DNA of 64,000 nucleotides from Corynebacterium deserti GIMN1.010 (lineage in GTDB: Bacteria > Actinomycetota > Actinomycetes > Mycobacteriales > Mycobacteriaceae), in the NCBI RefSeq assembly GCF_001277995.1, contig NZ_CP009220.1:1612001-1676000 (forward strand), given 5' to 3'. The notes below the pieces were generated by a model. It was not told where the DNA came from and searched no databases. It was given only the letters and a program-made list of their open reading frames with translations. The position numbers and the translations under genes were made by a program. This document shows positions 1 through 64,000 of the stretch, piece by piece. How positions within the stretch are numbered: the stretch's first letter is position 1; each line of letters begins with the position of its first letter.

Positions 1-853
1 TTGGGCTTACGGCGTCTGCTGCTGGGGTAATAGCCACCAGGCCTGCGATCGTTCCGGTCATGGCACCGAAGAAGGTGGCCTTTCCGTTGAAGAATCGCTC
101 CACCAGGAAGGCACCCATCATGCCACCACCAGCTGCAAGTAGCGAGGTTACAACAACGTAGCTTGCCAAGAAGTTGGCGCCGCCGGCGGTTCCGCCGTTG
201 AAGCCAAACCAACCTGCGATGATCATTCCGGAACCGATGAGGATCAACGGCAAGTTGTGAGGACGAACGCTCATCGTGTGGCGTCGACCCAAGACCATCG
301 CCAGAGCCAGTCCGGATGCACCTGCGTTCATATGAACTGCGGTGCCACCAGCGAAGTCGTGGAAGTCAACAATGTTCTTCATCCAACCACCGACGTAACC
401 GGAGTCTGGATCAGAGATGGCGAAGACCCAGTGTGCCAGCGGTGCGTAGACGAAGGTGAACCACAGGACTGCGAACACCAACCATGCACCAAAGCGCATG
501 CGGCCTGCGGCACCTGAGGACATCAGTGCGAGGGAGATTGCTGCGAATAAGACGTAGAAACCTGCCCACATCATTCCGCCTGCGCCGTCATCTTCCATCA
601 CGTTTCGGAATCCGAAGTACTCGACGGGGTTTCCGATGATGCCCCATCCCCCAACGGAGTTTCCGAGTACGAGCCCGTGTCCGTAGAGAACGTAGACGAG
701 ACCAATAATTCCAAGTGAGCCCATGACCATCATGAACGTGTTGAGTACATGTTGCGCTCCAAGCATGCCACCGTAAAGGAGGGACAGGCCGGGGAACATG
801 AGGCTAACCAATGCAAATGCTGCGAGAATCCAGGCGAGATCTGAGGGGTCCAT
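1..853 (-). CDS. amtA: Ammonium transporter, Amt family (3' end outside window)
   Basis: Integral membrane ammonium channel of the Amt/Mep/Rh family; about 284 codons are visible and the frame runs off the window edge. Translated from ATG at 853 it starts MDPSDLAWILAAFALVSL, with many hydrophobic segments and the family signature block DFAGGTAVHMNAGASG near residues 160-175. A GAAAGG ribosome site sits about 8 bases before the ATG. Two AmtR-type boxes lie 43-97 bases upstream, fitting nitrogen-starvation control. In C. glutamicum the monocistronic-type amtA is followed by ocd and soxA; those would lie outside this window. The choice of amtA over amtB rests on the ppc/secG neighbourhood and absence of glnK in view. 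Confidence 0.88.
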   Translation of the reverse strand, partial: MDPSDLAWILAAFALVSLMFPGLSLLYGGMLGAQHVLNTFMMVMGSLGIIGLVYVLYGHGLVLGNSVGGWGIIGNPVEYFGFRNVMEDDGAGGMMWAGFYVLFAAISLALMSSGAAGRMRFGAWLVFAVLWFTFVYAPLAHWVFAISDPDSGYVGGWMKNIVDFHDFAGGTAVHMNAGASGLALAMVLGRRHTMSVRPHNLPLILIGSGMIIAGWFGFNGGTAGGANFLASYVVVTSLLAAGGGMMGAFLVERFFNGKATFFGAMTGTIAGLVAITPAADAVSP

Positions 854-895
854 GTTAAAGGCCTTTCAGCTAAGTAATGCTGTCAAGCGGAGTAT

Positions 896-916
896 TTTCT
901 ATTCCGCTATAGATAA
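896..916 (-). promoter_or_regulatory. AmtR-type operator, proximal to amtA
   Basis: The sequence contains CTAT (899-902), six bases, then ATAG (909-912), with flanking T-rich and A-rich sides. This matches the C. glutamicum AmtR consensus CTAT-N6-ATAG as I know it. It lies 43 bases upstream of the amtA start. AmtR is the TetR-type repressor of nitrogen genes released under nitrogen limitation. Confidence 0.75.
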
Positions 917-930
917 CCTAACCCAATTTC

Positions 931-950
931 TACCTATCAGTCTATAGAAT
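931..950 (-). promoter_or_regulatory. AmtR-type operator, distal to amtA
   Basis: A second CTAT (934-937)-N6-ATAG (944-947) box, with its centre 35 bases from the first. Paired boxes at one promoter suggest cooperative AmtR binding, an inference from spacing only. Confidence 0.7.
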
Positions 951-1126
951 TACGTTTTTATAGCGCAGATCACAAAAGGATGTCCCCGACGGGGGTTGAG
1001 CTAGCCTTTGAAAACCCCGATTAACACCACGAAATGGCCGCGACGTGGAGTTTGACGCCGAGATTTACGGCATTTCGTCGAGAGCTCGTGAATCCAGGAC
1101 ACTGAGACATGGACGCCCGTCGCGAG

Positions 1127-1370
1127 TAGCACCACATCTACCCCTATATATGGTGCCAGGTGGTGTCTACGGGCAGTTGAAAATTTTTCGACCCCATTTC
1201 CATAACACACCACAAGACATATAACTGTAGATGTGGTGCTACGGTCGCGTGGCGTCACAATTTCCATCAATGTGGCAGAAAAAGTGCCCCTCTAGATCGC
1301 CGTTTAAGCGCCTTACATCGCCCGATCCTTAGCAATACTCATACGGAGAATTCGATCCCTTAAAACGCAA
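1127..1370 (+). repeat. Intergenic repeat element, copy A
   Basis: Noncoding element of about 245 bp filling most of the 605-base gap between amtA and secG. It opens with an inverted repeat, GTAGCACCACATCTAC (1126-1141) and its exact complement at 1227-1242, extended imperfectly to 1112-1117/1251-1256. A second, nested pair is GTGGTGT (about 1161-1167)/ACACCAC (about 1207-1213). A 38-base block at 1273-1310 follows, then a weaker conserved stretch to about 1370. The whole layout matches copy B (39115-39374) read on the minus strand. Frames homologous to the only ORF of copy B are broken by stop codons here, so the element is unlikely to encode protein. The rest of the gap holds the AmtR boxes and the secG terminator. 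Confidence 0.75.
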
Positions 1371-1393
1371 CTCCGCAAAGAACTGGCAGAACA

Positions 1394-1433
1394 AAAAGGG
1401 CGACTCCCCCGCATACTGGGGAGTCGCCCTTTT
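1394..1433 (-). terminator. Rho-independent terminator of secG
   Basis: A perfect 16-bp stem (1394-1409 with 1418-1433) and an 8-base loop, ending in a T-run on the minus strand. It lies 26 bases after the secG stop, closing the gap-pgk-tpi-ppc-secG cluster. The mirrored T-run makes it potentially bidirectional. Confidence 0.9.
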
Positions 1434-1458
1434 AGAGCTCGTAAAAAGCTAGCGACGT

Positions 1459-1692
1459 TTAGGAGTACGCCTGGATGAGGTTGAGTGCAATCACGCACAC
1501 AATCCAGATGACGGCGACCAAGATGGTGACGCGGTCCAGGTTCTTTTCAACAACAGTGGAGCCCGAAAGATTGGACTGCACACCGCCACCGAAGAGGCTG
1601 GAGAGTCCGCCACCCTTACCTCTGTGCAGCAGGACGAAAACCGTCATGAGCAGGCTGGCGACGACGAGAATGATTTGAAGCGTCAATGCCAT
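1459..1692 (-). CDS. secG: Preprotein translocase subunit SecG
   Basis: Small membrane subunit of the SecYEG protein-export channel; 77 residues from ATG at 1692. Two predicted transmembrane helices (about 4-23 and 54-73) flank a cytoplasmic loop rich in Gly, with RGKGGGLSSLFGGG at 24-37, which is the family signature. I prefer this start to the longer in-frame one at 1722, because the extra ten residues are charged and precede helix 1, and an AGGAAC element precedes 1692. It is the last gene of the glycolytic cluster, 118 bases after ppc, and is followed by a strong terminator. Confidence 0.93.
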   Translation of the reverse strand: MALTLQIILVVASLLMTVFVLLHRGKGGGLSSLFGGGVQSNLSGSTVVEKNLDRVTILVAVIWIVCVIALNLIQAYS

Positions 1693-1810
1693 ATGGAGAA
1701 TGTTCCTTTGCCGAATGTACACCGCGGCTCGCAGACACGAACCGGGTATCGAATAACTTTAGATAGTATACACGAGCGCTAGCGCTCGTGCTGGTTGTCT
1801 AATGCAGTAC

Positions 1811-4570
1811 CTAACCGGAGTTACGCAAGGCGGTGGACAGACCATTCATGGTGAGCTGAATGTTTCGGGAGATTCCATCGCTGTCGTCGCCGCTGCGGAA
1901 GCGTCGCATCATTTCGACCTGGATGACATTGAGCGGCAACAAGTAGGGGTATCGACGCTGCACGGAACGCGCGAGCAAAGGGTTGTCATCGAGCAGATCG
2001 CTCGAGCCTGTAATTTTGCAGAACATCTTCTTTGTGAGGAAATATTCCTCGAAAATGTCGGTATAGATGCGCTCGGCCACCTCTTGGTCTGGGATGAGAT
2101 CCGCATAGAGCTTGGCTAGTCGCAGCTCGGCCTTGGACATGACCTGAGCCATGTTGTCCAAAACAGAGGTGAAAAATGGCCAAGATTCGTTGAGGGTTTG
2201 CAGCTCAGCGATGCGTGCCTCCGCCTCTTCCCCACTGCCAATCCATTCTTCCAGCGCAGAGCCCACTCCAAACCAGCCTGGCAACATGACACGGGACTGT
2301 GACCAGCTGAGTACCCAAGGGATTGCGCGGAGATCGTCAACCGAGGAGGTCTGCTTCCGCGATGATGGGCGCGAGCCGATGTTAAGCGATCCGATTTCTC
2401 GCAGCGGAGTCGACTGGGTGAAGTAGCTGATGAATCCTGGATCCTCGTGCACCAAGGAGGAGTACTTTTTCAAGCTAAGCTCGGAGATTTCACGCATGAT
2501 GGTGTACGCGCGCTCAGGATCAGCCAAATCAGAGACATCCAGCAAGGTTGCTTCCAACGTGGCAGAGACCAGCGCCTCCAGGTTTCGACGAGCCGTCTCG
2601 GGGTTACCGTACTTAGCGGAGATAATTTCGCCCTGTTCAGTAATGCGCACAGATCCGAGCACGGCCCCCTTGGGCTGTGCGAGGATCGCATCGTAGGATG
2701 GCCCGCCACCGCGGCCGACGGTTCCGCCGCGGCCGTGGAACAGGCGCAGCTTGACCCCGGCTGCGCGGCAGAGCTCAACGAGGTGCAGCTCCGCGTCGTA
2801 AAGCGCCCAGTTAGCAGCGAAGTAGCCACCGTCCTTGTTGGAGTCGGAGTAGCCCAGCATTACTTCCTGGGTCATGCCACGCTGCTCAAGGTAGTTGCGA
2901 TAGAGGTCGATTCCCCACAGTTCTTCGAGAATGCCGGAGCCTGCCTGTAGGTCCTCGATAGTTTCAAACAGCGGGATGACGTCGACCGTGCCGGTTGGGG
3001 AATCGCCGTTAGCGGCGATAAGGCCGAATTCTTTGAGCAAAACCATGGGCTCGAGGACGTCGGTGACCGATGAAGCCATGGAGATGATGCAATGTGGCAC
3101 CATGCGAGGGCCGAATTTTTGGACTGCTTCCGAGGCTTTGCGGAAGATGCCAAGCTCGCGGTCGGTGGGCTCGCTGTAGCCCTCGGCGCCATGTGGGATC
3201 AGCGGGCGCGGGCTGCGCAATTCTGCAAGAAGCAGCTCGAGCTTTTCTTCTTCGCTCATGTCGCGGTAGTTGTCAGTGACCACGGCGCGCTGGAAGAGCT
3301 CAGTGAGAACATCTTCGTAGCTCTCAGAGTTTTGGCGCAGGTCAAGGGAATAAAGATTAAAGCCAAAACTTTCGACGGCGGAAATCAGCTTTGCCAGGCG
3401 GTCATCGGCGATGAGGTCATCATTGGAGGCACGAAGGGACTGATCGACGGTTACCAGGTCTGCCAAGAACTCCTCTGGTGAGGTGTAGGGTTCGAACTGG
3501 CGGAACCACACGCCTTCGACAGCATCCTCGCCGATCAGGTGCGCGGTGGTCGCAAGGATGCGCCCGCGAACGCCGTGAACGGCGCGTCGATAAGGCTCAT
3601 CGACGCGGCTGGGCACGTCGTTGTTGCCGGCATCAGCAAGCTTGCTGAGTTCCTGGGTCACCGCGTTCATGCGGTCAGAGAGGCTGAGCTCGTGCTCCAG
3701 GGAGTGAAGCTGACGAGTGTAGTACTTGAGCACCGTTTGAGCCGCGCGGTGGGTGGAGTACTCCACGGTGTCGGCGGTGACATATGGGTTGCCATCGTGG
3801 TCACCACCGATCCAAGATCCCGGCTTGATAACTGCCTTATTGGGGATGTCCTCGCCAAAACGCTGGCGCAGTTCCAGGTTGACATCGCGGTTGATCTTGG
3901 GAATCTCCTCCAACAAGCTGAGCTTGTAGTAACGCAGCCCCACCTCAATCTCGTCCTCAATACGCGGACGCGCGACGCGAATCAACGCGGTTTGCCACAA
4001 AATGGTGATGCGGCGACGAATGCTGCGCTCGATTTCATCCAGTTTTGCCTGCGTACGTGCCGTTTCCGTCGACGTCTGAATGAGGTGACGCTCACGCATG
4101 TGGGTGGTGATCCACTTCTGCGCATCAAACACTGTGCGACGACGGGTTTCGGTGGGGTGTGCGGTAAGAACAGGCGCCACCTGGGCATTGTTCATGAATT
4201 CGGTGACGGCCTGTGCATCTGTGTTGGCGTCGTTTAACTTTAGCCACGTAGCGTCCAGAGTGGAATCGGGCGGGGTCTCCCCTGCGTCGAGTGCCTTTTC
4301 GCGGGTTTGCTCATCGTGGAGGTCTTCGGCCAAGTTGGCGAGCAATGCGAAGTGGGTGAAGGCTCGGGCAATTGGGGTTGCCTCAGCTGGGCTAATACCA
4401 TCGAACACCGTCACTAAGCTGTCCATGTCGGCGTTGCCCTTGGCGATCTCAAAAGAGATCTGGCGTGCCTTCTCCACAAGCTCATAGACCTCGCGGCCTT
4501 CTTGCTCTGCAATAACCTCACCGAGGATGCGACCCAAAAAGCGGATATCATCGCGCAAAAAATCAGTCAT
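1811..4570 (-). CDS. ppc: Phosphoenolpyruvate carboxylase
   Basis: Cytosolic anaplerotic enzyme converting PEP and bicarbonate to oxaloacetate. It has 919 residues from ATG at 4570, the usual length in C. glutamicum. Visible active-site motifs are TAHPTE (136-141, catalytic His138), FHGRGGTVGRGGGP from residue 611, GYSDSNKDGG, and the C-terminal QLTMNGLSTALRNSG. An upstream in-frame ATG at 4594 would add eight residues; I reject it because family members begin MTDFL. The gene follows tpiA with a terminator hairpin between them, so expression likely comes from both readthrough and a nearer promoter. Confidence 0.97.
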   Translation of the reverse strand: MTDFLRDDIRFLGRILGEVIAEQEGREVYELVEKARQISFEIAKGNADMDSLVTVFDGISPAEATPIARAFTHFALLANLAEDLHDEQTREKALDAGETPPDSTLDATWLKLNDANTDAQAVTEFMNNAQVAPVLTAHPTETRRRTVFDAQKWITTHMRERHLIQTSTETARTQAKLDEIERSIRRRITILWQTALIRVARPRIEDEIEVGLRYYKLSLLEEIPKINRDVNLELRQRFGEDIPNKAVIKPGSWIGGDHDGNPYVTADTVEYSTHRAAQTVLKYYTRQLHSLEHELSLSDRMNAVTQELSKLADAGNNDVPSRVDEPYRRAVHGVRGRILATTAHLIGEDAVEGVWFRQFEPYTSPEEFLADLVTVDQSLRASNDDLIADDRLAKLISAVESFGFNLYSLDLRQNSESYEDVLTELFQRAVVTDNYRDMSEEEKLELLLAELRSPRPLIPHGAEGYSEPTDRELGIFRKASEAVQKFGPRMVPHCIISMASSVTDVLEPMVLLKEFGLIAANGDSPTGTVDVIPLFETIEDLQAGSGILEELWGIDLYRNYLEQRGMTQEVMLGYSDSNKDGGYFAANWALYDAELHLVELCRAAGVKLRLFHGRGGTVGRGGGPSYDAILAQPKGAVLGSVRITEQGEIISAKYGNPETARRNLEALVSATLEATLLDVSDLADPERAYTIMREISELSLKKYSSLVHEDPGFISYFTQSTPLREIGSLNIGSRPSSRKQTSSVDDLRAIPWVLSWSQSRVMLPGWFGVGSALEEWIGSGEEAEARIAELQTLNESWPFFTSVLDNMAQVMSKAELRLAKLYADLIPDQEVAERIYTDIFEEYFLTKKMFCKITGSSDLLDDNPLLARSVQRRYPYLLPLNVIQVEMMRRFRSGDDSDGISRNIQLTMNGLSTALRNSG

Positions 4571-4619
4571 AACCTTGTAAACACTCTTTTCCATCGTGGA
4601 GCTACGGGTGCCCTTTGAG

Positions 4620-4656
4620 AAAAATCGCCCAGCAAAACAAATGGTTTGTCTGGGCG
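4620..4656 (-). terminator. Hairpin terminator between tpiA and ppc
   Basis: CGCCCAG (4626-4632) pairs with CTGGGCG (4650-4656), and the inner bases extend the stem. On the minus strand a T-run follows (4620-4624). Located 29 bases after the tpiA stop and 50 bases before the ppc start, it probably attenuates rather than blocks transcription into ppc. Confidence 0.75.
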
Positions 4657-4684
4657 ACGTCCTTTAGGCAGGGAGAAAAATTTG

Positions 4685-5464
4685 CTATGCGACGCTCGCA
4701 GCGTTGGCAACAAGTTTGGCAAATGCCTCGCCATCGAGGGAGGCGCCACCGACGAGTCCGCCGTCAACATCTGGCTGGCCAACAATTTCTGCCACGGTCT
4801 CAGCTTTGACGGAGCCACCGTAGAGAATGCGCAGACCCTCTGCTACCTCATCACCTGCAAGCTCAACGATCAAACCACGGATTGCCTTGCACACCTCCTG
4901 TGCGTCAGCAGCGGAAGCAACCTTGCCGGTACCAATTGCCCACACTGGCTCGTAAGCAATCACGGTATTAGCCAGCTCAGCAGCGTCAAGACCTGCAAGG
5001 GAGTTGCGGGTCTGCTCCACAACATAGTCAACATGGGTTCCGGCTTCGCGGATCTCCAGTGGCTCACCAACACAAACAATTGGGCTAATGCCCTTAGACA
5101 GTGCAGCCTTTGCCTTTGCAGCAACAAGCTCGTCGGTCTCGTTGTGGTACTCGCGACGCTCGGAGTGTCCAACGACAACCCAAGAGCAGTTGAGCTTTGC
5201 CAGCATGGATGCAGACACTTCACCGGTGTAGGCACCGGACTCGTGCGGGGAGACGTCCTGAGCGCCGAAAGTAACGTCCAGCTTGTCGCCCTCGACGAGG
5301 GTCTGGACGGAGCGGATGTCGGTGAATGGAACGGTGACAGCGACGTCGACCTTCTCGAAGTATTCCTTCGGCAGGGCGAACGCGAGCTTTTGGACGGTTC
5401 CGATCGCCTGCTGGTGATCGAGGTTCATCTTCCAGTTACCTGCGATTAGTGGCTTACGTGCCAT
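4685..5464 (-). CDS. tpiA: Triosephosphate isomerase
   Basis: Glycolytic enzyme interconverting dihydroxyacetone phosphate and glyceraldehyde 3-phosphate; 259 residues, a standard TIM barrel. Catalytic residues are visible: Lys12 in AGNWKMN, His100 in VVGHSERR, and Glu172 in [12 protein letters not shown]. The phosphate-binding ILYGGSVK is near residue 213. It lies 53 bases downstream of pgk in the gap-pgk-tpi order. The ATG at 5464 is preceded by AAAGGTGAG on the coding strand. Confidence 0.97.
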
Positions 5465-5517
5465 GGGTGAAACTCACCTTTCTAAAGTATGTGGCGCTTT
5501 GATGGGGGCAGACTTTT

Positions 5518-6735
5518 TTAGCTTGCGAGGATGGCAACACCTGGGAGCTCTTTGCCCTCCAAGTATTCCAGGGATGCGCCACCACCGGTGGAGATGTGGG
5601 AGAAACCGTCCTCGTTAAGGCCAAGAACGCGAACAGATGCTGCGGAGTCGCCACCACCAACGACGGAGAATGCACCGTTGTTTGCGGTTGCGTCGATGAT
5701 TGCCTGTGCAACACCACGGGTACCGTCTGCGAAAGCTTCGAACTCGAAGACACCCATTGGGCCGTTCCAGAAGATGGTCTTGGCAGATGCAAGAACCTCT
5801 GCGAACTTCTTAACGGACTCTGGTCCGATGTCGAGGGACATCCAGCCTTCGGGGATGGAATCCAGGTCAACGATGTCCTTTTCAGCGTCCTTGTTGAACT
5901 CGGATGCTGCAACGAGGTCTACTGGGAGAACGATCTTGTCACCGAAGCGTGCGAGCAGGTCGGTGCAGGTGTCTTTCATTTCTTCCTGCAGGAGGGACTC
6001 TTGAACGTTGTGGCCCTGAGCTGCGAGGAAGGTGTAGCACATACCGCCACCGATGATGATCTTGTCTGCCTTTGCAGCCAGTGCCTCGATGACACCGATC
6101 TTGTCAGAAACCTTGGATCCGCCCAGTACAACAACGTATGGAGCTTCTGGTGCTTCAGCGATCTTCTCGAGCACGGAGATTTCTGTCTCTACGAGGCCAC
6201 CAGCGTAGTGAGGAAGGCGCTTTGCAATGTCGTAGACAGAGGTCTGTGCGCGGTGTACAACGCCGAAGCCATCGGAAACGAATGCGCCGTTGTCTGCTGC
6301 GAGAGCTGCGAGCTGGTCTGCGAACTCGCCGCGCTCTGCCTCATCCTTGGAGGTTTCGCGTGGGTCGAAGCGAACGTTTTCAAGGAGCAGGATGTCACCC
6401 TCGGTGAGGCCGTTAGCGCGCTCGTGGGCGTCTTCGCCGACGACGTCTGCTGCAAGTGCTACGTACTGGCCGAGCTCGTCAGACAGTGCTTCTGCGACTG
6501 GTGCGAGAGAGTACTTTTCGTTGACTTCACCCTTTGGGCGGCCTAGGTGAGCCATGACGATGACCTTGGCGCCAGCTTCGCTAAGTGCCTTGAGGGTTGG
6601 AAGTGAGGCGATGATTCGGCCCTTATCGGTGATCTCGCGGTCATCGTTGAGTGGCACGTTGAAGTCAGATCGAACGATGACGTGGCGTCCTTCAACGCCT
6701 TCGTCGAGCAAGTCCTTGAGGGTCTTAACAGCCAT
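5518..6735 (-). CDS. pgk: Phosphoglycerate kinase
   Basis: Converts 1,3-bisphosphoglycerate and ADP to 3-phosphoglycerate and ATP. It has 405 residues from ATG at 6735. Substrate motifs RSDFN (22-26) and HLGRPKG (63-69) lie in the N-lobe, and nucleotide-binding GGGDSAASV lies near the C-terminus. An in-frame ATG two codons upstream (6741) exists, but AAGGAG is better spaced for 6735 and relatives begin MAVKTL. It sits between gapA and tpiA, separated from gapA by a strong hairpin. Confidence 0.97.
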
Positions 6736-6850
6736 GTCCATACTCCTTGGAGTTTAAAGTGTGTTTTTTCGTGGGTGTTCACGGCAACGGGCAAACGGGC
6801 GCTTCCCCTGCCGTGTTGGCACCGATATTCAATTGTATTGATTGGGACAC

Positions 6851-6890
6851 AAAATAGCCCGGGGTGCACCGAGGCACACCCCGGGCTATT
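6851..6890 (-). terminator. Strong hairpin between gapA and pgk
   Basis: A perfect 14-bp stem (6853-6866 with 6877-6890), GC-rich, with a 10-base loop. On the minus strand it ends in TTTTG. It is 61 bases after the gapA stop. Such a hairpin fits a large excess of gapA message over a longer gapA-pgk-tpi-ppc transcript; that outcome is inferred. Confidence 0.85.
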
Positions 6891-6951
6891 GGGATGACAC
6901 ATCACCTAGCTCCTGCGTTTCAGCAGTGACCAGGTCTTTGACGTGGTCTTA

Positions 6952-8503
<1,552 letters not shown>

Positions 8504-9487
8504 CTACATTTCTTCCATCAAATCCTCTGTTACCGCTGAACTGGTATCTGCAATCCCCAACTCTTCGGCACGTTTGTCTGCCATCGTCAACAGACGTCGG
8601 ATTCGTCCCGCCACAGCGTCTTTGGTCATCTGCGGATCAGCCAACCGACCCAGTTCCTCTAGTGATGCGGCCCTGTGTTGCACACGCAATTGGCCAGCTT
8701 CAGCCAGGTGCTCGGGAACATCGTCACCTAAGATTTTCATTGCCAAATCCACACGCGCAGCTGCCACTACTGCTGCACGCGCTGATCTGCGCAAATTGGC
8801 GTCATCAAAGTTAGCCAGGCGGTTTGCTGGAGTCCGGTTGTCGCGGCTAAGGCGCTTTTCCTCCCACAATAAACGGGACTTTTGTGCACCAATGCGGGTA
8901 AGCAACGCACCAATTGCTTCGGCATCGCGAACAATAGCGCGGTCGTTTCCGCGCGAATCCTTCGTCTTTGCCGTGACACCAATTCGCCTGGCGCAGCCCA
9001 CCAAGGCAAGTGCTGTTTCCTGCCCAGGGCACAACACTTCCAAAGAAGAGGATCGGCCTGGATCGCTGAGGGAACCACCGGCAAGGAAGGCGCCACGCCA
9101 GGCCGCCTCAGCGTCGCTGATTGTTCCAGAGACTACGGAGGGAGCAAGTCCCTTAACCACGTGGCCAGACCGGGTGACAAGACCGGTGCGGCGCGCAATC
9201 TCATCAGCATTGTCAATGATGCGGATAAGATACTTCGGGGTTTTGCGGGTTCCTGTGGGATTGACCGTATTAAGAGCAACGTCGGCGCTGTAGAGCGAGT
9301 GGATAAATTTCTGAAGCCTCTGCCCTACTTCCAAGCTGTCCACGTTTGCCTCGATGACAAGGCGCCCGCCAACAGATTGCATTTCTCCGGCAAAACGCAG
9401 CAGCGCGGAAACTTCAGCTGCTTTCGCGCTTTGTTTAGTCACTGACACAGTGGCCAGTTCTTTCTTGATATCGCTGGTCAGCGACAC
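8504..9487 (-). CDS. whiA: DNA-binding protein WhiA
   Basis: Regulator of cell division and, in Streptomyces, sporulation; 327 residues. The N-terminal half is the degenerate homing-endonuclease-like fold, with [11 protein letters not shown] near residues 132-142 as the LAGLIDADG remnant. The C-terminal part is the WhiA helix-turn-helix domain ending in [17 protein letters not shown]. It follows yvcK and rapZ in the conserved uvrC-rapZ-yvcK-whiA order, with a 34-base gap to yvcK. Catalytic acidic residues of the nuclease ancestor are not evident, as is usual for WhiA. Confidence 0.95.
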
Positions 9488-9521
9488 AGGTACTCCTTAA
9501 ACCTAATTTGCCTAGCGCCGA

Positions 9522-10547
9522 CTACAGGGAGCGTGCGTGCGCATAACTAGCCAACAACGCTGTGCTGAGTTTTGCGGGACAATGGACACTGGTAAACCGA
9601 CCGCGGGCATCTTCTTCTTGCACATCGTGGAAGGACACTTCTGCACCAAGGGTGCGTGCTGCGCGTTCCACATGGCTGCGCTCTGACGGTGAGGTCAGTG
9701 TGCTGGAGTCAATGATCACTCGATCAACGTTGAGGGTGCGGGCGTGCTGACGCAGAACGTGAATATGGCGTTCAGCAGAGAAACCCGCGGTTTCACCAGG
9801 CTCTGATGTGAGGTTGAGGACTACCGTTTTGATGGCCTTAGTTTGAGAAAGCGCCTCAACAACCTCGGGAATAAGAATATGCGGAATCACTGAGGAGAAC
9901 CAGGATCCAGGGCCAAGTGTCACGAGGTCGGCATTGAGGATCGCATCAATCGCCTCGGGGTTGGGCTGAGGGTCCTCTGGGATTATGCGCACCCGACGCA
10001 CTTGCCCAGGGGTGGATGCGACAGCTACTTGGCCACGAACTTGGCGCATGAGGCGCGGATCGGTGTCTAGACCAGACACTTCTGCTTCGAGATCCAATGG
10101 TTCCGAACAGACGGGGATCACTCGACCGGTGGCACCTGACAGTTCGGCAATTTTATCCAACGCATGTTGGGAGGTGCCCAGCATGTCGGTGAGCGCAACA
10201 ATCATGAGGTTGCCCAAGGCGTGACCAGCAAGTGCTCCGTGTCCACCAAAGCGGTGCTGCAGCAGGTTTTCCCATACTCCACCGGTGTCCGCATCGTCGG
10301 TTAAGGCAGCGAGAGCCATGCGCAGATCTCCTGGAGGGACCTGACCTAGTTCACGACGAATTCGTCCTGAGGATCCGCCGTCATCTGCGACCGTGACAAC
10401 GGCGTTGATCTGATTCGGGCTACACAGCCGCGCAGCTCGAAGTGTTTGAAAGAGTCCATGTCCGCCACCCAGGCTGGTGATCACTTGGGGACGTTCATCA
10501 GGCTCCTTCGCTACATCTTCTTTTGGGGCATCAAAGAAGGTCGTCAA
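9522..10547 (-). CDS. yvcK: Gluconeogenesis factor YvcK/GlmR (CofD-like)
   Basis: Cytosolic UDP-sugar-binding protein of the CofD/YvcK fold, needed in several bacteria for envelope synthesis and growth on gluconeogenic carbon. It has 341 residues. The signature SLGGGHG (25-31) and ADDGGSSGRIRRELG followed by PPGDLRMALAAL are visible. The start is a TTG at 10547, with AAAGGGG about eight bases upstream; no good ATG lies nearby. It is 15 bases downstream of rapZ and was probably co-transcribed with it. Confidence 0.92.
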   Translation of the reverse strand: MTTFFDAPKEDVAKEPDERPQVITSLGGGHGLFQTLRAARLCSPNQINAVVTVADDGGSSGRIRRELGQVPPGDLRMALAALTDDADTGGVWENLLQHRFGGHGALAGHALGNLMIVALTDMLGTSQHALDKIAELSGATGRVIPVCSEPLDLEAEVSGLDTDPRLMRQVRGQVAVASTPGQVRRVRIIPEDPQPNPEAIDAILNADLVTLGPGSWFSSVIPHILIPEVVEALSQTKAIKTVVLNLTSEPGETAGFSAERHIHVLRQHARTLNVDRVIIDSSTLTSPSERSHVERAARTLGAEVSFHDVQEEDARGRFTSVHCPAKLSTALLASYAHARSL

Positions 10548-10562
10548 TGGATCGGCCCCTTT

Positions 10563-11489
10563 CTAGTGTCGGCTAATATCGCGGTGAACTACTGAAACAT
10601 CGAGGTCGGTTTGTTCGCTTAATCTCTTGGCTAATTCTTCAGACACGGCAACTGAACGGTGGTGTCCGCCGGTGCAGCCCACACCGATGGTGATGAAGTT
10701 TTTACCTTCGTGGCGGTAGCCAGGCAGCATGCCTTTCAGCATGTCCACGAAGTTGTTCAAGAATTCTTCTGCGCCCTTTTGGGACAGGACATAATCTGAA
10801 ACTGGCTTGTCCACTCCTCTAAATGGGCGAAGCTCAGGTACCCAGAAAGGGTTGGGCAGGAATCGGACGTCGACGACAAAGTCAGCGTCGCGCGGTGAGC
10901 CGTGTTTGAAACCGAATGATTCAATGGTGACATGCTGAACGCGGTTGACGATTGTCCTGAATGAGGATTCAATTGCTCGTCGCAAATCATGCACTGACAG
11001 GTCAGAGGTATCAATGACCACGGAGGCTTCTTCTTTCACCTGAGACAGCAGCACGCGTTCACGTTCAATGCCCACCTGAAGGGTCTGGCTGCCCTGAAGC
11101 GGGTGGGTGCGTCGCACGTTATCAAAACGTTTGATCAGCACCTCATCGCGGGCTTCGAGGAACAACACCGTGGGGTCTAGCTGCATAGACTGCAGATCCA
11201 TGACCACCTGGGACAGGCTGCCACGGAATTCCCGCGAGCGAACATCGCAGACGATGGCAACCTTGTCTGTGGGCGAGTTTTCCCTCGCGCACAGATCCAC
11301 AAAATCCAAAATAAGTTGCGGAGGCATGTTGTGTGCAACGTACCAACCCAAATCTTCCAAGACTCGCGCTGCCGAGCTGAGACCCGCACCTGACATGCCG
11401 GTGATGATGACAGGTGTGAAGTTCTCCCGGTATTTCGCGGGCTCTTGCTGAACTGACTGGCCAGATTGCGCACCAACGGTTTGAATCAT
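10563..11489 (-). CDS. rapZ: RNase adapter / nucleotide-binding protein RapZ
   Basis: P-loop protein of the YvcJ/RapZ family; 308 residues. The N-terminal ATPase-like domain has GMSGAGLSS (31-39) at the Walker A position. The usual basic residue before the Ser/Thr is Leu here, so nucleotide binding may be altered. The C-terminal domain has [19 protein letters not shown], a strong family signature. ATG at 11489; uvrC ends 22 bases upstream. In enterobacteria RapZ senses glucosamine 6-phosphate; the actinobacterial role is less settled. Confidence 0.93.
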
Positions 11490-11511
11490 GACTACATCCT
11501 AGCGACCCTCA

Positions 11512-13605
11512 CTATATCTGTCCCACACCACCTTTTGATTCACCACCATGCAGACCGTCGAAGACGGCGTCGGCAAGCTTTGGCCCAAATCCTTTAACTG
11601 CCGCGATCTCCTCAACGCTAGCTTGCTTGAGTTTGGCAACAGACCCAAAATGTTTGACCAGCTCGGTGCGTCGGCTTTGGCCGAGTCCTTTGATGCTGTC
11701 CAGTTCTGAGACGCGCATGCGTTTAGAGCGCTGCTGGCGGTGATAGGTGATGGCAAAGCGGTGCGCCTCATCACGGATCTGCTGCAGCAAGAACAATGCC
11801 TGGGAGTTGCGCGGCAAAATTACTGGATCGGGATCACCTGGAACCCAAATTTCTTCTAGGCGTTTTGCCAGGCCAATGAGCACCACATCAATGATGCCAA
11901 GCTCATCAAATACCTCCTGAGCTGCAGCAACCTGTGGCGCACCACCATCGACAATGAACAATTGTGGCGGATAGGCAAACCGCCGACCGTCGGTACTCAT
12001 CTCCTCAACCTTTTCATCAGAAAAAGTTGAACCGTCAAACTCTTCAGCTTCTGGAACCGCCAATTTGTCCTTATTGTGGCGTAAGAATCTACGGCGCGTG
12101 ATTTCCGCAATCGACGCGACGTCATTGGAATGGCCATCGCCCGCCGCCTCTTTAACGCGGTAGCGGCGATAATCCGATTTCTTCGGCAACCCGTCTTCGA
12201 ACACGACCAGTGACGCCACCACATCAGTGCCCTGAATATGGGAAATATCAGTACACTCGATACGCAGTGGCGCTTGCTCCATGTCCAGGGCTTCCTGAAG
12301 CTCCTGCAACGCCGCCGAACGCGCGGTCAAATCACCTACACGCTTCAATTTATGCTGCTTCAGCAGCTCCTTGGCATTGCGTTCCACCGTTTCCATGAGG
12401 GAGCGCTTGTCGCCGCGCTGCGGAACGCGTGCATCAACGCCGGCACCGCGCAGTTCGCTTAACACTTTCAGTGTTTCCTCAGGTTCGTTGGGCGCAACTT
12501 GCACCAGAATTTCCCGGGGCACCACCGTAGCGCGGGTCACCGTAGGTGCCGCGTCAAAAGAAAGCTTATCGACGCCACGTCGCTCAATTGCCTCTTTATC
12601 TTCCGCGGCTTCTGTCTCAGCGCGATCTACGGCATCGCCGTAAAACTGAACGAGGAAGTCTTGCATGAGGAAAGGCAACGCCGGATCCGAATCGTCGTCA
12701 TTGGTGGTTGCGTCGACAAGCTCATCGCCCGGCTTTTCAACAACCCATCCGCGTTGACCACGGATCCGTCCGCCACGGACATGGAAAATCTGCACGGCTG
12801 CTTCCAGCTCATCAGTGGCAAACGCAATCACGTCGGCATCGGTGCCATCGCCGAGCACGACAGCTTGCTTTTCCATGACCTTTTTGATCGCTTCCAGATC
12901 ATCACGCAATCGCGCAGCTCTCTCAAAGTCCAATTCCTCAGACGCTGTCATCATGTCGATGCTGAGTTGGCGGGTTACTTTGTCCGTGTGACCGGACATA
13001 AAGGAAGTAAACCCGTTAACGATGTCACGGTGTTCATCTTCGCTTACACGCCCAACGCATGGTGCTGCGCATTTATCGATATATCCCAGCAGGCACGGCC
13101 GTCCCAAACTTTCGTGGCGGTTAAACACACCCTTGGAGCATGTGCGCATGGGAAAAACTCGTGTGAGCAAATCCAGGGTTTCGCGTACCGCCCACGCATG
13201 TGAATACGGGCCGAAATAGCGCACGCCTTTTCTCCGGGGACCGCGGTAGAAAAACGCGCGTGGGAACCTCTCCCCTGTGGATACAGCCAGCATGGGATAG
13301 GTTTTGTCGTCGCGGTACTTGACGTTGAATCGGGGATCAAAGCGTTTGATCCACGTGTATTCCAACTGAAGGGCTTCCACTTCGCTGGAGACCACAGTCC
13401 ACTCCACTGAACTTGCTGCGAAGACCATTTGTCTGGTTCGCGGATGGAGTTGATCTACCGGCTGGAAGTAATTGGACAGGCGGGCACGCAAATTTTTCGC
13501 CTTGCCCACGTAAATGACTCGGCGGTTATCGTCCCTAAATTTATAAACACCCGGCTCCGTTGGAATGGTTCCTGGAGCCGGGCGGTAGGTCATTGGATCA
13601 GCCAC
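11512..13605 (-). CDS. uvrC: Excinuclease ABC subunit C
   Basis: Makes both incisions in nucleotide excision repair after UvrA/UvrB damage recognition. 697 residues. N-terminal GIY-YIG domain: GVYKFRD near 19-25 and [14 protein letters not shown] near 30-43. A UVR motif follows ([17 protein letters not shown], about 228-244), then the RNase H-like nuclease ([15 protein letters not shown]) and two C-terminal helix-hairpin-helix motifs. It is 7 bases after the small membrane gene upstream. Two copies of the GCTTRTCGACGC word lie inside it (12564 and 12710). Confidence 0.97.
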
Positions 13606-13612
13606 AGCTTAA

Positions 13613-14194
13613 TTAGTCCTCTGGCATGTACTTGTTTTCGAGTTCGCGGAACTGCGCCACAGCACGCACCACGGATTCACCATCACGAGACTGGAATGCC
13701 CACATAGGAACGTACTCAAAATCTGGGAGTTCCAATCGTGCCACGCTATTTCCCTTGGGAAAAGACATGCCGTAAATAACAGCCCATGGGTAAAAGCGGG
13801 TACCGATGAAGTTACGCACTTCGACGCCGTCTTCGTTGGCGCGTACCCGGGCGCGGGTCAGTCCAATGAAAAGCGCAACCGAAATGATGATGCCGATCAG
13901 CGGGAAGGCCAGCGTATCGATGAAGGTGACTGCTGCACCGGTGAAGTCAACGTCAACAACCTGACCCATGAAAATGTGAACAGCCATGACGACAACAACA
14001 GCGACCCACGCGACTTTTTTCAGAAATGAGGAGGTCACAACCAAAGACCAGGGCTTGGTTGTGGTGGTGCCAGCAAAAGCCGCGGTGTACTCCTGCAGTT
14101 CGGCGTCACTGAGCTGTACCTTTGGCTTCCCAAGTGCACCGGCCTGTGCATTGTCGATGTTGTCCGGTGCGCCATCGGGGGCATTGGTTGTCAC
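13613..14194 (-). CDS. Membrane protein with PH-like domain
   Basis: 193 residues with a polar N-terminus (1-58), two transmembrane helices (about 59-79 and 90-112) and a cytoplasmic C-terminal domain. The latter has the pattern of actinobacterial PH-domain proteins (RVRANEDGVEVRNFIGTRFYPWAVI). No catalytic motif is visible. It is located 7 bases upstream of uvrC and 74 bases downstream of ribH, all on the same strand. Conserved next to uvrC/ribH in corynebacteria as I remember; function unknown. Confidence 0.8.
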   Translation of the reverse strand: MTTNAPDGAPDNIDNAQAGALGKPKVQLSDAELQEYTAAFAGTTTTKPWSLVVTSSFLKKVAWVAVVVVMAVHIFMGQVVDVDFTGAAVTFIDTLAFPLIGIIISVALFIGLTRARVRANEDGVEVRNFIGTRFYPWAVIYGMSFPKGNSVARLELPDFEYVPMWAFQSRDGESVVRAVAQFRELENKYMPED

Positions 14195-14268
14195 GGTGTC
14201 ACAAATCCTTAAAAACTAGAGAGGCTCAGGTGAATCGGTTGGTGGTGATACTTGCTAATGAAACTAGT

Positions 14269-14763
<495 letters not shown>

Positions 14764-14778
14764 TTATTAGTTCACGAA

Positions 14779-16059
14779 CTACTGTTCTAGGTGTTGTTTT
14801 TCCTGCTGAGCTTCCCACTGTTCAACGTTGGGCAGATCATGGCCCATGCGGTCGCGTTTGGTTTTGAGGTAGCGCACGTTGTCCTCGTGGACTTCCACGG
14901 GGATGGGGGTGCGGCTTGCTATGGAAATACCATGGCCTTCCAAGCCCACCTTCTTGGCCGGGTTATTGCTAATCAAGTTGAGGGAGCGCACACCCAAGTC
15001 ATAAAGAATCTGTGCACCGGTGCCAAATTCGCGGGCATCGGCAGGTAGGCCGAGGGCCAGGTTGGCGTCGACGGTGTCTGCGCCTTCGTCTTGGAGTTGA
15101 TAAGTGCGCAATTTGGCAATCAAACCAATGCCACGGCCTTCATGTCCTCGCATGTACACCACGACTCCCCTGCCTGCTTCTTCGATCATCCGCAGGGATT
15201 CGTGGAGTTGTTGTCCGCAATCGCAGCGTCGTGACCCAAAGACATCGCCGGTCAGGCATTCGGAGTGGACGCGAACAAGCACGTTTTCCCCACCGTCAGC
15301 GGCGACGTCGCCCTTGACGATGGCCACGAACTCCGTTCCGTCGATGATGGATCGGTAGCCCACAGCTTTGAAGGTGCCAAACTCGGTGGGAAGAACGGTT
15401 TCAACTTGGCGTTCCACGAGGATCTCGTTCTTGCGACGCCATTCGATGAGCTGCTCAATGGAGATCAGCTTCATGTCGTGGGCATCGCAGAAACGACGAA
15501 GTTCTGGGAGCCTTGCCATGCCTGTGGGTTCTTCCTCGCTGACCACTTCACAGATCACACCGGCTGGGCGCAGGCCTGCGGCACGAGCCAGATCGACAGC
15601 TGCTTCAGTATGTCCAGCACGAACCAACACGCCGCCTTCACGGGCACGTAATGGCACGACATGTCCAGGACGGGTGAAGTCAGTGCGGGTGGCTTCTGGA
15701 TCAGCAAGCAATCGCAGGGTGTGGGCGCGGTCGGTGGCAGAGATGCCCGTGGATCCGGTGTTGGCATCAACAGTCACGGTGTAAGCCGTGCCACGCGCAT
15801 CTTGGTTATTGACGGTCATGGGGGGCAGATCCAGGCGATCTGCATCTTCTGCCGTCAATGGGGCGCAGATATAACCAGAGGAATAGCGCACCATAAAGGC
15901 GACGAGTTCTGGGGTGGCTAATTCCGCAGCGAAGATGATGTCACCTTCGTTTTCGCGGTCTTCATCATCGACGACTACGACAGCCTTTCCGGCGGCGATG
16001 TCGGCGATGGCCTCTTCAACAGAATCGAGAGCTGTTGTTGCGTCCTTTTGTTCACTCAC
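14779..16059 (-). CDS. ribBA: Bifunctional DHBP synthase / GTP cyclohydrolase II
   Basis: Two-domain riboflavin enzyme, 426 residues (called ribA in C. glutamicum). The N-terminal domain (1-205), dihydroxybutanone-phosphate synthase, has the acidic [10 protein letters not shown] (31-40). The C-terminal domain (210-415), GTP cyclohydrolase II, has Zn ligands Cys268, Cys279 and Cys281 in [18 protein letters not shown], then [10 protein letters not shown] and a late KTKRDRMGH. Both domains look intact. It is 11 bases downstream of ribE. Confidence 0.97.
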
Positions 16060-16070
16060 AGTGTCTAAAC

Positions 16071-16709
16071 CTAGTCCCTTGCTGCCTGGTCACCTTCATT
16101 GGGATCAAATCCGGGCTGTACCCCGGCGATCATCATGCGCTCGACGTACTTGGCAATGACATCAACCTCAATGTTCACCACATCACCGACAGCCAAGTCT
16201 CCATGAGTGGTATCGCGAAGCGTGGTGGGAATCAGGGAGACCTCAAACCAGTCTTCACCCAGGGAGGACACGGTCAAGGATGTGCCGTTGAGTGCGATGG
16301 AGCCTTTCTCCACGACATAGCGCGCCAAATTCGCGGGAAGGGCAAAGCGCAGCACATCCCAGTTCTCTGAACTTGTGCGGGAAATCAGGGTGGTGGTTGC
16401 ATCAACATGGCCTTGCATGATGTGTCCACCAAGACGGCCGCCGGCAGCAGTCGCACGCTCAAGGTTGACTTTCGAACCCACACCAAGCGTGCCCAAGGAA
16501 CTTCGATCTAGAGTTTCCTGCATGAGGTCAGCAACAAAGTGGCCATCATCAAAAGATGCAACAGTCAAGCACACACCATTGACAGAAATGGAATCGCCCA
16601 GGTGAACCCCTTCCAACACCGTGGAGGCAGCAATGCTCATCCGAATGGAATCCCCTAGGTAGTCAACCTCGGCGATGGAGCCGAGTTCCTCGACAATACC
16701 TGTGAACAT
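16071..16709 (-). CDS. ribE: Riboflavin synthase alpha chain
   Basis: Dismutates two dimethylribityllumazine molecules to riboflavin. 212 residues made of two lumazine-binding repeats. The first begins [12 protein letters not shown], the second at about residue 98 ([14 protein letters not shown]). Named ribC in some corynebacterial annotations. ATG at 16709 abuts the ribD stop codon with no gap, which indicates translational coupling. Confidence 0.95.
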
Positions 16710-17696
16710 CTATTGATCCTTCCTTGTTAATTCCATCAATACATCGTTGCCTAATGTCACCACAGAGGTTGTCTCAAAACGGTGAATATCGTCCATTGTG
16801 GTTGACTGTGGCCACGTGATGATCGACTTTCCGGTGCCCAGCAGAGCCGGTGCGATATATGCCTGAATCTGATCGACAACGCCCAGCTGGAGCGCTGATG
16901 CTGCCAAGGTGGGGCCGCCCTCGATCAAAATGTCTCGACATCCTGTGTCCCACAGCGCTTTCAGCGCCTCAGAAATTCCCGAGTACCGTTCAAAGCCTGA
17001 GGTCGCCAGGTTTGAGGTCTCCGGAATCTCTCGGGAGCCGATCACCACGCGGCGTGGCTGGTGCGCATACAAGCCATCAGCTGTGCGCGCCGTTAAAGAC
17101 GGATTGTCCGCCAACGCCGTGCCAGTGCCCACCACGATGGCATCACGCTTGCTGCGATCGGAGTGCACAAAACTGCGAGCTTGCTCCCCAGTGATCCATT
17201 GGCTAGAGCCATCAGACGCAGCGGCAAATCCGTCAACGGTCGCCGCAAACTTCAACGTCACATGCGGGCGCCCCAACCGGGTTGCGGCCAACCACGGGGT
17301 GAGTGCGCGGATTGGGGTGTTTAAAAAATGCGTTTCGACGCCGCGTGCCTTCAGGAATTCAGCCCCACCGGCGGCCTGAGGGAAGGGGTCCTGGTTTGCG
17401 TAAAAAACACGGTTGATTCCGGCGTCGACAAGCGCTTTCGAGCAGGGACCCGTGCGGCCGTAATGGTTGCACGGCTCTAATGTAACAACCGCGGTGCCGC
17501 CGATGGCGCGCGTCCCAGCAGTGGCAAGTGCGGCGACCTCGGCGTGGGGACCTCCAGGAGGTGCAGTGGCACCAACACCGGCAAGATCCCCCTGAGCATC
17601 CAAAATGACAGCACCTACGGGAGGGTTGGGGCTGGTGGTGCCCCGCACAGAGGCCGACGCCTCATGTGCCACGGTAAGAGCCTGCGCAATGTCCAT
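16710..17696 (-). CDS. ribD: Bifunctional diaminohydroxyphosphoribosylaminopyrimidine deaminase / reductase
   Basis: Performs the second and third steps of riboflavin synthesis. 328 residues. The deaminase zinc site is PHAEVAAL (His51-Ala-Glu53) with Cys76 and Cys85 in TLEPCNHYGRTGPC. The reductase domain starts near residue 146 (LKFAATVDGF) with SQWITGEQAR. It lies between rpe (stop immediately before the ATG) and ribE (no gap), so the genes are tightly coupled. No FMN riboswitch precedes the cluster in this window. Confidence 0.96.
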   Translation of the reverse strand: MDIAQALTVAHEASASVRGTTSPNPPVGAVILDAQGDLAGVGATAPPGGPHAEVAALATAGTRAIGGTAVVTLEPCNHYGRTGPCSKALVDAGINRVFYANQDPFPQAAGGAEFLKARGVETHFLNTPIRALTPWLAATRLGRPHVTLKFAATVDGFAAASDGSSQWITGEQARSFVHSDRSKRDAIVVGTGTALADNPSLTARTADGLYAHQPRRVVIGSREIPETSNLATSGFERYSGISEALKALWDTGCRDILIEGGPTLAASALQLGVVDQIQAYIAPALLGTGKSIITWPQSTTMDDIHRFETTSVVTLGNDVLMELTRKDQ

Positions 17697-18356
17697 TTAG
17701 CTAGCTAATGCTCGCAATTCCTCAACGGCCTTGTTGGGGTCTTCTGCGCCGTACACCGCAGAGCCCGCGACGAATGCGTCCACGCCAGCTTCAGCTGCTT
17801 GAGCAATGGTCTTTGCACTGATGCCGCCGTCGATCTCAATGACGGTATCAAGGCCACGCTCGTCGATGACTTTGCGCAGGGTTCGGACCTTATCCAACTG
17901 ATCTGGCATGAAGCTTTGTCCACCGAAGCCAGGCTCCACGCTCATGACGATGACTTCGTCGAAGTACTCAAGATCATCGAGGTAATCCTCAATGGGGGTT
18001 CCTGGACGCAGGGAGAAGCCAGCGCGCACGCCCTTGGCGCGGAGGTACTGTGCCAATGCGACGTGTTCTTTGGTGGCTTCGACGTGGAAGACGATGCAGT
18101 CTGCGCCCGCCTCAATGTAGTTGTCCACCCACTTTTCGGGGTTTTCAATCATAAGGTGAACATCGAGCTTTTTGTCAGTGATACGGTGCACCGCTGCGGT
18201 AACATCTGCGCCGAAGCTCAAGTTGGGAACAAAGTGTCCATCCATGATGTCGACGTGAATCCAGTCAGCGTCTGGGACAGCGTTGACTTCCTCCCCCAAG
18301 CGGGAGAAATCAGCTGCAAGGATGGACGGGGCGATTTTTGGAGTGCTTTGTGCCAT
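17697..18356 (-). CDS. rpe: Ribulose-phosphate 3-epimerase
   Basis: Pentose phosphate enzyme interconverting ribulose 5-phosphate and xylulose 5-phosphate, so also a supplier of the ribulose 5-phosphate used by RibBA. 219 residues. Motifs APSILAADF (9-17), HVDIMDGHFVPNLSFG (34-49, catalytic Asp38) and VEPGFGGQSF are visible, with the second Asp in EIDGGIS. It is 56 bases downstream of rsmB and abuts ribD. Confidence 0.96.
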   Translation of the reverse strand: MAQSTPKIAPSILAADFSRLGEEVNAVPDADWIHVDIMDGHFVPNLSFGADVTAAVHRITDKKLDVHLMIENPEKWVDNYIEAGADCIVFHVEATKEHVALAQYLRAKGVRAGFSLRPGTPIEDYLDDLEYFDEVIVMSVEPGFGGQSFMPDQLDKVRTLRKVIDERGLDTVIEIDGGISAKTIAQAAEAGVDAFVAGSAVYGAEDPNKAVEELRALAS

Positions 18357-18412
18357 GCCCTAAATCATAGCCCGCCCAGACTTCCTGGTTAGCTCACAGG
18401 TCTACTTCGTGG

Positions 18413-19912
18413 CTACTTCTTGCGCAATACCGCGACAAACATCGCATCGGTGCCATGGCGGTGTGGCCACATTTGGACTGATTTTTCCTCACCGGTGTTT
18501 GTCATGCCAGGCATAAAAGGCGCCGCCTCGAGCTCTTCGACGTCCAAGGACGATAGCGCTTTGTCCACGATGCCACGGGTTTCGCGCAGGTCAGGCGAAC
18601 ACGTCGAGTACACGATGACGCCACCGGAACGCACCTTGTTGATGGCAGATTCCAACAACTCATACTGCAAGGTGTTGAGCTCGGCGATGTCGCTTTCCTG
18701 TTTACGCCAGCGGGCTTCTGGGCGCCTGCGCAAAGCACCGAGGCCGGAGCAGGGGGCGTCGACAAGCGCACGGTCGTAGCCGGACTCAAGGTTAATCGTG
18801 CGACCATCGCCAACATGCACCTTAACCGGCAAACCGCGTACCGACTGTTCAACGAGGCGTGCGCGATGCGGAGACACCTCAATGGCATCAACCTTGGCGC
18901 GGTCCATGCGAGCAAGTGCACCAATGAGTGCTGCCTTGCCACCAGGACCTGCGCACAGATCAAGCCACCTACCTTGATCGGTTCCCTCGACGGGAATTTC
19001 CACCAGGGCACGCGCAATCAGCTGTGAGCCTTCATCCTGGACTGCTGCCAGGCCCTCTTTCACGGGCTCAATATCAGCGGGGTCGCCGCCCTCTAAGTAC
19101 ACGGCGTATGGAGAGTATTTACCTTCCTCGCCACCGGTGATCAGAGCCAATTCCTCCGCGCTGATATCACCTGGACGAGCCACGAGGTGCACCACGGGGC
19201 GCTGGGAATCGGCAGCCAATGCCGCCTCCAGCTCCTCAGATGGCAGCAGCTGAGCAAAACTCTTGGCGATCCACTGCGGGTGCGCCGTCCGAAACGCCAC
19301 GCGAGCGATCTCGTCTTCAGGTTCTAGTTCTTTGAGCCACTGCTCTGGTTCCCTGCGGGTGATGTTACGCAAAATAGCGTTGGCAAAGCCCGTGGCCTGG
19401 AATTTCTTCAACCCACCAACCATCTTGACTGATGTATCAACCGCCGCATGGTCTTCGACGCGCGTGAACATCACCTGGTATGCGCCAAGGCGCAGCACAT
19501 CAAGGATTTCTGGATCAATGTCGCTGAGTTTGCGCCCTGACGCAGCCTCAATCACCGCATCAAGCAACCCCTGATTACGCAGGGTGCCGTAGGTGATTTC
19601 CGTGGCAAACGCAGCATCGCGGCCTGCAAGATGATGCTTGTTCAACAGACGCGGCAACACCAAGTTGGCATAAGCATCGCCGGTGCGCACACGCTCAAGC
19701 ACCGCAAAGGCAATTTCACGGGGCTTGTCGACGCCCAAAGCCCGCACCTCTGGCGCTTGCTTCGGGGCTTGACGCGGGTTGCCGCGCTGGGGTCCACGCT
19801 GGGGTCCACGCTGAGGCCCACGCTTCTTGCTCCCCTGAGCAGGTTGAGTTTTCGGCTGCTGTTGTGCTTTCGGCGTCCTGGAGCGGAATCCGCCGGATTT
19901 TTCTAGGCTCAT
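18413..19912 (-). CDS. rsmB: 16S rRNA m5C967 methyltransferase RsmB/Fmu
   Basis: S-adenosylmethionine-dependent rRNA cytosine methyltransferase, 499 residues. The first 60 residues are a basic low-complexity tail with tandem GPQR repeats. A NusB-like RNA-binding domain follows (about 60-200), then a Rossmann methyltransferase: WLDLCAGPGGKAAL, the catalytic-loop DAPCSGLGALRRRPEARW and the second cysteine in YSTCSPDLRET. Its ATG overlaps the fmt stop by four bases (ATGA). Two GCTTRTCGACGC copies (18756, 19723) lie inside; the first encodes the catalytic LVDAPC. Confidence 0.95.
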   Translation of the reverse strand: MSLEKSGGFRSRTPKAQQQPKTQPAQGSKKRGPQRGPQRGPQRGNPRQAPKQAPEVRALGVDKPREIAFAVLERVRTGDAYANLVLPRLLNKHHLAGRDAAFATEITYGTLRNQGLLDAVIEAASGRKLSDIDPEILDVLRLGAYQVMFTRVEDHAAVDTSVKMVGGLKKFQATGFANAILRNITRREPEQWLKELEPEDEIARVAFRTAHPQWIAKSFAQLLPSEELEAALAADSQRPVVHLVARPGDISAEELALITGGEEGKYSPYAVYLEGGDPADIEPVKEGLAAVQDEGSQLIARALVEIPVEGTDQGRWLDLCAGPGGKAALIGALARMDRAKVDAIEVSPHRARLVEQSVRGLPVKVHVGDGRTINLESGYDRALVDAPCSGLGALRRRPEARWRKQESDIAELNTLQYELLESAINKVRSGGVIVYSTCSPDLRETRGIVDKALSSLDVEELEAAPFMPGMTNTGEEKSVQMWPHRHGTDAMFVAVLRKK

Positions 19913-20847
19913 TGGAATGTCGCTTCCGTCTCGAGGTGGACACCGCGTGCCCAGTCTGCTGCGTTCATCATTTTCTTACCCGGCGGCTGAATAAAGTTTA
20001 GTGCCACCGCCGTTGTGCCAGTCCCCACCAAAACGGAGTTCTTCTCGGCAACAATCTGCCCAGGTGGGACCTGTGACACCTCGCCTGGGTGGGTGATGGG
20101 TCCCAGCTTGAGGCGGGCGTCGACAAGCGTGGTCCACGCACCAGGCCCCGGGGTGTGGGCGCGGATATGGCGGTCGATGACCTCTGCAGGTTTGGTCCAA
20201 TCGATGCGCGCGTCCTCCGTGGAAATCTTGGAGGCGTAGGTGGCCTCGCCCTCTTGCGGGTGAGGTGTAATCGTACCGGCCTCCAGTCCATCCATCGTAG
20301 AAACCAGCAGGTCACCGCCTGAATATGCAAGGCGGGTCAGCAGATCGTCAGCAGTATCGGTGGACAGAATCTGCTCCTCCAAGGTGGATAGAATCACGCC
20401 GGTATCAAGGCCTTCGTCGATACGAAATGTGGTGGCACCAGTAACCTCGTCGCCTTCGCGGATTGAGGCTTGCACAGGGGCGGCACCTCGCCATGCTGGG
20501 AGGAGAGAGAAGTGCAGGTTAACCCACCCGTGTGGTGCTACGTCAAGCAAATCCTTGGTGATCAGCTGGCCGTAGGCAACCACCGGCAAACAATCAGGCT
20601 CAAGTTCAGCAAGACGCGTGCGAACTGCCTGACCATCTTCAGTATCAGCTTTCAGCGAGGTGGGCTTGAGCACTTCAATGCCGTGTTTCTCGGCGAGCTC
20701 AGCCACTGCTGAGGGGTGCAGGCTGCGGCCCCGACCACGCCGGGCATCAGGCTGCGTCAAAACAGCCACCACCTCGTGGTTTGAATTGATCAGCTTTTCC
20801 AACGCCACCACGGCGGGTTCTGGGGTTCCGGCAAAGACTAAACGCAT
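19909..20847 (-). CDS. fmt: Methionyl-tRNA formyltransferase
   Basis: Formylates initiator Met-tRNA using 10-formyltetrahydrofolate. 312 residues. The N-terminal Rossmann start is MRLVFAGTPEPA; catalytic motif NLHFSLLPAWRGAAPVQ gives Asn and His, and the Asp follows in RIDEGLDTG. The C-terminal OB-fold-like tRNA domain covers about 205-312. Overlaps rsmB by four bases. It is next to def, whose product later removes the formyl group. Confidence 0.96.
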   Translation of the reverse strand: MRLVFAGTPEPAVVALEKLINSNHEVVAVLTQPDARRGRGRSLHPSAVAELAEKHGIEVLKPTSLKADTEDGQAVRTRLAELEPDCLPVVAYGQLITKDLLDVAPHGWVNLHFSLLPAWRGAAPVQASIREGDEVTGATTFRIDEGLDTGVILSTLEEQILSTDTADDLLTRLAYSGGDLLVSTMDGLEAGTITPHPQEGEATYASKISTEDARIDWTKPAEVIDRHIRAHTPGPGAWTTLVDARLKLGPITHPGEVSQVPPGQIVAEKNSVLVGTGTTAVALNFIQPPGKKMMNAADWARGVHLETEATFQ

Positions 20848-20877
20848 TGAGGACCTTTTCTGCTTTCTGGGGTGACC

Positions 20878-21387
20878 TTATTTGTTAAACCATGCGGATG
20901 CGCGAATGACACCCATCGCTGCTTTACGTTCTGCGGGCTCAAGGCGCTTGAGGAACAACACGCCATCGAGGTGATCCGTTTCGTGCTGGATGCAACGTGC
21001 AAGCAGTCCGTTGGCCACAAATCCCACCGGATTGCCATCGCGATCCTGGCCGGACAAACGCACCGTCTCATAACGAGTGGTCTCCGCAGATACATCAGGG
21101 ATAGACAAGCACCCTTCGGTGCCGGTTTGAGTGTCTTCAGAAAGGGGCTCCCACACGGGATTGATCACGTGTCCGCGCAATCCGCCTTCTTGATGCGAGG
21201 TGTCAAACACAAATACCCGACGCAAGACGCCAACCTGGTTGGCTGCAAGGCCTACTCCCCCGGCGTCCTCCATGGTGTCAAACATGTCATCGATGAGCAC
21301 GGACAAAGATTCGTCGAAGTCACTGACCTCATCGGCGCGGCTTGTGAGAACGGGATCACCAAATAATCTGACTTCACGAACGGTCAT
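20878..21387 (-). CDS. def: Peptide deformylase
   Basis: Metalloenzyme removing the N-formyl group from new proteins. 169 residues. All three motifs are intact: GVGLAANQVG (44-53), EGCLS (91-95, metal ligand Cys93) and QHETDH (134-139, His135, catalytic Glu136, His139). It precedes fmt by 30 bases on the same strand, the common fmt-def pairing. The MTVREVRLFGDPVL start is typical. Confidence 0.97.
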   Translation of the reverse strand: MTVREVRLFGDPVLTSRADEVSDFDESLSVLIDDMFDTMEDAGGVGLAANQVGVLRRVFVFDTSHQEGGLRGHVINPVWEPLSEDTQTGTEGCLSIPDVSAETTRYETVRLSGQDRDGNPVGFVANGLLARCIQHETDHLDGVLFLKRLEPAERKAAMGVIRASAWFNK

Positions 21388-21490
21388 GGCAGGTGGTGTA
21401 CTCCTTCTAAAGGATCTGTGAGTGGCAATTAGCTTCCACCCATCTTATAGTCCCACCGCGACATGACCCTATCCGCCTACTATCCACTTG

Positions 21491-23548
21491 TTATCCGATG
21501 TGGATTGGATCCATCTGGATGCGTAGCGGAAGATCATTTTTCCTCGCTGCGCGGGCGACCTGGGCTGCACGTAGTGCCCGACCCAACTCAGACCGCGGCC
21601 CCAAAGGTGTACGAATAAGCATGCGCTGTGGAGGTCCAAAGCGTTGTTCATCATACTCACCAGGCAAGTTCACACCTGGTGGCAAATCCACGGGTCCAAG
21701 AATCTCAGCGGTGGATGGCAGATGAGCAAGCTCAATGAAACTATCAAGTGCTGCGGTGGCACCGTCGATGGCTGCCATATGAACCGACGGCGGGAACGCT
21801 ACTTCCCTGCGGCTTCCTAATTCCTTGGCCGCAGCCCCCACCATGTCCCAGCGAATCAACGATTGGACAGCGGAAAAAGATGCATCTGCGACGACGACTA
21901 CTTCGCCATGGTGAATATGGGAATGCACCAACGTGGCAGCCGACGCCCACTTATGCAGGGTGTCTTCCATTGCGCGCAGATCCTGTCGACCCATAAGTGC
22001 CCACGTATCCAGCAGCAATAGGGCACCGTATGCGCCGAGGGATTCTGGACCGTCATATCCACCTGGAGAATTAAACACGTACGGCTCAGCTCCCGGCGTA
22101 GACACCACAATGGCCGCACGATTGTCCACACTATCGACAATCCTGTTGCCACCCGAGGTAATCACGCGCACCGACGGAAACGCTCGGCCCAGTTCTTCTG
22201 CGGTGCGTTCTGTTCCCAACACCACGGCGCGGAGTTTGGGCGAGCCACACGTTTGGCAGCGAAACCTCGAATCAGGTCGGCCACACCATCGGCAGGTGGG
22301 CACGGCTGCCCTATCATTACCGCCCTGTGGTAACCCCAGCGGACCATTGCAATGCCTGCACCTAGCGGGGGTTTTACACTGGCCACAGGCCAGAGTCGGA
22401 ACATAGCCTTTGCGTGGAACCTGGATAAGCACTGGTTGATTGCGTTCCAACGCAGCACGCACTGCTTTGTAGGCAATGCCAGGAAGACGTGCAGAACGGG
22501 CGAGAGGATCGCGTTCCAACTGCACGTCGGAGTCTCCTACCGCGTGAATACGAGGCATGCGGGTGCGCAAGGTTTCGCGCGGAGCCACTAAATCATGCAT
22601 CCACCCTGATTCCACCAACAGTTGTGTCTCTGCAGTCCGAGCATGCCCACCGATGATCAGTGAAGATCCTTCCAAACTCGACCTGGTTGTCAGTACTTCG
22701 CGGGCGTGAACATAAGGTGCGCGGGGATCAACGAGGTTATCGTCACCATCACTTACAATCACGGCGAGCTTAAGGTTTTCTACTGGTGCAAAGGCAGCGC
22801 TACGGGTGCCAATGACCAATCGGCCTTGCCCTTCCAACACCGAAAGAAACCTGCGGTAGCGCGCTTGTGGCCCCAGCCCGGAATTAAGCACCGTAATCTG
22901 CTTTGCTGATACCAAGGTCCGCAGCGCTGCTTCAAGTCGATCAAGGTCACGTTGATCAGGAACCACCAACAACGCTCCCCCGCCGTCTTTGACCACTTTG
23001 ACGGCCAACGATGCCAGAGCCAGTGCCCAATCATCACCAGGGGCGATTTGCCACGCCGCACGTGCAGTTGCCCCTGACAGCACTGCATCCACGAAGGACT
23101 GCCCGTGAAGATATGCAGACCACGAGGACAAATCAGGTTCCGTGACAGTACCCAGGGATTCCCAGGAGGCCTCTAAGTTTGAGTCCTCTGCCCCGGCGTG
23201 GCGGGCGGGAATTGCTGAGCGAATGAGGTCTGAGCGGACCCCACCGTATCGATCGGCAAGGTTTTCAATGAGTTTCGCAGTCCGTGTTGGATATACCACC
23301 ACGGGGGAAATCACGCGGTCTACATAGGCCAGGCTACCTTCGTGGGTGGTTTGGGAGGTGCGGTCTATGACTATGGCGTCGACAAGCCTGCCACCGAAAC
23401 GCACCCGCACCCGCACGCCCGGCTGGACGTCGTCGTGCTGGTCCTCACTGATGCGGTAATCAAAAAGACGATCAAGGTGAGGTAAACCCAACAACGGTAA
23501 AACCCGCGCCACCGACTTCTCTGGAGCGGGGACGCGGGTTTTTGCCAT
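21491..23548 (-). CDS. priA: Primosomal protein N' (PriA), degenerate helicase type
   Basis: Replication-restart protein, 685 residues. The N-terminal DNA-binding domain (1-110) and the zinc region with paired cysteines (CGQC, CRHC, CRWCG, CQTCG; around 400-460) are present. The helicase motifs are not: the Walker A position reads IAPGDDWALALAS and the DEAH position reads VSDGDDNLVDP. Actinobacterial PriA proteins are known to lack helicase motifs, so this is a lineage trait rather than a pseudogene. ATG at 23548; it lies between metK and def on the same strand. Confidence 0.92.
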   Translation of the reverse strand: MAKTRVPAPEKSVARVLPLLGLPHLDRLFDYRISEDQHDDVQPGVRVRVRFGGRLVDAIVIDRTSQTTHEGSLAYVDRVISPVVVYPTRTAKLIENLADRYGGVRSDLIRSAIPARHAGAEDSNLEASWESLGTVTEPDLSSWSAYLHGQSFVDAVLSGATARAAWQIAPGDDWALALASLAVKVVKDGGGALLVVPDQRDLDRLEAALRTLVSAKQITVLNSGLGPQARYRRFLSVLEGQGRLVIGTRSAAFAPVENLKLAVIVSDGDDNLVDPRAPYVHAREVLTTRSSLEGSSLIIGGHARTAETQLLVESGWMHDLVAPRETLRTRMPRIHAVGDSDVQLERDPLARSARLPGIAYKAVRAALERNQPVLIQVPRKGYVPTLACGQCKTPARCRHCNGPLGLPQGGNDRAAVPTCRWCGRPDSRFRCQTCGSPKLRAVVLGTERTAEELGRAFPSVRVITSGGNRIVDSVDNRAAIVVSTPGAEPYVFNSPGGYDGPESLGAYGALLLLDTWALMGRQDLRAMEDTLHKWASAATLVHSHIHHGEVVVVADASFSAVQSLIRWDMVGAAAKELGSRREVAFPPSVHMAAIDGATAALDSFIELAHLPSTAEILGPVDLPPGVNLPGEYDEQRFGPPQRMLIRTPLGPRSELGRALRAAQVARAARKNDLPLRIQMDPIHIG

Positions 23549-23574
23549 GAATCCGAAGATACTACATCAGATTT

Positions 23575-24798
23575 TTATGCCAACTTGAGGGCTGAACGAA
23601 GCTCCTCAACGCGGTTGGTGGCCTCCCAAGGAAGATCTAAATCGGTACGACCGAAGTGGCCATATGCTGCGGTGTCAGCGTAGATCGGGCGCTTAAGATC
23701 AAGCTCTCGGATGATTGCTGCTGGGCGCAGGTCGAAGACCTCGAGGACTGCTGCCTGGATCTGCTCGTCAGTCAGGCCTTCCTTGTTGGTGTCAAAGGTT
23801 TCCACGTAGAGGCCAACTGGCTTTGCGCGTCCAATAGCGTAAGCAACCTGAACTTCTGCACGCTCAGCAAGACCGGCAGCAACGATGTTTTTTGCTACCC
23901 AACGCATGGCGTAGGCCGCAGAGCGATCCACCTTGCTGGGGTCCTTGCCGGAGAAAGCTCCCCCGCCATGACGAGCCATGCCACCGTAGGTATCCACGAT
24001 GATCTTGCGGCCGGTCAAACCGGCATCGCCCATGGGTCCACCCAGGATGAAGGAACCTGATGGGTTGATCAGGACGTTGAGTTCCTCGGTGACGAGATTT
24101 TCAATACCTGCGTGGTTGATCACCCAATTAATAACATGCTCACGTAGCTCGGTTTCTAGCCACGCGCGGTCAACCTCTGGGTCGTGCTGAGTGGAGATAA
24201 CAACGGTATCCAGGTGGGATGGCTTATCTTCAGCGTCGTAGGCGAATGTGACCTGGGTCTTTCCGTCTGGGCGCAGGTGAGGAACGATGCCTTCCTTGCG
24301 TACCTGGGTCAGGCGGCGGGACAAACGGTGAGCCAACGCGATGGGCAGTGGCATGTACTCTTCGGTTTCGTTGGTGGCGTAACCGAACATGAGGCCTTGG
24401 TCGCCAGCACCTGCACGGTCATCATCATCAACATCGCCATTGGTGCGGGCCTCATCAGAGGTGTCCACACCGTCGGCGATTTCCTGGGACTGCTCGCCGA
24501 TGGAGACAGAAACACCACAGGTACGGCCGTCAAAGCCAACCTCGGAGGAGTTGAATCCAATTTCAATAAGCTTGTTGCGGACAAGCTGTGGGATCTCGAC
24601 GTAGGCGCTTGTGCGAACTTCCCCGACAACGTGGACGATGCCGGTTGTTACCACGGTTTCCACTGCTACACGGGAATGAGGGTCTTTCTCCAGCAGAGCA
24701 TCCAAAATAGTGTCTGAGATGGCATCGCAGATCTTATCTGGGTGTCCCTCAGTGACAGATTCACTGGTAAACAAACGGACGGCGGTTGGCTGAGCCAC
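23575..24798 (-). CDS. metK: S-adenosylmethionine synthase
   Basis: Makes S-adenosylmethionine from methionine and ATP. 407 residues. Motifs: [11 protein letters not shown] (15-25), [16 protein letters not shown] near 131-146, and [19 protein letters not shown] near 275-293. The start is GTG at 24798 with AGAAGGG upstream. A McbR-type operator sits between the -35 and -10 of the apparent promoter, so expression should respond to the methionine pathway signal S-adenosylhomocysteine. Confidence 0.97.
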
Positions 24799-24851
24799 AA
24801 GTACCCTTCTTTCGAAGAAGTTGAGAATTGTTAATACGAAATACTCACAAC

Positions 24852-24880
24852 AATATAGACCAAGCTGTCTAAATCTGCAA
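24852..24880 (-). promoter_or_regulatory. metK promoter with internal McbR-type operator
   Basis: On the minus strand, TTGCAG (24880-24875) and TATATT (24857-24852) are separated by 17 bases. The palindrome TAGAC-N6-GTCTA (24856-24871) fills the spacer and touches the -10. This is the McbR consensus known from C. glutamicum sulfur and methionine genes. The position implies steric repression. Confidence 0.8.
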
Positions 24881-24909
24881 TCTGGTTAGTCTGTACCACT
24901 ATTTGCTCA

Positions 24910-26157
24910 TTATGAATCAGAGCGAAACGCGACCGCAGCATCCCAAATCTGAGCTGCTACATCAAGCTTGCTGCCCTGCTCAACTTCCACGACACCTCCA
25001 CGAGAATCGAGGATCCAGCCTTCATTGTGCTTTTGCCCAAAAACTTTGCCCATACCCACTTCATTGCACATCAAGAGGTCACAGCCTTTGCGCTGAAGTT
25101 TGGCGCGGGCATAATCCAGTGCACTGGTGTGCTCGTCGCCTGTCTCGGCAGCAAACCCGACGATGACAGGATTGTGTGGAAACTGGCCGGCGTCGCGACG
25201 TGTCACCGTGGTGGCCAAAATGTCTGGGTTTTCTACTAGCTTGATGGTGCTCAACGAGTCCTCATCCGCACCCTTCTTCAGCTTGGAGCTAGCCAAGGAC
25301 TCGGGTTTAAAATCGGCTACCGCCGCAGCCATGACGATATAATCTGCGTCAGCTGCGCGCTGATAAACGGCATCGAACATGTCCTGGGTGGACACCACAG
25401 AGACAACCTCAGCGCCCGCGGGAGTCGGTAAATTATCCGTACTACCTGCAACGATAGTCACCTTGGCACCACGCTGAGCCGCAATTTCACCGAGTGCAAA
25501 CCCTTGACGGCCAGACGAGCTATTGCCAATAAATCGCACCGGATCAATATGTTCATGCGTGCCACCAGCGGTAATGAGCACATTCTTACCGGTGAGATCC
25601 TGTGGCAAACGGGCACCATTGTGTACTGCGTTGGCAATATCAACGATTTGTTCAGGGTCCGGCAATCGCCCAGGACCGGTATCTTTACCCGTCAAACGCC
25701 CATGTGCTGGTTCAATGACCGTGATGCCACGCTCACGCAGCGTCGCCACATTGGCCACCGTTGCTGGGTTAAACCACATCTCGGTGTGCATGGCAGGCGC
25801 AATAACCACGGGGCACGTAGCCACCAGCAGGGTGGCAGCCAACAAATCATCACCGCGCCCCATGGCCACACGGGACATGAGATCAGCAGTAGCTGGCGCA
25901 ATGACGATCAGATCGGCCTCCTGCCCCACCTTCACGTGCTGCACCCTATCCACCGCGTCAAACACAGTGGTAGACACCGGATTGCCTGACAGCGCCTCAA
26001 ACGTTGCCTTACCCACAAAATTCAGCGCCGCCTCCGTAGGCACGACGCGTACATTATCGCCAGCCTCCTTAAACGCACGAATAATATGACACGCCTTGTA
26101 CGCGGCAATTCCGCCAGCGACTCCCACTACAATATTTCGTGGCTGATTAGTGCTCAT
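24910..26157 (-). CDS. coaBC: Bifunctional phosphopantothenoylcysteine decarboxylase / synthetase
   Basis: Coenzyme A synthesis: CoaB joins phosphopantothenate with cysteine, CoaC decarboxylates the product. 415 residues. The FMN-dependent CoaC domain (1-185) starts VVGVAGGIAAYKACHIIR and carries the ATCPVVIAPAMHTEMW substrate loop. CoaB (190-415) begins with KNVLITAGGTHEHIDPVR and has SSSGRQGFALGE. The long-used name is dfp. It is downstream of rpoZ by 209 bases, with the rpoZ terminator between. Confidence 0.95.
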   Translation of the reverse strand: MSTNQPRNIVVGVAGGIAAYKACHIIRAFKEAGDNVRVVPTEAALNFVGKATFEALSGNPVSTTVFDAVDRVQHVKVGQEADLIVIAPATADLMSRVAMGRGDDLLAATLLVATCPVVIAPAMHTEMWFNPATVANVATLRERGITVIEPAHGRLTGKDTGPGRLPDPEQIVDIANAVHNGARLPQDLTGKNVLITAGGTHEHIDPVRFIGNSSSGRQGFALGEIAAQRGAKVTIVAGSTDNLPTPAGAEVVSVVSTQDMFDAVYQRAADADYIVMAAAVADFKPESLASSKLKKGADEDSLSTIKLVENPDILATTVTRRDAGQFPHNPVIVGFAAETGDEHTSALDYARAKLQRKGCDLLMCNEVGMGKVFGQKHNEGWILDSRGGVVEVEQGSKLDVAAQIWDAAVAFRSDS

Positions 26158-26287
26158 GATTGATAAAAATCCTCATTCATTCCCAGGCAACGCGATACCC
26201 CCACACTCTAGCGCCCCAACGCGACACACGGAGTCAGCGCACGGGCAATGCTTATCGACGCCGTCCTCCACCACCCCATCGCGCACG

Positions 26288-26336
26288 AAAAAACACCCAC
26301 CCCGCGCGGAAAATCGCATACGGAATAGGTGTTTTA
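26288..26336 (-). terminator. Probable terminator of rpoZ
   Basis: AAAACACC (26290-26297) pairs with GGTGTTTT (26328-26335). The loop of about 30 bases has further pairing, and on the minus strand a T-run follows. It is 31 bases after the rpoZ stop. The rest of the 209-base gap to coaBC shows one copy of the 12-base word (26250-26261) and no gene. Confidence 0.55.
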
Positions 26337-26366
26337 CGCTGTGTGAAGTTTTACACCAGGTCTGGA

Positions 26367-26660
26367 TTAGCCTTCTTCGTGGTCCAACAGACCTGCGTTG
26401 ATTTCGCGCAGCGCAATAGACAGTGGCTTCTCGCCGGGCTGCGGGGTAACCAGAGGTCCGATGAACTCGAATACTCCCTCATCTGCCTGATGGTAGAAGC
26501 TGTTGATCTGACGCGCACGCTTGGCGGCGAAGATCACGAGGGCGTACTTAGAAGTGACCTTGTCCAGCAGCTCATCGATCGGAGGGGCGGTAATACCCAC
26601 TGGCGGATCGAAGACGGCCTTGGTGGCGTTGGTCTCGTTGCTCACGTTGGTCACTGACAC
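26367..26660 (-). CDS. rpoZ: RNA polymerase subunit omega
   Basis: Assembly-assisting small subunit of RNA polymerase. 97 residues. The [28 protein letters not shown] region (written here across residues 26-53) matches the conserved RpoZ core, with Lys/Arg residues that contact beta-prime. A short C-terminal tail (DHEEG) follows. It lies 84 bases after gmk, on the same strand. Confidence 0.94.
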
Positions 26661-26744
26661 CTTTTCAAAAGTATATGGACAGTAGTAAAAGAGCGGGAAA
26701 GGTTGCTCAATCGGAAAAGCATACCCTACCGCCCCCTGTTTTGG

Positions 26745-27317
26745 CTAAGCGCCGAGGAGAAGATTCTCAATAGCCTTGACGGCGCTCTCTACGTCATCAT
26801 TAACGATGACGTGTTTAAATTCGCGTTGAGCAGCCAGTTCTTCGCGTGCGGTCTCAAGCCTGCGAGCAATAACGTCTTCGCTCTCAGTGCCTCGACCAGT
26901 TAGGCGTTCAACCAAGATTTCCCACGAAGGTGGCGCGAGGAAAACGGTTTCTGCGTCTGGAATGAGGCGAGCTATGTTTCGGGCTCCAGCGAGATCAACC
27001 TCAATCAACACTGGGCGGCCAGCTTGGCGCGCTTCGTTGACGGGTCCTGCTGGGGTACCGGAACGCTGCAATCCACCGTGGATGTCTGCCCATTCGAGCA
27101 TTTCTCCACGATCAATTTTATCCTGAAATTCCTGTGGAGTGACATAGAAGTAGTCACGGCCATCGACCTCACCTGGGCGTGGAGCCCGGGTGGTCATGGA
27201 CACACTGAAATATAGGTTGGGAACGTCATTGCGGAGGCGATCAACCACAGTCGATTTACCGACCGCTGAGGGACCCGCAAGAATAACGAGCTTGCCTTGT
27301 GGATTATCGCCGGACAC
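26745..27317 (-). CDS. gmk: Guanylate kinase
   Basis: Phosphorylates GMP to GDP. 190 residues from GTG at 27317. P-loop GPSAVGKST is at 15-23, followed by [19 protein letters not shown], the GMP-binding segment. The frame stays open upstream to 27446, but that extension overlaps the mihF 3' end and encodes no family residues. GTG at 27317 has GAGGA 11 bases upstream and lies 7 bases after mihF, which fits the conserved mihF-gmk-rpoZ operon. Confidence 0.94.
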
Positions 27318-27324
27318 AGAAAAC

Positions 27325-27645
27325 TTAATCCTCGAAACCGAAGCGCTCAAGGAGTGCGCGACGCTGACGGTCACCCAGTCCACGAAGGCGACGGGTCTGA
27401 GCAATGCCCAGCTCGTCCATGATTTCCTTTGCCTTAACCTTGCCAACCTTTGGAAGAGCCTCGAGAAGAGCGGAGACCTTGGTCTTACCGATGATCTCGT
27501 CAGACTCAGCCTTGTCCAGAACGTCCTTGAGGTTGGTGTTGCCGCGCTTCAGGTTCTCCTTGAGCTCTGCGCGTGCCTTGCGTGCTTCTGCTGCCTTAGC
27601 AAGAGCTGCCTTGCGCTGCTCATCAGTCAACTGTGGAAGGGCCAC
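27325..27645 (-). CDS. mihF: Actinobacterial integration host factor mIHF
   Basis: Nucleoid-associated DNA-bending protein essential in several actinobacteria. 106 residues. The N-terminus is helical and basic ([20 protein letters not shown]). The H2TH-like DNA-binding part contains [23 protein letters not shown] and ends [30 protein letters not shown] element precedes the ATG. First gene of mihF-gmk-rpoZ. Confidence 0.95.
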
Positions 27646-27788
27646 GGGGTTCCTCCGTTATCGTGTGTTTTCTAGTGACAATTCGAATACAAAGTATCCA
27701 GAAACCGAGGGTACACGGGTGAATACCAATCGTGTCAGCCTGCGATTTTCGAATAGTCTAGCACTACTTCCACAAACACAAAGGTGGC

Positions 27789-27840
27789 ACGGTCCCTAAA
27801 TTCTAAAACTGCAGGTCACAGCGTTACATTTAAGGGCCGT
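27789..27840. other. Inverted repeat downstream of pyrF
   Basis: ACGGTCCCTAAAT (27789-27801) and ATTTAAGGGCCGT (27828-27840) pair at most positions, with a 26-base loop. It begins 9 bases after the pyrF stop. There is no T-run, so it may be a factor-dependent end or an RNA-stability hairpin of the pyr operon. Confidence 0.4.
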
Positions 27841-27848
27841 CCCGGTGA

Positions 27849-28685
27849 CTATGACCTGGGAAAACCAGGAAAGTCAGTCGCGGTTTCCACCACAGCATTT
27901 CGCATGTCGGCAACCGATGGGCCAAGCTTCAAAATGCTGCGGGAGACATTCGGGAATGCCAAGTGTGACATTTCTCCAGCGATAACGTTGACGTCTTCTG
28001 CTGTGCCGCCCTGGGCGCCGACACCCGGCATGAGGATGGGGCCGGAAAGCGTCGATAAGCGGGGTGGGTGAGCCAAGGTAGCGCCAATGACGACGCCAAC
28101 GTTGCCAGCCTGACCACGCTGCGCACATGGCGCGTTAAGCGTCGCCACGTGATCAACGATCTGCTGCGCAATGCTCACGCCATCTGCGTTGACCTGATCC
28201 TGCAGCTCGCGCGCTTCAGGGTTGGAGGTAGCGGCCAGGACGAACACTCCCCTGTCGTGTTCCTGGGCAAGCTCCAGGACAGGATCGAGGGAATGGAAAC
28301 CCAAGTACGGCGAGACGGTGACGGCGTCGCTGGACAGCGGTGAGGAAGGATCTAGCCACGCCGTGGCATACCCTGCCATCGTGGATCCGATATCGCCACG
28401 CTTGGCGTCAGCTACCACCAAACAACCACGTTCCCGGAGCGTCTGGATGGTCTCCTCCAAGATGGCGAATCCTTGTGAGCCAAAGCGCTCATAGAACGCG
28501 ACCTGAGGCTTCACCAGGGCGACGGTGTCTGCAAATGCGTCTACACATGCCCTAGAAAATTCTGCAAGGCCCTCAACACTGACTGGCAGACCCCACGCCT
28601 CAAGGAGGCTTGCGTGCGGGTCAATACCCACACATAGCCGTCCTCTAGTTGTAGCGGCATCAAGAAGTTTCTCGCCGAATGTCAC
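27849..28685 (-). CDS. pyrF: Orotidine 5'-phosphate decarboxylase (type 2)
   Basis: Last step of UMP synthesis. 278 residues, the long actinobacterial type. The catalytic segment VVADAKRGDIGSTM contains Lys95, and VGIDPH is at 19-24. It is the last gene of the pyr operon and starts 3 bases after carB ends. A GCTTRTCGACGC copy at 28049 falls in a reading frame different from the Leu-Val-Asp-Ala frame of other copies. Confidence 0.95.
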   Translation of the reverse strand: MTFGEKLLDAATTRGRLCVGIDPHASLLEAWGLPVSVEGLAEFSRACVDAFADTVALVKPQVAFYERFGSQGFAILEETIQTLRERGCLVVADAKRGDIGSTMAGYATAWLDPSSPLSSDAVTVSPYLGFHSLDPVLELAQEHDRGVFVLAATSNPEARELQDQVNADGVSIAQQIVDHVATLNAPCAQRGQAGNVGVVIGATLAHPPRLSTLSGPILMPGVGAQGGTAEDVNVIAGEMSHLAFPNVSRSILKLGPSVADMRNAVVETATDFPGFPRS

Positions 28686-28688
28686 TGT

Positions 28689-31600
28689 TTACGCGCCCTT
28701 TTTAGAAGCATTGACAGCGTGATCCAGTTCTTGCAGAGCACGAACGCTAACCACACCAGACTGGAGAGCTTCAATGCCCTGGACACCTGCGGTAACGCCC
28801 TGAACAGTGGTGATCAATGGAACACCAACGGTCACAGCTGCTGCGCGGATGTCGTATCCATCGTGGCGTGCACCTGCAGAACCTGCTGGGGTGTTGAGGA
28901 TCAAGTCCACTTCGCCTTCACGGATGCGGTCAACAATGGACTTGCCTTCCACACCGTCGCGGATGTCGGAAGCCTTGAGCACAATTTCGCACTCGACGCC
29001 GTTACGACGCAGCATGCCAGCGGTACCTTCAGTTGCCAAAATCTTAAATCCCATGGATGCCAGGCGCTGGATCGGCAGAATCAGGGTGCGCTTGTCGCGG
29101 TTAGCAACGGAAACGAACACGGTGCCAGAAGTTGGCAGTGCACCAAACGCACCGGCTTCAGCCTTGGCGTAGGCTGCGCCGAAGTTATCGGCAAGACCCA
29201 TGACCTCGCCAGTGGACTTCATCTCTGGGGAAAGCAGGGTATCCAGGGTCTTTCCATCTGGGCGACGGAAGCGGTTGAATGGCAAAACTGCTTCCTTCAC
29301 GGCGATTGGCGCATCCAGTGGCAGGGATCCACCGTCGTAATCGGTAGGAATCATGCCTTCCTTGCGCAGCTCCTCGATGGTTGCGCCGACAGAAATTCGG
29401 GATGCAGCCTTCGCAAGGTTTACGCCCGTTGCCTTGGAGACGAAAGGCACGGTACGAGATGCGCGTGGGTTGGCCTCGATGACGTAGAGGATATCGTCCT
29501 TGAGGGCGTACTGAACGTTCATCAAGCCCTTAACACCAATGCCCAGAGCAAGCTTTTGGGTTGCCTCGCGTACCTTAGCGATGTCTTGCGCGCCCAACGT
29601 CATTGGAGGAAGTGCACATGCGGAGTCTCCGGAGTGAATGCCAGCTTCCTCAATGTGCTCCATGACACCTGCGAGGTAGACCTCGTCGCCGTCGCACAGA
29701 GCGTCGACATCGATCTCGATGGCGTTATCCAAGAAGCGGTCAACCAGGACTGGGTGCTCGGTGGACAGCTCCGTTGCTCGGTTGATGTAATCCTTCAGGG
29801 ATGGCTCGTCGTAGACAATTTCCATGCCACGGCCACCGAGCACGTAAGACGGACGGACAAGCACTGGGTAGCTGATTTCATTGGCTACGTCACGTGCCTC
29901 GTCGAAGGAGGTGGCGGTGCCAAATGCTGGTGCTGGAAGCTGCTCGCGGTTAAGCAGTGCACCGAACTCGCCACGATCTTCTGCCAGGTTGATAGCCTCT
30001 GGTGAGGTACCGATAACTGGGACGCCGGCCTTTTTCAGACGCTCTGCCAAGCCAAGTGGGGTCTGTCCGCCGAGTTGAACGATTACACCTGCGACGGTTC
30101 CGGACTGAGACTCAGCGTGGTAGACCTCCATGACGTCTTCGAAGGTCAGTGGCTCGAAGTAGAGGCGGTCAGCGGTGTCGTAGTCAGTGGACACGGTCTC
30201 AGGGTTGCAGTTAACCATGACGGTTTCATAGCCAATGCGAGAAAGTTCCAGTGCTGCGTGGACACAGGAGTAGTCGAATTCGATGCCCTGGCCGATGCGG
30301 TTTGGACCGGAGCCCAAGATGAGGACCTTCTCACGCTCGGTCTGTGGTGCAACCTCAGACTCTGCTGCTGGATCCAGCTCGTATGCGGAGTAGTGGTAGG
30401 GGGTTTTTGCCTCGAACTCAGCGGCACAGGTATCCACAGTCTTGAACACTGGGCGGATGCCCAAGGACAGGCGCAGGGTGCGGACACCATCTTCGCCTGC
30501 GAATTCTGGGCGAAGGGCTGCGATCTGGAGGTCGGATAGACCCATAAACTTGGCTTCGCGCAGGAGGTCCTCGTTGAGGAATGGGGCGTCGACAAGCTTT
30601 TGACGGAAGGCAACCAGCCCTTCCAGCTCGGCGAGGAACCACGGATCAACGGAGGAGGCGTCGTAAAGCTCTTCGACGGTGGCTCCCAGGCGCATAGCCA
30701 GTTCGACGTCATAGAGGCGACCTTCAGTGGGGCGCTTGAGGTCTTCCAAGACTGCTGCCTTGTCGGTGGCGCGCTCGCCTGCGAAGAACTCATCCGGCTT
30801 GGTCCAGAAGCCCTGCTGTTTGGTTTCGAGGGAACGCAGTGCCTTATTCAGTGCTGCGATGTAGTTACGGCCAAGAGACATTACCTCACCAACGGACTTC
30901 ATGGTGGTGGTCAGGGTGTCGTCAGCGCCGACGAACTTCTCGAAAGCAAAGCGTGGTGCCTTGACTACGACGTAGTCAATGGTGGGCTCGAACGCTGCTG
31001 GGGTTTCACCAGTGATGTCGTTGGTGATCTCATCGAGGGTGTAGCCAATGGCCAGCTTGGCTGCCATCTTGGCGATGGGAAAACCAGTTGCCTTGGATGC
31101 CAACGCGGAGGAACGGGACACGCGTGGGTTCATCTCAATGGTGATGATGCGACCATCGTTAGGGTTGACAGCGAACTGGATGTTACATCCACCCGTGTCA
31201 ACACCGACTTCGCGGATAATTGCGATGCCCTGGTCACGCATCTTCTGGAATTCGCGGTCAGTCAGGGTAAGTGCTGGTGCGACAGTGACGGAGTCACCGG
31301 TGTGCACACCGAGTGCGTCGACGTTTTCGATGGAACAGACAACCACAACGTTGTCCGCGGTGTCACGCATGAGCTCGAGCTCGAATTCTTTCCAACCGAG
31401 GATGGATTCTTCGATAAGCACGTTGGCTTCTGGGGACGCTGCGAGTCCGCCACCAGCGATGCGCTCGAGGTCTTCGGTGGTGTATGCAAGGCCGGAGCCT
31501 AGACCACCCATGGTGAAGGATGGGCGCACAACAACTGGCAGGCCAAGCTCTGCGACGGTTTCGTGGACTTCTTCCATGTTGTGGCAGACGCGGGAACGGG

Positions 31601-32045
31601 CGGATTCGCCGCCGATGGTGGCAACGATGTCCTTGAACTTCTGGCGGTCTTCACCGCGCTCGATGGCGTCGATGTCTGCACCGATGAGTTCTACGCCGTA
31701 CTTCTCCAAGATGCCCAGGCGGTCAAGCTTGATGGCAGCGTTAAGTGCGGTCTGGCCACCAAGGGTTGCCAGCACTGCGTCGATGGGGTGTCCCTGCTCG
31801 ATTTCCTTGGCAAAAATTTTGTCAATATATTCCGGCTCGATGGGCTCCACGTAGGTATGGTCAGCCATCTCTGGGTCGGTCATGATGGTTGCCGGGTTGG
31901 AATTGATGAGGGTAACGCGCAGTCCCTCTTCCTTCAGAACACGGCAGGCCTGGGTTCCGGAATAGTCAAATTCACACGCTTGGCCGATAACGATGGGGCC
32001 TGAGCCGATGACGAGGACGTGGTTAATATCTGAACGCTTTGGCAT
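28689..32045 (-). CDS. carB: Carbamoyl-phosphate synthase large subunit
   Basis: Makes carbamoyl phosphate from ammonia (delivered by CarA), bicarbonate and 2 ATP, for pyrimidines and arginine. 1118 residues. Two homologous ATP-grasp halves: the first begins [22 protein letters not shown], given here as residues 9-30, and the second near 575 with [20 protein letters not shown]. The C-terminal 150 residues form the MGS-like allosteric domain. ATG at 32045 is 6 bases after carA. Confidence 0.97.
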
Positions 32046-32051
32046 TTTAGG

Positions 32052-33239
32052 TTATGCACCTTTCTTCTGAGCGTCTGCATCCATCAGCTCAACAAACTGG
32101 TCAAACAGGGGGCTTGCATCATTAGGTCCTGCGGCGGCCTCGGGGTGATACTGGACGGAGTATGCGCGGCCGGACTTAAGAGCCACGCCTTCTACGACGC
32201 CGTCGTTTAGGCATGTGTGGGTGACCACTGCGGTGCCGAAGTCAGTCTCGAACTCCTGACCTGGTTCACCTTTGAGTGCGAAGCCATGGTTTTGTGCGGT
32301 GATGTCGATCTTGCCGGTGAGGTGATTCTTCACAGGCACGTTGATGCCGCGATGGCCGAACTTCAGCTTGTAGGTTTCCATGCCAAAGGCACGGCCTAGG
32401 ATTTGGTTACCGAAGCAGATGCCAAAGAATGGAATATCGGCGTCAAGAATTTCGCGCACGATGCTGACCATGACGTCAGCTGCTGCTGGGTCGCCAGGTC
32501 CGTTGGAGATAAACACACCAGATGGGTTGTACTGCTTGATGTCCTCGAAGGGGGTTTCCGCAGGAACAATCACAGTACGCACGCCTCGCGCAGCGAAGCG
32601 GCGTGGGGTGTTCTGCTTAATACCCAAGTCATAAGCCACGACAGTGTGGCGAGCTTCACCTTCCGCTTCGATGACGTAGGTTTCATCGGCGGAGACTTCT
32701 TTGGATAGATCAGCTCCGGCCATTGGTGGCTGGTTCTTGACGATCTCAATAAGTTCTTCGACTGGACGTTCAGCATCTGCACCGGAGAAAATTCCTGCTG
32801 CGATGGAGCCTTCGTTGCGCAAGTGGCGAACGAGTGCACGGGTGTCAATGCCACCGATTCCGACGATGCCCTGGTCTGCCATTTCCTGCTGCAAGGAGGT
32901 GGTGGCGCGCCAGTTGGATACACGCGCTGCCAGGTCACGGATAACCAGACCTGCAACCCAAATGCGACCATCGCGGGACTCGTTGTCTTCGTCGTTCCAG
33001 CCGGTGTTGCCGATCTGTGGAGCGGTAGCAACCACGATCTGGCGGTGGTAGGAAGGATCGGTCATGGTCTCTTGGTAACCGGTCATCGCGGTGGTGAAGA
33101 CGGCCTCACCCAAGGTGGTGCCAATGGCACCAAAGCCGAAGCCATGGAAGGTACGTCCGTCTGCGAGAACCAGGTAGGCCGGAACGGATCCGATTTCAGT
33201 GACTCCCTGGTAGGTGTTGCTGTTGGTGTTGTTACTCAC
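32052..33239 (-). CDS. carA: Carbamoyl-phosphate synthase small subunit
   Basis: Glutamine amidotransferase subunit supplying ammonia to CarB. 395 residues. The N-terminal CPSase domain begins near PAYLVLADGRTFHGFGFGA. The class I amidotransferase domain has the nucleophile in FFGICFGNQILG and the catalytic His-Glu in VQYHPEAAAGP. It is 125 bases downstream of pyrC; that gap carries a palindrome (33322-33340). Confidence 0.97.
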   Translation of the reverse strand: MSNNTNSNTYQGVTEIGSVPAYLVLADGRTFHGFGFGAIGTTLGEAVFTTAMTGYQETMTDPSYHRQIVVATAPQIGNTGWNDEDNESRDGRIWVAGLVIRDLAARVSNWRATTSLQQEMADQGIVGIGGIDTRALVRHLRNEGSIAAGIFSGADAERPVEELIEIVKNQPPMAGADLSKEVSADETYVIEAEGEARHTVVAYDLGIKQNTPRRFAARGVRTVIVPAETPFEDIKQYNPSGVFISNGPGDPAAADVMVSIVREILDADIPFFGICFGNQILGRAFGMETYKLKFGHRGINVPVKNHLTGKIDITAQNHGFALKGEPGQEFETDFGTAVVTHTCLNDGVVEGVALKSGRAYSVQYHPEAAAGPNDASPLFDQFVELMDADAQKKGA

Positions 33240-33321
33240 GGTGACTGCCGTCGCCTTTCGTGTGTGTGCCCCACATAATCCGTGGGACGTGTTAAAAACC
33301 CAAAATGTAGTTTATTCAATT

Positions 33322-33340
33322 CATTGCATTATATGCAATG
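33322..33340. promoter_or_regulatory. Palindrome upstream of carA, possible operator
   Basis: CATTGCAT (33322-33329), TAT, ATGCAATG (33333-33340): a perfect 8-bp inverted repeat with a 3-base spacer, 83 bases upstream of the carA start and 24 bases downstream of the pyrC stop. It is A+T rich, has no T-run, and looks like a protein-binding site more than a terminator. Arginine control of carAB would be a natural role. The regulator is unknown. Confidence 0.5.
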
Positions 33341-33364
33341 TGGGTGGTGAGTGAAGACTCCCGC

Positions 33365-34711
33365 CTACCCCAGTTGCGTTTGACCATTCTCACAGGTCAC
33401 TTTGCCACGAAGGACCGTGTGCGTGACTTGTGCAGAGAAGTCCTGACCCTCAAAGGGGGTATTTTCCGCCTTAGAGGCAAACTCTGCACCCGCAACGGTC
33501 CATGCCTTGCCTGGATCAACAATGGTTAGGTTAGCTGGCTCACCTTCTGCGATGGGACGACCATGACCTGGCAGTCGGGTGATTTCGGCAGGACGCTCGC
33601 TCATCACGCGGGCAACGAAGCGCCAGTCTGCAAGACCAGTAGCAACGAAGGTATCCACGATGATGGACAGCGAGGTTTCCAGTCCGAGCATGCCGGGCTT
33701 TGCATTCTCAAATTCGCAGCACTTATCTTCGGAACCATGGGGAGCATGGTCGGTTGCGACAACATCGATAGTGCCGTCGAGAAGCGCTTTCTTAAGTGCT
33801 TCGGTGTCGCGGTTTTCGCGCAGTGGCGGATTGACCTTATTTACTGCGTCGTAGGTGGACAGGCGCTCGTCGGTAAGCGTCAGGTGGTGCGGGGTTACCT
33901 CAGCGGTGATGGGGATGCCCTGGGACTTTGCCCAACGCAGCAGCTCCACGGTGCCCTCGGTGGAAGCATGGCAGATGTGCACGCGGTTGCCGTAATCGCG
34001 AGCCAAGATGGCATCGCGCACCACGATGGACTCCTCGGCAACACGTGGCCAACCGCGCAGACCAAGTCGGGCCGCGTTTTCGCCCTCGTGGGCTGATGCA
34101 CCCTTGGTCAAGCGGTGATCTTCGGCGTGCTGGGCAATGAGAACATCCATGCCCTTGGCGTATTCAAGGGCGCGGCGCATGACCTGAGGATCATCGACGC
34201 ACTTGCCGTCATCAGAGAACATGCGCACCTTGGCTTCGGAGCGAGCCATCATGCCAAATTCGGTGAGCTCTTTACCTTCTAGCCCTTTAGTAATCGATCC
34301 CACTGGGTGAACATCGCACAGACCAGTGTTTTGGCCCTTAAACCACACGGACTCAGCAATAACAGGCTGATCCATAACTGGTGAGGTATTGGCCATGGTA
34401 AACACTGCAGTGAAACCGCCTTTTGCAGCAGCTGCAGAGCCGGTGGCGATGGTTTCTGTGTCTTCGCGGCCAGGTTCGCGCAGATGCACGTGCATATCAA
34501 CGAAACCAGGAAGCAGGACTCCCCCGTTGCCGTCAATTTCGCGGTCGGCGTTCTGCTCAGCTGCGCCGATGGCGGCAATCACGCCATCTTTAACGAACAC
34601 ACTGGTTGGCTCGCCTTCGCCGTAAATGCGAACGTTGTTGATCAGAAGGCTTTCCACAGCCGAGGGAGCAAGTGCTCCAGTTTCTGGATATTGAATGTTG
34701 TTGTCAGCCAC
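33365..34711 (-). CDS. pyrC: Dihydroorotase
   Basis: Zinc amidohydrolase cyclising carbamoyl aspartate to dihydroorotate. 448 residues, class I type. Metal motif [13 protein letters not shown] near residues 68-80; the second site is in AQHAEDH and [15 protein letters not shown] carries the catalytic Asp. It lies 29 bases downstream of pyrB in the pyr operon. Confidence 0.96.
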
Positions 34712-34740
34712 TCTTTGTCCTTAATATATCCTGGTGATTC

Positions 34741-35679
34741 TTAAATCGTTGCTTCGGCGCCTGCGACGAGGGCAAACAACACAGCCATGCGCATGTGCAC
34801 ACCATTAGTTACCTGCTGCAACACTGCAGTACGTGGTGCGTCGGCAACCTGGAAGTTGATTTCCATACCGCGCAGCATGGGGCCTGGGTGCATGATGATC
34901 GCAGAATCCTTGAGGCGAGACTCCCTCTCCTTGGACATGCCAAAGAGTGTGGCGTATTCGCGGTGGGACGGAAAGAATCCGCCCTGCATGCGTTCTTGCT
35001 GGACGCGTAACATCATGACAACGTCGGCATCGGCGATTTCTGCATCCATGTCGTAGGAGAAACGCACTGGCCAGTTCTCGATACCGATGGGCAGCAAGGT
35101 TGGTGGAGCTACCAGGACAACATCTGCACCCAACTTCGACAGCAAATCCACGTTGGAGCGCACCACACGGGAGTGTAGGCAGTCTCCCACGATGACCACT
35201 TTTTGGCCTTCGATGCGGCCGGTGCGCTGGCGAATAGTCAGAGCATCCAACAGTGCCTGGGTGGGGTGTTGGTGAGAGCCATCACCGGCGTTGATTACGC
35301 TTGGACCATGTCCACCGGGTGCCACATATTCTGCAAGCTGCTGCGCTGCACCAGAAGCTGGGTGGCGCATGATGATGGCATCTGCTCCGATAGCCGAAAG
35401 AGTAAGGCCGGTGTCCTTGAGGGATTCACCTTTTTTCACGCTGGACGATGATGCGGAAATGTTAATGACATCGGCGCTCATCCACTTACCTGCGGTCTCA
35501 AAGGAGGAGCGGGTACGGGTGGAGTTCTCATAGAACAAGGTGAAGATTGTGCGACCGCGAAGGGTTGGCAGCTTTTTCACCTCACGCCCCTCGAGAGCCT
35601 CTTTGAAGCGATCGGCTTCATCCAGCAATCCAACGATCTCATCCTTGGAGAGATCAGCAATGGAGAGGAGGTGCTTCAT
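34741..35679 (-). CDS. pyrB: Aspartate carbamoyltransferase, catalytic chain
   Basis: Transfers the carbamoyl group to aspartate. 312 residues. Carbamoyl-phosphate motif [11 protein letters not shown] (about 52-62), [10 protein letters not shown], and [12 protein letters not shown] are intact. No regulatory pyrI chain is present. Its ATG directly abuts the pyrR stop codon. Followed by pyrC after 29 bases. Confidence 0.97.
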
Positions 35680-36258
35680 CTAGCAATCGCCTTCACTTTC
35701 TTCACGGGTCAGGGTGACGGCGTCGCGGCCATCAATCTCAGTGAGCAGCACGGAGACATCTTCAGCGCGAGCGGTAGGGAGATTCTTGCCCACATAATCG
35801 GCACGAATAGGCAGCTGGCGGTGACCGCGGTCAACCAGTACAGCAAGTTGAATGTAGTTTGGGCGTCCCACATCACGGAGGGCATCGAGAGCCGCACGGA
35901 TGGTGCGTCCAGAAAACAACACATCATCAACCAAAATGACGGTGGCATTATCAATACCGCCAGCTGGGATAGTGGTTGCTTGGAGTGCGCGATGGGGCTT
36001 ATTGCGAAGATCATCGCGGTACAGGGTGATATCAACAGCGCCGGTATCTACCGAAACGCCGGAAAACTCTTCGATCTTTTCCGCCAGGCGACGAGCCAGC
36101 GGGACTCCACCTGAGGGAATACCTAACAGCATGACTCGATCCGCGTCCTCGGAATCGAGTGCGGTCTTTTCTATAATCTGGTGCGCGATGCGTGCGATGG
36201 TTCGGCTGACGTCATCTCCATTGAGGAGTTCGACTTCAGTTACTTTCCGTTCGCTCAT
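35680..36258 (-). CDS. pyrR: Pyrimidine operon regulator PyrR / uracil phosphoribosyltransferase
   Basis: RNA-binding regulator with a phosphoribosyltransferase fold. 192 residues from ATG at 36258. The PRPP loop is [18 protein letters not shown] prefer this start to the in-frame one at 36315, because AGGAGG is placed right for MSERKV and the upstream codons overlap a PyrR-binding loop. First gene of pyrR-pyrB-pyrC-carA-carB-pyrF. When UMP is high PyrR should bind its own leader and reduce expression. Confidence 0.95.
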
Positions 36259-36261
36259 CGT

Positions 36262-36300
36262 GACCTCCTTCCCCGCCTCTCTGTGCGGTCCGTTAAAGGA
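36262..36300 (-). promoter_or_regulatory. PyrR-binding loop overlapping the pyrR ribosome site
   Basis: On the transcript strand this reads CCTTTAACGGACCGC, then ACAGAGAGGCGGGGAAGG, then AGG. The AGAGAGGC core and the flanking CTTTAA and GGAAGG strongly resemble the Bacillus pyr-leader PyrR loop. The AGGAGG ribosome site of pyrR is its 3' edge, so protein binding would block initiation directly. No terminator/antiterminator pair is visible in the leader. Translational repression by PyrR is reported for mycobacteria. Confidence 0.75.
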
Positions 36301-36325
36301 TGTCCAAATTTGCATTAAATTCTGT

Positions 36326-36360
36326 AACGACCAGTTCCCTGGTTGTTCTAAGCCACTATA
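36326..36360 (-). promoter_or_regulatory. Probable pyr operon promoter and 5' hairpin
   Basis: On the minus strand a good -10, TATAGT (36360-36355), would start transcription near 36348. The first transcribed bases form an inverted repeat: AACGACCAG (36326-36334) with CTGGTTGTT (36339-36347), including one G-T pair. The -35 (TTGAGG, 19-base spacing) is weak. The leader would be about 90 bases. The 36259-36547 gap to the divergent gene holds no other gene. Confidence 0.45.
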
Positions 36361-36547
36361 GCCTACCGTGTCGCATTCACCTCAAATTGATGACTATGAT
36401 CAAGAGGTAATGCGCCACAGTATTCCACAGTGAAACACCCACATTGCTACCGCTAAAATGGTGCAAACTGTGACAATTGATCGTTGTAGGACACCCGGTT
36501 TTTATCCCACGGGAACTGCAAAAAGCCACCGACTTGGAGAAGCACCT

Positions 36548-38107
36548 GTGAGTCTGACCACAAGCCATTTTATCCCTTTTCCCCGCGATGTGGTTTGGGA
36601 TTGGCATACACGCAAAGGTGCTATCACGCGTCTAACTCCCCCTTTCACGCCGCTTAACCCAATTCAGCAGGCGGAACGCCTCTCCGACGGCACAACTATT
36701 TTTGCTCTCCCCGCGGGGCTGAAATGGGTGGCTCGTCACGATCTCTCGGGCTTTTTGAACGGCTCCCGCTTCACCGATGTCTGCGTCAGCGCCCCCGTCA
36801 AGGCCTTGGCCAACTGGCGCCACGTGCACAATTTCATCGATCAAGACGGTGGCACCCTCATCACCGATTCCGTCAGTACTCGCCTGCCCGCATCCGCTCT
36901 GTCCGGTGTGTTTGCCTACCGCCAGAATCAATTGATCCACGATTTAAAGTTTCTTGATCGGACAAGCACGCTTTTCGACGGCGCCCCCCTCACCGTAGCG
37001 ATCACCGGCTCACGCGGCCTAGTGGGCCGCGCACTCACTGCGCAGCTCCAAACCGGTGGGCACACCGTGATCCAACTCGTGCGCAAAGAACCCAAAGAAG
37101 GCCAGCGTCGTTGGGACCCCAACAACCCCGCACAAGACCTCCTCGACGGCGTCGATGTCCTAGTCCACTTAGCTGGCGAACCCATCTTCGGTCGCTTCAA
37201 TGACTCCCACAAGGAAGCCATCCGAAACTCCCGCACCACCCCCACCAAGTTCCTCGCAGAGCTCGTCGCTGCATCAGAGCAATGCACCACGATGATTTCC
37301 GCCTCCGCGATCGGCATCTACGGCCACAGTCGTGGTGATGAAGTTCTCACCGAAGACTCCACCCCCGGCGATGATTTTTTGGCCGATGTCTGCCTCGAAT
37401 GGGAAGCCGCCACCCAACCAGCCATCGACGCTGGCAAACGAGTCGCCCTCGTCCGCACCGGCGTAGCACTTAGCGGTCGAGGAGGAATGCTCCCCCTCCT
37501 CAAAACGCTCTTTTCGACCGGCCTCGGCGGAAAAATCGGCGATGGAACATCATGGTTTAGCTGGATTGCGTTGGATGACCTGACGGATATTTACTACAGA
37601 GCAATCGTCGACAAGCAGCTTGCAGGGCCCATTAACGCCGTTGCCCCTACCCCGGTATCCAACGCGGAAATGACAAAGGTGCTGGCTGCAAGCCTGCACC
37701 GGCCAGCAATCATTCAAATCCCCTCCCTTGGACCAAAGATCTTGCTGGGCAGCCAGGGCGCCGAAGAACTCGCACTGGCTGATCAACGCACCGCTCCCGC
37801 AGCCCTCGACGCCCTCGGCCATGTCTTCCGTTACACCGACATCGGCGCAGCCATCGCGCACGAACTAGGCCACGAGCAGCTTGCCGACTTCGCCCAACAA
37901 CAGGAAATCGAAGCCGAACGCAAACAAGAACGCGCCGAACTCAAAGCCGCCCGCAAAGCTGCCAAAAAGGCCGCATCTGATAACTCCAAGGAGAAGGCCC
38001 GTGAAGAATCCCGCGAGAAATCCCCTGCAACGCTGGAAGATCCCGGGGAAGTAGAGCAAAGTATCCTTTCATCTATCCTCAATTTCAGGCGGAAGCGCAG
38101 CGAATAA
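36548..38107 (+). CDS. SRPBCC domain fused to TIGR01777-type epimerase
   Basis: 519 residues from GTG at 36548 (GGAGA about 8 bases upstream); a longer frame opens at 36458 without support. Residues 1-150 are a START/SRPBCC-like ligand-binding domain (FPRDVVWDWHTRKGAITRLTPP). Residues 155-455 are an extended short-chain dehydrogenase of the YfcH type: ITGSRGLVGRAL nucleotide motif, VLVHLAGEPI and SASAIGIYG. The tail (about 455-519) is a charged Lys/Glu/Ala helix. Divergent from pyrR. Substrate unknown. Confidence 0.88.
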   Translation: MSLTTSHFIPFPRDVVWDWHTRKGAITRLTPPFTPLNPIQQAERLSDGTTIFALPAGLKWVARHDLSGFLNGSRFTDVCVSAPVKALANWRHVHNFIDQDGGTLITDSVSTRLPASALSGVFAYRQNQLIHDLKFLDRTSTLFDGAPLTVAITGSRGLVGRALTAQLQTGGHTVIQLVRKEPKEGQRRWDPNNPAQDLLDGVDVLVHLAGEPIFGRFNDSHKEAIRNSRTTPTKFLAELVAASEQCTTMISASAIGIYGHSRGDEVLTEDSTPGDDFLADVCLEWEAATQPAIDAGKRVALVRTGVALSGRGGMLPLLKTLFSTGLGGKIGDGTSWFSWIALDDLTDIYYRAIVDKQLAGPINAVAPTPVSNAEMTKVLAASLHRPAIIQIPSLGPKILLGSQGAEELALADQRTAPAALDALGHVFRYTDIGAAIAHELGHEQLADFAQQQEIEAERKQERAELKAARKAAKKAASDNSKEKAREESREKSPATLEDPGEVEQSILSSILNFRRKRSE

Positions 38108-38171
38108 CACCAACCTATGTAGTGTGGGTTAAAAGTTATTTTGAATACATTCTTGGAAGGACTGACAACCA

Positions 38172-38651
38172 GTGCCCGACACACCCCAAGCTGCACTTCC
38201 CAATGACATTCAGGACTTCACCCTGAACGCGGTTGCCGGGATTCTCCGCGACGAAAAGCTCGATTTCCGCATCGATGAACACGACGGCTCCCAGGTCATC
38301 CGCACCGGCTTCGTCAACGCAGCCATTAGCTTCATCGAATTAGACGGCAGCCTCACCATGGAAGCCATGTGGCGAGGTGCCCCACCCACCGACCAGGCAG
38401 CACAAGTGTTAGCAGCCGTCAACGAGTGGAACCTCACCCAGTTTGCCCCCACCATCAGATTCTTCGAGCTCAACGAAGGCACCCTGGCTATCAATGCCCT
38501 TCGCCATGTTGTTGTCTCAGCAGGAATGAGCCACAACCAGGTCGGTTCCTTTGTTATGAGCTCCATCGAGTCCGCTGTCCAGTGCTTCGAATGGCTTGAG
38601 CAGCAGTTCCCTAACCTCGTGACCTGGAAGGATGATCACCATGACCACTGA
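38172..38651 (+). CDS. YbjN-domain protein, first of a pair
   Basis: 159 residues from GTG at 38172 (AAGGACTG upstream). Fold and pattern match the YbjN/type III chaperone-like family: an acidic N-terminus, then VIRTGFVNAAISFIELDGSLTMEAMWRG, listed here over residues 43-70, and a helical end ECFEWLEQ-like (QCFEWLEQQFPNL). No catalytic residues. The C-terminus DDHHDH is acidic/His-rich. Overlaps the next gene by 11 bases, so the two are translationally coupled and may form a heterodimer. Confidence 0.8.
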   Translation: MPDTPQAALPNDIQDFTLNAVAGILRDEKLDFRIDEHDGSQVIRTGFVNAAISFIELDGSLTMEAMWRGAPPTDQAAQVLAAVNEWNLTQFAPTIRFFELNEGTLAINALRHVVVSAGMSHNQVGSFVMSSIESAVQCFEWLEQQFPNLVTWKDDHHDH

Positions 38652-39087
38652 TGTTGTACCTACCCCAACTCCTGTGACCATCGATCGAGTTGCGATGATC
38701 ATGAAGGAATTCGGTATCGATCTAGCCGTGGCAAACGATCAAGGCTCCGGTTCTCAGGTCGCTACCGCGAATCTCAACGGCCACCATGTCTTGTTCGCAG
38801 TCATTGGTTCTGTGCTGATCATTCGGTCTGATCGTCAAACAGAGATGGCCACCGCCGATGGAAACCCTGCATGGCACCTTGCGTGCAACCAGGTCAATTG
38901 CTTCAACTTCGCAGCGAAGGCTGTTGTTGTCGATCGCGCCGAGAAGATTGTCGTCCGTGCTGAAAAGGACGTCCCCATCGCCGCAGGACTCAATGACGTT
39001 CAACTTTCGGTCATGCTGAAAAACGGCATCGACAACGTGTTGGCCATCCAGGATTCAGTGGCTCAAGCTGGCGAATCCTTGGCCTAG
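38641..39087 (+). CDS. YbjN-domain protein, second of a pair
   Basis: 148 residues from ATG at 38641 (GGAAGGA upstream); an in-frame ATG at 38632 is possible. Shares the YbjN-like beta-rich pattern with its partner (HHVLFAVIGSVLIIRSDRQT) but with low identity. A cysteine pair is seen in LACNQVNCFNF. Function unknown; the repeat element copy B starts just after its stop. Confidence 0.78.
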   Translation: MTTDVVPTPTPVTIDRVAMIMKEFGIDLAVANDQGSGSQVATANLNGHHVLFAVIGSVLIIRSDRQTEMATADGNPAWHLACNQVNCFNFAAKAVVVDRAEKIVVRAEKDVPIAAGLNDVQLSVMLKNGIDNVLAIQDSVAQAGESLA

Positions 39088-39114
39088 AGTCCCAGGCGTT
39101 TTACATCGGACGCA

Positions 39115-39374
39115 TTGTACGCCCGTTTAATACGTCGAACTTTCCGAATGACCATTGAAGCCAGACGGGGGTTGGTCAGTCGCTTAAACGACGATCTGAA
39201 GGGGCACTTTTTCGCCACCTTATTCCCGCAGGCTTATAGCTTGACGTGGCAATGCGTAACCGCACCGCACGGGAGCTTATGCAAACATATTTGCGGTGTG
39301 AAAATCGTGTTGAAAAATTTTTGAGTCGATTCTGACACCGCACGAGCCTTAATATAGCGGTAGCTGCGGTGCTA
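39115..39374 (-). repeat. Intergenic repeat element, copy B
   Basis: Read on the minus strand, this matches copy A (1127-1370). It opens TAGCACCGCAGCTACC (from 39374) against TAGCACCACATCTACC in A. The AAAATTTTT core lies at the same offset, as do the four CACCGCA/TGCGGTG motifs, and the 37-base block at 39181-39217 is about 34/37 identical to 1273-1310. The similarity continues weakly to about 39115. A 69-codon plus-strand ORF (39115-39324) crosses it but is broken in copy A, so it is not a gene. Further CACCGCA/TGCGGTG copies lie outside the element at about 39427 and 39456. Confidence 0.75.
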
Positions 39375-39477
39375 TTTTAAAGTGGCAGGGACTGTGACGG
39401 CCCTTGCCCCTGGGCTGCCACTTGAAACACCGCACATCACCAATCAAAGGTCGGTTTGCGGTGCCATTGGCGAACAA

Positions 39478-39520
39478 AAAAGTTCGACAGCCTCCCGTCA
39501 TGGGACACCACCGAACTTTT
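39478..39520 (-). terminator. Terminator of nusB
   Basis: AAAAGTTCG (39478-39486) pairs with CGAACTTTT (39512-39520), with an inner CCC/GGG stem. On the minus strand it ends TTTTTTG. It starts 11 bases after the nusB stop. The 443-base gap 39088-39530 otherwise contains copy B and the scattered TGCGGTG motifs. Confidence 0.7.
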
Positions 39521-39530
39521 GTGTCATGCT

Positions 39531-40181
39531 CTAGTTTTCTGCTTCAGTTTCTTCGGAAGCACTGGACTCATCCGAGGATTCAGGCCCCTCGACGACCTCA
39601 ACTATCTCATCTGCATCAAATGCCGAGTCATCCCACGGCGCAACAGCGTCGTCATCGAAAGCCGAATCAGAATCCAAAGAAGCATCAGCCCCCGCCAAGA
39701 CTTCCGCAGGGTTCTCGGCGCGTGAGCGGAGGGAATCCACCTTTGAGGCCATCGCATCAAGGGTTGCATTGATGTAAGCGCTGGATTTGTCTCCGGAGTA
39801 CTGAGAGGCAATTTCCACTGCTTCAACAATGGCGGTAGCGACAGGAACATCAGCGTTGTAGATCATTTCCCAGCCGGCGACGCGCAGGATGGCTCGGTCG
39901 ACAGATGGAAGGCGACTAAGAGTCCACGTTTCCGCGATGTGCTCTTCAAGGAAGACATCGAGGGTGTCGAGCTCCACTGCTACACCGTTGATGATCTCTT
40001 CGGTGTATTGCGCAACGGGTGCGACGATGGGGTCGGTGTCTTTCGACAACTGATGGCGGTCTTGGATGATGGCCACCGGATCAACGTCGCGGGATTCCGC
40101 TTCGAAAAGGATGTCGACAGCACGCATGCGTGCTTTGTACCGGGATCCGTGTCTTTTTTCCCTTGGCTGACGCTCGCTCAC
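39531..40181 (-). CDS. nusB: Transcription antitermination factor NusB
   Basis: RNA-binding partner of NusE/S10 in rRNA antitermination. 216 residues: residues 1-150 are the NusB fold (KARMRAVDILFEAE, TLSRLPSVDRAILRVAGWEM, AIVEAVEIASQYSGDKSSAYINATLD given across two stretches). The last 55 residues are a strongly acidic Asp/Glu/Ser tail not found in the short E. coli protein. Follows efp by 79 bases. The tail may be a corynebacterial extension of regulatory or stability value (inference). Confidence 0.94.
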   Translation of the reverse strand: MSERQPREKRHGSRYKARMRAVDILFEAESRDVDPVAIIQDRHQLSKDTDPIVAPVAQYTEEIINGVAVELDTLDVFLEEHIAETWTLSRLPSVDRAILRVAGWEMIYNADVPVATAIVEAVEIASQYSGDKSSAYINATLDAMASKVDSLRSRAENPAEVLAGADASLDSDSAFDDDAVAPWDDSAFDADEIVEVVEGPESSDESSASEETEAEN

Positions 40182-40260
40182 GTTGAGTTCTCTTTGTTCC
40201 TATTCAATCAATGCGCACACCCAACGGCAATGTTCGGTGTGCAAGGCTGGGGTTAAAAAA

Positions 40261-40824
40261 TTAGTTGTTAACGCGGGACAGGTAGGAACCGTCGCGGGTG
40301 TCTACCTTGAGTACGTTTCCGGTCTCGATGAAGAGTGGGACCTGGATTTCTGCGCCGGTTTCCAGGGTTGCTGGCTTGGTGCCACCGGTGGAGCGGTCGC
40401 CCTGCAAGCCTGGATCGGTGTGCTCGACGCGGAGGTCCACGGAGACTGGAAGCTCACCGAAGAGTGCCTCGCCTTCATGGAAGGACACCTGAACGCGCAT
40501 GTTTTCAAGTAGGAAGCGACCAGCGTCGCCGAATGCGTCAGGGGACAGCTCGTACTGCTCGAAAGTCTTGTCATCCATGACGATGAAGTTCGTGCCATCG
40601 TTGTACAGGTAGGTGACGTCGCGGCGGTCAACGGTCGCGGTTTCAACCTTAACGCCTGCGTTCCAGGTCTTGTCGATGGTCTTGCCGGTTACAACATCCT
40701 TGAGCTTGGTGCGCACGAACGCTGGGCCTTTGCCTGGCTTGACGTGCTGGAACTCGATGATCTGCTGCAGCTTGCCATCGTTTTTGAGAACTAGACCGTT
40801 CTTGAAATCAGCGGTAGTTGCCAC
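40261..40824 (-). CDS. efp: Elongation factor P
   Basis: Relieves ribosome stalling at polyproline. 187 residues with the three beta-barrel domains. The tip loop is KPGKGPAF with Lys32. The PGKGP form is the subfamily reported to work without post-translational modification. Matching this, no modification enzyme gene is in the neighbourhood. It lies between pepQ and nusB, the common actinobacterial order. Confidence 0.96.
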
Positions 40825-40929
40825 GGATGTGATCTCCCTCGTGGATTACGTGGTTGGTGTTTGCGTCGTGGGCATGCCCGACATGAAAAGTGGGGCCTAA
40901 AACGACGCAGACAGATTAGCTAACCCAGA

Positions 40930-42021
40930 CTACACCACAAGCAGGTCTTTACTCACCTTTGTGATGATTTCGGGAGCTCCGTTGGTGATAATGAGGGTGT
41001 CTTCGATGCGGACGCCGCCCTTTCCGGGGACGTAAATTCCGGGCTCAATGGTGAGCGTGGAGCCAGCTTCGAGTACACCTGTAGAGGTTTTCGCAGCACT
41101 GGGGGCTTCGTGTACTTCGAGGCCGATGCCGTGACCGGTGGAGTGGACGAAGTAGTCACCGTAACCGGCGGCGTCGATGATGTTTCGGCAGGCAGCATCG
41201 ATATCAACAAGGTTGGCCCCAGCGTAGGCAGCATCGACGCCAGCGAGTTGAGCGCGAAGGACGATGTCGTAAATTTCGGAGGCGAACTCCCCTGCCTCAC
41301 CCATGACAATGGTACGAGTCATATCGGAGTTGAATCCGCGTGCGTGTGCGCCAAAGTCGATGGTGACGAGGTCGCCACGTTGGATGATTCGGTCGTCGGC
41401 GCCGTGGTGTGGTTTCGCGGAGTTTGGGCCAGATGCCACGATGGTGTCAAAGCTTGGGCGTTCCGCACCGAGCATGCGCATGCGGTATTCCAGATCGGCA
41501 GCGATTTGGCGTTCGGAGCGTCCCTCGGCTACTTCGCCAGCTGCCAGGAGGTCTTCGAAGGCCTGTGAAGCAAGCGCTGCAACATCGCGCAGGCGGTCGA
41601 GTTCAAAGTTGTCTTTGGTCAGTCGGATGGATTCGACGACTCCGTTGACGGGGATCAGCTCGACGTCTTCCTGCAGTGCAGCACTAAGCGATTCAAATTC
41701 CGAAAGGGATGTCTGGGCTGCTTCAATTGCTATACGACGCGGCCCCTCAATCCTAGACAGCAGCGCCGTTGCCGAGGCACGCTCGATCAGCGCGTCGATG
41801 TCTGGGACTTCTTCTGCGATCTGGGTGGTGTATCGACCATCGGTGCAAATGTGGGCGGACAGATCCTTGTTGACGATCAAAGCACCGTTGGATCCGGTAA
41901 AACCGCTTAAGTATCGAACATGGATCGGGCTTGTCACCAAGATCGAATCGATTCGTTTTGCCGCGAGCTTTGCCGCCAATGCGCGTCGACGGGTGGCAAA
42001 TCGAGTATCAGCCAAAGCCAT
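40930..42021 (-). CDS. pepQ: Xaa-Pro aminopeptidase/dipeptidase, M24 family
   Basis: Cytosolic metallopeptidase cleaving X-Pro bonds. 363 residues: N-terminal creatinase-like domain (1-130) and pita-bread catalytic domain. Metal ligands are visible: Asp in TIDFGAHARGFNSDMTR (two Asp), His in HSTGHGIGLEVHEAP, Glu in LTIEPGIYVPGKGG and Glu in VRIEDT. It lies between aroB and efp, a conserved position in actinobacteria. Confidence 0.94.
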   Translation of the reverse strand: MALADTRFATRRRALAAKLAAKRIDSILVTSPIHVRYLSGFTGSNGALIVNKDLSAHICTDGRYTTQIAEEVPDIDALIERASATALLSRIEGPRRIAIEAAQTSLSEFESLSAALQEDVELIPVNGVVESIRLTKDNFELDRLRDVAALASQAFEDLLAAGEVAEGRSERQIAADLEYRMRMLGAERPSFDTIVASGPNSAKPHHGADDRIIQRGDLVTIDFGAHARGFNSDMTRTIVMGEAGEFASEIYDIVLRAQLAGVDAAYAGANLVDIDAACRNIIDAAGYGDYFVHSTGHGIGLEVHEAPSAAKTSTGVLEAGSTLTIEPGIYVPGKGGVRIEDTLIITNGAPEIITKVSKDLLVV

Positions 42022-42097
42022 GTTCTCTCCTTAAAATTCTACAAACTTTCTGTGACTTCTCATCCAAACTAGTAGATATGTTCGTCCAACGTGACGA

Positions 42098-43195
42098 TTA
42101 GTGGCTAATTGCCTCATATGCAGCCCGCAAATCAGCTCTCGCCGGCCCCTCAATGCGGGTGACCTCGCCTACTGCGGTAAGTGCGACGAACCGGATGTGT
42201 CCGTCGCGGTTTTTCTTATCGCGGGTCATGCCGTCGAAAAGCTCGTCGAAGGCTCCACCTTCGTAGGTGGTGGGCAGTCCGATGGATTCCAGGATGGTGC
42301 GGTGGCGCTCGAGGAGGGTGGCGTCGATAAGCCCAAGGTTTTTAGAAAGGTTGGCGATGAACATCATGCCTACTGCAACGGCATTGCCGTGGCGCCATTG
42401 GAAGTGCTCGCGTAATTCCACGGCGTGGCCGAAGGTGTGGCCGTAGTTAAGGATTTCGCGCAGGTTGGATTCTTTGAGGTCCTGTCCCACGACGGAGCCC
42501 TTGACTGAGACGGAACGCCAAATGAGTTCTGGGAGGTGAGAGCCGTCGATGGTCTTTTTCAGGCAGGCGGCTGGGTCGGATTCGTAAAGATCGAGGATCT
42601 TGGGGTCGGCAATAAAGCCGGTCTTGATGATCTCAGCAGATCCCGCGATGATTTCCTCGTCAGGAAGGGTTGCCAGGCGGTCGGTGTCAATGAACACGGC
42701 ATCTGGCTCGTGGAATGCACCGACGAGGTTCTTGCCTGCTGCCGTGTTAATGCCGGTTTTTCCGCCCACAGCGGCATCGACCATGGCGAGCAACGTCGTT
42801 GGAACCTGGATGACACGTACACCGCGCATCCATGCTGCGGCGACGAAGCCCGCGAGGTCCGTTGCGGCGCCGCCGCCCAAACCGATGACGATGTCGCGGC
42901 GGCCGAATGCGGCGTCGCCAAGCGTATCCCAGCACTGCCCTGCTACCTCTAAAGTCTTGCCCTGTTCCGCGTCTGGCACGCTAAGGTGCAGCACCGTCAC
43001 GTTGGCTGCTGCAAGCGCGGTCTCAAGCTCAACGGCGAACGCGTCAAGGCTGGGCTGATGAAGGATTGCGACCTGTTCAGCACCCGATTGAGCTACGCGC
43101 TCGACGATGAGGCTGTTGAGGTTGGAGCCAATGTGGACATCGTAGGGGGACGCTCCGTTGACGTGGACGGTGTTGAAAATCTGTGCGTCGGACAT
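42098..43195 (-). CDS. aroB: 3-dehydroquinate synthase
   Basis: Second step of the shikimate pathway, NAD- and metal-dependent. 365 residues. Motifs: [21 protein letters not shown] (in two overlapping parts, about 103-123), [20 protein letters not shown] and [11 protein letters not shown] with metal-binding His. It is 63 bases downstream of aroK in the aroC-aroK-aroB run. One GCTTRTCGACGC copy (42321) encodes GLIDATL. Confidence 0.97.
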
Positions 43196-43258
43196 AGCAG
43201 CCTTTCGAAATCATGCAGGAAACCGGGCGCCCAAAAGTGTGGGTGCCCGGTTTAAGAG

Positions 43259-43804
43259 TTAATCGTTTTCCAAGTGGTGTAACACCGCGGCAACGACTTG
43301 CTGCGGACTGCGATTGTTGGTGCGCAGGCGGTAACTTGCCACCTCTTCATACAGTGGTGTGCGTACTTTCACGAGGTTACGGTAGTGCGCGGCTGGGTCA
43401 GCCGCCTGTAGCACGGGGCGGGAACGCTCGTTTGCAGTGCGTCGAATGCCCTCTTCAACAGGTACATCGATCCACACCACGTCATGGCCTTTAAGCAGCT
43501 CACGGGTGGATTCAGTAAGCACTGCACCACCGCCGAGGCTGACAACACCGTTAGAATTCAGTGCCTCGGCCACATGCACGGCCTCAAGCTCACGGAATGC
43601 AGGTTCGCCGAGCTCGGCAAACACAGCGCCACACGCTTTGCCCGCCGCGCGCTCAATGAGTTCATCAGAGTCAACGAGCTCGGTGTTTAAGGCCCGTGCT
43701 AATCGACGCCCAATTGTAGACTTTCCAGCACCTGGGAGCCCTACAAGAACCACAATTGGCCGAGGGGTGTCAGACTCGATTTCTGAGTGAATCTGGTCAT
43801 TCAC
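43259..43804 (-). CDS. aroK: Shikimate kinase
   Basis: Phosphorylates shikimate at the 3-position with ATP. 181 residues from GTG at 43804. P-loop GLPGAGKST, shikimate-binding DSDELIE and SLGGGAVL, and lid ERSRPVLQ are all present. The frame is open upstream to 44044 inside aroC and has no family similarity there. The GTG follows the aroC stop by 4 bases, with GGAG at about 10 bases, so translation is coupled to aroC. Confidence 0.93.
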   Translation of the reverse strand: MNDQIHSEIESDTPRPIVVLVGLPGAGKSTIGRRLARALNTELVDSDELIERAAGKACGAVFAELGEPAFRELEAVHVAEALNSNGVVSLGGGAVLTESTRELLKGHDVVWIDVPVEEGIRRTANERSRPVLQAADPAAHYRNLVKVRTPLYEEVASYRLRTNNRSPQQVVAAVLHHLEND

Positions 43805-43808
43805 TTCA

Positions 43809-45023
43809 TTACTCTCCGTCCTCGAATTCCATGCGCTGTTTAATCTGCGCGAGGTAGTTAGCCACATTGGCTTTGGTTTCTGCGAGTGAATCTCCACCGA
43901 ACTTCTGCAGTACGGCGCGTGCCAGCACGAGTGCCACCATGGCTTCTGCAACGACAGCGGCTGCTGGAACAGCACAGACATCGGAGCGCTGGTGGATACC
44001 AGTTGCAGCTTTACCGGATTCCATATCAACAGTCTTAAGCGCACGTGGCACGGTGGAAATTGGCTTCATTGCTGCACGAACACGCAAAGCTTCACCGTTG
44101 GTCATGCCACCTTCCAAGCCTCCTGCCCGGTTGGTGGAGCGGTAGACGCGGTCATCGCCCAGGAACATTTCATCGTGGGCTTCGGATCCACGCCGGCGGG
44201 CTTCTTGGAAACCGTCGCCGATTTCCACGCCCTTGATTGCTTGGATACCCATGAGGGCGCCAGCGATCTGTGCGTCAAGACGATCTTCACCAGAGATGTG
44301 GGAGCCCAAACCGATGGGAAGACCTTCGACGATGACCTCGACGATGCCACCCAAGGTGTCGCCGGCTTTCTTCGCCGCCTCAATTTCCTTGATCATGGAT
44401 TCTTCGGCGTCCTTACCGAAGGCACGCACTGGAGAATCATCGATCGCCTGGATATCAGCGAAGGTCGGGGTGTCACCAGCATAGGGATCGGATGGCCCAA
44501 TGGAAATGACATGAGACAGGACCTCAACGCCGAGGGTTTCACGGAGGAAGGAGCGAGCAACGGTAGCCGCTGCCACGCGCGCTGCGGTCTCACGTGCAGA
44601 TGAACGTTCCAGCACGTTGCGGGCATCGTCAAAGCCGTACTTGAGCATGCCGGCGAAATCGGCATGTCCTGGGCGTGGACGAGTAAGTTTTGCACCACGT
44701 CCAGACGACATGGCAGCAACGTTATCTTCATCAGTCATGTCGAGCGCGTCAGAGGACATAATGGTGGTCCACTTGTCCCACTCGGTGTTGCCGATCATGA
44801 TCGCAATAGGGCTACCCAGGGTTAGTCCGTGGCGAATGCCGGTGAGGAAGGTGAGCTCATCTTGTTCAAACTTCATACGAGCACCACGTCCATAGCCGAG
44901 TCGGCGACGAGCAAGTTGATACGAGACCTCTTCTTTGGTCACGGGCACGCCTGCTGGCATGTGTTCAACTGTGGCGATTAGCGCCTGGCCGTGGGATTCA
45001 CCTGCTGTAGTCCATCGAAGCAT
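43809..45023 (-). CDS. aroC: Chorismate synthase
   Basis: FMN-dependent last step of the common aromatic pathway. 404 residues from ATG at 45023 ([12 protein letters not shown]). Family motifs GESHG (8-12), [15 protein letters not shown] and [14 protein letters not shown] are clear, and the two conserved His are present. Upstream in-frame starts (45032 ATG, 45056 TTG) add residues not seen in the family. There is no obvious Shine-Dalgarno. Followed by aroK after 4 bases. Confidence 0.96.
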
Positions 45024-45052
45024 GACTAGCATTATCGCACGAATGTGCCGAA

Positions 45053-45499
45053 TCAACGTATCCAGCCCTCCCCAAGTATCTTAAATACCAGAAACATGCA
45101 GGTACTGGCCACAACCATGCTGGGTCCGTGGGGAATGTAATGGGGTTGATAACCCCTGTTCGCCACAACAAAAATTCCACCTAGTAGGACAGACATGGCT
45201 GATGATCCCACAATTGCGCCCATTAGTGGGCCAAGCCCCAGCGATGCCACCGCCGTGCCTAAACCAAGAGCAAATTTGATATCACCTCCCCCGATACCAC
45301 CCACGAGTACCGCGGTGACAAAATACACCCCAGCCCATGCGAGACCTCCGAGTGCCCACATTGGCTCAACAATCAAGGCTGATCCGTTGATGATGGCTGC
45401 ACCTGGCAAGGTAAGCCAATCAGGCAGTCGCCTTGATCTCACATCGATGACACACAGCGCCAAGCACCACAGGCTGAGTACGACAAAAATAATCCCCAT
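45053..45499 (-). CDS. Prepilin peptidase-like A24 aspartic protease
   Basis: 148-residue polytopic membrane protein of the type IV prepilin peptidase family. Both catalytic aspartates are in place: Asp19 in [12 protein letters not shown] and Asp73 in [10 protein letters not shown]. The N-terminal methyltransferase domain is absent, as in short actinobacterial enzymes (CpaA/TadV-like). No pilin or tad genes are in view, so its substrate is elsewhere. It lies 29 bases upstream of aroC. Confidence 0.88.
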
Positions 45500-45561
45500 A
45501 CATGGTTGGACTGGAATGTTAAGGCTGAGGTTCCCACACTCTAAAAATTAGTGACGCGAAA

Positions 45562-45867
45562 TTAGTGACGGTGGATGCCCCCGACGTGGTGAAGAAGAGC
45601 GTGGGTGGTGGCGTCGACAAGCTTATACCTGGTAACCCTGCCCTCTTTGACCGGCTCGACCACGCCACCTTCTGCCAGCACCTGCAACGCCGCCGAGGCG
45701 GTGGGCAGGGTGACGCCGACAATGTCCGCAAGTTCCGAGACGGTGGCTTCGCCGGGGCCGAAATAGTGCATGGCCAGGAGCAGACGCAACCGAGTGCGAT
45801 CGCCCATGAGTTTAAACACCGGAGCCCAGTCAGTAGCCAATGACATGAGGTGTTCTTGATTCTCCAC
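45562..45867 (-). CDS. ArsR/SmtB-family regulator with His-rich C-terminus
   Basis: 101-residue winged-helix repressor; start GTG at 45867 with GGAAAGGA upstream (ATG at 45846 is the alternative). The recognition helix is ELADIVGVTLPTASAALQVL, without the CxC of arsenic or cadmium sensors. The last helix has Asp85, His89, His93, His94, His99 and His101, which resembles alpha-5 metal sites of Zn, Ni or Co sensors. It is divergent from the ABC importer genes and probably represses them. The metal is not known. Confidence 0.85.
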   Translation of the reverse strand: MENQEHLMSLATDWAPVFKLMGDRTRLRLLLAMHYFGPGEATVSELADIVGVTLPTASAALQVLAEGGVVEPVKEGRVTRYKLVDATTHALLHHVGGIHRH

Positions 45868-45920
45868 TGCATTCCTTTCCAGTTCCGCCCGGAGTCAACG
45901 AGAGCGTGTTTACACGGCAA

Positions 45921-45956
45921 TAGTCAATTAATTGTTTGAGTGTTACTGTGTTGTCA
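45921..45956 (+). promoter_or_regulatory. Possible leaderless promoter and operator of the ABC importer
   Basis: TAGTCA (45921-45926), 17 bases, TACTGT (45944-45949), then ATG at 45956, so transcription may begin at or near the start codon. No Shine-Dalgarno precedes the ATG. The palindrome CAATTAATTG (45925-45934) overlaps the -35 and spacer and is a candidate ArsR operator. Confidence 0.4.
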
Positions 45957-47050
45957 TGCTCCATTCGGCACGCGTGCAGCGTGAAACCGCCGCTAGCGTC
46001 CTCGATCTTGGATTTCATGCTAGTAGGCGCAAGGCCACGATGTGGTCAATCGCGCTGCTGAGTGTGCTGGTTCTCAGTATGCTTGCGGGCACATTGGTGG
46101 GGGCGACGGGGACGTCTTTGTCTTCTGTAGGCGCAGTACTGAACCACCATCTCCTGGGTGGGGCCTATTCCTCGGATAGTTTCCGAGTGCACGACGCCAT
46201 CATTTGGGACATCCGCATTCCCCGAGTGATCTTAGCTGCCGTGGTCGGAGCAGGGCTTGCCTTGGCTGGCGCCATCATGCAGGTGTTGGTGCGAAATATG
46301 CTTGCTGATCCTTATGTTTTAGGTGTTAATTCTGGTGCAAGCTGTGGCGCGGCCGCTGCCCTGCTTTTTGGAGTGGGCGCAGGTTTTGGTGATTACGCTC
46401 TTCAAGGCAGTGCGTTTGTGGGCAGTTTGGTTGCTTCGCTGTTGATTTTCTTCGTGGCAAAGGGAGCTGGGCGGATTTCGTCGACACGGCTGCTAATGTC
46501 CGGTGTGGCGATCGGTTACATGCTCTCTGCAGCCACGAGCTTCTTAGTGTTTTCGTCTGATTCTGCCGAAGGCGCTCGCTCAGTGATGTTTTGGTTGTTG
46601 GGTTCGCTAGGCCTTGCAAGCTGGAACGGACCTCTTGCCGTTATCGTCTGCATTGTGTGCGCAGCGCTGGCGTTGTTGATGGTGATCGCGCCGCAGTTGG
46701 ATGCGCTCAACGCTGGCGATGAGACCGCCTTGACGTTAGGTGTCTCCCCTGATCGTTTGCGCATCGTGTTGCTACTCATCACGTGCCTTCTCGTGGGGTC
46801 CATCGTGGCAATGGCGGGAAGCATTGGCTTTATCGGGTTAGTAATCCCCCACCTTTCTAGACGGATTGTCGGCGGTACGCATCGACTAATGCTGCCCATT
46901 ACTGCTCTACTTGGAGCGATCTTGCTCATCTGGGCAGACGTTGCGGCTCGTACTCTTCTTGCACCTCAGGAGATCCCCATCGGCATCATCACGGCACTCA
47001 TTGGCGCCCCTTTCCTCTTGATTTTGGTTCGAAGGATGCATGCGTATTAG
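45956..47050 (+). CDS. ABC importer permease, FecCD family
   Basis: 364-residue inner-membrane permease of the iron-siderophore/heme/cobalamin group, with about ten hydrophobic helices. Family motifs: RIPRVILAAVVGAGLALAGAIMQ (about 78-100, in parts), NPLADP-like NMLADPYVLGVNSGA, and GFIGLVIPHLSRRIVG near the C-terminus, the coupling helix region. A TTG at 45932 is the outer possible start. First gene of a permease, binding protein, ATPase operon opposite the ArsR gene. Confidence 0.92.
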   Translation: MLHSARVQRETAASVLDLGFHASRRKATMWSIALLSVLVLSMLAGTLVGATGTSLSSVGAVLNHHLLGGAYSSDSFRVHDAIIWDIRIPRVILAAVVGAGLALAGAIMQVLVRNMLADPYVLGVNSGASCGAAAALLFGVGAGFGDYALQGSAFVGSLVASLLIFFVAKGAGRISSTRLLMSGVAIGYMLSAATSFLVFSSDSAEGARSVMFWLLGSLGLASWNGPLAVIVCIVCAALALLMVIAPQLDALNAGDETALTLGVSPDRLRIVLLLITCLLVGSIVAMAGSIGFIGLVIPHLSRRIVGGTHRLMLPITALLGAILLIWADVAARTLLAPQEIPIGIITALIGAPFLLILVRRMHAY

Positions 47051-47112
47051 GTGCTTTTCGCTCGTACCTCTCCGTGAACCACTTCTCCTTCCAGATCGGA
47101 TCTCTACATCCA

Positions 47113-48102
47113 ATGCGACTTAAAGCCGTTTCCTTGTCCACGCTGACTACCTTCACGCTAACTACCCTCACGCTGACTGCCTGCTCCGTCGACGACAACG
47201 GCGCAACTAACGCCACTGACAACAAGTCAATCGCCGTGGAGAACTGTGGCGACACCATTACTTTTGATCACGCACCAGAACATATTGCGCTGATGAAAAG
47301 CGCAGCTGTCCCCACGTTGGACGCTCTTGGCGTGTTGGACCGTGTCGTTGCCAAGGCAGGTGCTTTCCCCGATGGTTACTATGACGACGCCCTTCAACAG
47401 CGCGTCCATGAGATTCCTACGCTTTCAGACAAGATTGATGCCAGCGGACATGTGTTGATTTCTAAGGAAGCTGTCGTGGCAGCTCAACCTGACATTGTGA
47501 TTGGTGAAACCGACACCATCAATCGGGCATCAATGGTTAGCTCCACTATCCCTGTCGTGGAGGAACCCGCTTTCTGTGGAAGCATCGCTGGTGATGTCAG
47601 CTTTGATGATGTCTGGTCGCAGATCAACACCTACGGCACCATTTTTGATCGTGACGCCGAAGCACAGGCCTACACCGCTGAGCTTCAGACCCGAGTAGCC
47701 GAACTCAGACAACGAGTAACAGCTAAGGACCAAACCGTAGCCGTTCTCTACCCCACCATCGGTGGCGGAGTTACCTACGCTTACGGGCGCGGTTCCATGG
47801 CCAATCCCGTCGTTGAGGCTGCTGGCCTGCGCAACGTTTTTAGTGATCAATCAGACAGAGTCTTCGAGGTCACTGCGGAAGAACTCATCGCCCGCGATCC
47901 GGACTACATCATCGTGTTGCACAACTCCGATGCCCCAGAGTCCGTCATCCAAGAAGTCCGCAACCTCCAAGGAGCTGACGCCCTCACTGCACTCGACCAA
48001 AACAAAGTCTTGCCCCTGCTTCTGAACTTCGCAGAACCACCCACCCCATTGGCCGTCGACGGTCTGGAAAAGGTCATTGATTTTGTGGAGACCAACCCAT
48101 GA
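47113..48102 (+). CDS. Siderophore/heme-type binding lipoprotein
   Basis: 329 residues from ATG at 47113. Signal peptide with lipobox LTAC (Cys24) anchors it to the membrane. The periplasmic-binding-protein fold of the FecB/BtuF type follows: PEHIALMKSAAVPTLDALG, AAQPDIVIGETD. The signal sequence is built from 15-base direct repeats (ACGCTRACTACCYTC) encoding Thr-Leu-Thr runs. Its stop overlaps the ATPase start by four bases (ATGA). A longer frame from GTG at 47074 is less likely. Confidence 0.9.
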   Translation: MRLKAVSLSTLTTFTLTTLTLTACSVDDNGATNATDNKSIAVENCGDTITFDHAPEHIALMKSAAVPTLDALGVLDRVVAKAGAFPDGYYDDALQQRVHEIPTLSDKIDASGHVLISKEAVVAAQPDIVIGETDTINRASMVSSTIPVVEEPAFCGSIAGDVSFDDVWSQINTYGTIFDRDAEAQAYTAELQTRVAELRQRVTAKDQTVAVLYPTIGGGVTYAYGRGSMANPVVEAAGLRNVFSDQSDRVFEVTAEELIARDPDYIIVLHNSDAPESVIQEVRNLQGADALTALDQNKVLPLLLNFAEPPTPLAVDGLEKVIDFVETNP

Positions 48103-48875
48103 TTGAAGCTCACGGTCTCACCCACCGCTTTGGCACCCACGTAGTGATCAACGATGTTGATCTTTACCTGCCAGCAACAGGCCTGGTGAGTTTGGTCGGC
48201 CCTAATGGCAGTGGTAAAACCACGCTGCTTCGGGCGCTCTATGGCGCACTCACACCGGATGAGGGTGAGGTACTGCTCGACGGCGATCCCCTGGCAAAAA
48301 GATCCCGCAAAGATATCGCGCAGTCCATGGCGGTGGTCATTCAGGAGCACGATTCCGATCTTCCCATGACGGTGGCTGACCTAGTCATGTTGGGCCGGCT
48401 TCCCTACCAAAGGGTGTTTTCCACCACGACCTCGACCGATGAAGAGTTAGTCCATGACGCTTTGCAAAAAGTCGGCGCCACTCACCTGGCCATCCGCCCA
48501 TACGGCGCGTTGTCCGGCGGTGAGCGCCAGCGAGTCCTCATAGCACGCGCGCTCGTCCAAAACGCCACGCACATTTTGTTAGATGAGCCCACCAACCACC
48601 TCGACATTCGCTACCAGCACGATGTGTTGCATCTTGTTCGCTCGCTGGCCGCGAGCTCAGTGGTGGTGCTGCATGACCTCAACTTGGCGGCTGCCTACAG
48701 CGACCACGTTATTTTGCTTAACGACGGCTCCGTCATCACCCAAGGCGCACCCGAGGACGTCTTGACAGCAGAAAACCTGGAGCCCATTTATGGAGTCCAG
48801 GTTGATCGGCTAGATATTGACGGTGAGGTGCACCTGCGCTTTCGTCGACCCTCGCACGAAGGCTTAGAACCCTAG
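48099..48875 (+). CDS. ABC importer ATPase, FecE/FepC type
   Basis: 258 residues. Walker A GPNGSGKTT (36-44), signature LSGGERQRV, Walker B ILLDEPTNHLD and the H-loop VVVLHDLNLAAAY are all intact. Closest in pattern to ferric-siderophore ATPases. It completes the permease-lipoprotein-ATPase set and overlaps the aroE 3' end by 12 bases, tail to tail. Confidence 0.95.
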   Translation: MIEAHGLTHRFGTHVVINDVDLYLPATGLVSLVGPNGSGKTTLLRALYGALTPDEGEVLLDGDPLAKRSRKDIAQSMAVVIQEHDSDLPMTVADLVMLGRLPYQRVFSTTTSTDEELVHDALQKVGATHLAIRPYGALSGGERQRVLIARALVQNATHILLDEPTNHLDIRYQHDVLHLVRSLAASSVVVLHDLNLAAAYSDHVILLNDGSVITQGAPEDVLTAENLEPIYGVQVDRLDIDGEVHLRFRRPSHEGLEP

Positions 48876-49694
48876 CTCCTTATCCAAGGCTGCGCGCATG
48901 TCTTGGGTGGGAGCTTTCACACCCGTGAATTGTTCAAATTGCCCATATGCCTGGCACGCGAGCATCACATGTCCACCAATTGCTGCTTTCCCAGCAGCTC
49001 GTGCAGCCAACACCAATGGAGTGGGCCAAGGATCGTAAATCACATCCATCACTGGAGCCTTCGCCAACGTCACCTCAAGGCCTGCGATCGCAGAGGCCGG
49101 CACGGTAGAGATCACCACGTCTGCGTGTGAGGTTGCGCCAGCAGCGGACTGGTTAAGCGGGAGGTAAGACAAGGTGGTGGAGGTGGCGTCGAAAAGCTCT
49201 TTGAGCTCCCCAGTGCGGTCCGAGCGGTTGACCACGGTGATGTGTGCAACCCCCATATCAATGAGTGCGAAAATCGCTGGGCGCGCGGTGCCACCTGAGC
49301 CGACGACCACAGCGCGTTTGCCCGAAAGCGATGCGCCGTGCAGCAACTCGGTGAGCGCTCCCCTGATGCCGTCAACATCGGTGTTGTCCGCCCGCCAGCC
49401 GTCTGCGGTTCGAACCAAGGTATTTGCCGAGCCAATGGCGCGCGCACGCTCGGTTACCTCAGTGGCAAAGCGGAGCGCTGCAAACTTCGCGGGCATCGTC
49501 ACGGAAAAGCCTTGAAAACTCTCATCTGCACCACCGACGATCTCTGGGAGCTGATCCGCAGTGCACTCGAATCGAAGATATTCCCACTGCGTCAAGCCGG
49601 TTGCTGTAAATCCTGCGGTGTGCAGGACTGGAGATTTGGAATGCTCGATGGGAGATCCCAATACTGCCGCGCGGTGGGTAATCTGCGAACTCAC
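48864..49694 (-). CDS. aroE: Shikimate dehydrogenase
   Basis: NADP-dependent reduction of 3-dehydroshikimate. 276 residues. Substrate site GSPIEHSKSPVLH (13-25) and VTMPAKFAALRF with the Lys; cofactor motif VVGSGGTARPAIFAL; C-terminal QAYGQFEQFTG. The paralogue question: C. glutamicum has several AroE-like proteins; this position (next to mltG/ruvX) is that of a housekeeping-type copy. It is 14 bases after mltG. Confidence 0.93.
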   Translation of the reverse strand: MSSQITHRAAVLGSPIEHSKSPVLHTAGFTATGLTQWEYLRFECTADQLPEIVGGADESFQGFSVTMPAKFAALRFATEVTERARAIGSANTLVRTADGWRADNTDVDGIRGALTELLHGASLSGKRAVVVGSGGTARPAIFALIDMGVAHITVVNRSDRTGELKELFDATSTTLSYLPLNQSAAGATSHADVVISTVPASAIAGLEVTLAKAPVMDVIYDPWPTPLVLAARAAGKAAIGGHVMLACQAYGQFEQFTGVKAPTQDMRAALDKELGF

Positions 49695-49708
49695 GGTGAT
49701 GATGATCC

Positions 49709-50878
49709 TTATCGGTTACTGTCGAGAACGCCACTGTTCAGCGCGCGTTCGGTGTCTGCCTGGTGCTGTTCGAAGGTGTCGTTGAATACGGTGGTGCCGT
49801 CGGTGTCAACGGTGACAAAGTACAGCCAGTTTCCTTCCGCTGGGTTTTCCATCGCTTGCAGCGCTTCATCAGAGACCGCTGCGATTGGGGTCTGGGGTAG
49901 ACCGTCCATGGCGTAGGTATTCCATGGGGTCACAGTCTGGCGGTCCTCGTCGGTGGTTGCAACTTCTTGCTCTGACAGTCCGTAGTTCACAGTCGAATCA
50001 AACTGCAGCTGCATGGGCTCGGCCAAACGGTTCAAGATGACGCGGGCAACCTTGTCAAAGTCGCCTGCCGGCGCTTCACGCTCGATCAACGATGCCGCGG
50101 TAAGCAACTCATAAGGTGTCAGACCAATAGCGTCCGCACGACCAGTGATGTCGGTTTCTTCGAAGTGAGATGCCGAACGGGTAATGAGGTCAGTCAAAAT
50201 TCCCTGAGCCTCATTGGCTGGGTTGACAACGTAGCGGCCTGGCATGATGAGGCCTTCCAAGCGCTTCGGGTCATTGCCACGAGCTTCCACGGCTGCAATT
50301 GCCCACTCTGGGACGCCGAGATCTGCTGGCGCAACCGTCGAGGCAACTTGCTGGAGCTCTTCAACGGTGATGCAGTTTGATGATCCTTCGGAGCAGGTCA
50401 CCGCTGCGATCTGGGAGTAGATGCCCTGACGGGTGTCGCCACCTACAACGGTGACGTCCATCATCGTTGCACCGCCGTGGATGTCAAGGAGATCCACTTG
50501 ATTATCAGGGTTAAGTAGTGCTGCCACCGCTGCGGCTGCATTCATCTGCTCTTGCAGGCGGTAGAAACCAGGCTGGACGCTGCCCGCATCGGGGTTGTTG
50601 TTTGCTGCGGTTTGGAAGGCAGCATTGGTGGCCACAATGTCGCGCTCTTCTAGCTCTGGACCTAGCTCTGAAATGGATGAGCCTTCAGGGATTTCCACCA
50701 ACTGAACCACGCCGTTTCCTTCGCCTTCATAATCGTGTGGCGTCTTGTTAGACATTGCCACGCCGATGTATATGATGGCGCCAATAATGAGGATAAGTGC
50801 AGCGATGACCACGGCGATAAAACGCTGGCGTCGCTTAACATAGACGGGTTCCATCCGGCGGTTTCGGATTTGAGTCAT
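49709..50878 (-). CDS. mltG: Endolytic murein transglycosylase MltG
   Basis: Membrane-anchored enzyme cutting nascent glycan strands. 389 residues: cytoplasmic basic tail, one transmembrane helix (about 19-41), LysM-like region, then the YceG domain with the catalytic Glu in [28 protein letters not shown] (listed across 256-283). [10 protein letters not shown] and [16 protein letters not shown] are further family motifs. Overlaps ruvX by four bases and precedes aroE; the alaS-ruvX-mltG-aroE order is conserved. Confidence 0.93.
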
Positions 50879-51411
50879 CCTGGGAAATGTCCCTTCTCGT
50901 CAGAATCTTGTTGAAGTTGTAGGGCGCTGGCGCGGCCATCCAGCCAGGTTTGGAGGATTTCCACGGCAGCGGCTTGGTCGATGACTGCGCGTCCAGCTTT
51001 TTCGCTGACACCGGATGCTCGTAAGGCTTGGGTGGCCACTACGGTGGTCAGGCGCTCGTCGCCGAGCCGGACGGGGATGGTTTTCCCTGCACCGGTGAGT
51101 CGGCGGCGGACGCGGAACGCTATTTCTTTTGCATGTTTCACGCTGGCAGAGCCGTTACCTTGGAGATCTCGGGGAAGACCTACGATAACTTCTACTGCCT
51201 TGTATTCCTCAATGAGTGCAATTAGTCGGTCGATGTCTTCAAGATCGGGGCCTTTGAATCCGGTTTTACGGGGCACTGTTTCCACAGGTGTTGCCAGGCG
51301 AGCGTCGCGATCTGAGGCTGCCACGCCGATGCGCACGGTTCCGACGTCAAAGCCTAAGCGCCTGCCGGCACCTGGGTCGTCGTGACCGGGAGTATCAGCG
51401 GTTACCTTCAT
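50875..51411 (-). CDS. ruvX: RuvX/YqgF-type Holliday junction resolvase-like RNase
   Basis: RNase H-fold nuclease implicated in 16S rRNA 5' processing and/or junction resolution. 178 residues. Active-site motifs: [12 protein letters not shown] (20-31), [10 protein letters not shown]-like [13 protein letters not shown], and GDERLTT. An extra C-terminal tail of about 20 residues ends SDEKGHFPG. Between alaS (195 bases upstream) and mltG (4-base overlap). Confidence 0.9.
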
Positions 51412-51542
51412 ATGAAATCCGAATGACCTTTCAATAAGAGCTTGGTGAGAAATTCATGTGTCGCATGGCACGTGTTCAAATTTAGCGTGTTTGGGCTGTT
51501 CGTGGTGTTAAGACACAAAACATTAGGGCCACATAAGCACAG

Positions 51543-51579
51543 CGCCGGGGTTCTCATCATGTTTCAGAGAACCCCGGCG
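51543..51579 (-). terminator. Hairpin downstream of alaS
   Basis: A perfect 13-bp GC-rich stem (51543-51555 with 51567-51579) and an 11-base loop, 26 bases after the alaS stop. The following minus-strand bases are not a T-run, so termination may be weak or need a factor. It would leave ruvX-mltG-aroE partly dependent on a promoter in 51412-51540. Confidence 0.65.
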
Positions 51580-51605
51580 TTGAACCGAGATTGTTGGATC
51601 AAAGC

Positions 51606-54272
51606 TTAGAGAGCTTCGATCTCAGATCGAATCGCTGCAAAGCCTGATTCCAGACCAGCGATGTTAGTGCCGGAGCCTTGAGCCAGGTCAGCCTTTCCGC
51701 CGCCGCGGCCATCAATGTAGGAGCCGACCAGTTTCACCAGGTTACCGGCGTGGGCGCCACGAGCTACAGCGGACTTAGTTGCGGCCACCACGAATGGCAC
51801 TTTGCCGTCGTTGTCGGATGCCAAAACCACAACGCCTTCACGATCGCCCAGCTTGTCCTTCAACGTGGTTGCGATGGTGCGCAAGTCACCGGCGTTGGTG
51901 TTGTCTTTCACACGCAGCAACAAGGTAGTGACGCCAGCGATGTCTTGAGAATTGTTGAGCAAGTCAGCGGTCTGGGACATCAGCTGCTGGCGGTGCAGAG
52001 CCTCAATCTCCTTTTCTGCTGCCTTAAGCTTATCCACCAGCTGAGCAACGCGCTCTGGAAGTTCCTCAGATGGCGCCTTCAGAGAATTTGCCAGGCCTTC
52101 TGCCAGTGCACGCTCCTTGGAGAGGTAGTTGAAGGAGTTCAGACCAGAGTATGCCTCAATGCGGCGCACGCCGGAACCAATGGAGGACTCACCAAGCAGC
52201 GCTACCGGGCCGATCTGAGAGGAGTGCGCAACGTGGGTACCACCACACAGCTCCATGGAGAATGGTCCGCCGATTTCGACAACGCGCACAATGTTGCCAT
52301 AGTTTTCACCAAATAGTGCCATCGCACCCATAGCCTTTGCCTCCTCCAGGGAGGTTTCTACAGTATTGACAGCCCAGTCAGTATCCACAGCCTCATTGGT
52401 GATGGTCTGGATCTGCTCAATCTGTGCCGGGGTGAGCTGCTCGGTGTAGTTGAAGTCAAAGCGCAGGTAACCCGGACGGTTCATAGAACCTGCCTGCACC
52501 GCAGTTGGTCCAAGAACCTGCCGCAAAGCGGCATGAATCAAGTGGGTTGCGGAGTGTGCCTGGCGTGCGGCATGGCGCCATTGCTTATCGACGCTTGCCA
52601 CCACGTCATCTCCAACAGCAAGACCGCCGTTGGCGACGAGTGCCTTGTGCACCCACAGCTTCTTGCCAATTTTCTGCACATCGTGGACATCCACGACAGT
52701 GTCACCCATGAGGATTTGTCCACGGTCACCCAACTGTCCGCCGGCCTCTGCATACAGTGGCGAGTGATCAAGGATGACCTCAACCTCCTGGCCTTCCGAC
52801 GCCTCGTTGATCTTGGCGCCATCAGCCAGCAGGCCAATGACCTTGGACTGGGAATCTAGCTCTTCAAAACCGGTGAAGACGGTTGGGTTGTTATCCACCC
52901 ATTCGCGGTAGATGCTCAAGTCAGTGTGACCGTGCTTCTTGGCCTGGCTGTCCGCCTTTGCGCGGGAGCGCTGTTCTGCCATGAGGGAATCAAAGCCCTC
53001 GACATCCACGTCAAGACCGGCTTCTGCAGCCATCTCAAGGGTGAGGTCGATGGGGAAACCGTAGGTGTCATGCAGTGCGAATGCCTGAGCACCAGCAACG
53101 GTGGTGGAACCGGACTCCTTGATAGCAGATGCTGCCTCTTCAAACAGGTGGGTACCAGAGACCAGAGTCTTCAGGAATGCGCGCTCTTCAGTGACAGCTA
53201 CACGCAGGATGCGCTCGCGGTTGTCAGCGATCTCTGGGTAAGACGGCGTCATGGTGTCCATGATGGTGTTCATGAACTTCTCCATGGTCTCACCGGTTGC
53301 ACCCAGCAGACGCGCAGAACGGATGATACGTCGAAGCAGGCGGCGCAAGATGTATCCGCGGCCCTCGTTGCCTGGGGTCACACCATCAAGGATGAGCATC
53401 ATGCCGGTGCGGGAGTGATCGGCGATAACACGGAAGCGGATATCTGCAGTGTTGTCAGATCCGTACTTGGTGCCGGTCAATGTTTCTGCAACGTCAATAA
53501 CTGGACGCAGAAGGTCAGTTTCATAGACGTTTTCTACGCCCTGGAGAATGCACGCCACGCGCTCGACACCCATACCGGTATCGATGTTCTTCTTAGGCAG
53601 GTCACCGAGGATCTCAAAGTTGTCCTTGCCGATGCCCTGTCCGCGCTCCTTTTCCATGAAGACCAAGTTCCAGATCTCCAGGTAACGGTTATCATCAGCA
53701 ATGGGACCGCCGTCCTTGCCGTACTTTTCCCCGCGATCGTAGTAGATCTCAGAGCACGGACCGCAGGGGCCAGGAACGCCCATGGACCAGTAGTTATCAG
53801 CCATGCCAAGGCGCTGGATACGCTCGGCTGGCACGCCGATCTTCTTCTCCCAGATTTCCGCAGCCTCATCGTCGTCAAGGTAAACCGTGACCCACAGACG
53901 CTCTGGATCAAGGCCATAGCCGCCGTCTTCGACAGAGTTGGTCAGAAGACCCCATGCGTGGGTGATGGCGCCTTCTTTGAAGTACTGGCCAAAGGAGAAG
54001 TTACCGGCCATCTGGAAGAAGGTGTTGTGGCGAGTGGTGATACCGACCTCTTCAATATCCAGGGTGCGGACACACTTCTGGATGGAGGTTGCGGTGCCGT
54101 TGTCAAAAGGTGGGGTCTGCTGACCGAGGAAATATGGCTTGAATGGAACCATGCCTGCGTTAACGAAGAGCAGGTTGGGGTCATCGAGAATCAGCGACGC
54201 GCTAGGAACCGCCTGGTGGCCGGCGTTGACGAAGTGATTGGTGAAGCGCTCCCTGATCTCATGGGTCTGCAC
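51606..54272 (-). CDS. alaS: Alanyl-tRNA synthetase
   Basis: Class II synthetase with editing domain. 888 residues from GTG at 54272 (AGGCAGGA upstream); the frame extends to 54380 but that part has no family similarity. N-terminal [12 protein letters not shown] and [15 protein letters not shown]; the editing-site HSATHL and CGGTHV zinc/editing motifs are intact; a C-terminal DHHA1 domain follows with an aspartate/glycine-rich end ([15 protein letters not shown]). One GCTTRTCGACGC copy (52583) encodes ASVDKQW. It follows rarA by 124 bases. Confidence 0.97.
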
Positions 54273-54396
54273 AGCGGTATCCTGCCTTAGAACTTCTCGA
54301 ACTGTTTTGGCGCGCACGAAAGTGCCCGCCAATTTATGGACAAATGGTAACTTTACCCGCCAGCACCATAAGTTGGGCAACCCGGGCTCTAACTAC

Positions 54397-55776
54397 TTAC
54401 TTCAGGCCTCTAATGATGCGTCGCAAACGGCCAATATATTCTGCAATCCGCTTCTCTGCGCCGTGTTCGGTGGGCTGATAATACACGCGATCTTTGAGGT
54501 TGTCGGGCAGATAATCCTGGCGCACTACTCCCCGGGGATCATCGTGGGGATACTTATATCCGATGGCGTTGCCGAGCTTTTTCGCACCTTCATAATGGCC
54601 GTCGCGAAGATGCGGAGGCACCGTACCAATGTGGCCTTGCGCTACATCACTAAGCGCTTGATCCATCGCCATAATGACCGCGTTGGATTTAGGTGCCGTG
54701 GCCAAATGGATGGTTGCTTGCGCTAAGTTAATGCGCGCTTCTGGCATACCAATCAATTGGACAGCTTGAGCTGCAGCAACAGCAACCTGCAACGCCTGAG
54801 GATCGGCCATTCCGATGTCTTCACTCGCGTGCACAACCAGGCGCCTGGCAATAAATCGAGGATCTTCACCGGCATCGATCATCCTGGCCAAGTAGTGCAG
54901 CGCAGCATCCACATCAGACCCTCGGATGGACTTAATCCACGCGCTGACCACGTCATAGTGCTGGTCACCGTCGCGATCATAGCGCACCACTGCGCGGTTG
55001 ACGTTGGCCATGACCGTGTCAATGTCGAGGACGTCACCGTCTCCTACAGCTTCTGCTGCTGCTTCGATGTAGGTCAGTCCACGCCTGGCATCACCACCGG
55101 CAAGAAGAACAAGCTGATCAATGGCTTCATCGGTTGCGGTAATACGTCCTGCAAGACCTCGCTCATCTTCTAATGCCCGTTGGAGAAGATGCTTAATATC
55201 AGCGTCGCTCAGCGATTCCAGCTGAAGCAAGAGGGAGCGAGACAACAGTGGCGAGACCACAGAAAAGGAAGGGTTTTCCGTGGTGGCTGCCACGAGAAGG
55301 ACGATGCGGTTTTCCACAGCAGACAACAGTGCATCTTGCTGGGTTTTGGAAAACCGATGGACCTCATCGATAAACAGCACTGTTCTAAGACCAAGCTGCA
55401 GGTCCATGCGGGCTCGTTCAATTACTGCACGGACTTCTTTCACGCCAGAGGACAGTGCAGACATGGCCACAAAGCGATCGCCTGCTGCTGCGGAAATTAA
55501 CGAGGCGATGGTGGTTTTTCCGGTGCCGGGAGGGCCGTAAAGAAGGACCGAGGCGTCACCGGATCCCTCAATAAGCCTTCGCAGTGGACGGCCCTCACCT
55601 AACAGGTGCTGCTGCCCCACTACCTCATCAAGGGTGCGGGGTCGCATGCGGGCTGCCAACGGTGCGTGCCCACCTGGGTGAAAATACTGGGTTGCCGCTT
55701 TGGAATTACTCAGAGCTGATGAGCGTCCATCGGATTCCGGGGTGTCGGGTGTTTCAAACAGTGAATCCTGGGCCAT
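54397..55776 (-). CDS. rarA: Replication-associated recombination protein RarA (MgsA), AAA+ ATPase
   Basis: Clamp-loader-like ATPase acting at stalled forks. 459 residues. N-terminal [21 protein letters not shown], Walker [10 protein letters not shown], Walker [19 protein letters not shown], sensor 1 AATTENPSF, and the C-terminal tetramerisation domain with [10 protein letters not shown]-like [13 protein letters not shown]. Follows the kinase-fold gene by 46 bases and precedes alaS on the same strand. Confidence 0.95.
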
Positions 55777-55822
55777 ATGCTCAGGGTAGTCCTAACGTGA
55801 AAAGTGCAAGTTAATCTGCGAG

Positions 55823-57022
55823 TTAATCATTATCGATGAACAGGCGCACAACATCTTCCGCAAACTTGGCTACTTCGGGGAAACGTTGATCGAGTCCGCG
55901 AGCGGCAAAGCGCTGCAGGGCTGCGAAGGTTTCGTGAAGGTCTTGGCGGACAAGGTCATTATCATCGTCTGAGCGAGGGATGATGATCTCGTTGAGGTAA
56001 TCCAGGTTCAGCGACGTGGTGCCATCGTCTGAGCCAATTTGTAGGCTGAGCAAGCTGCTGATGGATCCGACCTTCATGAAGGTCACGCTCGACAGTGCCC
56101 AGCCGATGAGGGCGGTGACGATACGCGCCTGAAGGCGGATTTCGTTGTTGACATTGGGCCAGATGCCACGAACTTCCTGCACCCAGGAGTCAATGAGTTC
56201 ATCAACTTCATCATCAGAGATCGGGCGACTGAAGATGAACTGAGGGAATCCAGCAATCACGCACGCTACATCAAAGGTGGCGTCGCGGAAGCCAGCTACT
56301 TCGTAGTCAAGGAAGTGGGTGCGTTCAGAGACGATAATGTTGTCTGGTGAGAGGTCAAACGGCGTGAAGGCTCGGTGACGGCCTGAAATAAGGCGTCGTT
56401 CAGCAACGCGCGCGAACTCCTCAACCACTTCTGGGACGGTGATCCCGGCGTCGACAAGTATTTTTTTACCCACCTCAATTGCTGAGGGCAGCAACCTGTC
56501 GCGGTTGCGCTGCATGTCTGCCGTCGCCGGGTATTTGGCGAGCATGCGCGACATGAGGATGTTGAAGTCCTCCTCACGGTCTGCGGTGGATGCATGCAGG
56601 CTACCCAAGGATTGACCGAGGTTGCGCAGGATTTGCATGCGTTGGTCGCCGGTGCGCTGGTTGAGCAGCTCGGCGAACGTATCGCCGTTACCGGAATCAG
56701 AGATGACCATGATGCGCTTGTCAATGTCATAGGCCAAAATCACCGGTCCGGGGCGGACTTCCTCCGACAACGAGGTAGTGAATTGGTAGGAGACGATCTC
56801 GCGCACCAGTGCGGAATCATCAAATAGGTCACCAGTGGATGGGACGTATTTGATGACCACGGAGCGTTGTTGGAGGAAAGGAGAATTGGCTACGCGCGCA
56901 CGTAAGACGGCTGCGGTACCCGATCCGTTGAGCTGTTCCACATCAGAAAGCGTTTGCACGCCACCGTAGCGTTTAGACAACAAGTCTTCTGCGGCCTCGA
57001 CAATTTCTTTGTGGCTCAGCAT
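55823..57022 (-). CDS. Aminoglycoside-phosphotransferase-fold protein of unknown substrate
   Basis: 399 residues with an APH/choline-kinase-like pattern. The catalytic loop position reads FTPFDLSPDNIIV (Asp and Asn kept, the usual His-Gly lost). The metal Asp motif reads FLDYEVAGFRD. The N-lobe has VVIKYVP, a plausible ATP Lys. The last 120 residues have no recognised motif. Conserved between aspS and rarA in corynebacteria as I remember. It may be a small-molecule kinase or a binding-only protein. Confidence 0.8.
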   Translation of the reverse strand: MLSHKEIVEAAEDLLSKRYGGVQTLSDVEQLNGSGTAAVLRARVANSPFLQQRSVVIKYVPSTGDLFDDSALVREIVSYQFTTSLSEEVRPGPVILAYDIDKRIMVISDSGNGDTFAELLNQRTGDQRMQILRNLGQSLGSLHASTADREEDFNILMSRMLAKYPATADMQRNRDRLLPSAIEVGKKILVDAGITVPEVVEEFARVAERRLISGRHRAFTPFDLSPDNIIVSERTHFLDYEVAGFRDATFDVACVIAGFPQFIFSRPISDDEVDELIDSWVQEVRGIWPNVNNEIRLQARIVTALIGWALSSVTFMKVGSISSLLSLQIGSDDGTTSLNLDYLNEIIIPRSDDDNDLVRQDLHETFAALQRFAARGLDQRFPEVAKFAEDVVRLFIDND

Positions 57023-57195
57023 GGGTAAGTCTCCTTAATACATCCGCCAACAAGCACCAATCCGCGCCAACAGAAGCCCTATTACTTCTCTGTTGGGCTG
57101 GGGGTACAAAATTTTGATTAACAGTTAATGAATTTGAGCTGACCCACCAGGCTGTTAATCCTCTTTCTATGGTACAGAGCACTTTCTATTGAGGA

Positions 57196-57279
57196 GGGTG
57201 AACATACAAGTATGTCACCCCCGAAGTCCCAAAAAGCCTCAAAACCACTGGTGGGCTGTGTCCGGTTACATCAACCGGA
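57196..57279. other. Two hairpins in the aspS-kinase gap
   Basis: GTCCGGTT (57259-57266) pairs with AACCGGAC (57272-57279), loop ACATC. GGGTG-A-ACATAC (57196-57207) pairs with GTATGTCACCC (57210-57220). Both lie downstream of aspS on the minus strand, neither has a T-run. The 288-base gap (57023-57310) also must hold the promoter of the kinase-fold gene; I see no clear one. Confidence 0.45.
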
Positions 57280-57310
57280 CTCGGCCACTATGCAGCCACT
57301 ACGCAGCCTA

Positions 57311-59137
57311 CTACTCTGCCTCTGCCCCAGAAGCTGCAGGCGCATCAGCCGCAGCTGCCTTTGGCTTTGGCTTCGCGTCAATGCCTGCTTCCTTACGCTG
57401 CTGCGGGGTAATTGGTGCAGGAGCGTCAGTCAGTGGATCAATTCCGCCACCGGACTTAGGGAAAGCGATGACGTCGCGGATGGAATCAAAGCCACCGAGC
57501 AGGGACACGATGCGGTCCCAGCCGAAGGCGATTCCGCCGTGTGGAGGTGCGCCGAATGCGAAAGCGTCAAGCAAGAAGCCGAACTTCTCGCGTGCTTCTT
57601 CACCGCTAATGCCCATGACCTCGAAAACGCGTTCCTGCACGTCGCGCTGGTGGATACGGATTGAGCCGCCACCGATTTCGTTGCCGTTGCACACGATGTC
57701 GTATGCGTAAGCAAGTGCGTCCCCTGGGTTGGTGTCAAAGTTGTCCAGGAACTCTGGCTTAGGTGAGGTGAAGGCATGGTGGACTGCGGTCCATTTGGAG
57801 TTGCCCAGTGCAACGTCGCCGGATGCGGTGGCGTCTGCTGCTGGCTCGAACATTGGAGCGTCGACGATCCAGGTGAATGCCCAGTCGCCGTCCTTGATCA
57901 GGTCAAGCTTCTTAGCGATCTCACCTCGAGCTGCACCAAGCAGTGCGCGGGAAGACTTGGTATCTCCTGCTGCAAAGAAGATGCAGTCGCCTGGCTGTGC
58001 ACCAACGTGAGCTGCAATTCCTGCGCGCTCGGCATCGGTGATGTTTTTAGCTACTGGTCCGGACAGTTCACCGTCTTCACCGACGAGGATGTAGGCAAGT
58101 CCCTTGGCGCCGCGCTGCTTTGCCCATTCCTGCCATGCATCAAGCTGACGACGAGGCTGCGATGCGCCACCGGTCATAACAACTGCGCCGACGTATTCGT
58201 TCTTGAACACACGGAATGTGGTGTCCTGGAAGAACTCGGTGCACTCGGTGATTTCAATATCAAAGCGCAGGTCTGGCTTGTCGGAGCCGTAGCGACGCAT
58301 TGCATCGGCGTAGGTCATGCGTGGGATTGGAGTCTTGATCTCATATCCGATCAGCTTCCACACCTCAGAGATGATCTCCTCGCCCAGTGCGATGACATCA
58401 TCCTGGTCCACAAACGACATTTCAACGTCCAGCTGGGTGAACTCTGGCTGGCGGTCTGCACGGAAATCCTCATCGCGGTAGCAACGAGCGATCTGGTAGT
58501 AGCGCTCCATGCCAGCAACTTGCAGCAGCTGCTTGAACAGCTGTGGGGACTGTGGCAATGCGTAGAAGGTGCCTGGGCGCAGACGAGCTGGAACCAGGAA
58601 GTCACGTGCGCCTTCTGGGGTGGAACGAGTCAAGGTTGGGGTCTCGATCTCGGTGAAATCGTGGCTGTCCAACACGGTGCGTGCGGCCTTGTTGGCAGCA
58701 GAACGCAGACGCAGAGCGTTCGCCTGAACTGGGCGACGCAGGTCTAGGTAGCGGTACTTCAGACGGGTCTCTTCGCCAACTTCGCCAGCAGAGGAGGAAT
58801 CCTCAATCTGGAAAGGAAGTGGAGCGGACTCGTTGAGTACCTCAAATTCGGTGACGCTGACTTCAATGTCGCCGGATGCAAGGTTAGGGTTCTGAGATCC
58901 TTCTGGGCGCTCTTCGACGACGCCGGTGACGCGTAGGACGAATTCGCTGCGCAGTGCGTGTGCACGCTCAGCAACGTCCTCATTGCGGAAAACAACCTGG
59001 GCAATGCCAGTACGGTCGCGAAGATCGATGAAGATCACGCCACCGTGGTCACGGCGACGGTTGACCCAGCCGGTCAGGGTTACTGACTGGCCTGCGTTTT
59101 CTTTACGAAGCTCGCCTGAGAGATGAGTGCGCAGCAC
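57311..59137 (-). CDS. aspS: Aspartyl-tRNA synthetase
   Basis: Class II synthetase, 608 residues, bacterial type with the GAD insertion domain. N-terminal OB-fold: [24 protein letters not shown] (about 19-42, in parts). Motif 2 is [20 protein letters not shown]-like around 215-234, and motif 3 [10 protein letters not shown] is near the end. The C-terminal tail is Ala/Pro-rich ([18 protein letters not shown]). Discriminating versus non-discriminating character cannot be settled by eye. ATG at 59137. Confidence 0.96.
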
Positions 59138-59370
59138 GTTGGTGGAAGTCCTTCCGCTTGAGTGGTGTAGTCATAAGGTTTCTGAGCTGGAAAATAAGGG
59201 CTTGAAATGTAAAGCCACACGCCGCAGCCCCTCAGCACAACCTTCTAGTTCAGGCATGCGAGCAGCCCAGAAACAGGCAACAGGTGCATTGTACCCGCCG
59301 AACCTTGTCTCATGAATACCAGTATCCATGTGGTGTCCCTATGGTGGCGGAATCGCCGGAGACTCCAGCC

Positions 59371-59400
59371 GAATAGTTCTAAATAGTTCCGAATAGTCCA
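59371..59400. repeat. Three tandem 10-base repeats upstream of the metallopeptidase
   Basis: GAATAGTTCT, AAATAGTTCC, GAATAGTCCA: three units in exact 10-base register, 92-121 bases before the ATG at 59492. One unit per helical turn suggests a protein-binding array on one DNA face. Otherwise the 354-base gap 59138-59491 shows the divergent promoters of aspS and this gene without clear boxes. Confidence 0.6.
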
Positions 59401-59491
59401 GCGGGCTTCACCCAAAAATTTCCTTAAAAGCGCTATCAACTTGTTACGTTCAATGCGCTCAGTTCCAGCTTCAGTATGTAATGATTTCTTC

Positions 59492-60373
59492 ATGACTTTT
59501 CGTGGAGATGTATCCCGCTCAGGCGGAAGTGCCCGCAAAGGTGGCGGTGGCCGTGGAATGGCAGTTGGTGGCGGCATTGGCGGCCTGCTGCTGGTTGGTC
59601 TGTTCATTCTGTTAGGTGGGAACCCGAGCCAGATCGACGAAGTTCTTGGTGGCGGACAAGGACAGGTGGAATCCGGTGAAGCAGGAAATTTTGATCACTG
59701 CCAAACCGGCGAAGACGCCAACAACTACGACGATTGCCGCCTCTACTACACCTCATTTTCTGTTAATGAAATGTGGGCAGCCGTCTTGCCTGCACAGGCA
59801 AACATTGAATACGTCGAGCCAACGCTCGCGATCTTTGAGAACACCACTCAGTCCGGTTGTGGCCTGGCCTCTGCGTCCACTGGACCGTTCTACTGCCCTA
59901 CCGATCAGGACGCTTACTTTGATCTGAGCTTCTTCGAGCAGATGCGCCAGTTCGGTGCAGAAAATGCCCCTCTTGCTCAGATGTACATCGTGGCCCACGA
60001 GTTCGGGCACCACGTGCAAAACCTCGAAGGCACCCTCGGTTTGTCTGACTACAACAACCCCGGCGAGGATTCCAACGCTGTGAAGATCGAGCTGCAGGCC
60101 GATTGCTACGCCGGCATCTGGGCCAACCACGCCGATAAGGGCGAAAACCGTATGCTCGAGCCCATCACCGAGTCTGAGCTAGATTCCGCGTTGACTGCTG
60201 CCGCAGCAGTCGGAGATGACAACATTCAGGAACGCTCCGGCGGCGAAGTAAACCCTGAAAGCTGGACTCACGGTTCTTCCCAACAGCGCAAGGACGCCTT
60301 CTTGGCTGGCTATAACACCGGCCAAATGAGCTCCTGCGATTTCCTTGAGCGCGGCGTGTACCAGGATTCTTAA
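59492..60373 (+). CDS. Membrane-anchored neutral zinc metallopeptidase (YpfJ family)
   Basis: 293 residues from ATG at 59492. Short basic Gly-rich N-terminus, one transmembrane helix (about 28-47), then an extracytoplasmic catalytic domain. The HEXXH motif is [11 protein letters not shown], with the downstream Glu in [11 protein letters not shown]. Several cysteines (CQTGED, DDCRLYY, GCGLAS, FYCPT, SSCDF) suggest disulfides outside the cell. A longer frame from 59441 is not supported. Tandem repeats lie upstream and a strong terminator downstream; it is monocistronic. Confidence 0.9.
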
Positions 60374-60407
60374 AAGCGCTTATCGACGCCCGTCCCCCAC
60401 ATTTCCA

Positions 60408-60443
60408 GCGGTGAGCAGCAAAGAGCTACTCACCGCACTTTTT
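60408..60443 (+). terminator. Terminator of the metallopeptidase gene
   Basis: GCGGTGAG (60408-60415) pairs with CTCACCGC (60429-60436), one mismatch, then AGC/GCT and loop AAAGA. The stem is followed by TTTTT (60439-60443). It is 35 bases after the stop codon; a GCTTATCGACGC word (60378-60389) lies between. Confidence 0.85.
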
Positions 60444-60829
60444 CGGCGGTATTTTCGGTGCGGTCCAGGTGTGTCGCAACATGTCATACCCAATTACTGA
60501 GTCCAGACCGCGCCCAACGGCCATCGTAAATACTCAGGCTGCGCCGAACCCCGAATTCTAGTAGCGCCACCATAACCAACAGAAGAGCACTTTGAATGAC
60601 TGCGCTGAGAAGTTGTCGTTGTGGATGCTACCGCCAGGAGGGACGCCGAGCATCAATCGCACGCCCCACCACAGGCTCCTCAAGTAGGCGATTTTGGGCG
60701 AATGATGTGCCCACAGGAACCCAAAGCAGTCCGTGCGCGGGCGTTATGCGAATGAATGGTAATACCAGTTCAAACAATATTTTTGCGAAGAACTTGTGGA
60801 TTCAAGACAAACTTTCCGGCACTCAAAAC
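60444..60829. other. Convergent intergenic gap without a supported gene
   Basis: Both neighbours are transcribed into this 386-base stretch. A plus-strand frame (60596-60847) runs into the helicase gene and has an unnatural Arg/Ser/Cys-rich composition. A minus-strand frame of about 57 codons ending near 60557 is Trp-rich. Neither has a ribosome site, a family motif or normal codon use. It may contain decayed coding DNA, but nothing identifiable. Confidence 0.5.
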
Positions 60830-63490
60830 TTAGCCATCAAGACCTAAACGTTGACGCTCGGCGTCAATAATCTGCGCAGCCAACTGAGATTCCGAAATAT
60901 CCACCGCATCGGGCACTTCTGCAGAGTCCGACAGTCTTGCATAAACGTCAAAGACCTGGTCTTTACCAGCCAAAATTTCCAACATTCGTTCGTCAGCGGT
61001 CTCATCACCTACAAGTCGATGGACTTGAACCGTGGCTGTTTGTCCCATGCGATGCACGCGAGCCACGGCTTGGTGTTCAATAGACGGCTTGATCTGTGGC
61101 TCGCAGATAATACAGAGCGATGCCGATTGAATGTTGAGGCCAACACCTCCGGCACCAATCTGGGCGATGAGTGCGGAACCGGGATTGGCCTGCGAGAGTG
61201 CGTCGACAAGCTCTTGACGTTTAGTGGCAGGTACCTGGCCTGAAATGCGGCCTATGACACGCCCGCCTAGGTGCTTTTCCAGTTCATCGAGCACATCAAG
61301 GAAGAAAGTGAAGATGAGCGCTTTGCGGCCGTGTTCTTCAGCTTCCTTAAGTAGCTCAAGGATGCGCTGCATTTTTGCCGAGGTGTCCTTAGGTGTGGGT
61401 GACAGCATGGGCGAGCGGCGCATCCCCATCCAACTGCCAGCGCGCACCTGTTCATCATAGGCCGCGCGGTCGGCTGCCGTGAGTTCAATCCAGTCGATCG
61501 AATCGGTACGCTCGGGAAGCTCATCCAGGACGTCGGCTTGATTTCGCCGCAAATAGGCTGGTGCGATGCGTGCGCGGAAATCATCGGCTTGCATCGTGGA
61601 CATGCCTCGGGTGATCAGATCGGGCTGAATGTAGCGCACAAGGTTAACGAACTCGTCAACCTTGTTTTCCAGCGGTGTGCCGGTCATGAGCAATGCGTAG
61701 GGGGAAGCGTCGATAAGCGTGCGTACCGCTTGGGTGCGTTTGGTGGAGGGGTTTTTGATCAGGTGCGCTTCATCGATGATAAGTAGGCCTGGCGCTGGGA
61801 TGTCCATGGCACGCACGCCGTCATAGGTGCACACGGCGATGCCGTTGGTATTCGTCCATGCGTTGATGGCGTCTTGCTTCTCCTCTCCATGCGCGATGAA
61901 AATGGGGAGATCAGTAAATCGTCGGCATTCCCTGGCCCAGTTGACCAAGACTGATGCGGGGACCACAACGAGCGTCCGGAAGTCCTTTTCCGTCGCCGTG
62001 AGGTGGGCTGCAACGGAAATCGCTTGGACAGTTTTACCCAGACCCATGTCATCGCCCAATAAAACCTTGTTTTGCACGATGGCAAAACGTGCGCCAAAGG
62101 ATTGATATCCACGCAGGTGGAGATCTTTGACGTGCGTGGCGTCAAGCTTGAGTTCCCTGATGCGGTGCAGCGTGGACTGATCTAGGAGTTCATCAGCTCC
62201 TTCGACATCACGGCCCAGCAGTGTAGCAAGCAAACTTTGATAGTGAGCGGGACGATTAAGATAGTCCTGCCAGATATCGGCGCTGGGTGTGGTGATCGAT
62301 TGAGGATAGAAAAGGTTTGGGTTCGCCTCAATCCAGCGGAGATCGTCGGCGAATTGATCGAAGATGTCTTTTGCTTCAGCCGATCCGTCACTGACAACGA
62401 TGTAAGTCTGCGAACTTGGCGGAATGGCGAAGACATAGTCGAGAACACGGCTACGTCGGGCTCGTTCCTCAGGTGTAAGTGATTCGGTTTGATCAAAGCG
62501 TGCAAGAACTCGAACGAGCTCGATAGCTGCGACAGTTGCGTCCTCACCAATGCTGACCGTTTGACGTCCAAGCGCTTCTTGCTTGAGGGTTTGGGCCGCT
62601 GCTTTCATCCTCTGGGCGGTTTGCGGTCCGATACCCGGGACAGACGTCAACACAGATTCGTGCGTGCGCAAGACATCCGCTACTGAGGACACTTGGATAG
62701 AATCCAATGAGCCAAAACGCAGACGGTGGGATGTGGCTGTGCGCAGCGCATCAACGGGCAATTGCCGCAGTAGAATCTCTACACGCTGTGCGTTGAGATC
62801 TTCCAAGCAGTTTTCTGCTTCACTCTTAAGCCGAAACTCTGAATTTGGATCATTGCTATAGCGCTGGACAACCCGGCGCGCCAGCGATAGCTTTGCTGCG
62901 TCCCAACTTTCGAAATGCGGAGTAGAAATACCAATGGCACCTGCGAGTTGGGTGCGGGCAGATTCTAGGTAGCGCTCGCCTAGTCCGTGGACTCCTGGAA
63001 AGATTTCTACGCCTTGGGCTTGGCGGGCGCGGGCAGCGTGGACGCCTTCGACGAGGCGAGAAACATCAGCTTCTTGTGGTGAGAGCTCGTCGAGCTTCAC
63101 CATGAGGTCAAATGCTGCTTGGTCCCCTGCTTGAGATTTGAACGGGTTAAATAAGCGAGAAAGCAGTCCACCTTGGGCTGATCGTACTTCTTGGTAGAGG
63201 CCAGGGATGACAGCCATCGAGGTGAGAAAGTTCTTGATCGTGGTCTCTGCATGGAGGCCATCAACAAACACTGAGGCAAAGAGATTCTCAGGCCAGACGA
63301 TAGTGGAGGGAGCGATGAGTGAGACGGTGCCATCGGGATCCAGCTCCCCTTTTGAGGTCACCTGGACAACCTGCTTAATTGAAAGTAATCGCAGTGCTTC
63401 TTGTGCTTGTTCCGCAAGGGTGAGTACGCGTTGTGTGCGATCTAGCAGTGCATAGATTTGTGCCCGGTCCATAGCGTTTGATTCTGCCAT
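60830..63490 (-). CDS. SNF2-family helicase with internal helix-hairpin-helix
   Basis: 886 residues. The C-terminal half is a complete Swi2/Snf2 motor: Walker A DDMGLGKTVQA, DEAH box LLIIDEAHLIKN, motif III LLMTGTPLENK, then the helicase C domain with GAGGVGLNIQ and ARVHRMGQTATV. The N-terminal 430 residues are not a known domain to me, except a helix-hairpin-helix (VLTSVPGIGPQTAQRM, about 275-290). No SWIM or bromo-type domain. Single gene, convergent with the metallopeptidase. It could act in repair, transcription recycling or defence; the sequence alone does not decide. Confidence 0.88.
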   Translation of the reverse strand: MAESNAMDRAQIYALLDRTQRVLTLAEQAQEALRLLSIKQVVQVTSKGELDPDGTVSLIAPSTIVWPENLFASVFVDGLHAETTIKNFLTSMAVIPGLYQEVRSAQGGLLSRLFNPFKSQAGDQAAFDLMVKLDELSPQEADVSRLVEGVHAARARQAQGVEIFPGVHGLGERYLESARTQLAGAIGISTPHFESWDAAKLSLARRVVQRYSNDPNSEFRLKSEAENCLEDLNAQRVEILLRQLPVDALRTATSHRLRFGSLDSIQVSSVADVLRTHESVLTSVPGIGPQTAQRMKAAAQTLKQEALGRQTVSIGEDATVAAIELVRVLARFDQTESLTPEERARRSRVLDYVFAIPPSSQTYIVVSDGSAEAKDIFDQFADDLRWIEANPNLFYPQSITTPSADIWQDYLNRPAHYQSLLATLLGRDVEGADELLDQSTLHRIRELKLDATHVKDLHLRGYQSFGARFAIVQNKVLLGDDMGLGKTVQAISVAAHLTATEKDFRTLVVVPASVLVNWARECRRFTDLPIFIAHGEEKQDAINAWTNTNGIAVCTYDGVRAMDIPAPGLLIIDEAHLIKNPSTKRTQAVRTLIDASPYALLMTGTPLENKVDEFVNLVRYIQPDLITRGMSTMQADDFRARIAPAYLRRNQADVLDELPERTDSIDWIELTAADRAAYDEQVRAGSWMGMRRSPMLSPTPKDTSAKMQRILELLKEAEEHGRKALIFTFFLDVLDELEKHLGGRVIGRISGQVPATKRQELVDALSQANPGSALIAQIGAGGVGLNIQSASLCIICEPQIKPSIEHQAVARVHRMGQTATVQVHRLVGDETADERMLEILAGKDQVFDVYARLSDSAEVPDAVDISESQLAAQIIDAERQRLGLDG

Positions 63491-63520
63491 TAACGCTAGT
63501 GAACCGGGCGGGAAAAGCTT

Positions 63521-64000
63521 CTAGACCTTCAGTTCTGGGTGGTAATCCTTCATGCGAAGGACCTTGTTTGTTCTATTCGCCAGGGTGGAAATGGCAAGCA
63601 TTAGTGCCCAAATGAAGAGCAGTACCCAGATTGCTTGCATAAAGCGGGGGTCATTCGATGGGGTTTCATTGAAGATCATTTGGCGCATGAGGTTGACTGC
63701 GTAGGTGATCGGGTCGTAGGTGTGGAACCAGTGGAAGAATGCTGGCTGAGTCTCTGGTGGGTACAAGCCACCAGAGGAGACCAGTTGGAACGCCATCATC
63801 ACGATGGACAGCACACGACCTGCGGAGGGTCCTGCCACGTTGTTGAACATGTGGGTAATGGAGATGAATACCCATGAGATGGCGACCATCGCCAGCCACA
63901 ATCCAGCTGGGTGAGCTGGATTGAGGTCGAGCAGGAAGTACAGTACTGCCCACATGATAGTTGCTTGGCCAAGGCCTAAGACTGTTGCTGGAAGGTAGCT
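63521..64000 (-). CDS. YhgE/Pip or ABC-2 type membrane protein (5' part outside window)
   Basis: 160 codons of an integral membrane protein whose reading frame is open to the window edge; the ATG at 63955 is internal. At least four hydrophobic segments, with NNVAGPSAGRVLSIVMMAFQLVSSGGLYPPETQPAFFHWFHTYDPITYAVNLMR features (cited here as positions 63628-63790). The GGLYP-ET-P-FF pattern is typical of YhgE/Pip and ABC-2 exporters. It ends 30 bases from the SNF2 gene start, on the same strand. Confidence 0.82.
   Translation of the reverse strand, partial: SYLPATVLGLGQATIMWAVLYFLLDLNPAHPAGLWLAMVAISWVFISITHMFNNVAGPSAGRVLSIVMMAFQLVSSGGLYPPETQPAFFHWFHTYDPITYAVNLMRQMIFNETPSNDPRFMQAIWVLLFIWALMLAISTLANRTNKVLRMKDYHPELKV

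Follow-up and report, generated by a model that had tools for sequence, protein, structure and literature searches.

A nuclease-linked, possibly self-spreading inverted-repeat element in Corynebacterium deserti and its relatives

The stretch of DNA analysed here (the window) comprises 64,000 nucleotides of the Corynebacterium deserti GIMN1.010 genome, designated G000, and contains two related intergenic elements. Copy A lies on the forward strand in the gap between amtA and secG. It opens with an inverted repeat, HP1 (1127-1166), whose arms lie around CACCACA (1130-1136) and GGTGGTG (1159-1165), and continues with a second, HP2 (1206-1241), containing CACCACA (1208-1214) and TGTGGTG (1232-1238); the outer arms of HP2 and HP1 are copies of each other in inverted orientation. 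Two conserved blocks, R1 (1278-1310) and R2 (1340-1369), complete the copy. The same parts are found in copy B on the reverse strand: HP1 (39336-39374) with CACCGCA (39371-39365) and TGCGGTG (39342-39336), HP2 (39261-39300) with CACCGCA (39298-39292) and TGCGGTG (39269-39263), R1 (39181-39213) and R2 (39121-39150), the motif positions in both copies being our own reading. The 5' arms of HP1 and HP2 in B are 73 bp apart, and an extra upstream inverted repeat, H1 (39428-39463, reverse strand), is present in B as in many, not all, of the copies in G000. A mechanically called ORF of 89 codons overlaps copy A. Adjoining the 3' end of secG, positions 1399-1434 hold a GC-rich inverted repeat with a T run (GGGCGACTCCCC ... 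GGGGAGTCGCCCTTTT), probably an ordinary terminator distinct from the element.

The homology of A and B proposed in a first-pass annotation of the window was confirmed by global alignment, which scored 143 against a maximum of 10 across 200 shuffles. The same annotation had the first 113 bases aligning with almost no gaps, which is only roughly so, as 65 of the 113 are identical without gaps and the gapped alignment introduces several short ones. The shared 3' block, on the other hand, was borne out: B shows three differences in its 27-base core, and a profile of the R1-R2 region matches both A (1278-1377, forward) and B (39213-39109, reverse), each of which is also among the training copies. 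Four motifs had been said to read one way in A and another way in B; this holds for all four in B and for three in A, the second motif of A being GGTGGTG rather than TGTGGTG.

Further copies of the element were readily found. With copy A as the blast query, its own genome returned 62 matches. Visual merging reduced these to 32 places, to which a second query contributed another two, one of which carries R1-R2 alone; the total of about 34 places includes A and B. That the two are chance look-alikes or independent terminators, a reading in favour of which nothing was found, is contradicted both by the alignment score and by the number of genomic places, and can practically be dismissed. A typical copy consists of HP1, HP2 and then the R1 ... 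R2 block of about 100 bases; many copies have the extra upstream repeat, the order of parts differs in some (L010, L016, L021 and the like) and others are without certain parts. Of 21 G000 copies selected for measurement, 20 have the 5' arms of their two inverted repeats 73-75 bp apart; in A the figure is 78. The base preceding TAG varies within this family and other families begin differently: there is no constant GTAG or CGTC terminal tag.

The R1-R2 profile, built from 20 G000 copies, was searched against 400-kb samples of six genomes (E<=0.01) and yielded 48 hits: 20 in G090, 12 in G186, eight in G228, eight in G000 (among them three training copies and the copy belonging to a nuclease gene, N2, described below) and none in G221 or G044. 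In G221, which has a nuclease gene, the sample gave three weaker matches, and in the G044 sample none was seen even at E<=10; G044 has no homologue of the nuclease at E<=1e-5 and does carry another DUF559 gene. In the relatives, R1-R2 is accompanied by inverted-repeat sequences other than those of G000. A pattern for R1, allowing up to two mismatches, was absent from 241 other genomes; since the profile found the block in relatives where this pattern failed, the absence of the pattern is misleading when taken alone.

The twin arrangement of the arms is shared more widely than their sequence. Among 61 sequences, comprising the 48 profile hits and 13 nuclease gene flanks and including some tandem near-copies, a direct repeat at an offset of 70-74 was detected in 43, at other offsets in the tested range of 40-110 in three, and not clearly in the remaining 15; after shuffling, none of the 61 gave a repeat at 70-74 and one gave a clear repeat, at 90. 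A separation of about 73 bp corresponds to roughly seven turns of B-DNA, and we therefore read it as a sign of binding to duplex DNA. In the 200 bases preceding R1, the best two stems beat all 60 shuffles in 31 of the 48 hits (our own count) and were matched by shuffles in the other 17.

Such hairpin potential, together with gene context, is what a structured RNA element or a set of transcription terminators at gene 3' ends would be expected to display: of 30 copies placed by crude ORF calling, from the total of about 34, 17 lie between convergent ORFs, eight (A included) between tandem and four between divergent ones, with one unclassified. This reading is nevertheless very unlikely. Rfam returned no family at gathering score for window positions 900-1500 (two matches fell below it), and RNAalifold assigned 0 pairs to the R1-R2 block in an alignment of 48 sequences (A and B were added to 46 of the 48 hits; a near-identical tandem copy, L178:4860-4945, and L239:12353-12455 were omitted, and B enters twice, also as L224). 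A third hairpin formed by R1 and R2, in which TTTAAG and CTTAAA look complementary, was considered and rejected on the same RNAalifold result. Covariation does not exceed that of shuffled controls either. The four motifs had been thought to change in concert, preserving pairing in each copy, which is not so among 21 family members (from about 34, with inverted-order copies, truncated copies and L027, a near-copy of L026, left out): the first-repeat pair at issue is A-U in 15, G-C in one (B) and unpaired in five. Only two of 16 pairs changed on both sides in these 21 copies, a value reached in 78 of 500 shuffles, which makes compensatory change between A and B a weak argument. Nor would regular spacing, or a turnover of sequence tied to a nuclease gene, be expected of an RNA element or terminator. 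What endures of the earlier interpretation is a multi-copy inverted-repeat element, with either small-scale mobility or a protein recognizing a specific sequence as its likely cause; the structured RNA and the compensatory-change argument do not. The strongest evidence lies outside A and B, in that relatives keep the layout with other arm sequences and keep it beside a nuclease gene, a feature not visible in the window alone.

The gene concerned, N1, is a 290-codon ORF at G000:C1:437277-438146, outside the window; with a start fitting the other members it has 277 codons. It is flanked by two element copies and directly follows one of them. Strong homologues are confined to the Corynebacterium glutamicum group, giving 13 genes in all (two in G000, three in G228, two in G186, three in G090 and one each in G144, G156 and G221); at E<=1e-5, homologues occur in 28 of 242 genomes, those beyond this group being weak. 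The second gene of G000, N2 (G000:C1:458230-459069), is associated with a separate dispersed family whose arms resemble ATCGCACGGAT (L148, L213, L214, L217, L228), and thus at least two families coexist in this genome. No match was found to the N1 protein in a plasmid collection or to the N4 protein in a phage collection, from both of which records near the window's genome may be missing.

By eye, inverted repeats stand upstream of all 13 nuclease genes, and the R1-R2 profile matches upstream of 11, the best match for N4 and N9 being a tandem copy further upstream. In eight of these 11 the match ends 36-40 bases ahead of the start codon. The spacing test was positive for nine of the 13 flanks. 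By our own reading, the N8 flank has an R1-like stretch with no clear R2, and the element adjoining N10 is in reversed orientation. Tandem element duplicates were observed upstream of N8, N9 and N4 (L114, L143, L144), and a separate threefold array occurs in G090 (L178 4553-5264).

Analysis of the partner protein suggests a composite architecture. An AlphaFold model (mean pLDDT 90.5, pTM 0.84) was used for fold comparison, in which residues 161-270 resembled 3hrl (Z 8.9), the homing endonuclease I-Bth0305I (3r3p, Z 8.8) and Vsr (1vsr, Z 7.0), while residues 1-160 resembled the AbiEi antitoxin 6y8q (Z 7.2, rmsd 6.5 over 152 residues); Z scores of 7-9 are close to what the program itself indicates for models lacking any clear counterpart, and most of the listed matches span residues 124-272. 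Foldseek with the same model returned no match at E<=0.001, and a sequence-profile search of the PDB gave a single weak match, again I-Bth0305I (E 0.27). Residues D199, E210, H216, D226, R229 and G237-W238 are invariant in all 13 nucleases. Weak Pfam matches were obtained to MTES_1575 in 13 of 13 and to DUF559 in 11 of 13; N1 falls under both cut-offs (21 bits against 38.2 for MTES_1575, 15.8 against 20.6 for DUF559), and two of the 13 genes, N5 and N10, pass that for DUF559. Collectively, these comparisons support, short of proof, a predicted fusion of an AbiEi-like DNA-binding N-terminus to a Vsr-like nuclease domain.

The link between elements and nucleases can be followed through motifs taken from the gene flanks. 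In whole genomes, the N1 motif (up to two mismatches) occurs 25 times in G000 and 0 times in 200 other Corynebacterium genomes, and its exact pattern was not found in a wider collection of genome contigs, from which records near the window's genome may be missing. The motif shared by N11 and N12 (up to one mismatch) occurs 17 times in G144, 19 times in G156 and 0 times in the other eight of ten whole genomes, and that of N13 occurs 16 times in G221 and 0 times in the other nine. Three flank-derived motifs are thus found, among the whole genomes searched, only where the matching gene is. Exact-match counts in 400 kb from each of six genomes are less clean. The N9 motif (13 in G090, 0 in the five others), the N6 motif (three, all in G186), the N10 motif (five in G090, one in G000) and a short form of the N2 motif (nine in G000, some of which belong to the N2 gene, itself inside the sample, one in G186 and 0 in four) are concentrated in one genome each. 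The N3 motif (four in G228, one each in three genomes, 0 in two) and a short form of the N4 motif (three in G228, one each in G000 and G186) show background, short forms of the N1 and N7 motifs do not discriminate between samples, and the N13 motif is absent from the G221 sample. Like these, two further results count against the link: the N8 motif occurs three times in G186 and 0 times in its own genome, G090, and the N5 motif 0 times in its own genome, G228, and four times across three others.

A broader comparison took the profile hits, excluding the one at the N2 gene itself, and asked which nuclease flank each resembled most. With fixed windows, 28 of 47 hits matched a flank of their own genome best, against a permuted mean of 9.4, and 28 was reached in one of 5000 permutations; with profile-anchored windows (N4 and N9 wrongly anchored on the tandem copy, N8 and N10 without a hit and at the default) the count was 25 of 47. 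The 28 were distributed as seven of seven in G000, 12 of 20 in G090, five of eight in G228 and four of 12 in G186. For the other 19 hits the best match was not a flank of their own genome; some resemble the orthologue in a closely related species, and others belong to orphan families. Such orphan arm families, with no matching nuclease flank in the same genome, include ACCAGACCAGGCGACCAAAA in G186 and CCAAACATACGTGCC in G090; their gene may have been lost, or may lie outside the homologues found. Taken together, we regard the link between element and nuclease families as well supported.

Two genomic sites illustrate how the arms have changed. At the deoC-csoR site (gene names by our own reading), the orthologous genes of G000, G228, G186 and G090 are accompanied by four different arm sequences. 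At a response-regulator site, the arms in G000, G228, G186, G090 and G221 differ from the deoC-csoR ones, those of G228, G186 and G090 being partly alike. In the nuclease tree, the genes of each site fall on one side of a branch with support of 98/96, and the four genes from neither site attach to one or the other. Nucleases thus group by site while arms differ, which indicates that the genes stay and the arms change. Identities over the N-terminal region (residues 1-110) and the nuclease domain (161-277) are 45/66, 41/65, 65/80 and 53/59 for deoC-site pairs with unlike arms and 47/52 for N2-N4, also with unlike arms. Where the arms of a pair are alike, wholly or in part, the corresponding values are 72/70 (N4-N7), 75/79 (N4-N9), 77/81 (N5-N10) and 90/92 (N11-N12). 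In this small and non-independent set, these values fit a binding domain that may evolve faster where the arms change.

The elements could conceivably form an operator network. The nuclease-like protein would then serve chiefly to regulate genes or organise the chromosome by binding DNA, and the elements would be fixed, host-useful sites that were duplicated and not actively spread by the protein. The regular 70-74 bp spacing and the AbiEi-like N-terminus fit duplex binding of this kind; the placement of R1-R2 36-40 bases before the start codon in eight of the 11 nuclease genes with a match also speaks for this reading. We nonetheless hold it to be unlikely, given that the nuclease residues are invariant throughout, that the copies favour convergent ORFs over divergent ones by 17 to four of 30, and that wholesale differences in the arms among related species would be hard to maintain in a useful regulon.

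Gain or loss of elements between species is visible in aligned neighbourhoods. On the first contig, around base 7500, the blast segments of G186 are separated by 23 nt, whereas G228, G090 and G000 all carry an element at this position, its arm family differing in each. Between amtA and secG, where copy A lies in G000, there is an element of another family in G090 and other sequence in G186 and G228, and the gap is short in G221, G144 and G044; the sequence in G186 and G228 (L051, L052) contains an inverted repeat of another kind, CACCAAGATTT ... AAATCTTGGTG. A further site is occupied in both G228 and G090, by elements that differ in family and are oppositely oriented. A G000 copy, L029, has flanks that may represent a duplication of about 30 bases of a gene end; this one possible case apart, no clean target-site duplication was seen, one other site showing none, and the ends are not sharp. 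Beside a G090 element, a long stretch (L185, about 2281-3150) that may be an insertion sequence is absent from the aligned G228 region. Plasmid and phage collections, from which records near the window's genome may be missing, gave no DNA match for window positions 1100-1320.

Small size, a mostly intergenic location and presence or absence between species are equally features of a passive miniature transposon mobilized by an unrelated transposase, the nuclease gene then carrying a copy by chance or acting in defence or addiction by cutting DNA that either has or lacks the motif. This we judge quite improbable. The motifs are linked both to the gene and to its paralogue, and there is no clear target-site duplication; the search for a parent transposon covered Y1 alone, which makes that part of the argument weak.

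We consider it reasonably probable that A and B are non-autonomous members of a dispersed, REPIN-like element family whose dedicated partner is the nuclease N1; that the element has spread, and that the nuclease has a part in this spread, we infer. The AbiEi-like N-terminal domain would bind the arms as half-sites in duplex DNA, thereby repressing the nuclease's own gene, and would recognize the dispersed copies likewise. The Vsr-like domain would nick or cut at or beside element sites, after which repair could copy the element into new intergenic places, where it would be tolerated at the 3' ends of genes. Should the binding domain drift, only the elements that fit it would go on spreading, leading to a turnover of arm sequences in each species. 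On a broader and more tentative reading, possible at present rather than probable, this would be a novel class of bacterial genetic system: an AbiEi-Vsr fusion nuclease, passed on vertically, would recognize its own twin-palindrome elements and spread them, and in each species its specificity would turn over jointly with its sites, which number in the tens and perhaps the hundreds.

A second group of genomes provides a further example of the geometry. Weaker homologues of the nuclease in G163, G229, G113 and G174 have, by eye, twin inverted repeats 3' of the gene. A pattern derived from G229 and G174 occurs 15 times in G174, 12 times in G229 and 0-4 times in ten others, a count that shows dispersal in the two source genomes rather than specificity; in G174 and G229, many of the matches come in pairs 73-74 bases apart and have an inverted arm at a distance of 35-38 bases. 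The same geometry with a related nuclease in these two genomes suggests that the putative twin-palindrome system is not confined to the C. glutamicum group.

The best-listed entries of a search of open-licence PMC papers gave no description of this element, and our results suggest an unrecognized, nuclease-linked and possibly self-spreading repeat. With miniature inverted-repeat elements (MITEs) it shares small size, multiple copies and a mostly intergenic location; it differs in having no known parent transposon (among transposases, Y1 was the one family searched) and in lacking a clear target-site duplication. Akin to Vsr, the EDxHD homing endonucleases such as I-Bth0305I and the DUF559 and MTES_1575 families, the partner is predicted, at moderate Z scores, to have a nuclease fold, and it has an invariant E-Y-x-G-x-x-H and invariant D, R and G-W; here, however, the gene is free-standing with no intron or intein seen, is linked to a repeat and has an extra N-terminal domain. 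AbiEi is a repressor in a type IV toxin-antitoxin pair and binds inverted repeats at its own promoter. The resemblance of residues 1-160 to it is moderate, and here the putative counterpart is fused to a nuclease.

The closest comparison is with REPINs and RAYTs, the latter being single-copy, vertically inherited partners. As in that system, palindromic repeats occur here in many copies as doublets and also flank a partner gene, albeit of another kind. Passages of PMC3116915 and PMC3733652 describe REPINs as short extragenic inverted-repeat pairs, many per genome, with the repeat also at the flanks of the partner gene and with more than one family per genome. A REP/RAYT system proper was considered and rejected, as G000 gave 0 matches to PF01797, compared with matches in five of 14 control genomes. 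The element would therefore work like REPIN/RAYT by analogy and yet is not a member of that family, the defining transposase having been sought and not found: in place of a HUH tyrosine transposase there is a predicted Vsr-like nuclease with an AbiEi-like N-terminus, the arms are 70-75 bp apart, an R1-R2 block is added and the constant GTAG tag is missing. If this reading is true, REPIN-like biology has emerged twice, on this occasion around an unrelated nuclease and in the group to which the industrial organism C. glutamicum belongs. Several long motifs with probable readers would be open to direct testing in a standard laboratory strain, and orthologous nucleases with differing flank motifs would constitute a natural data set in which binding specificity and genomic targets change together.
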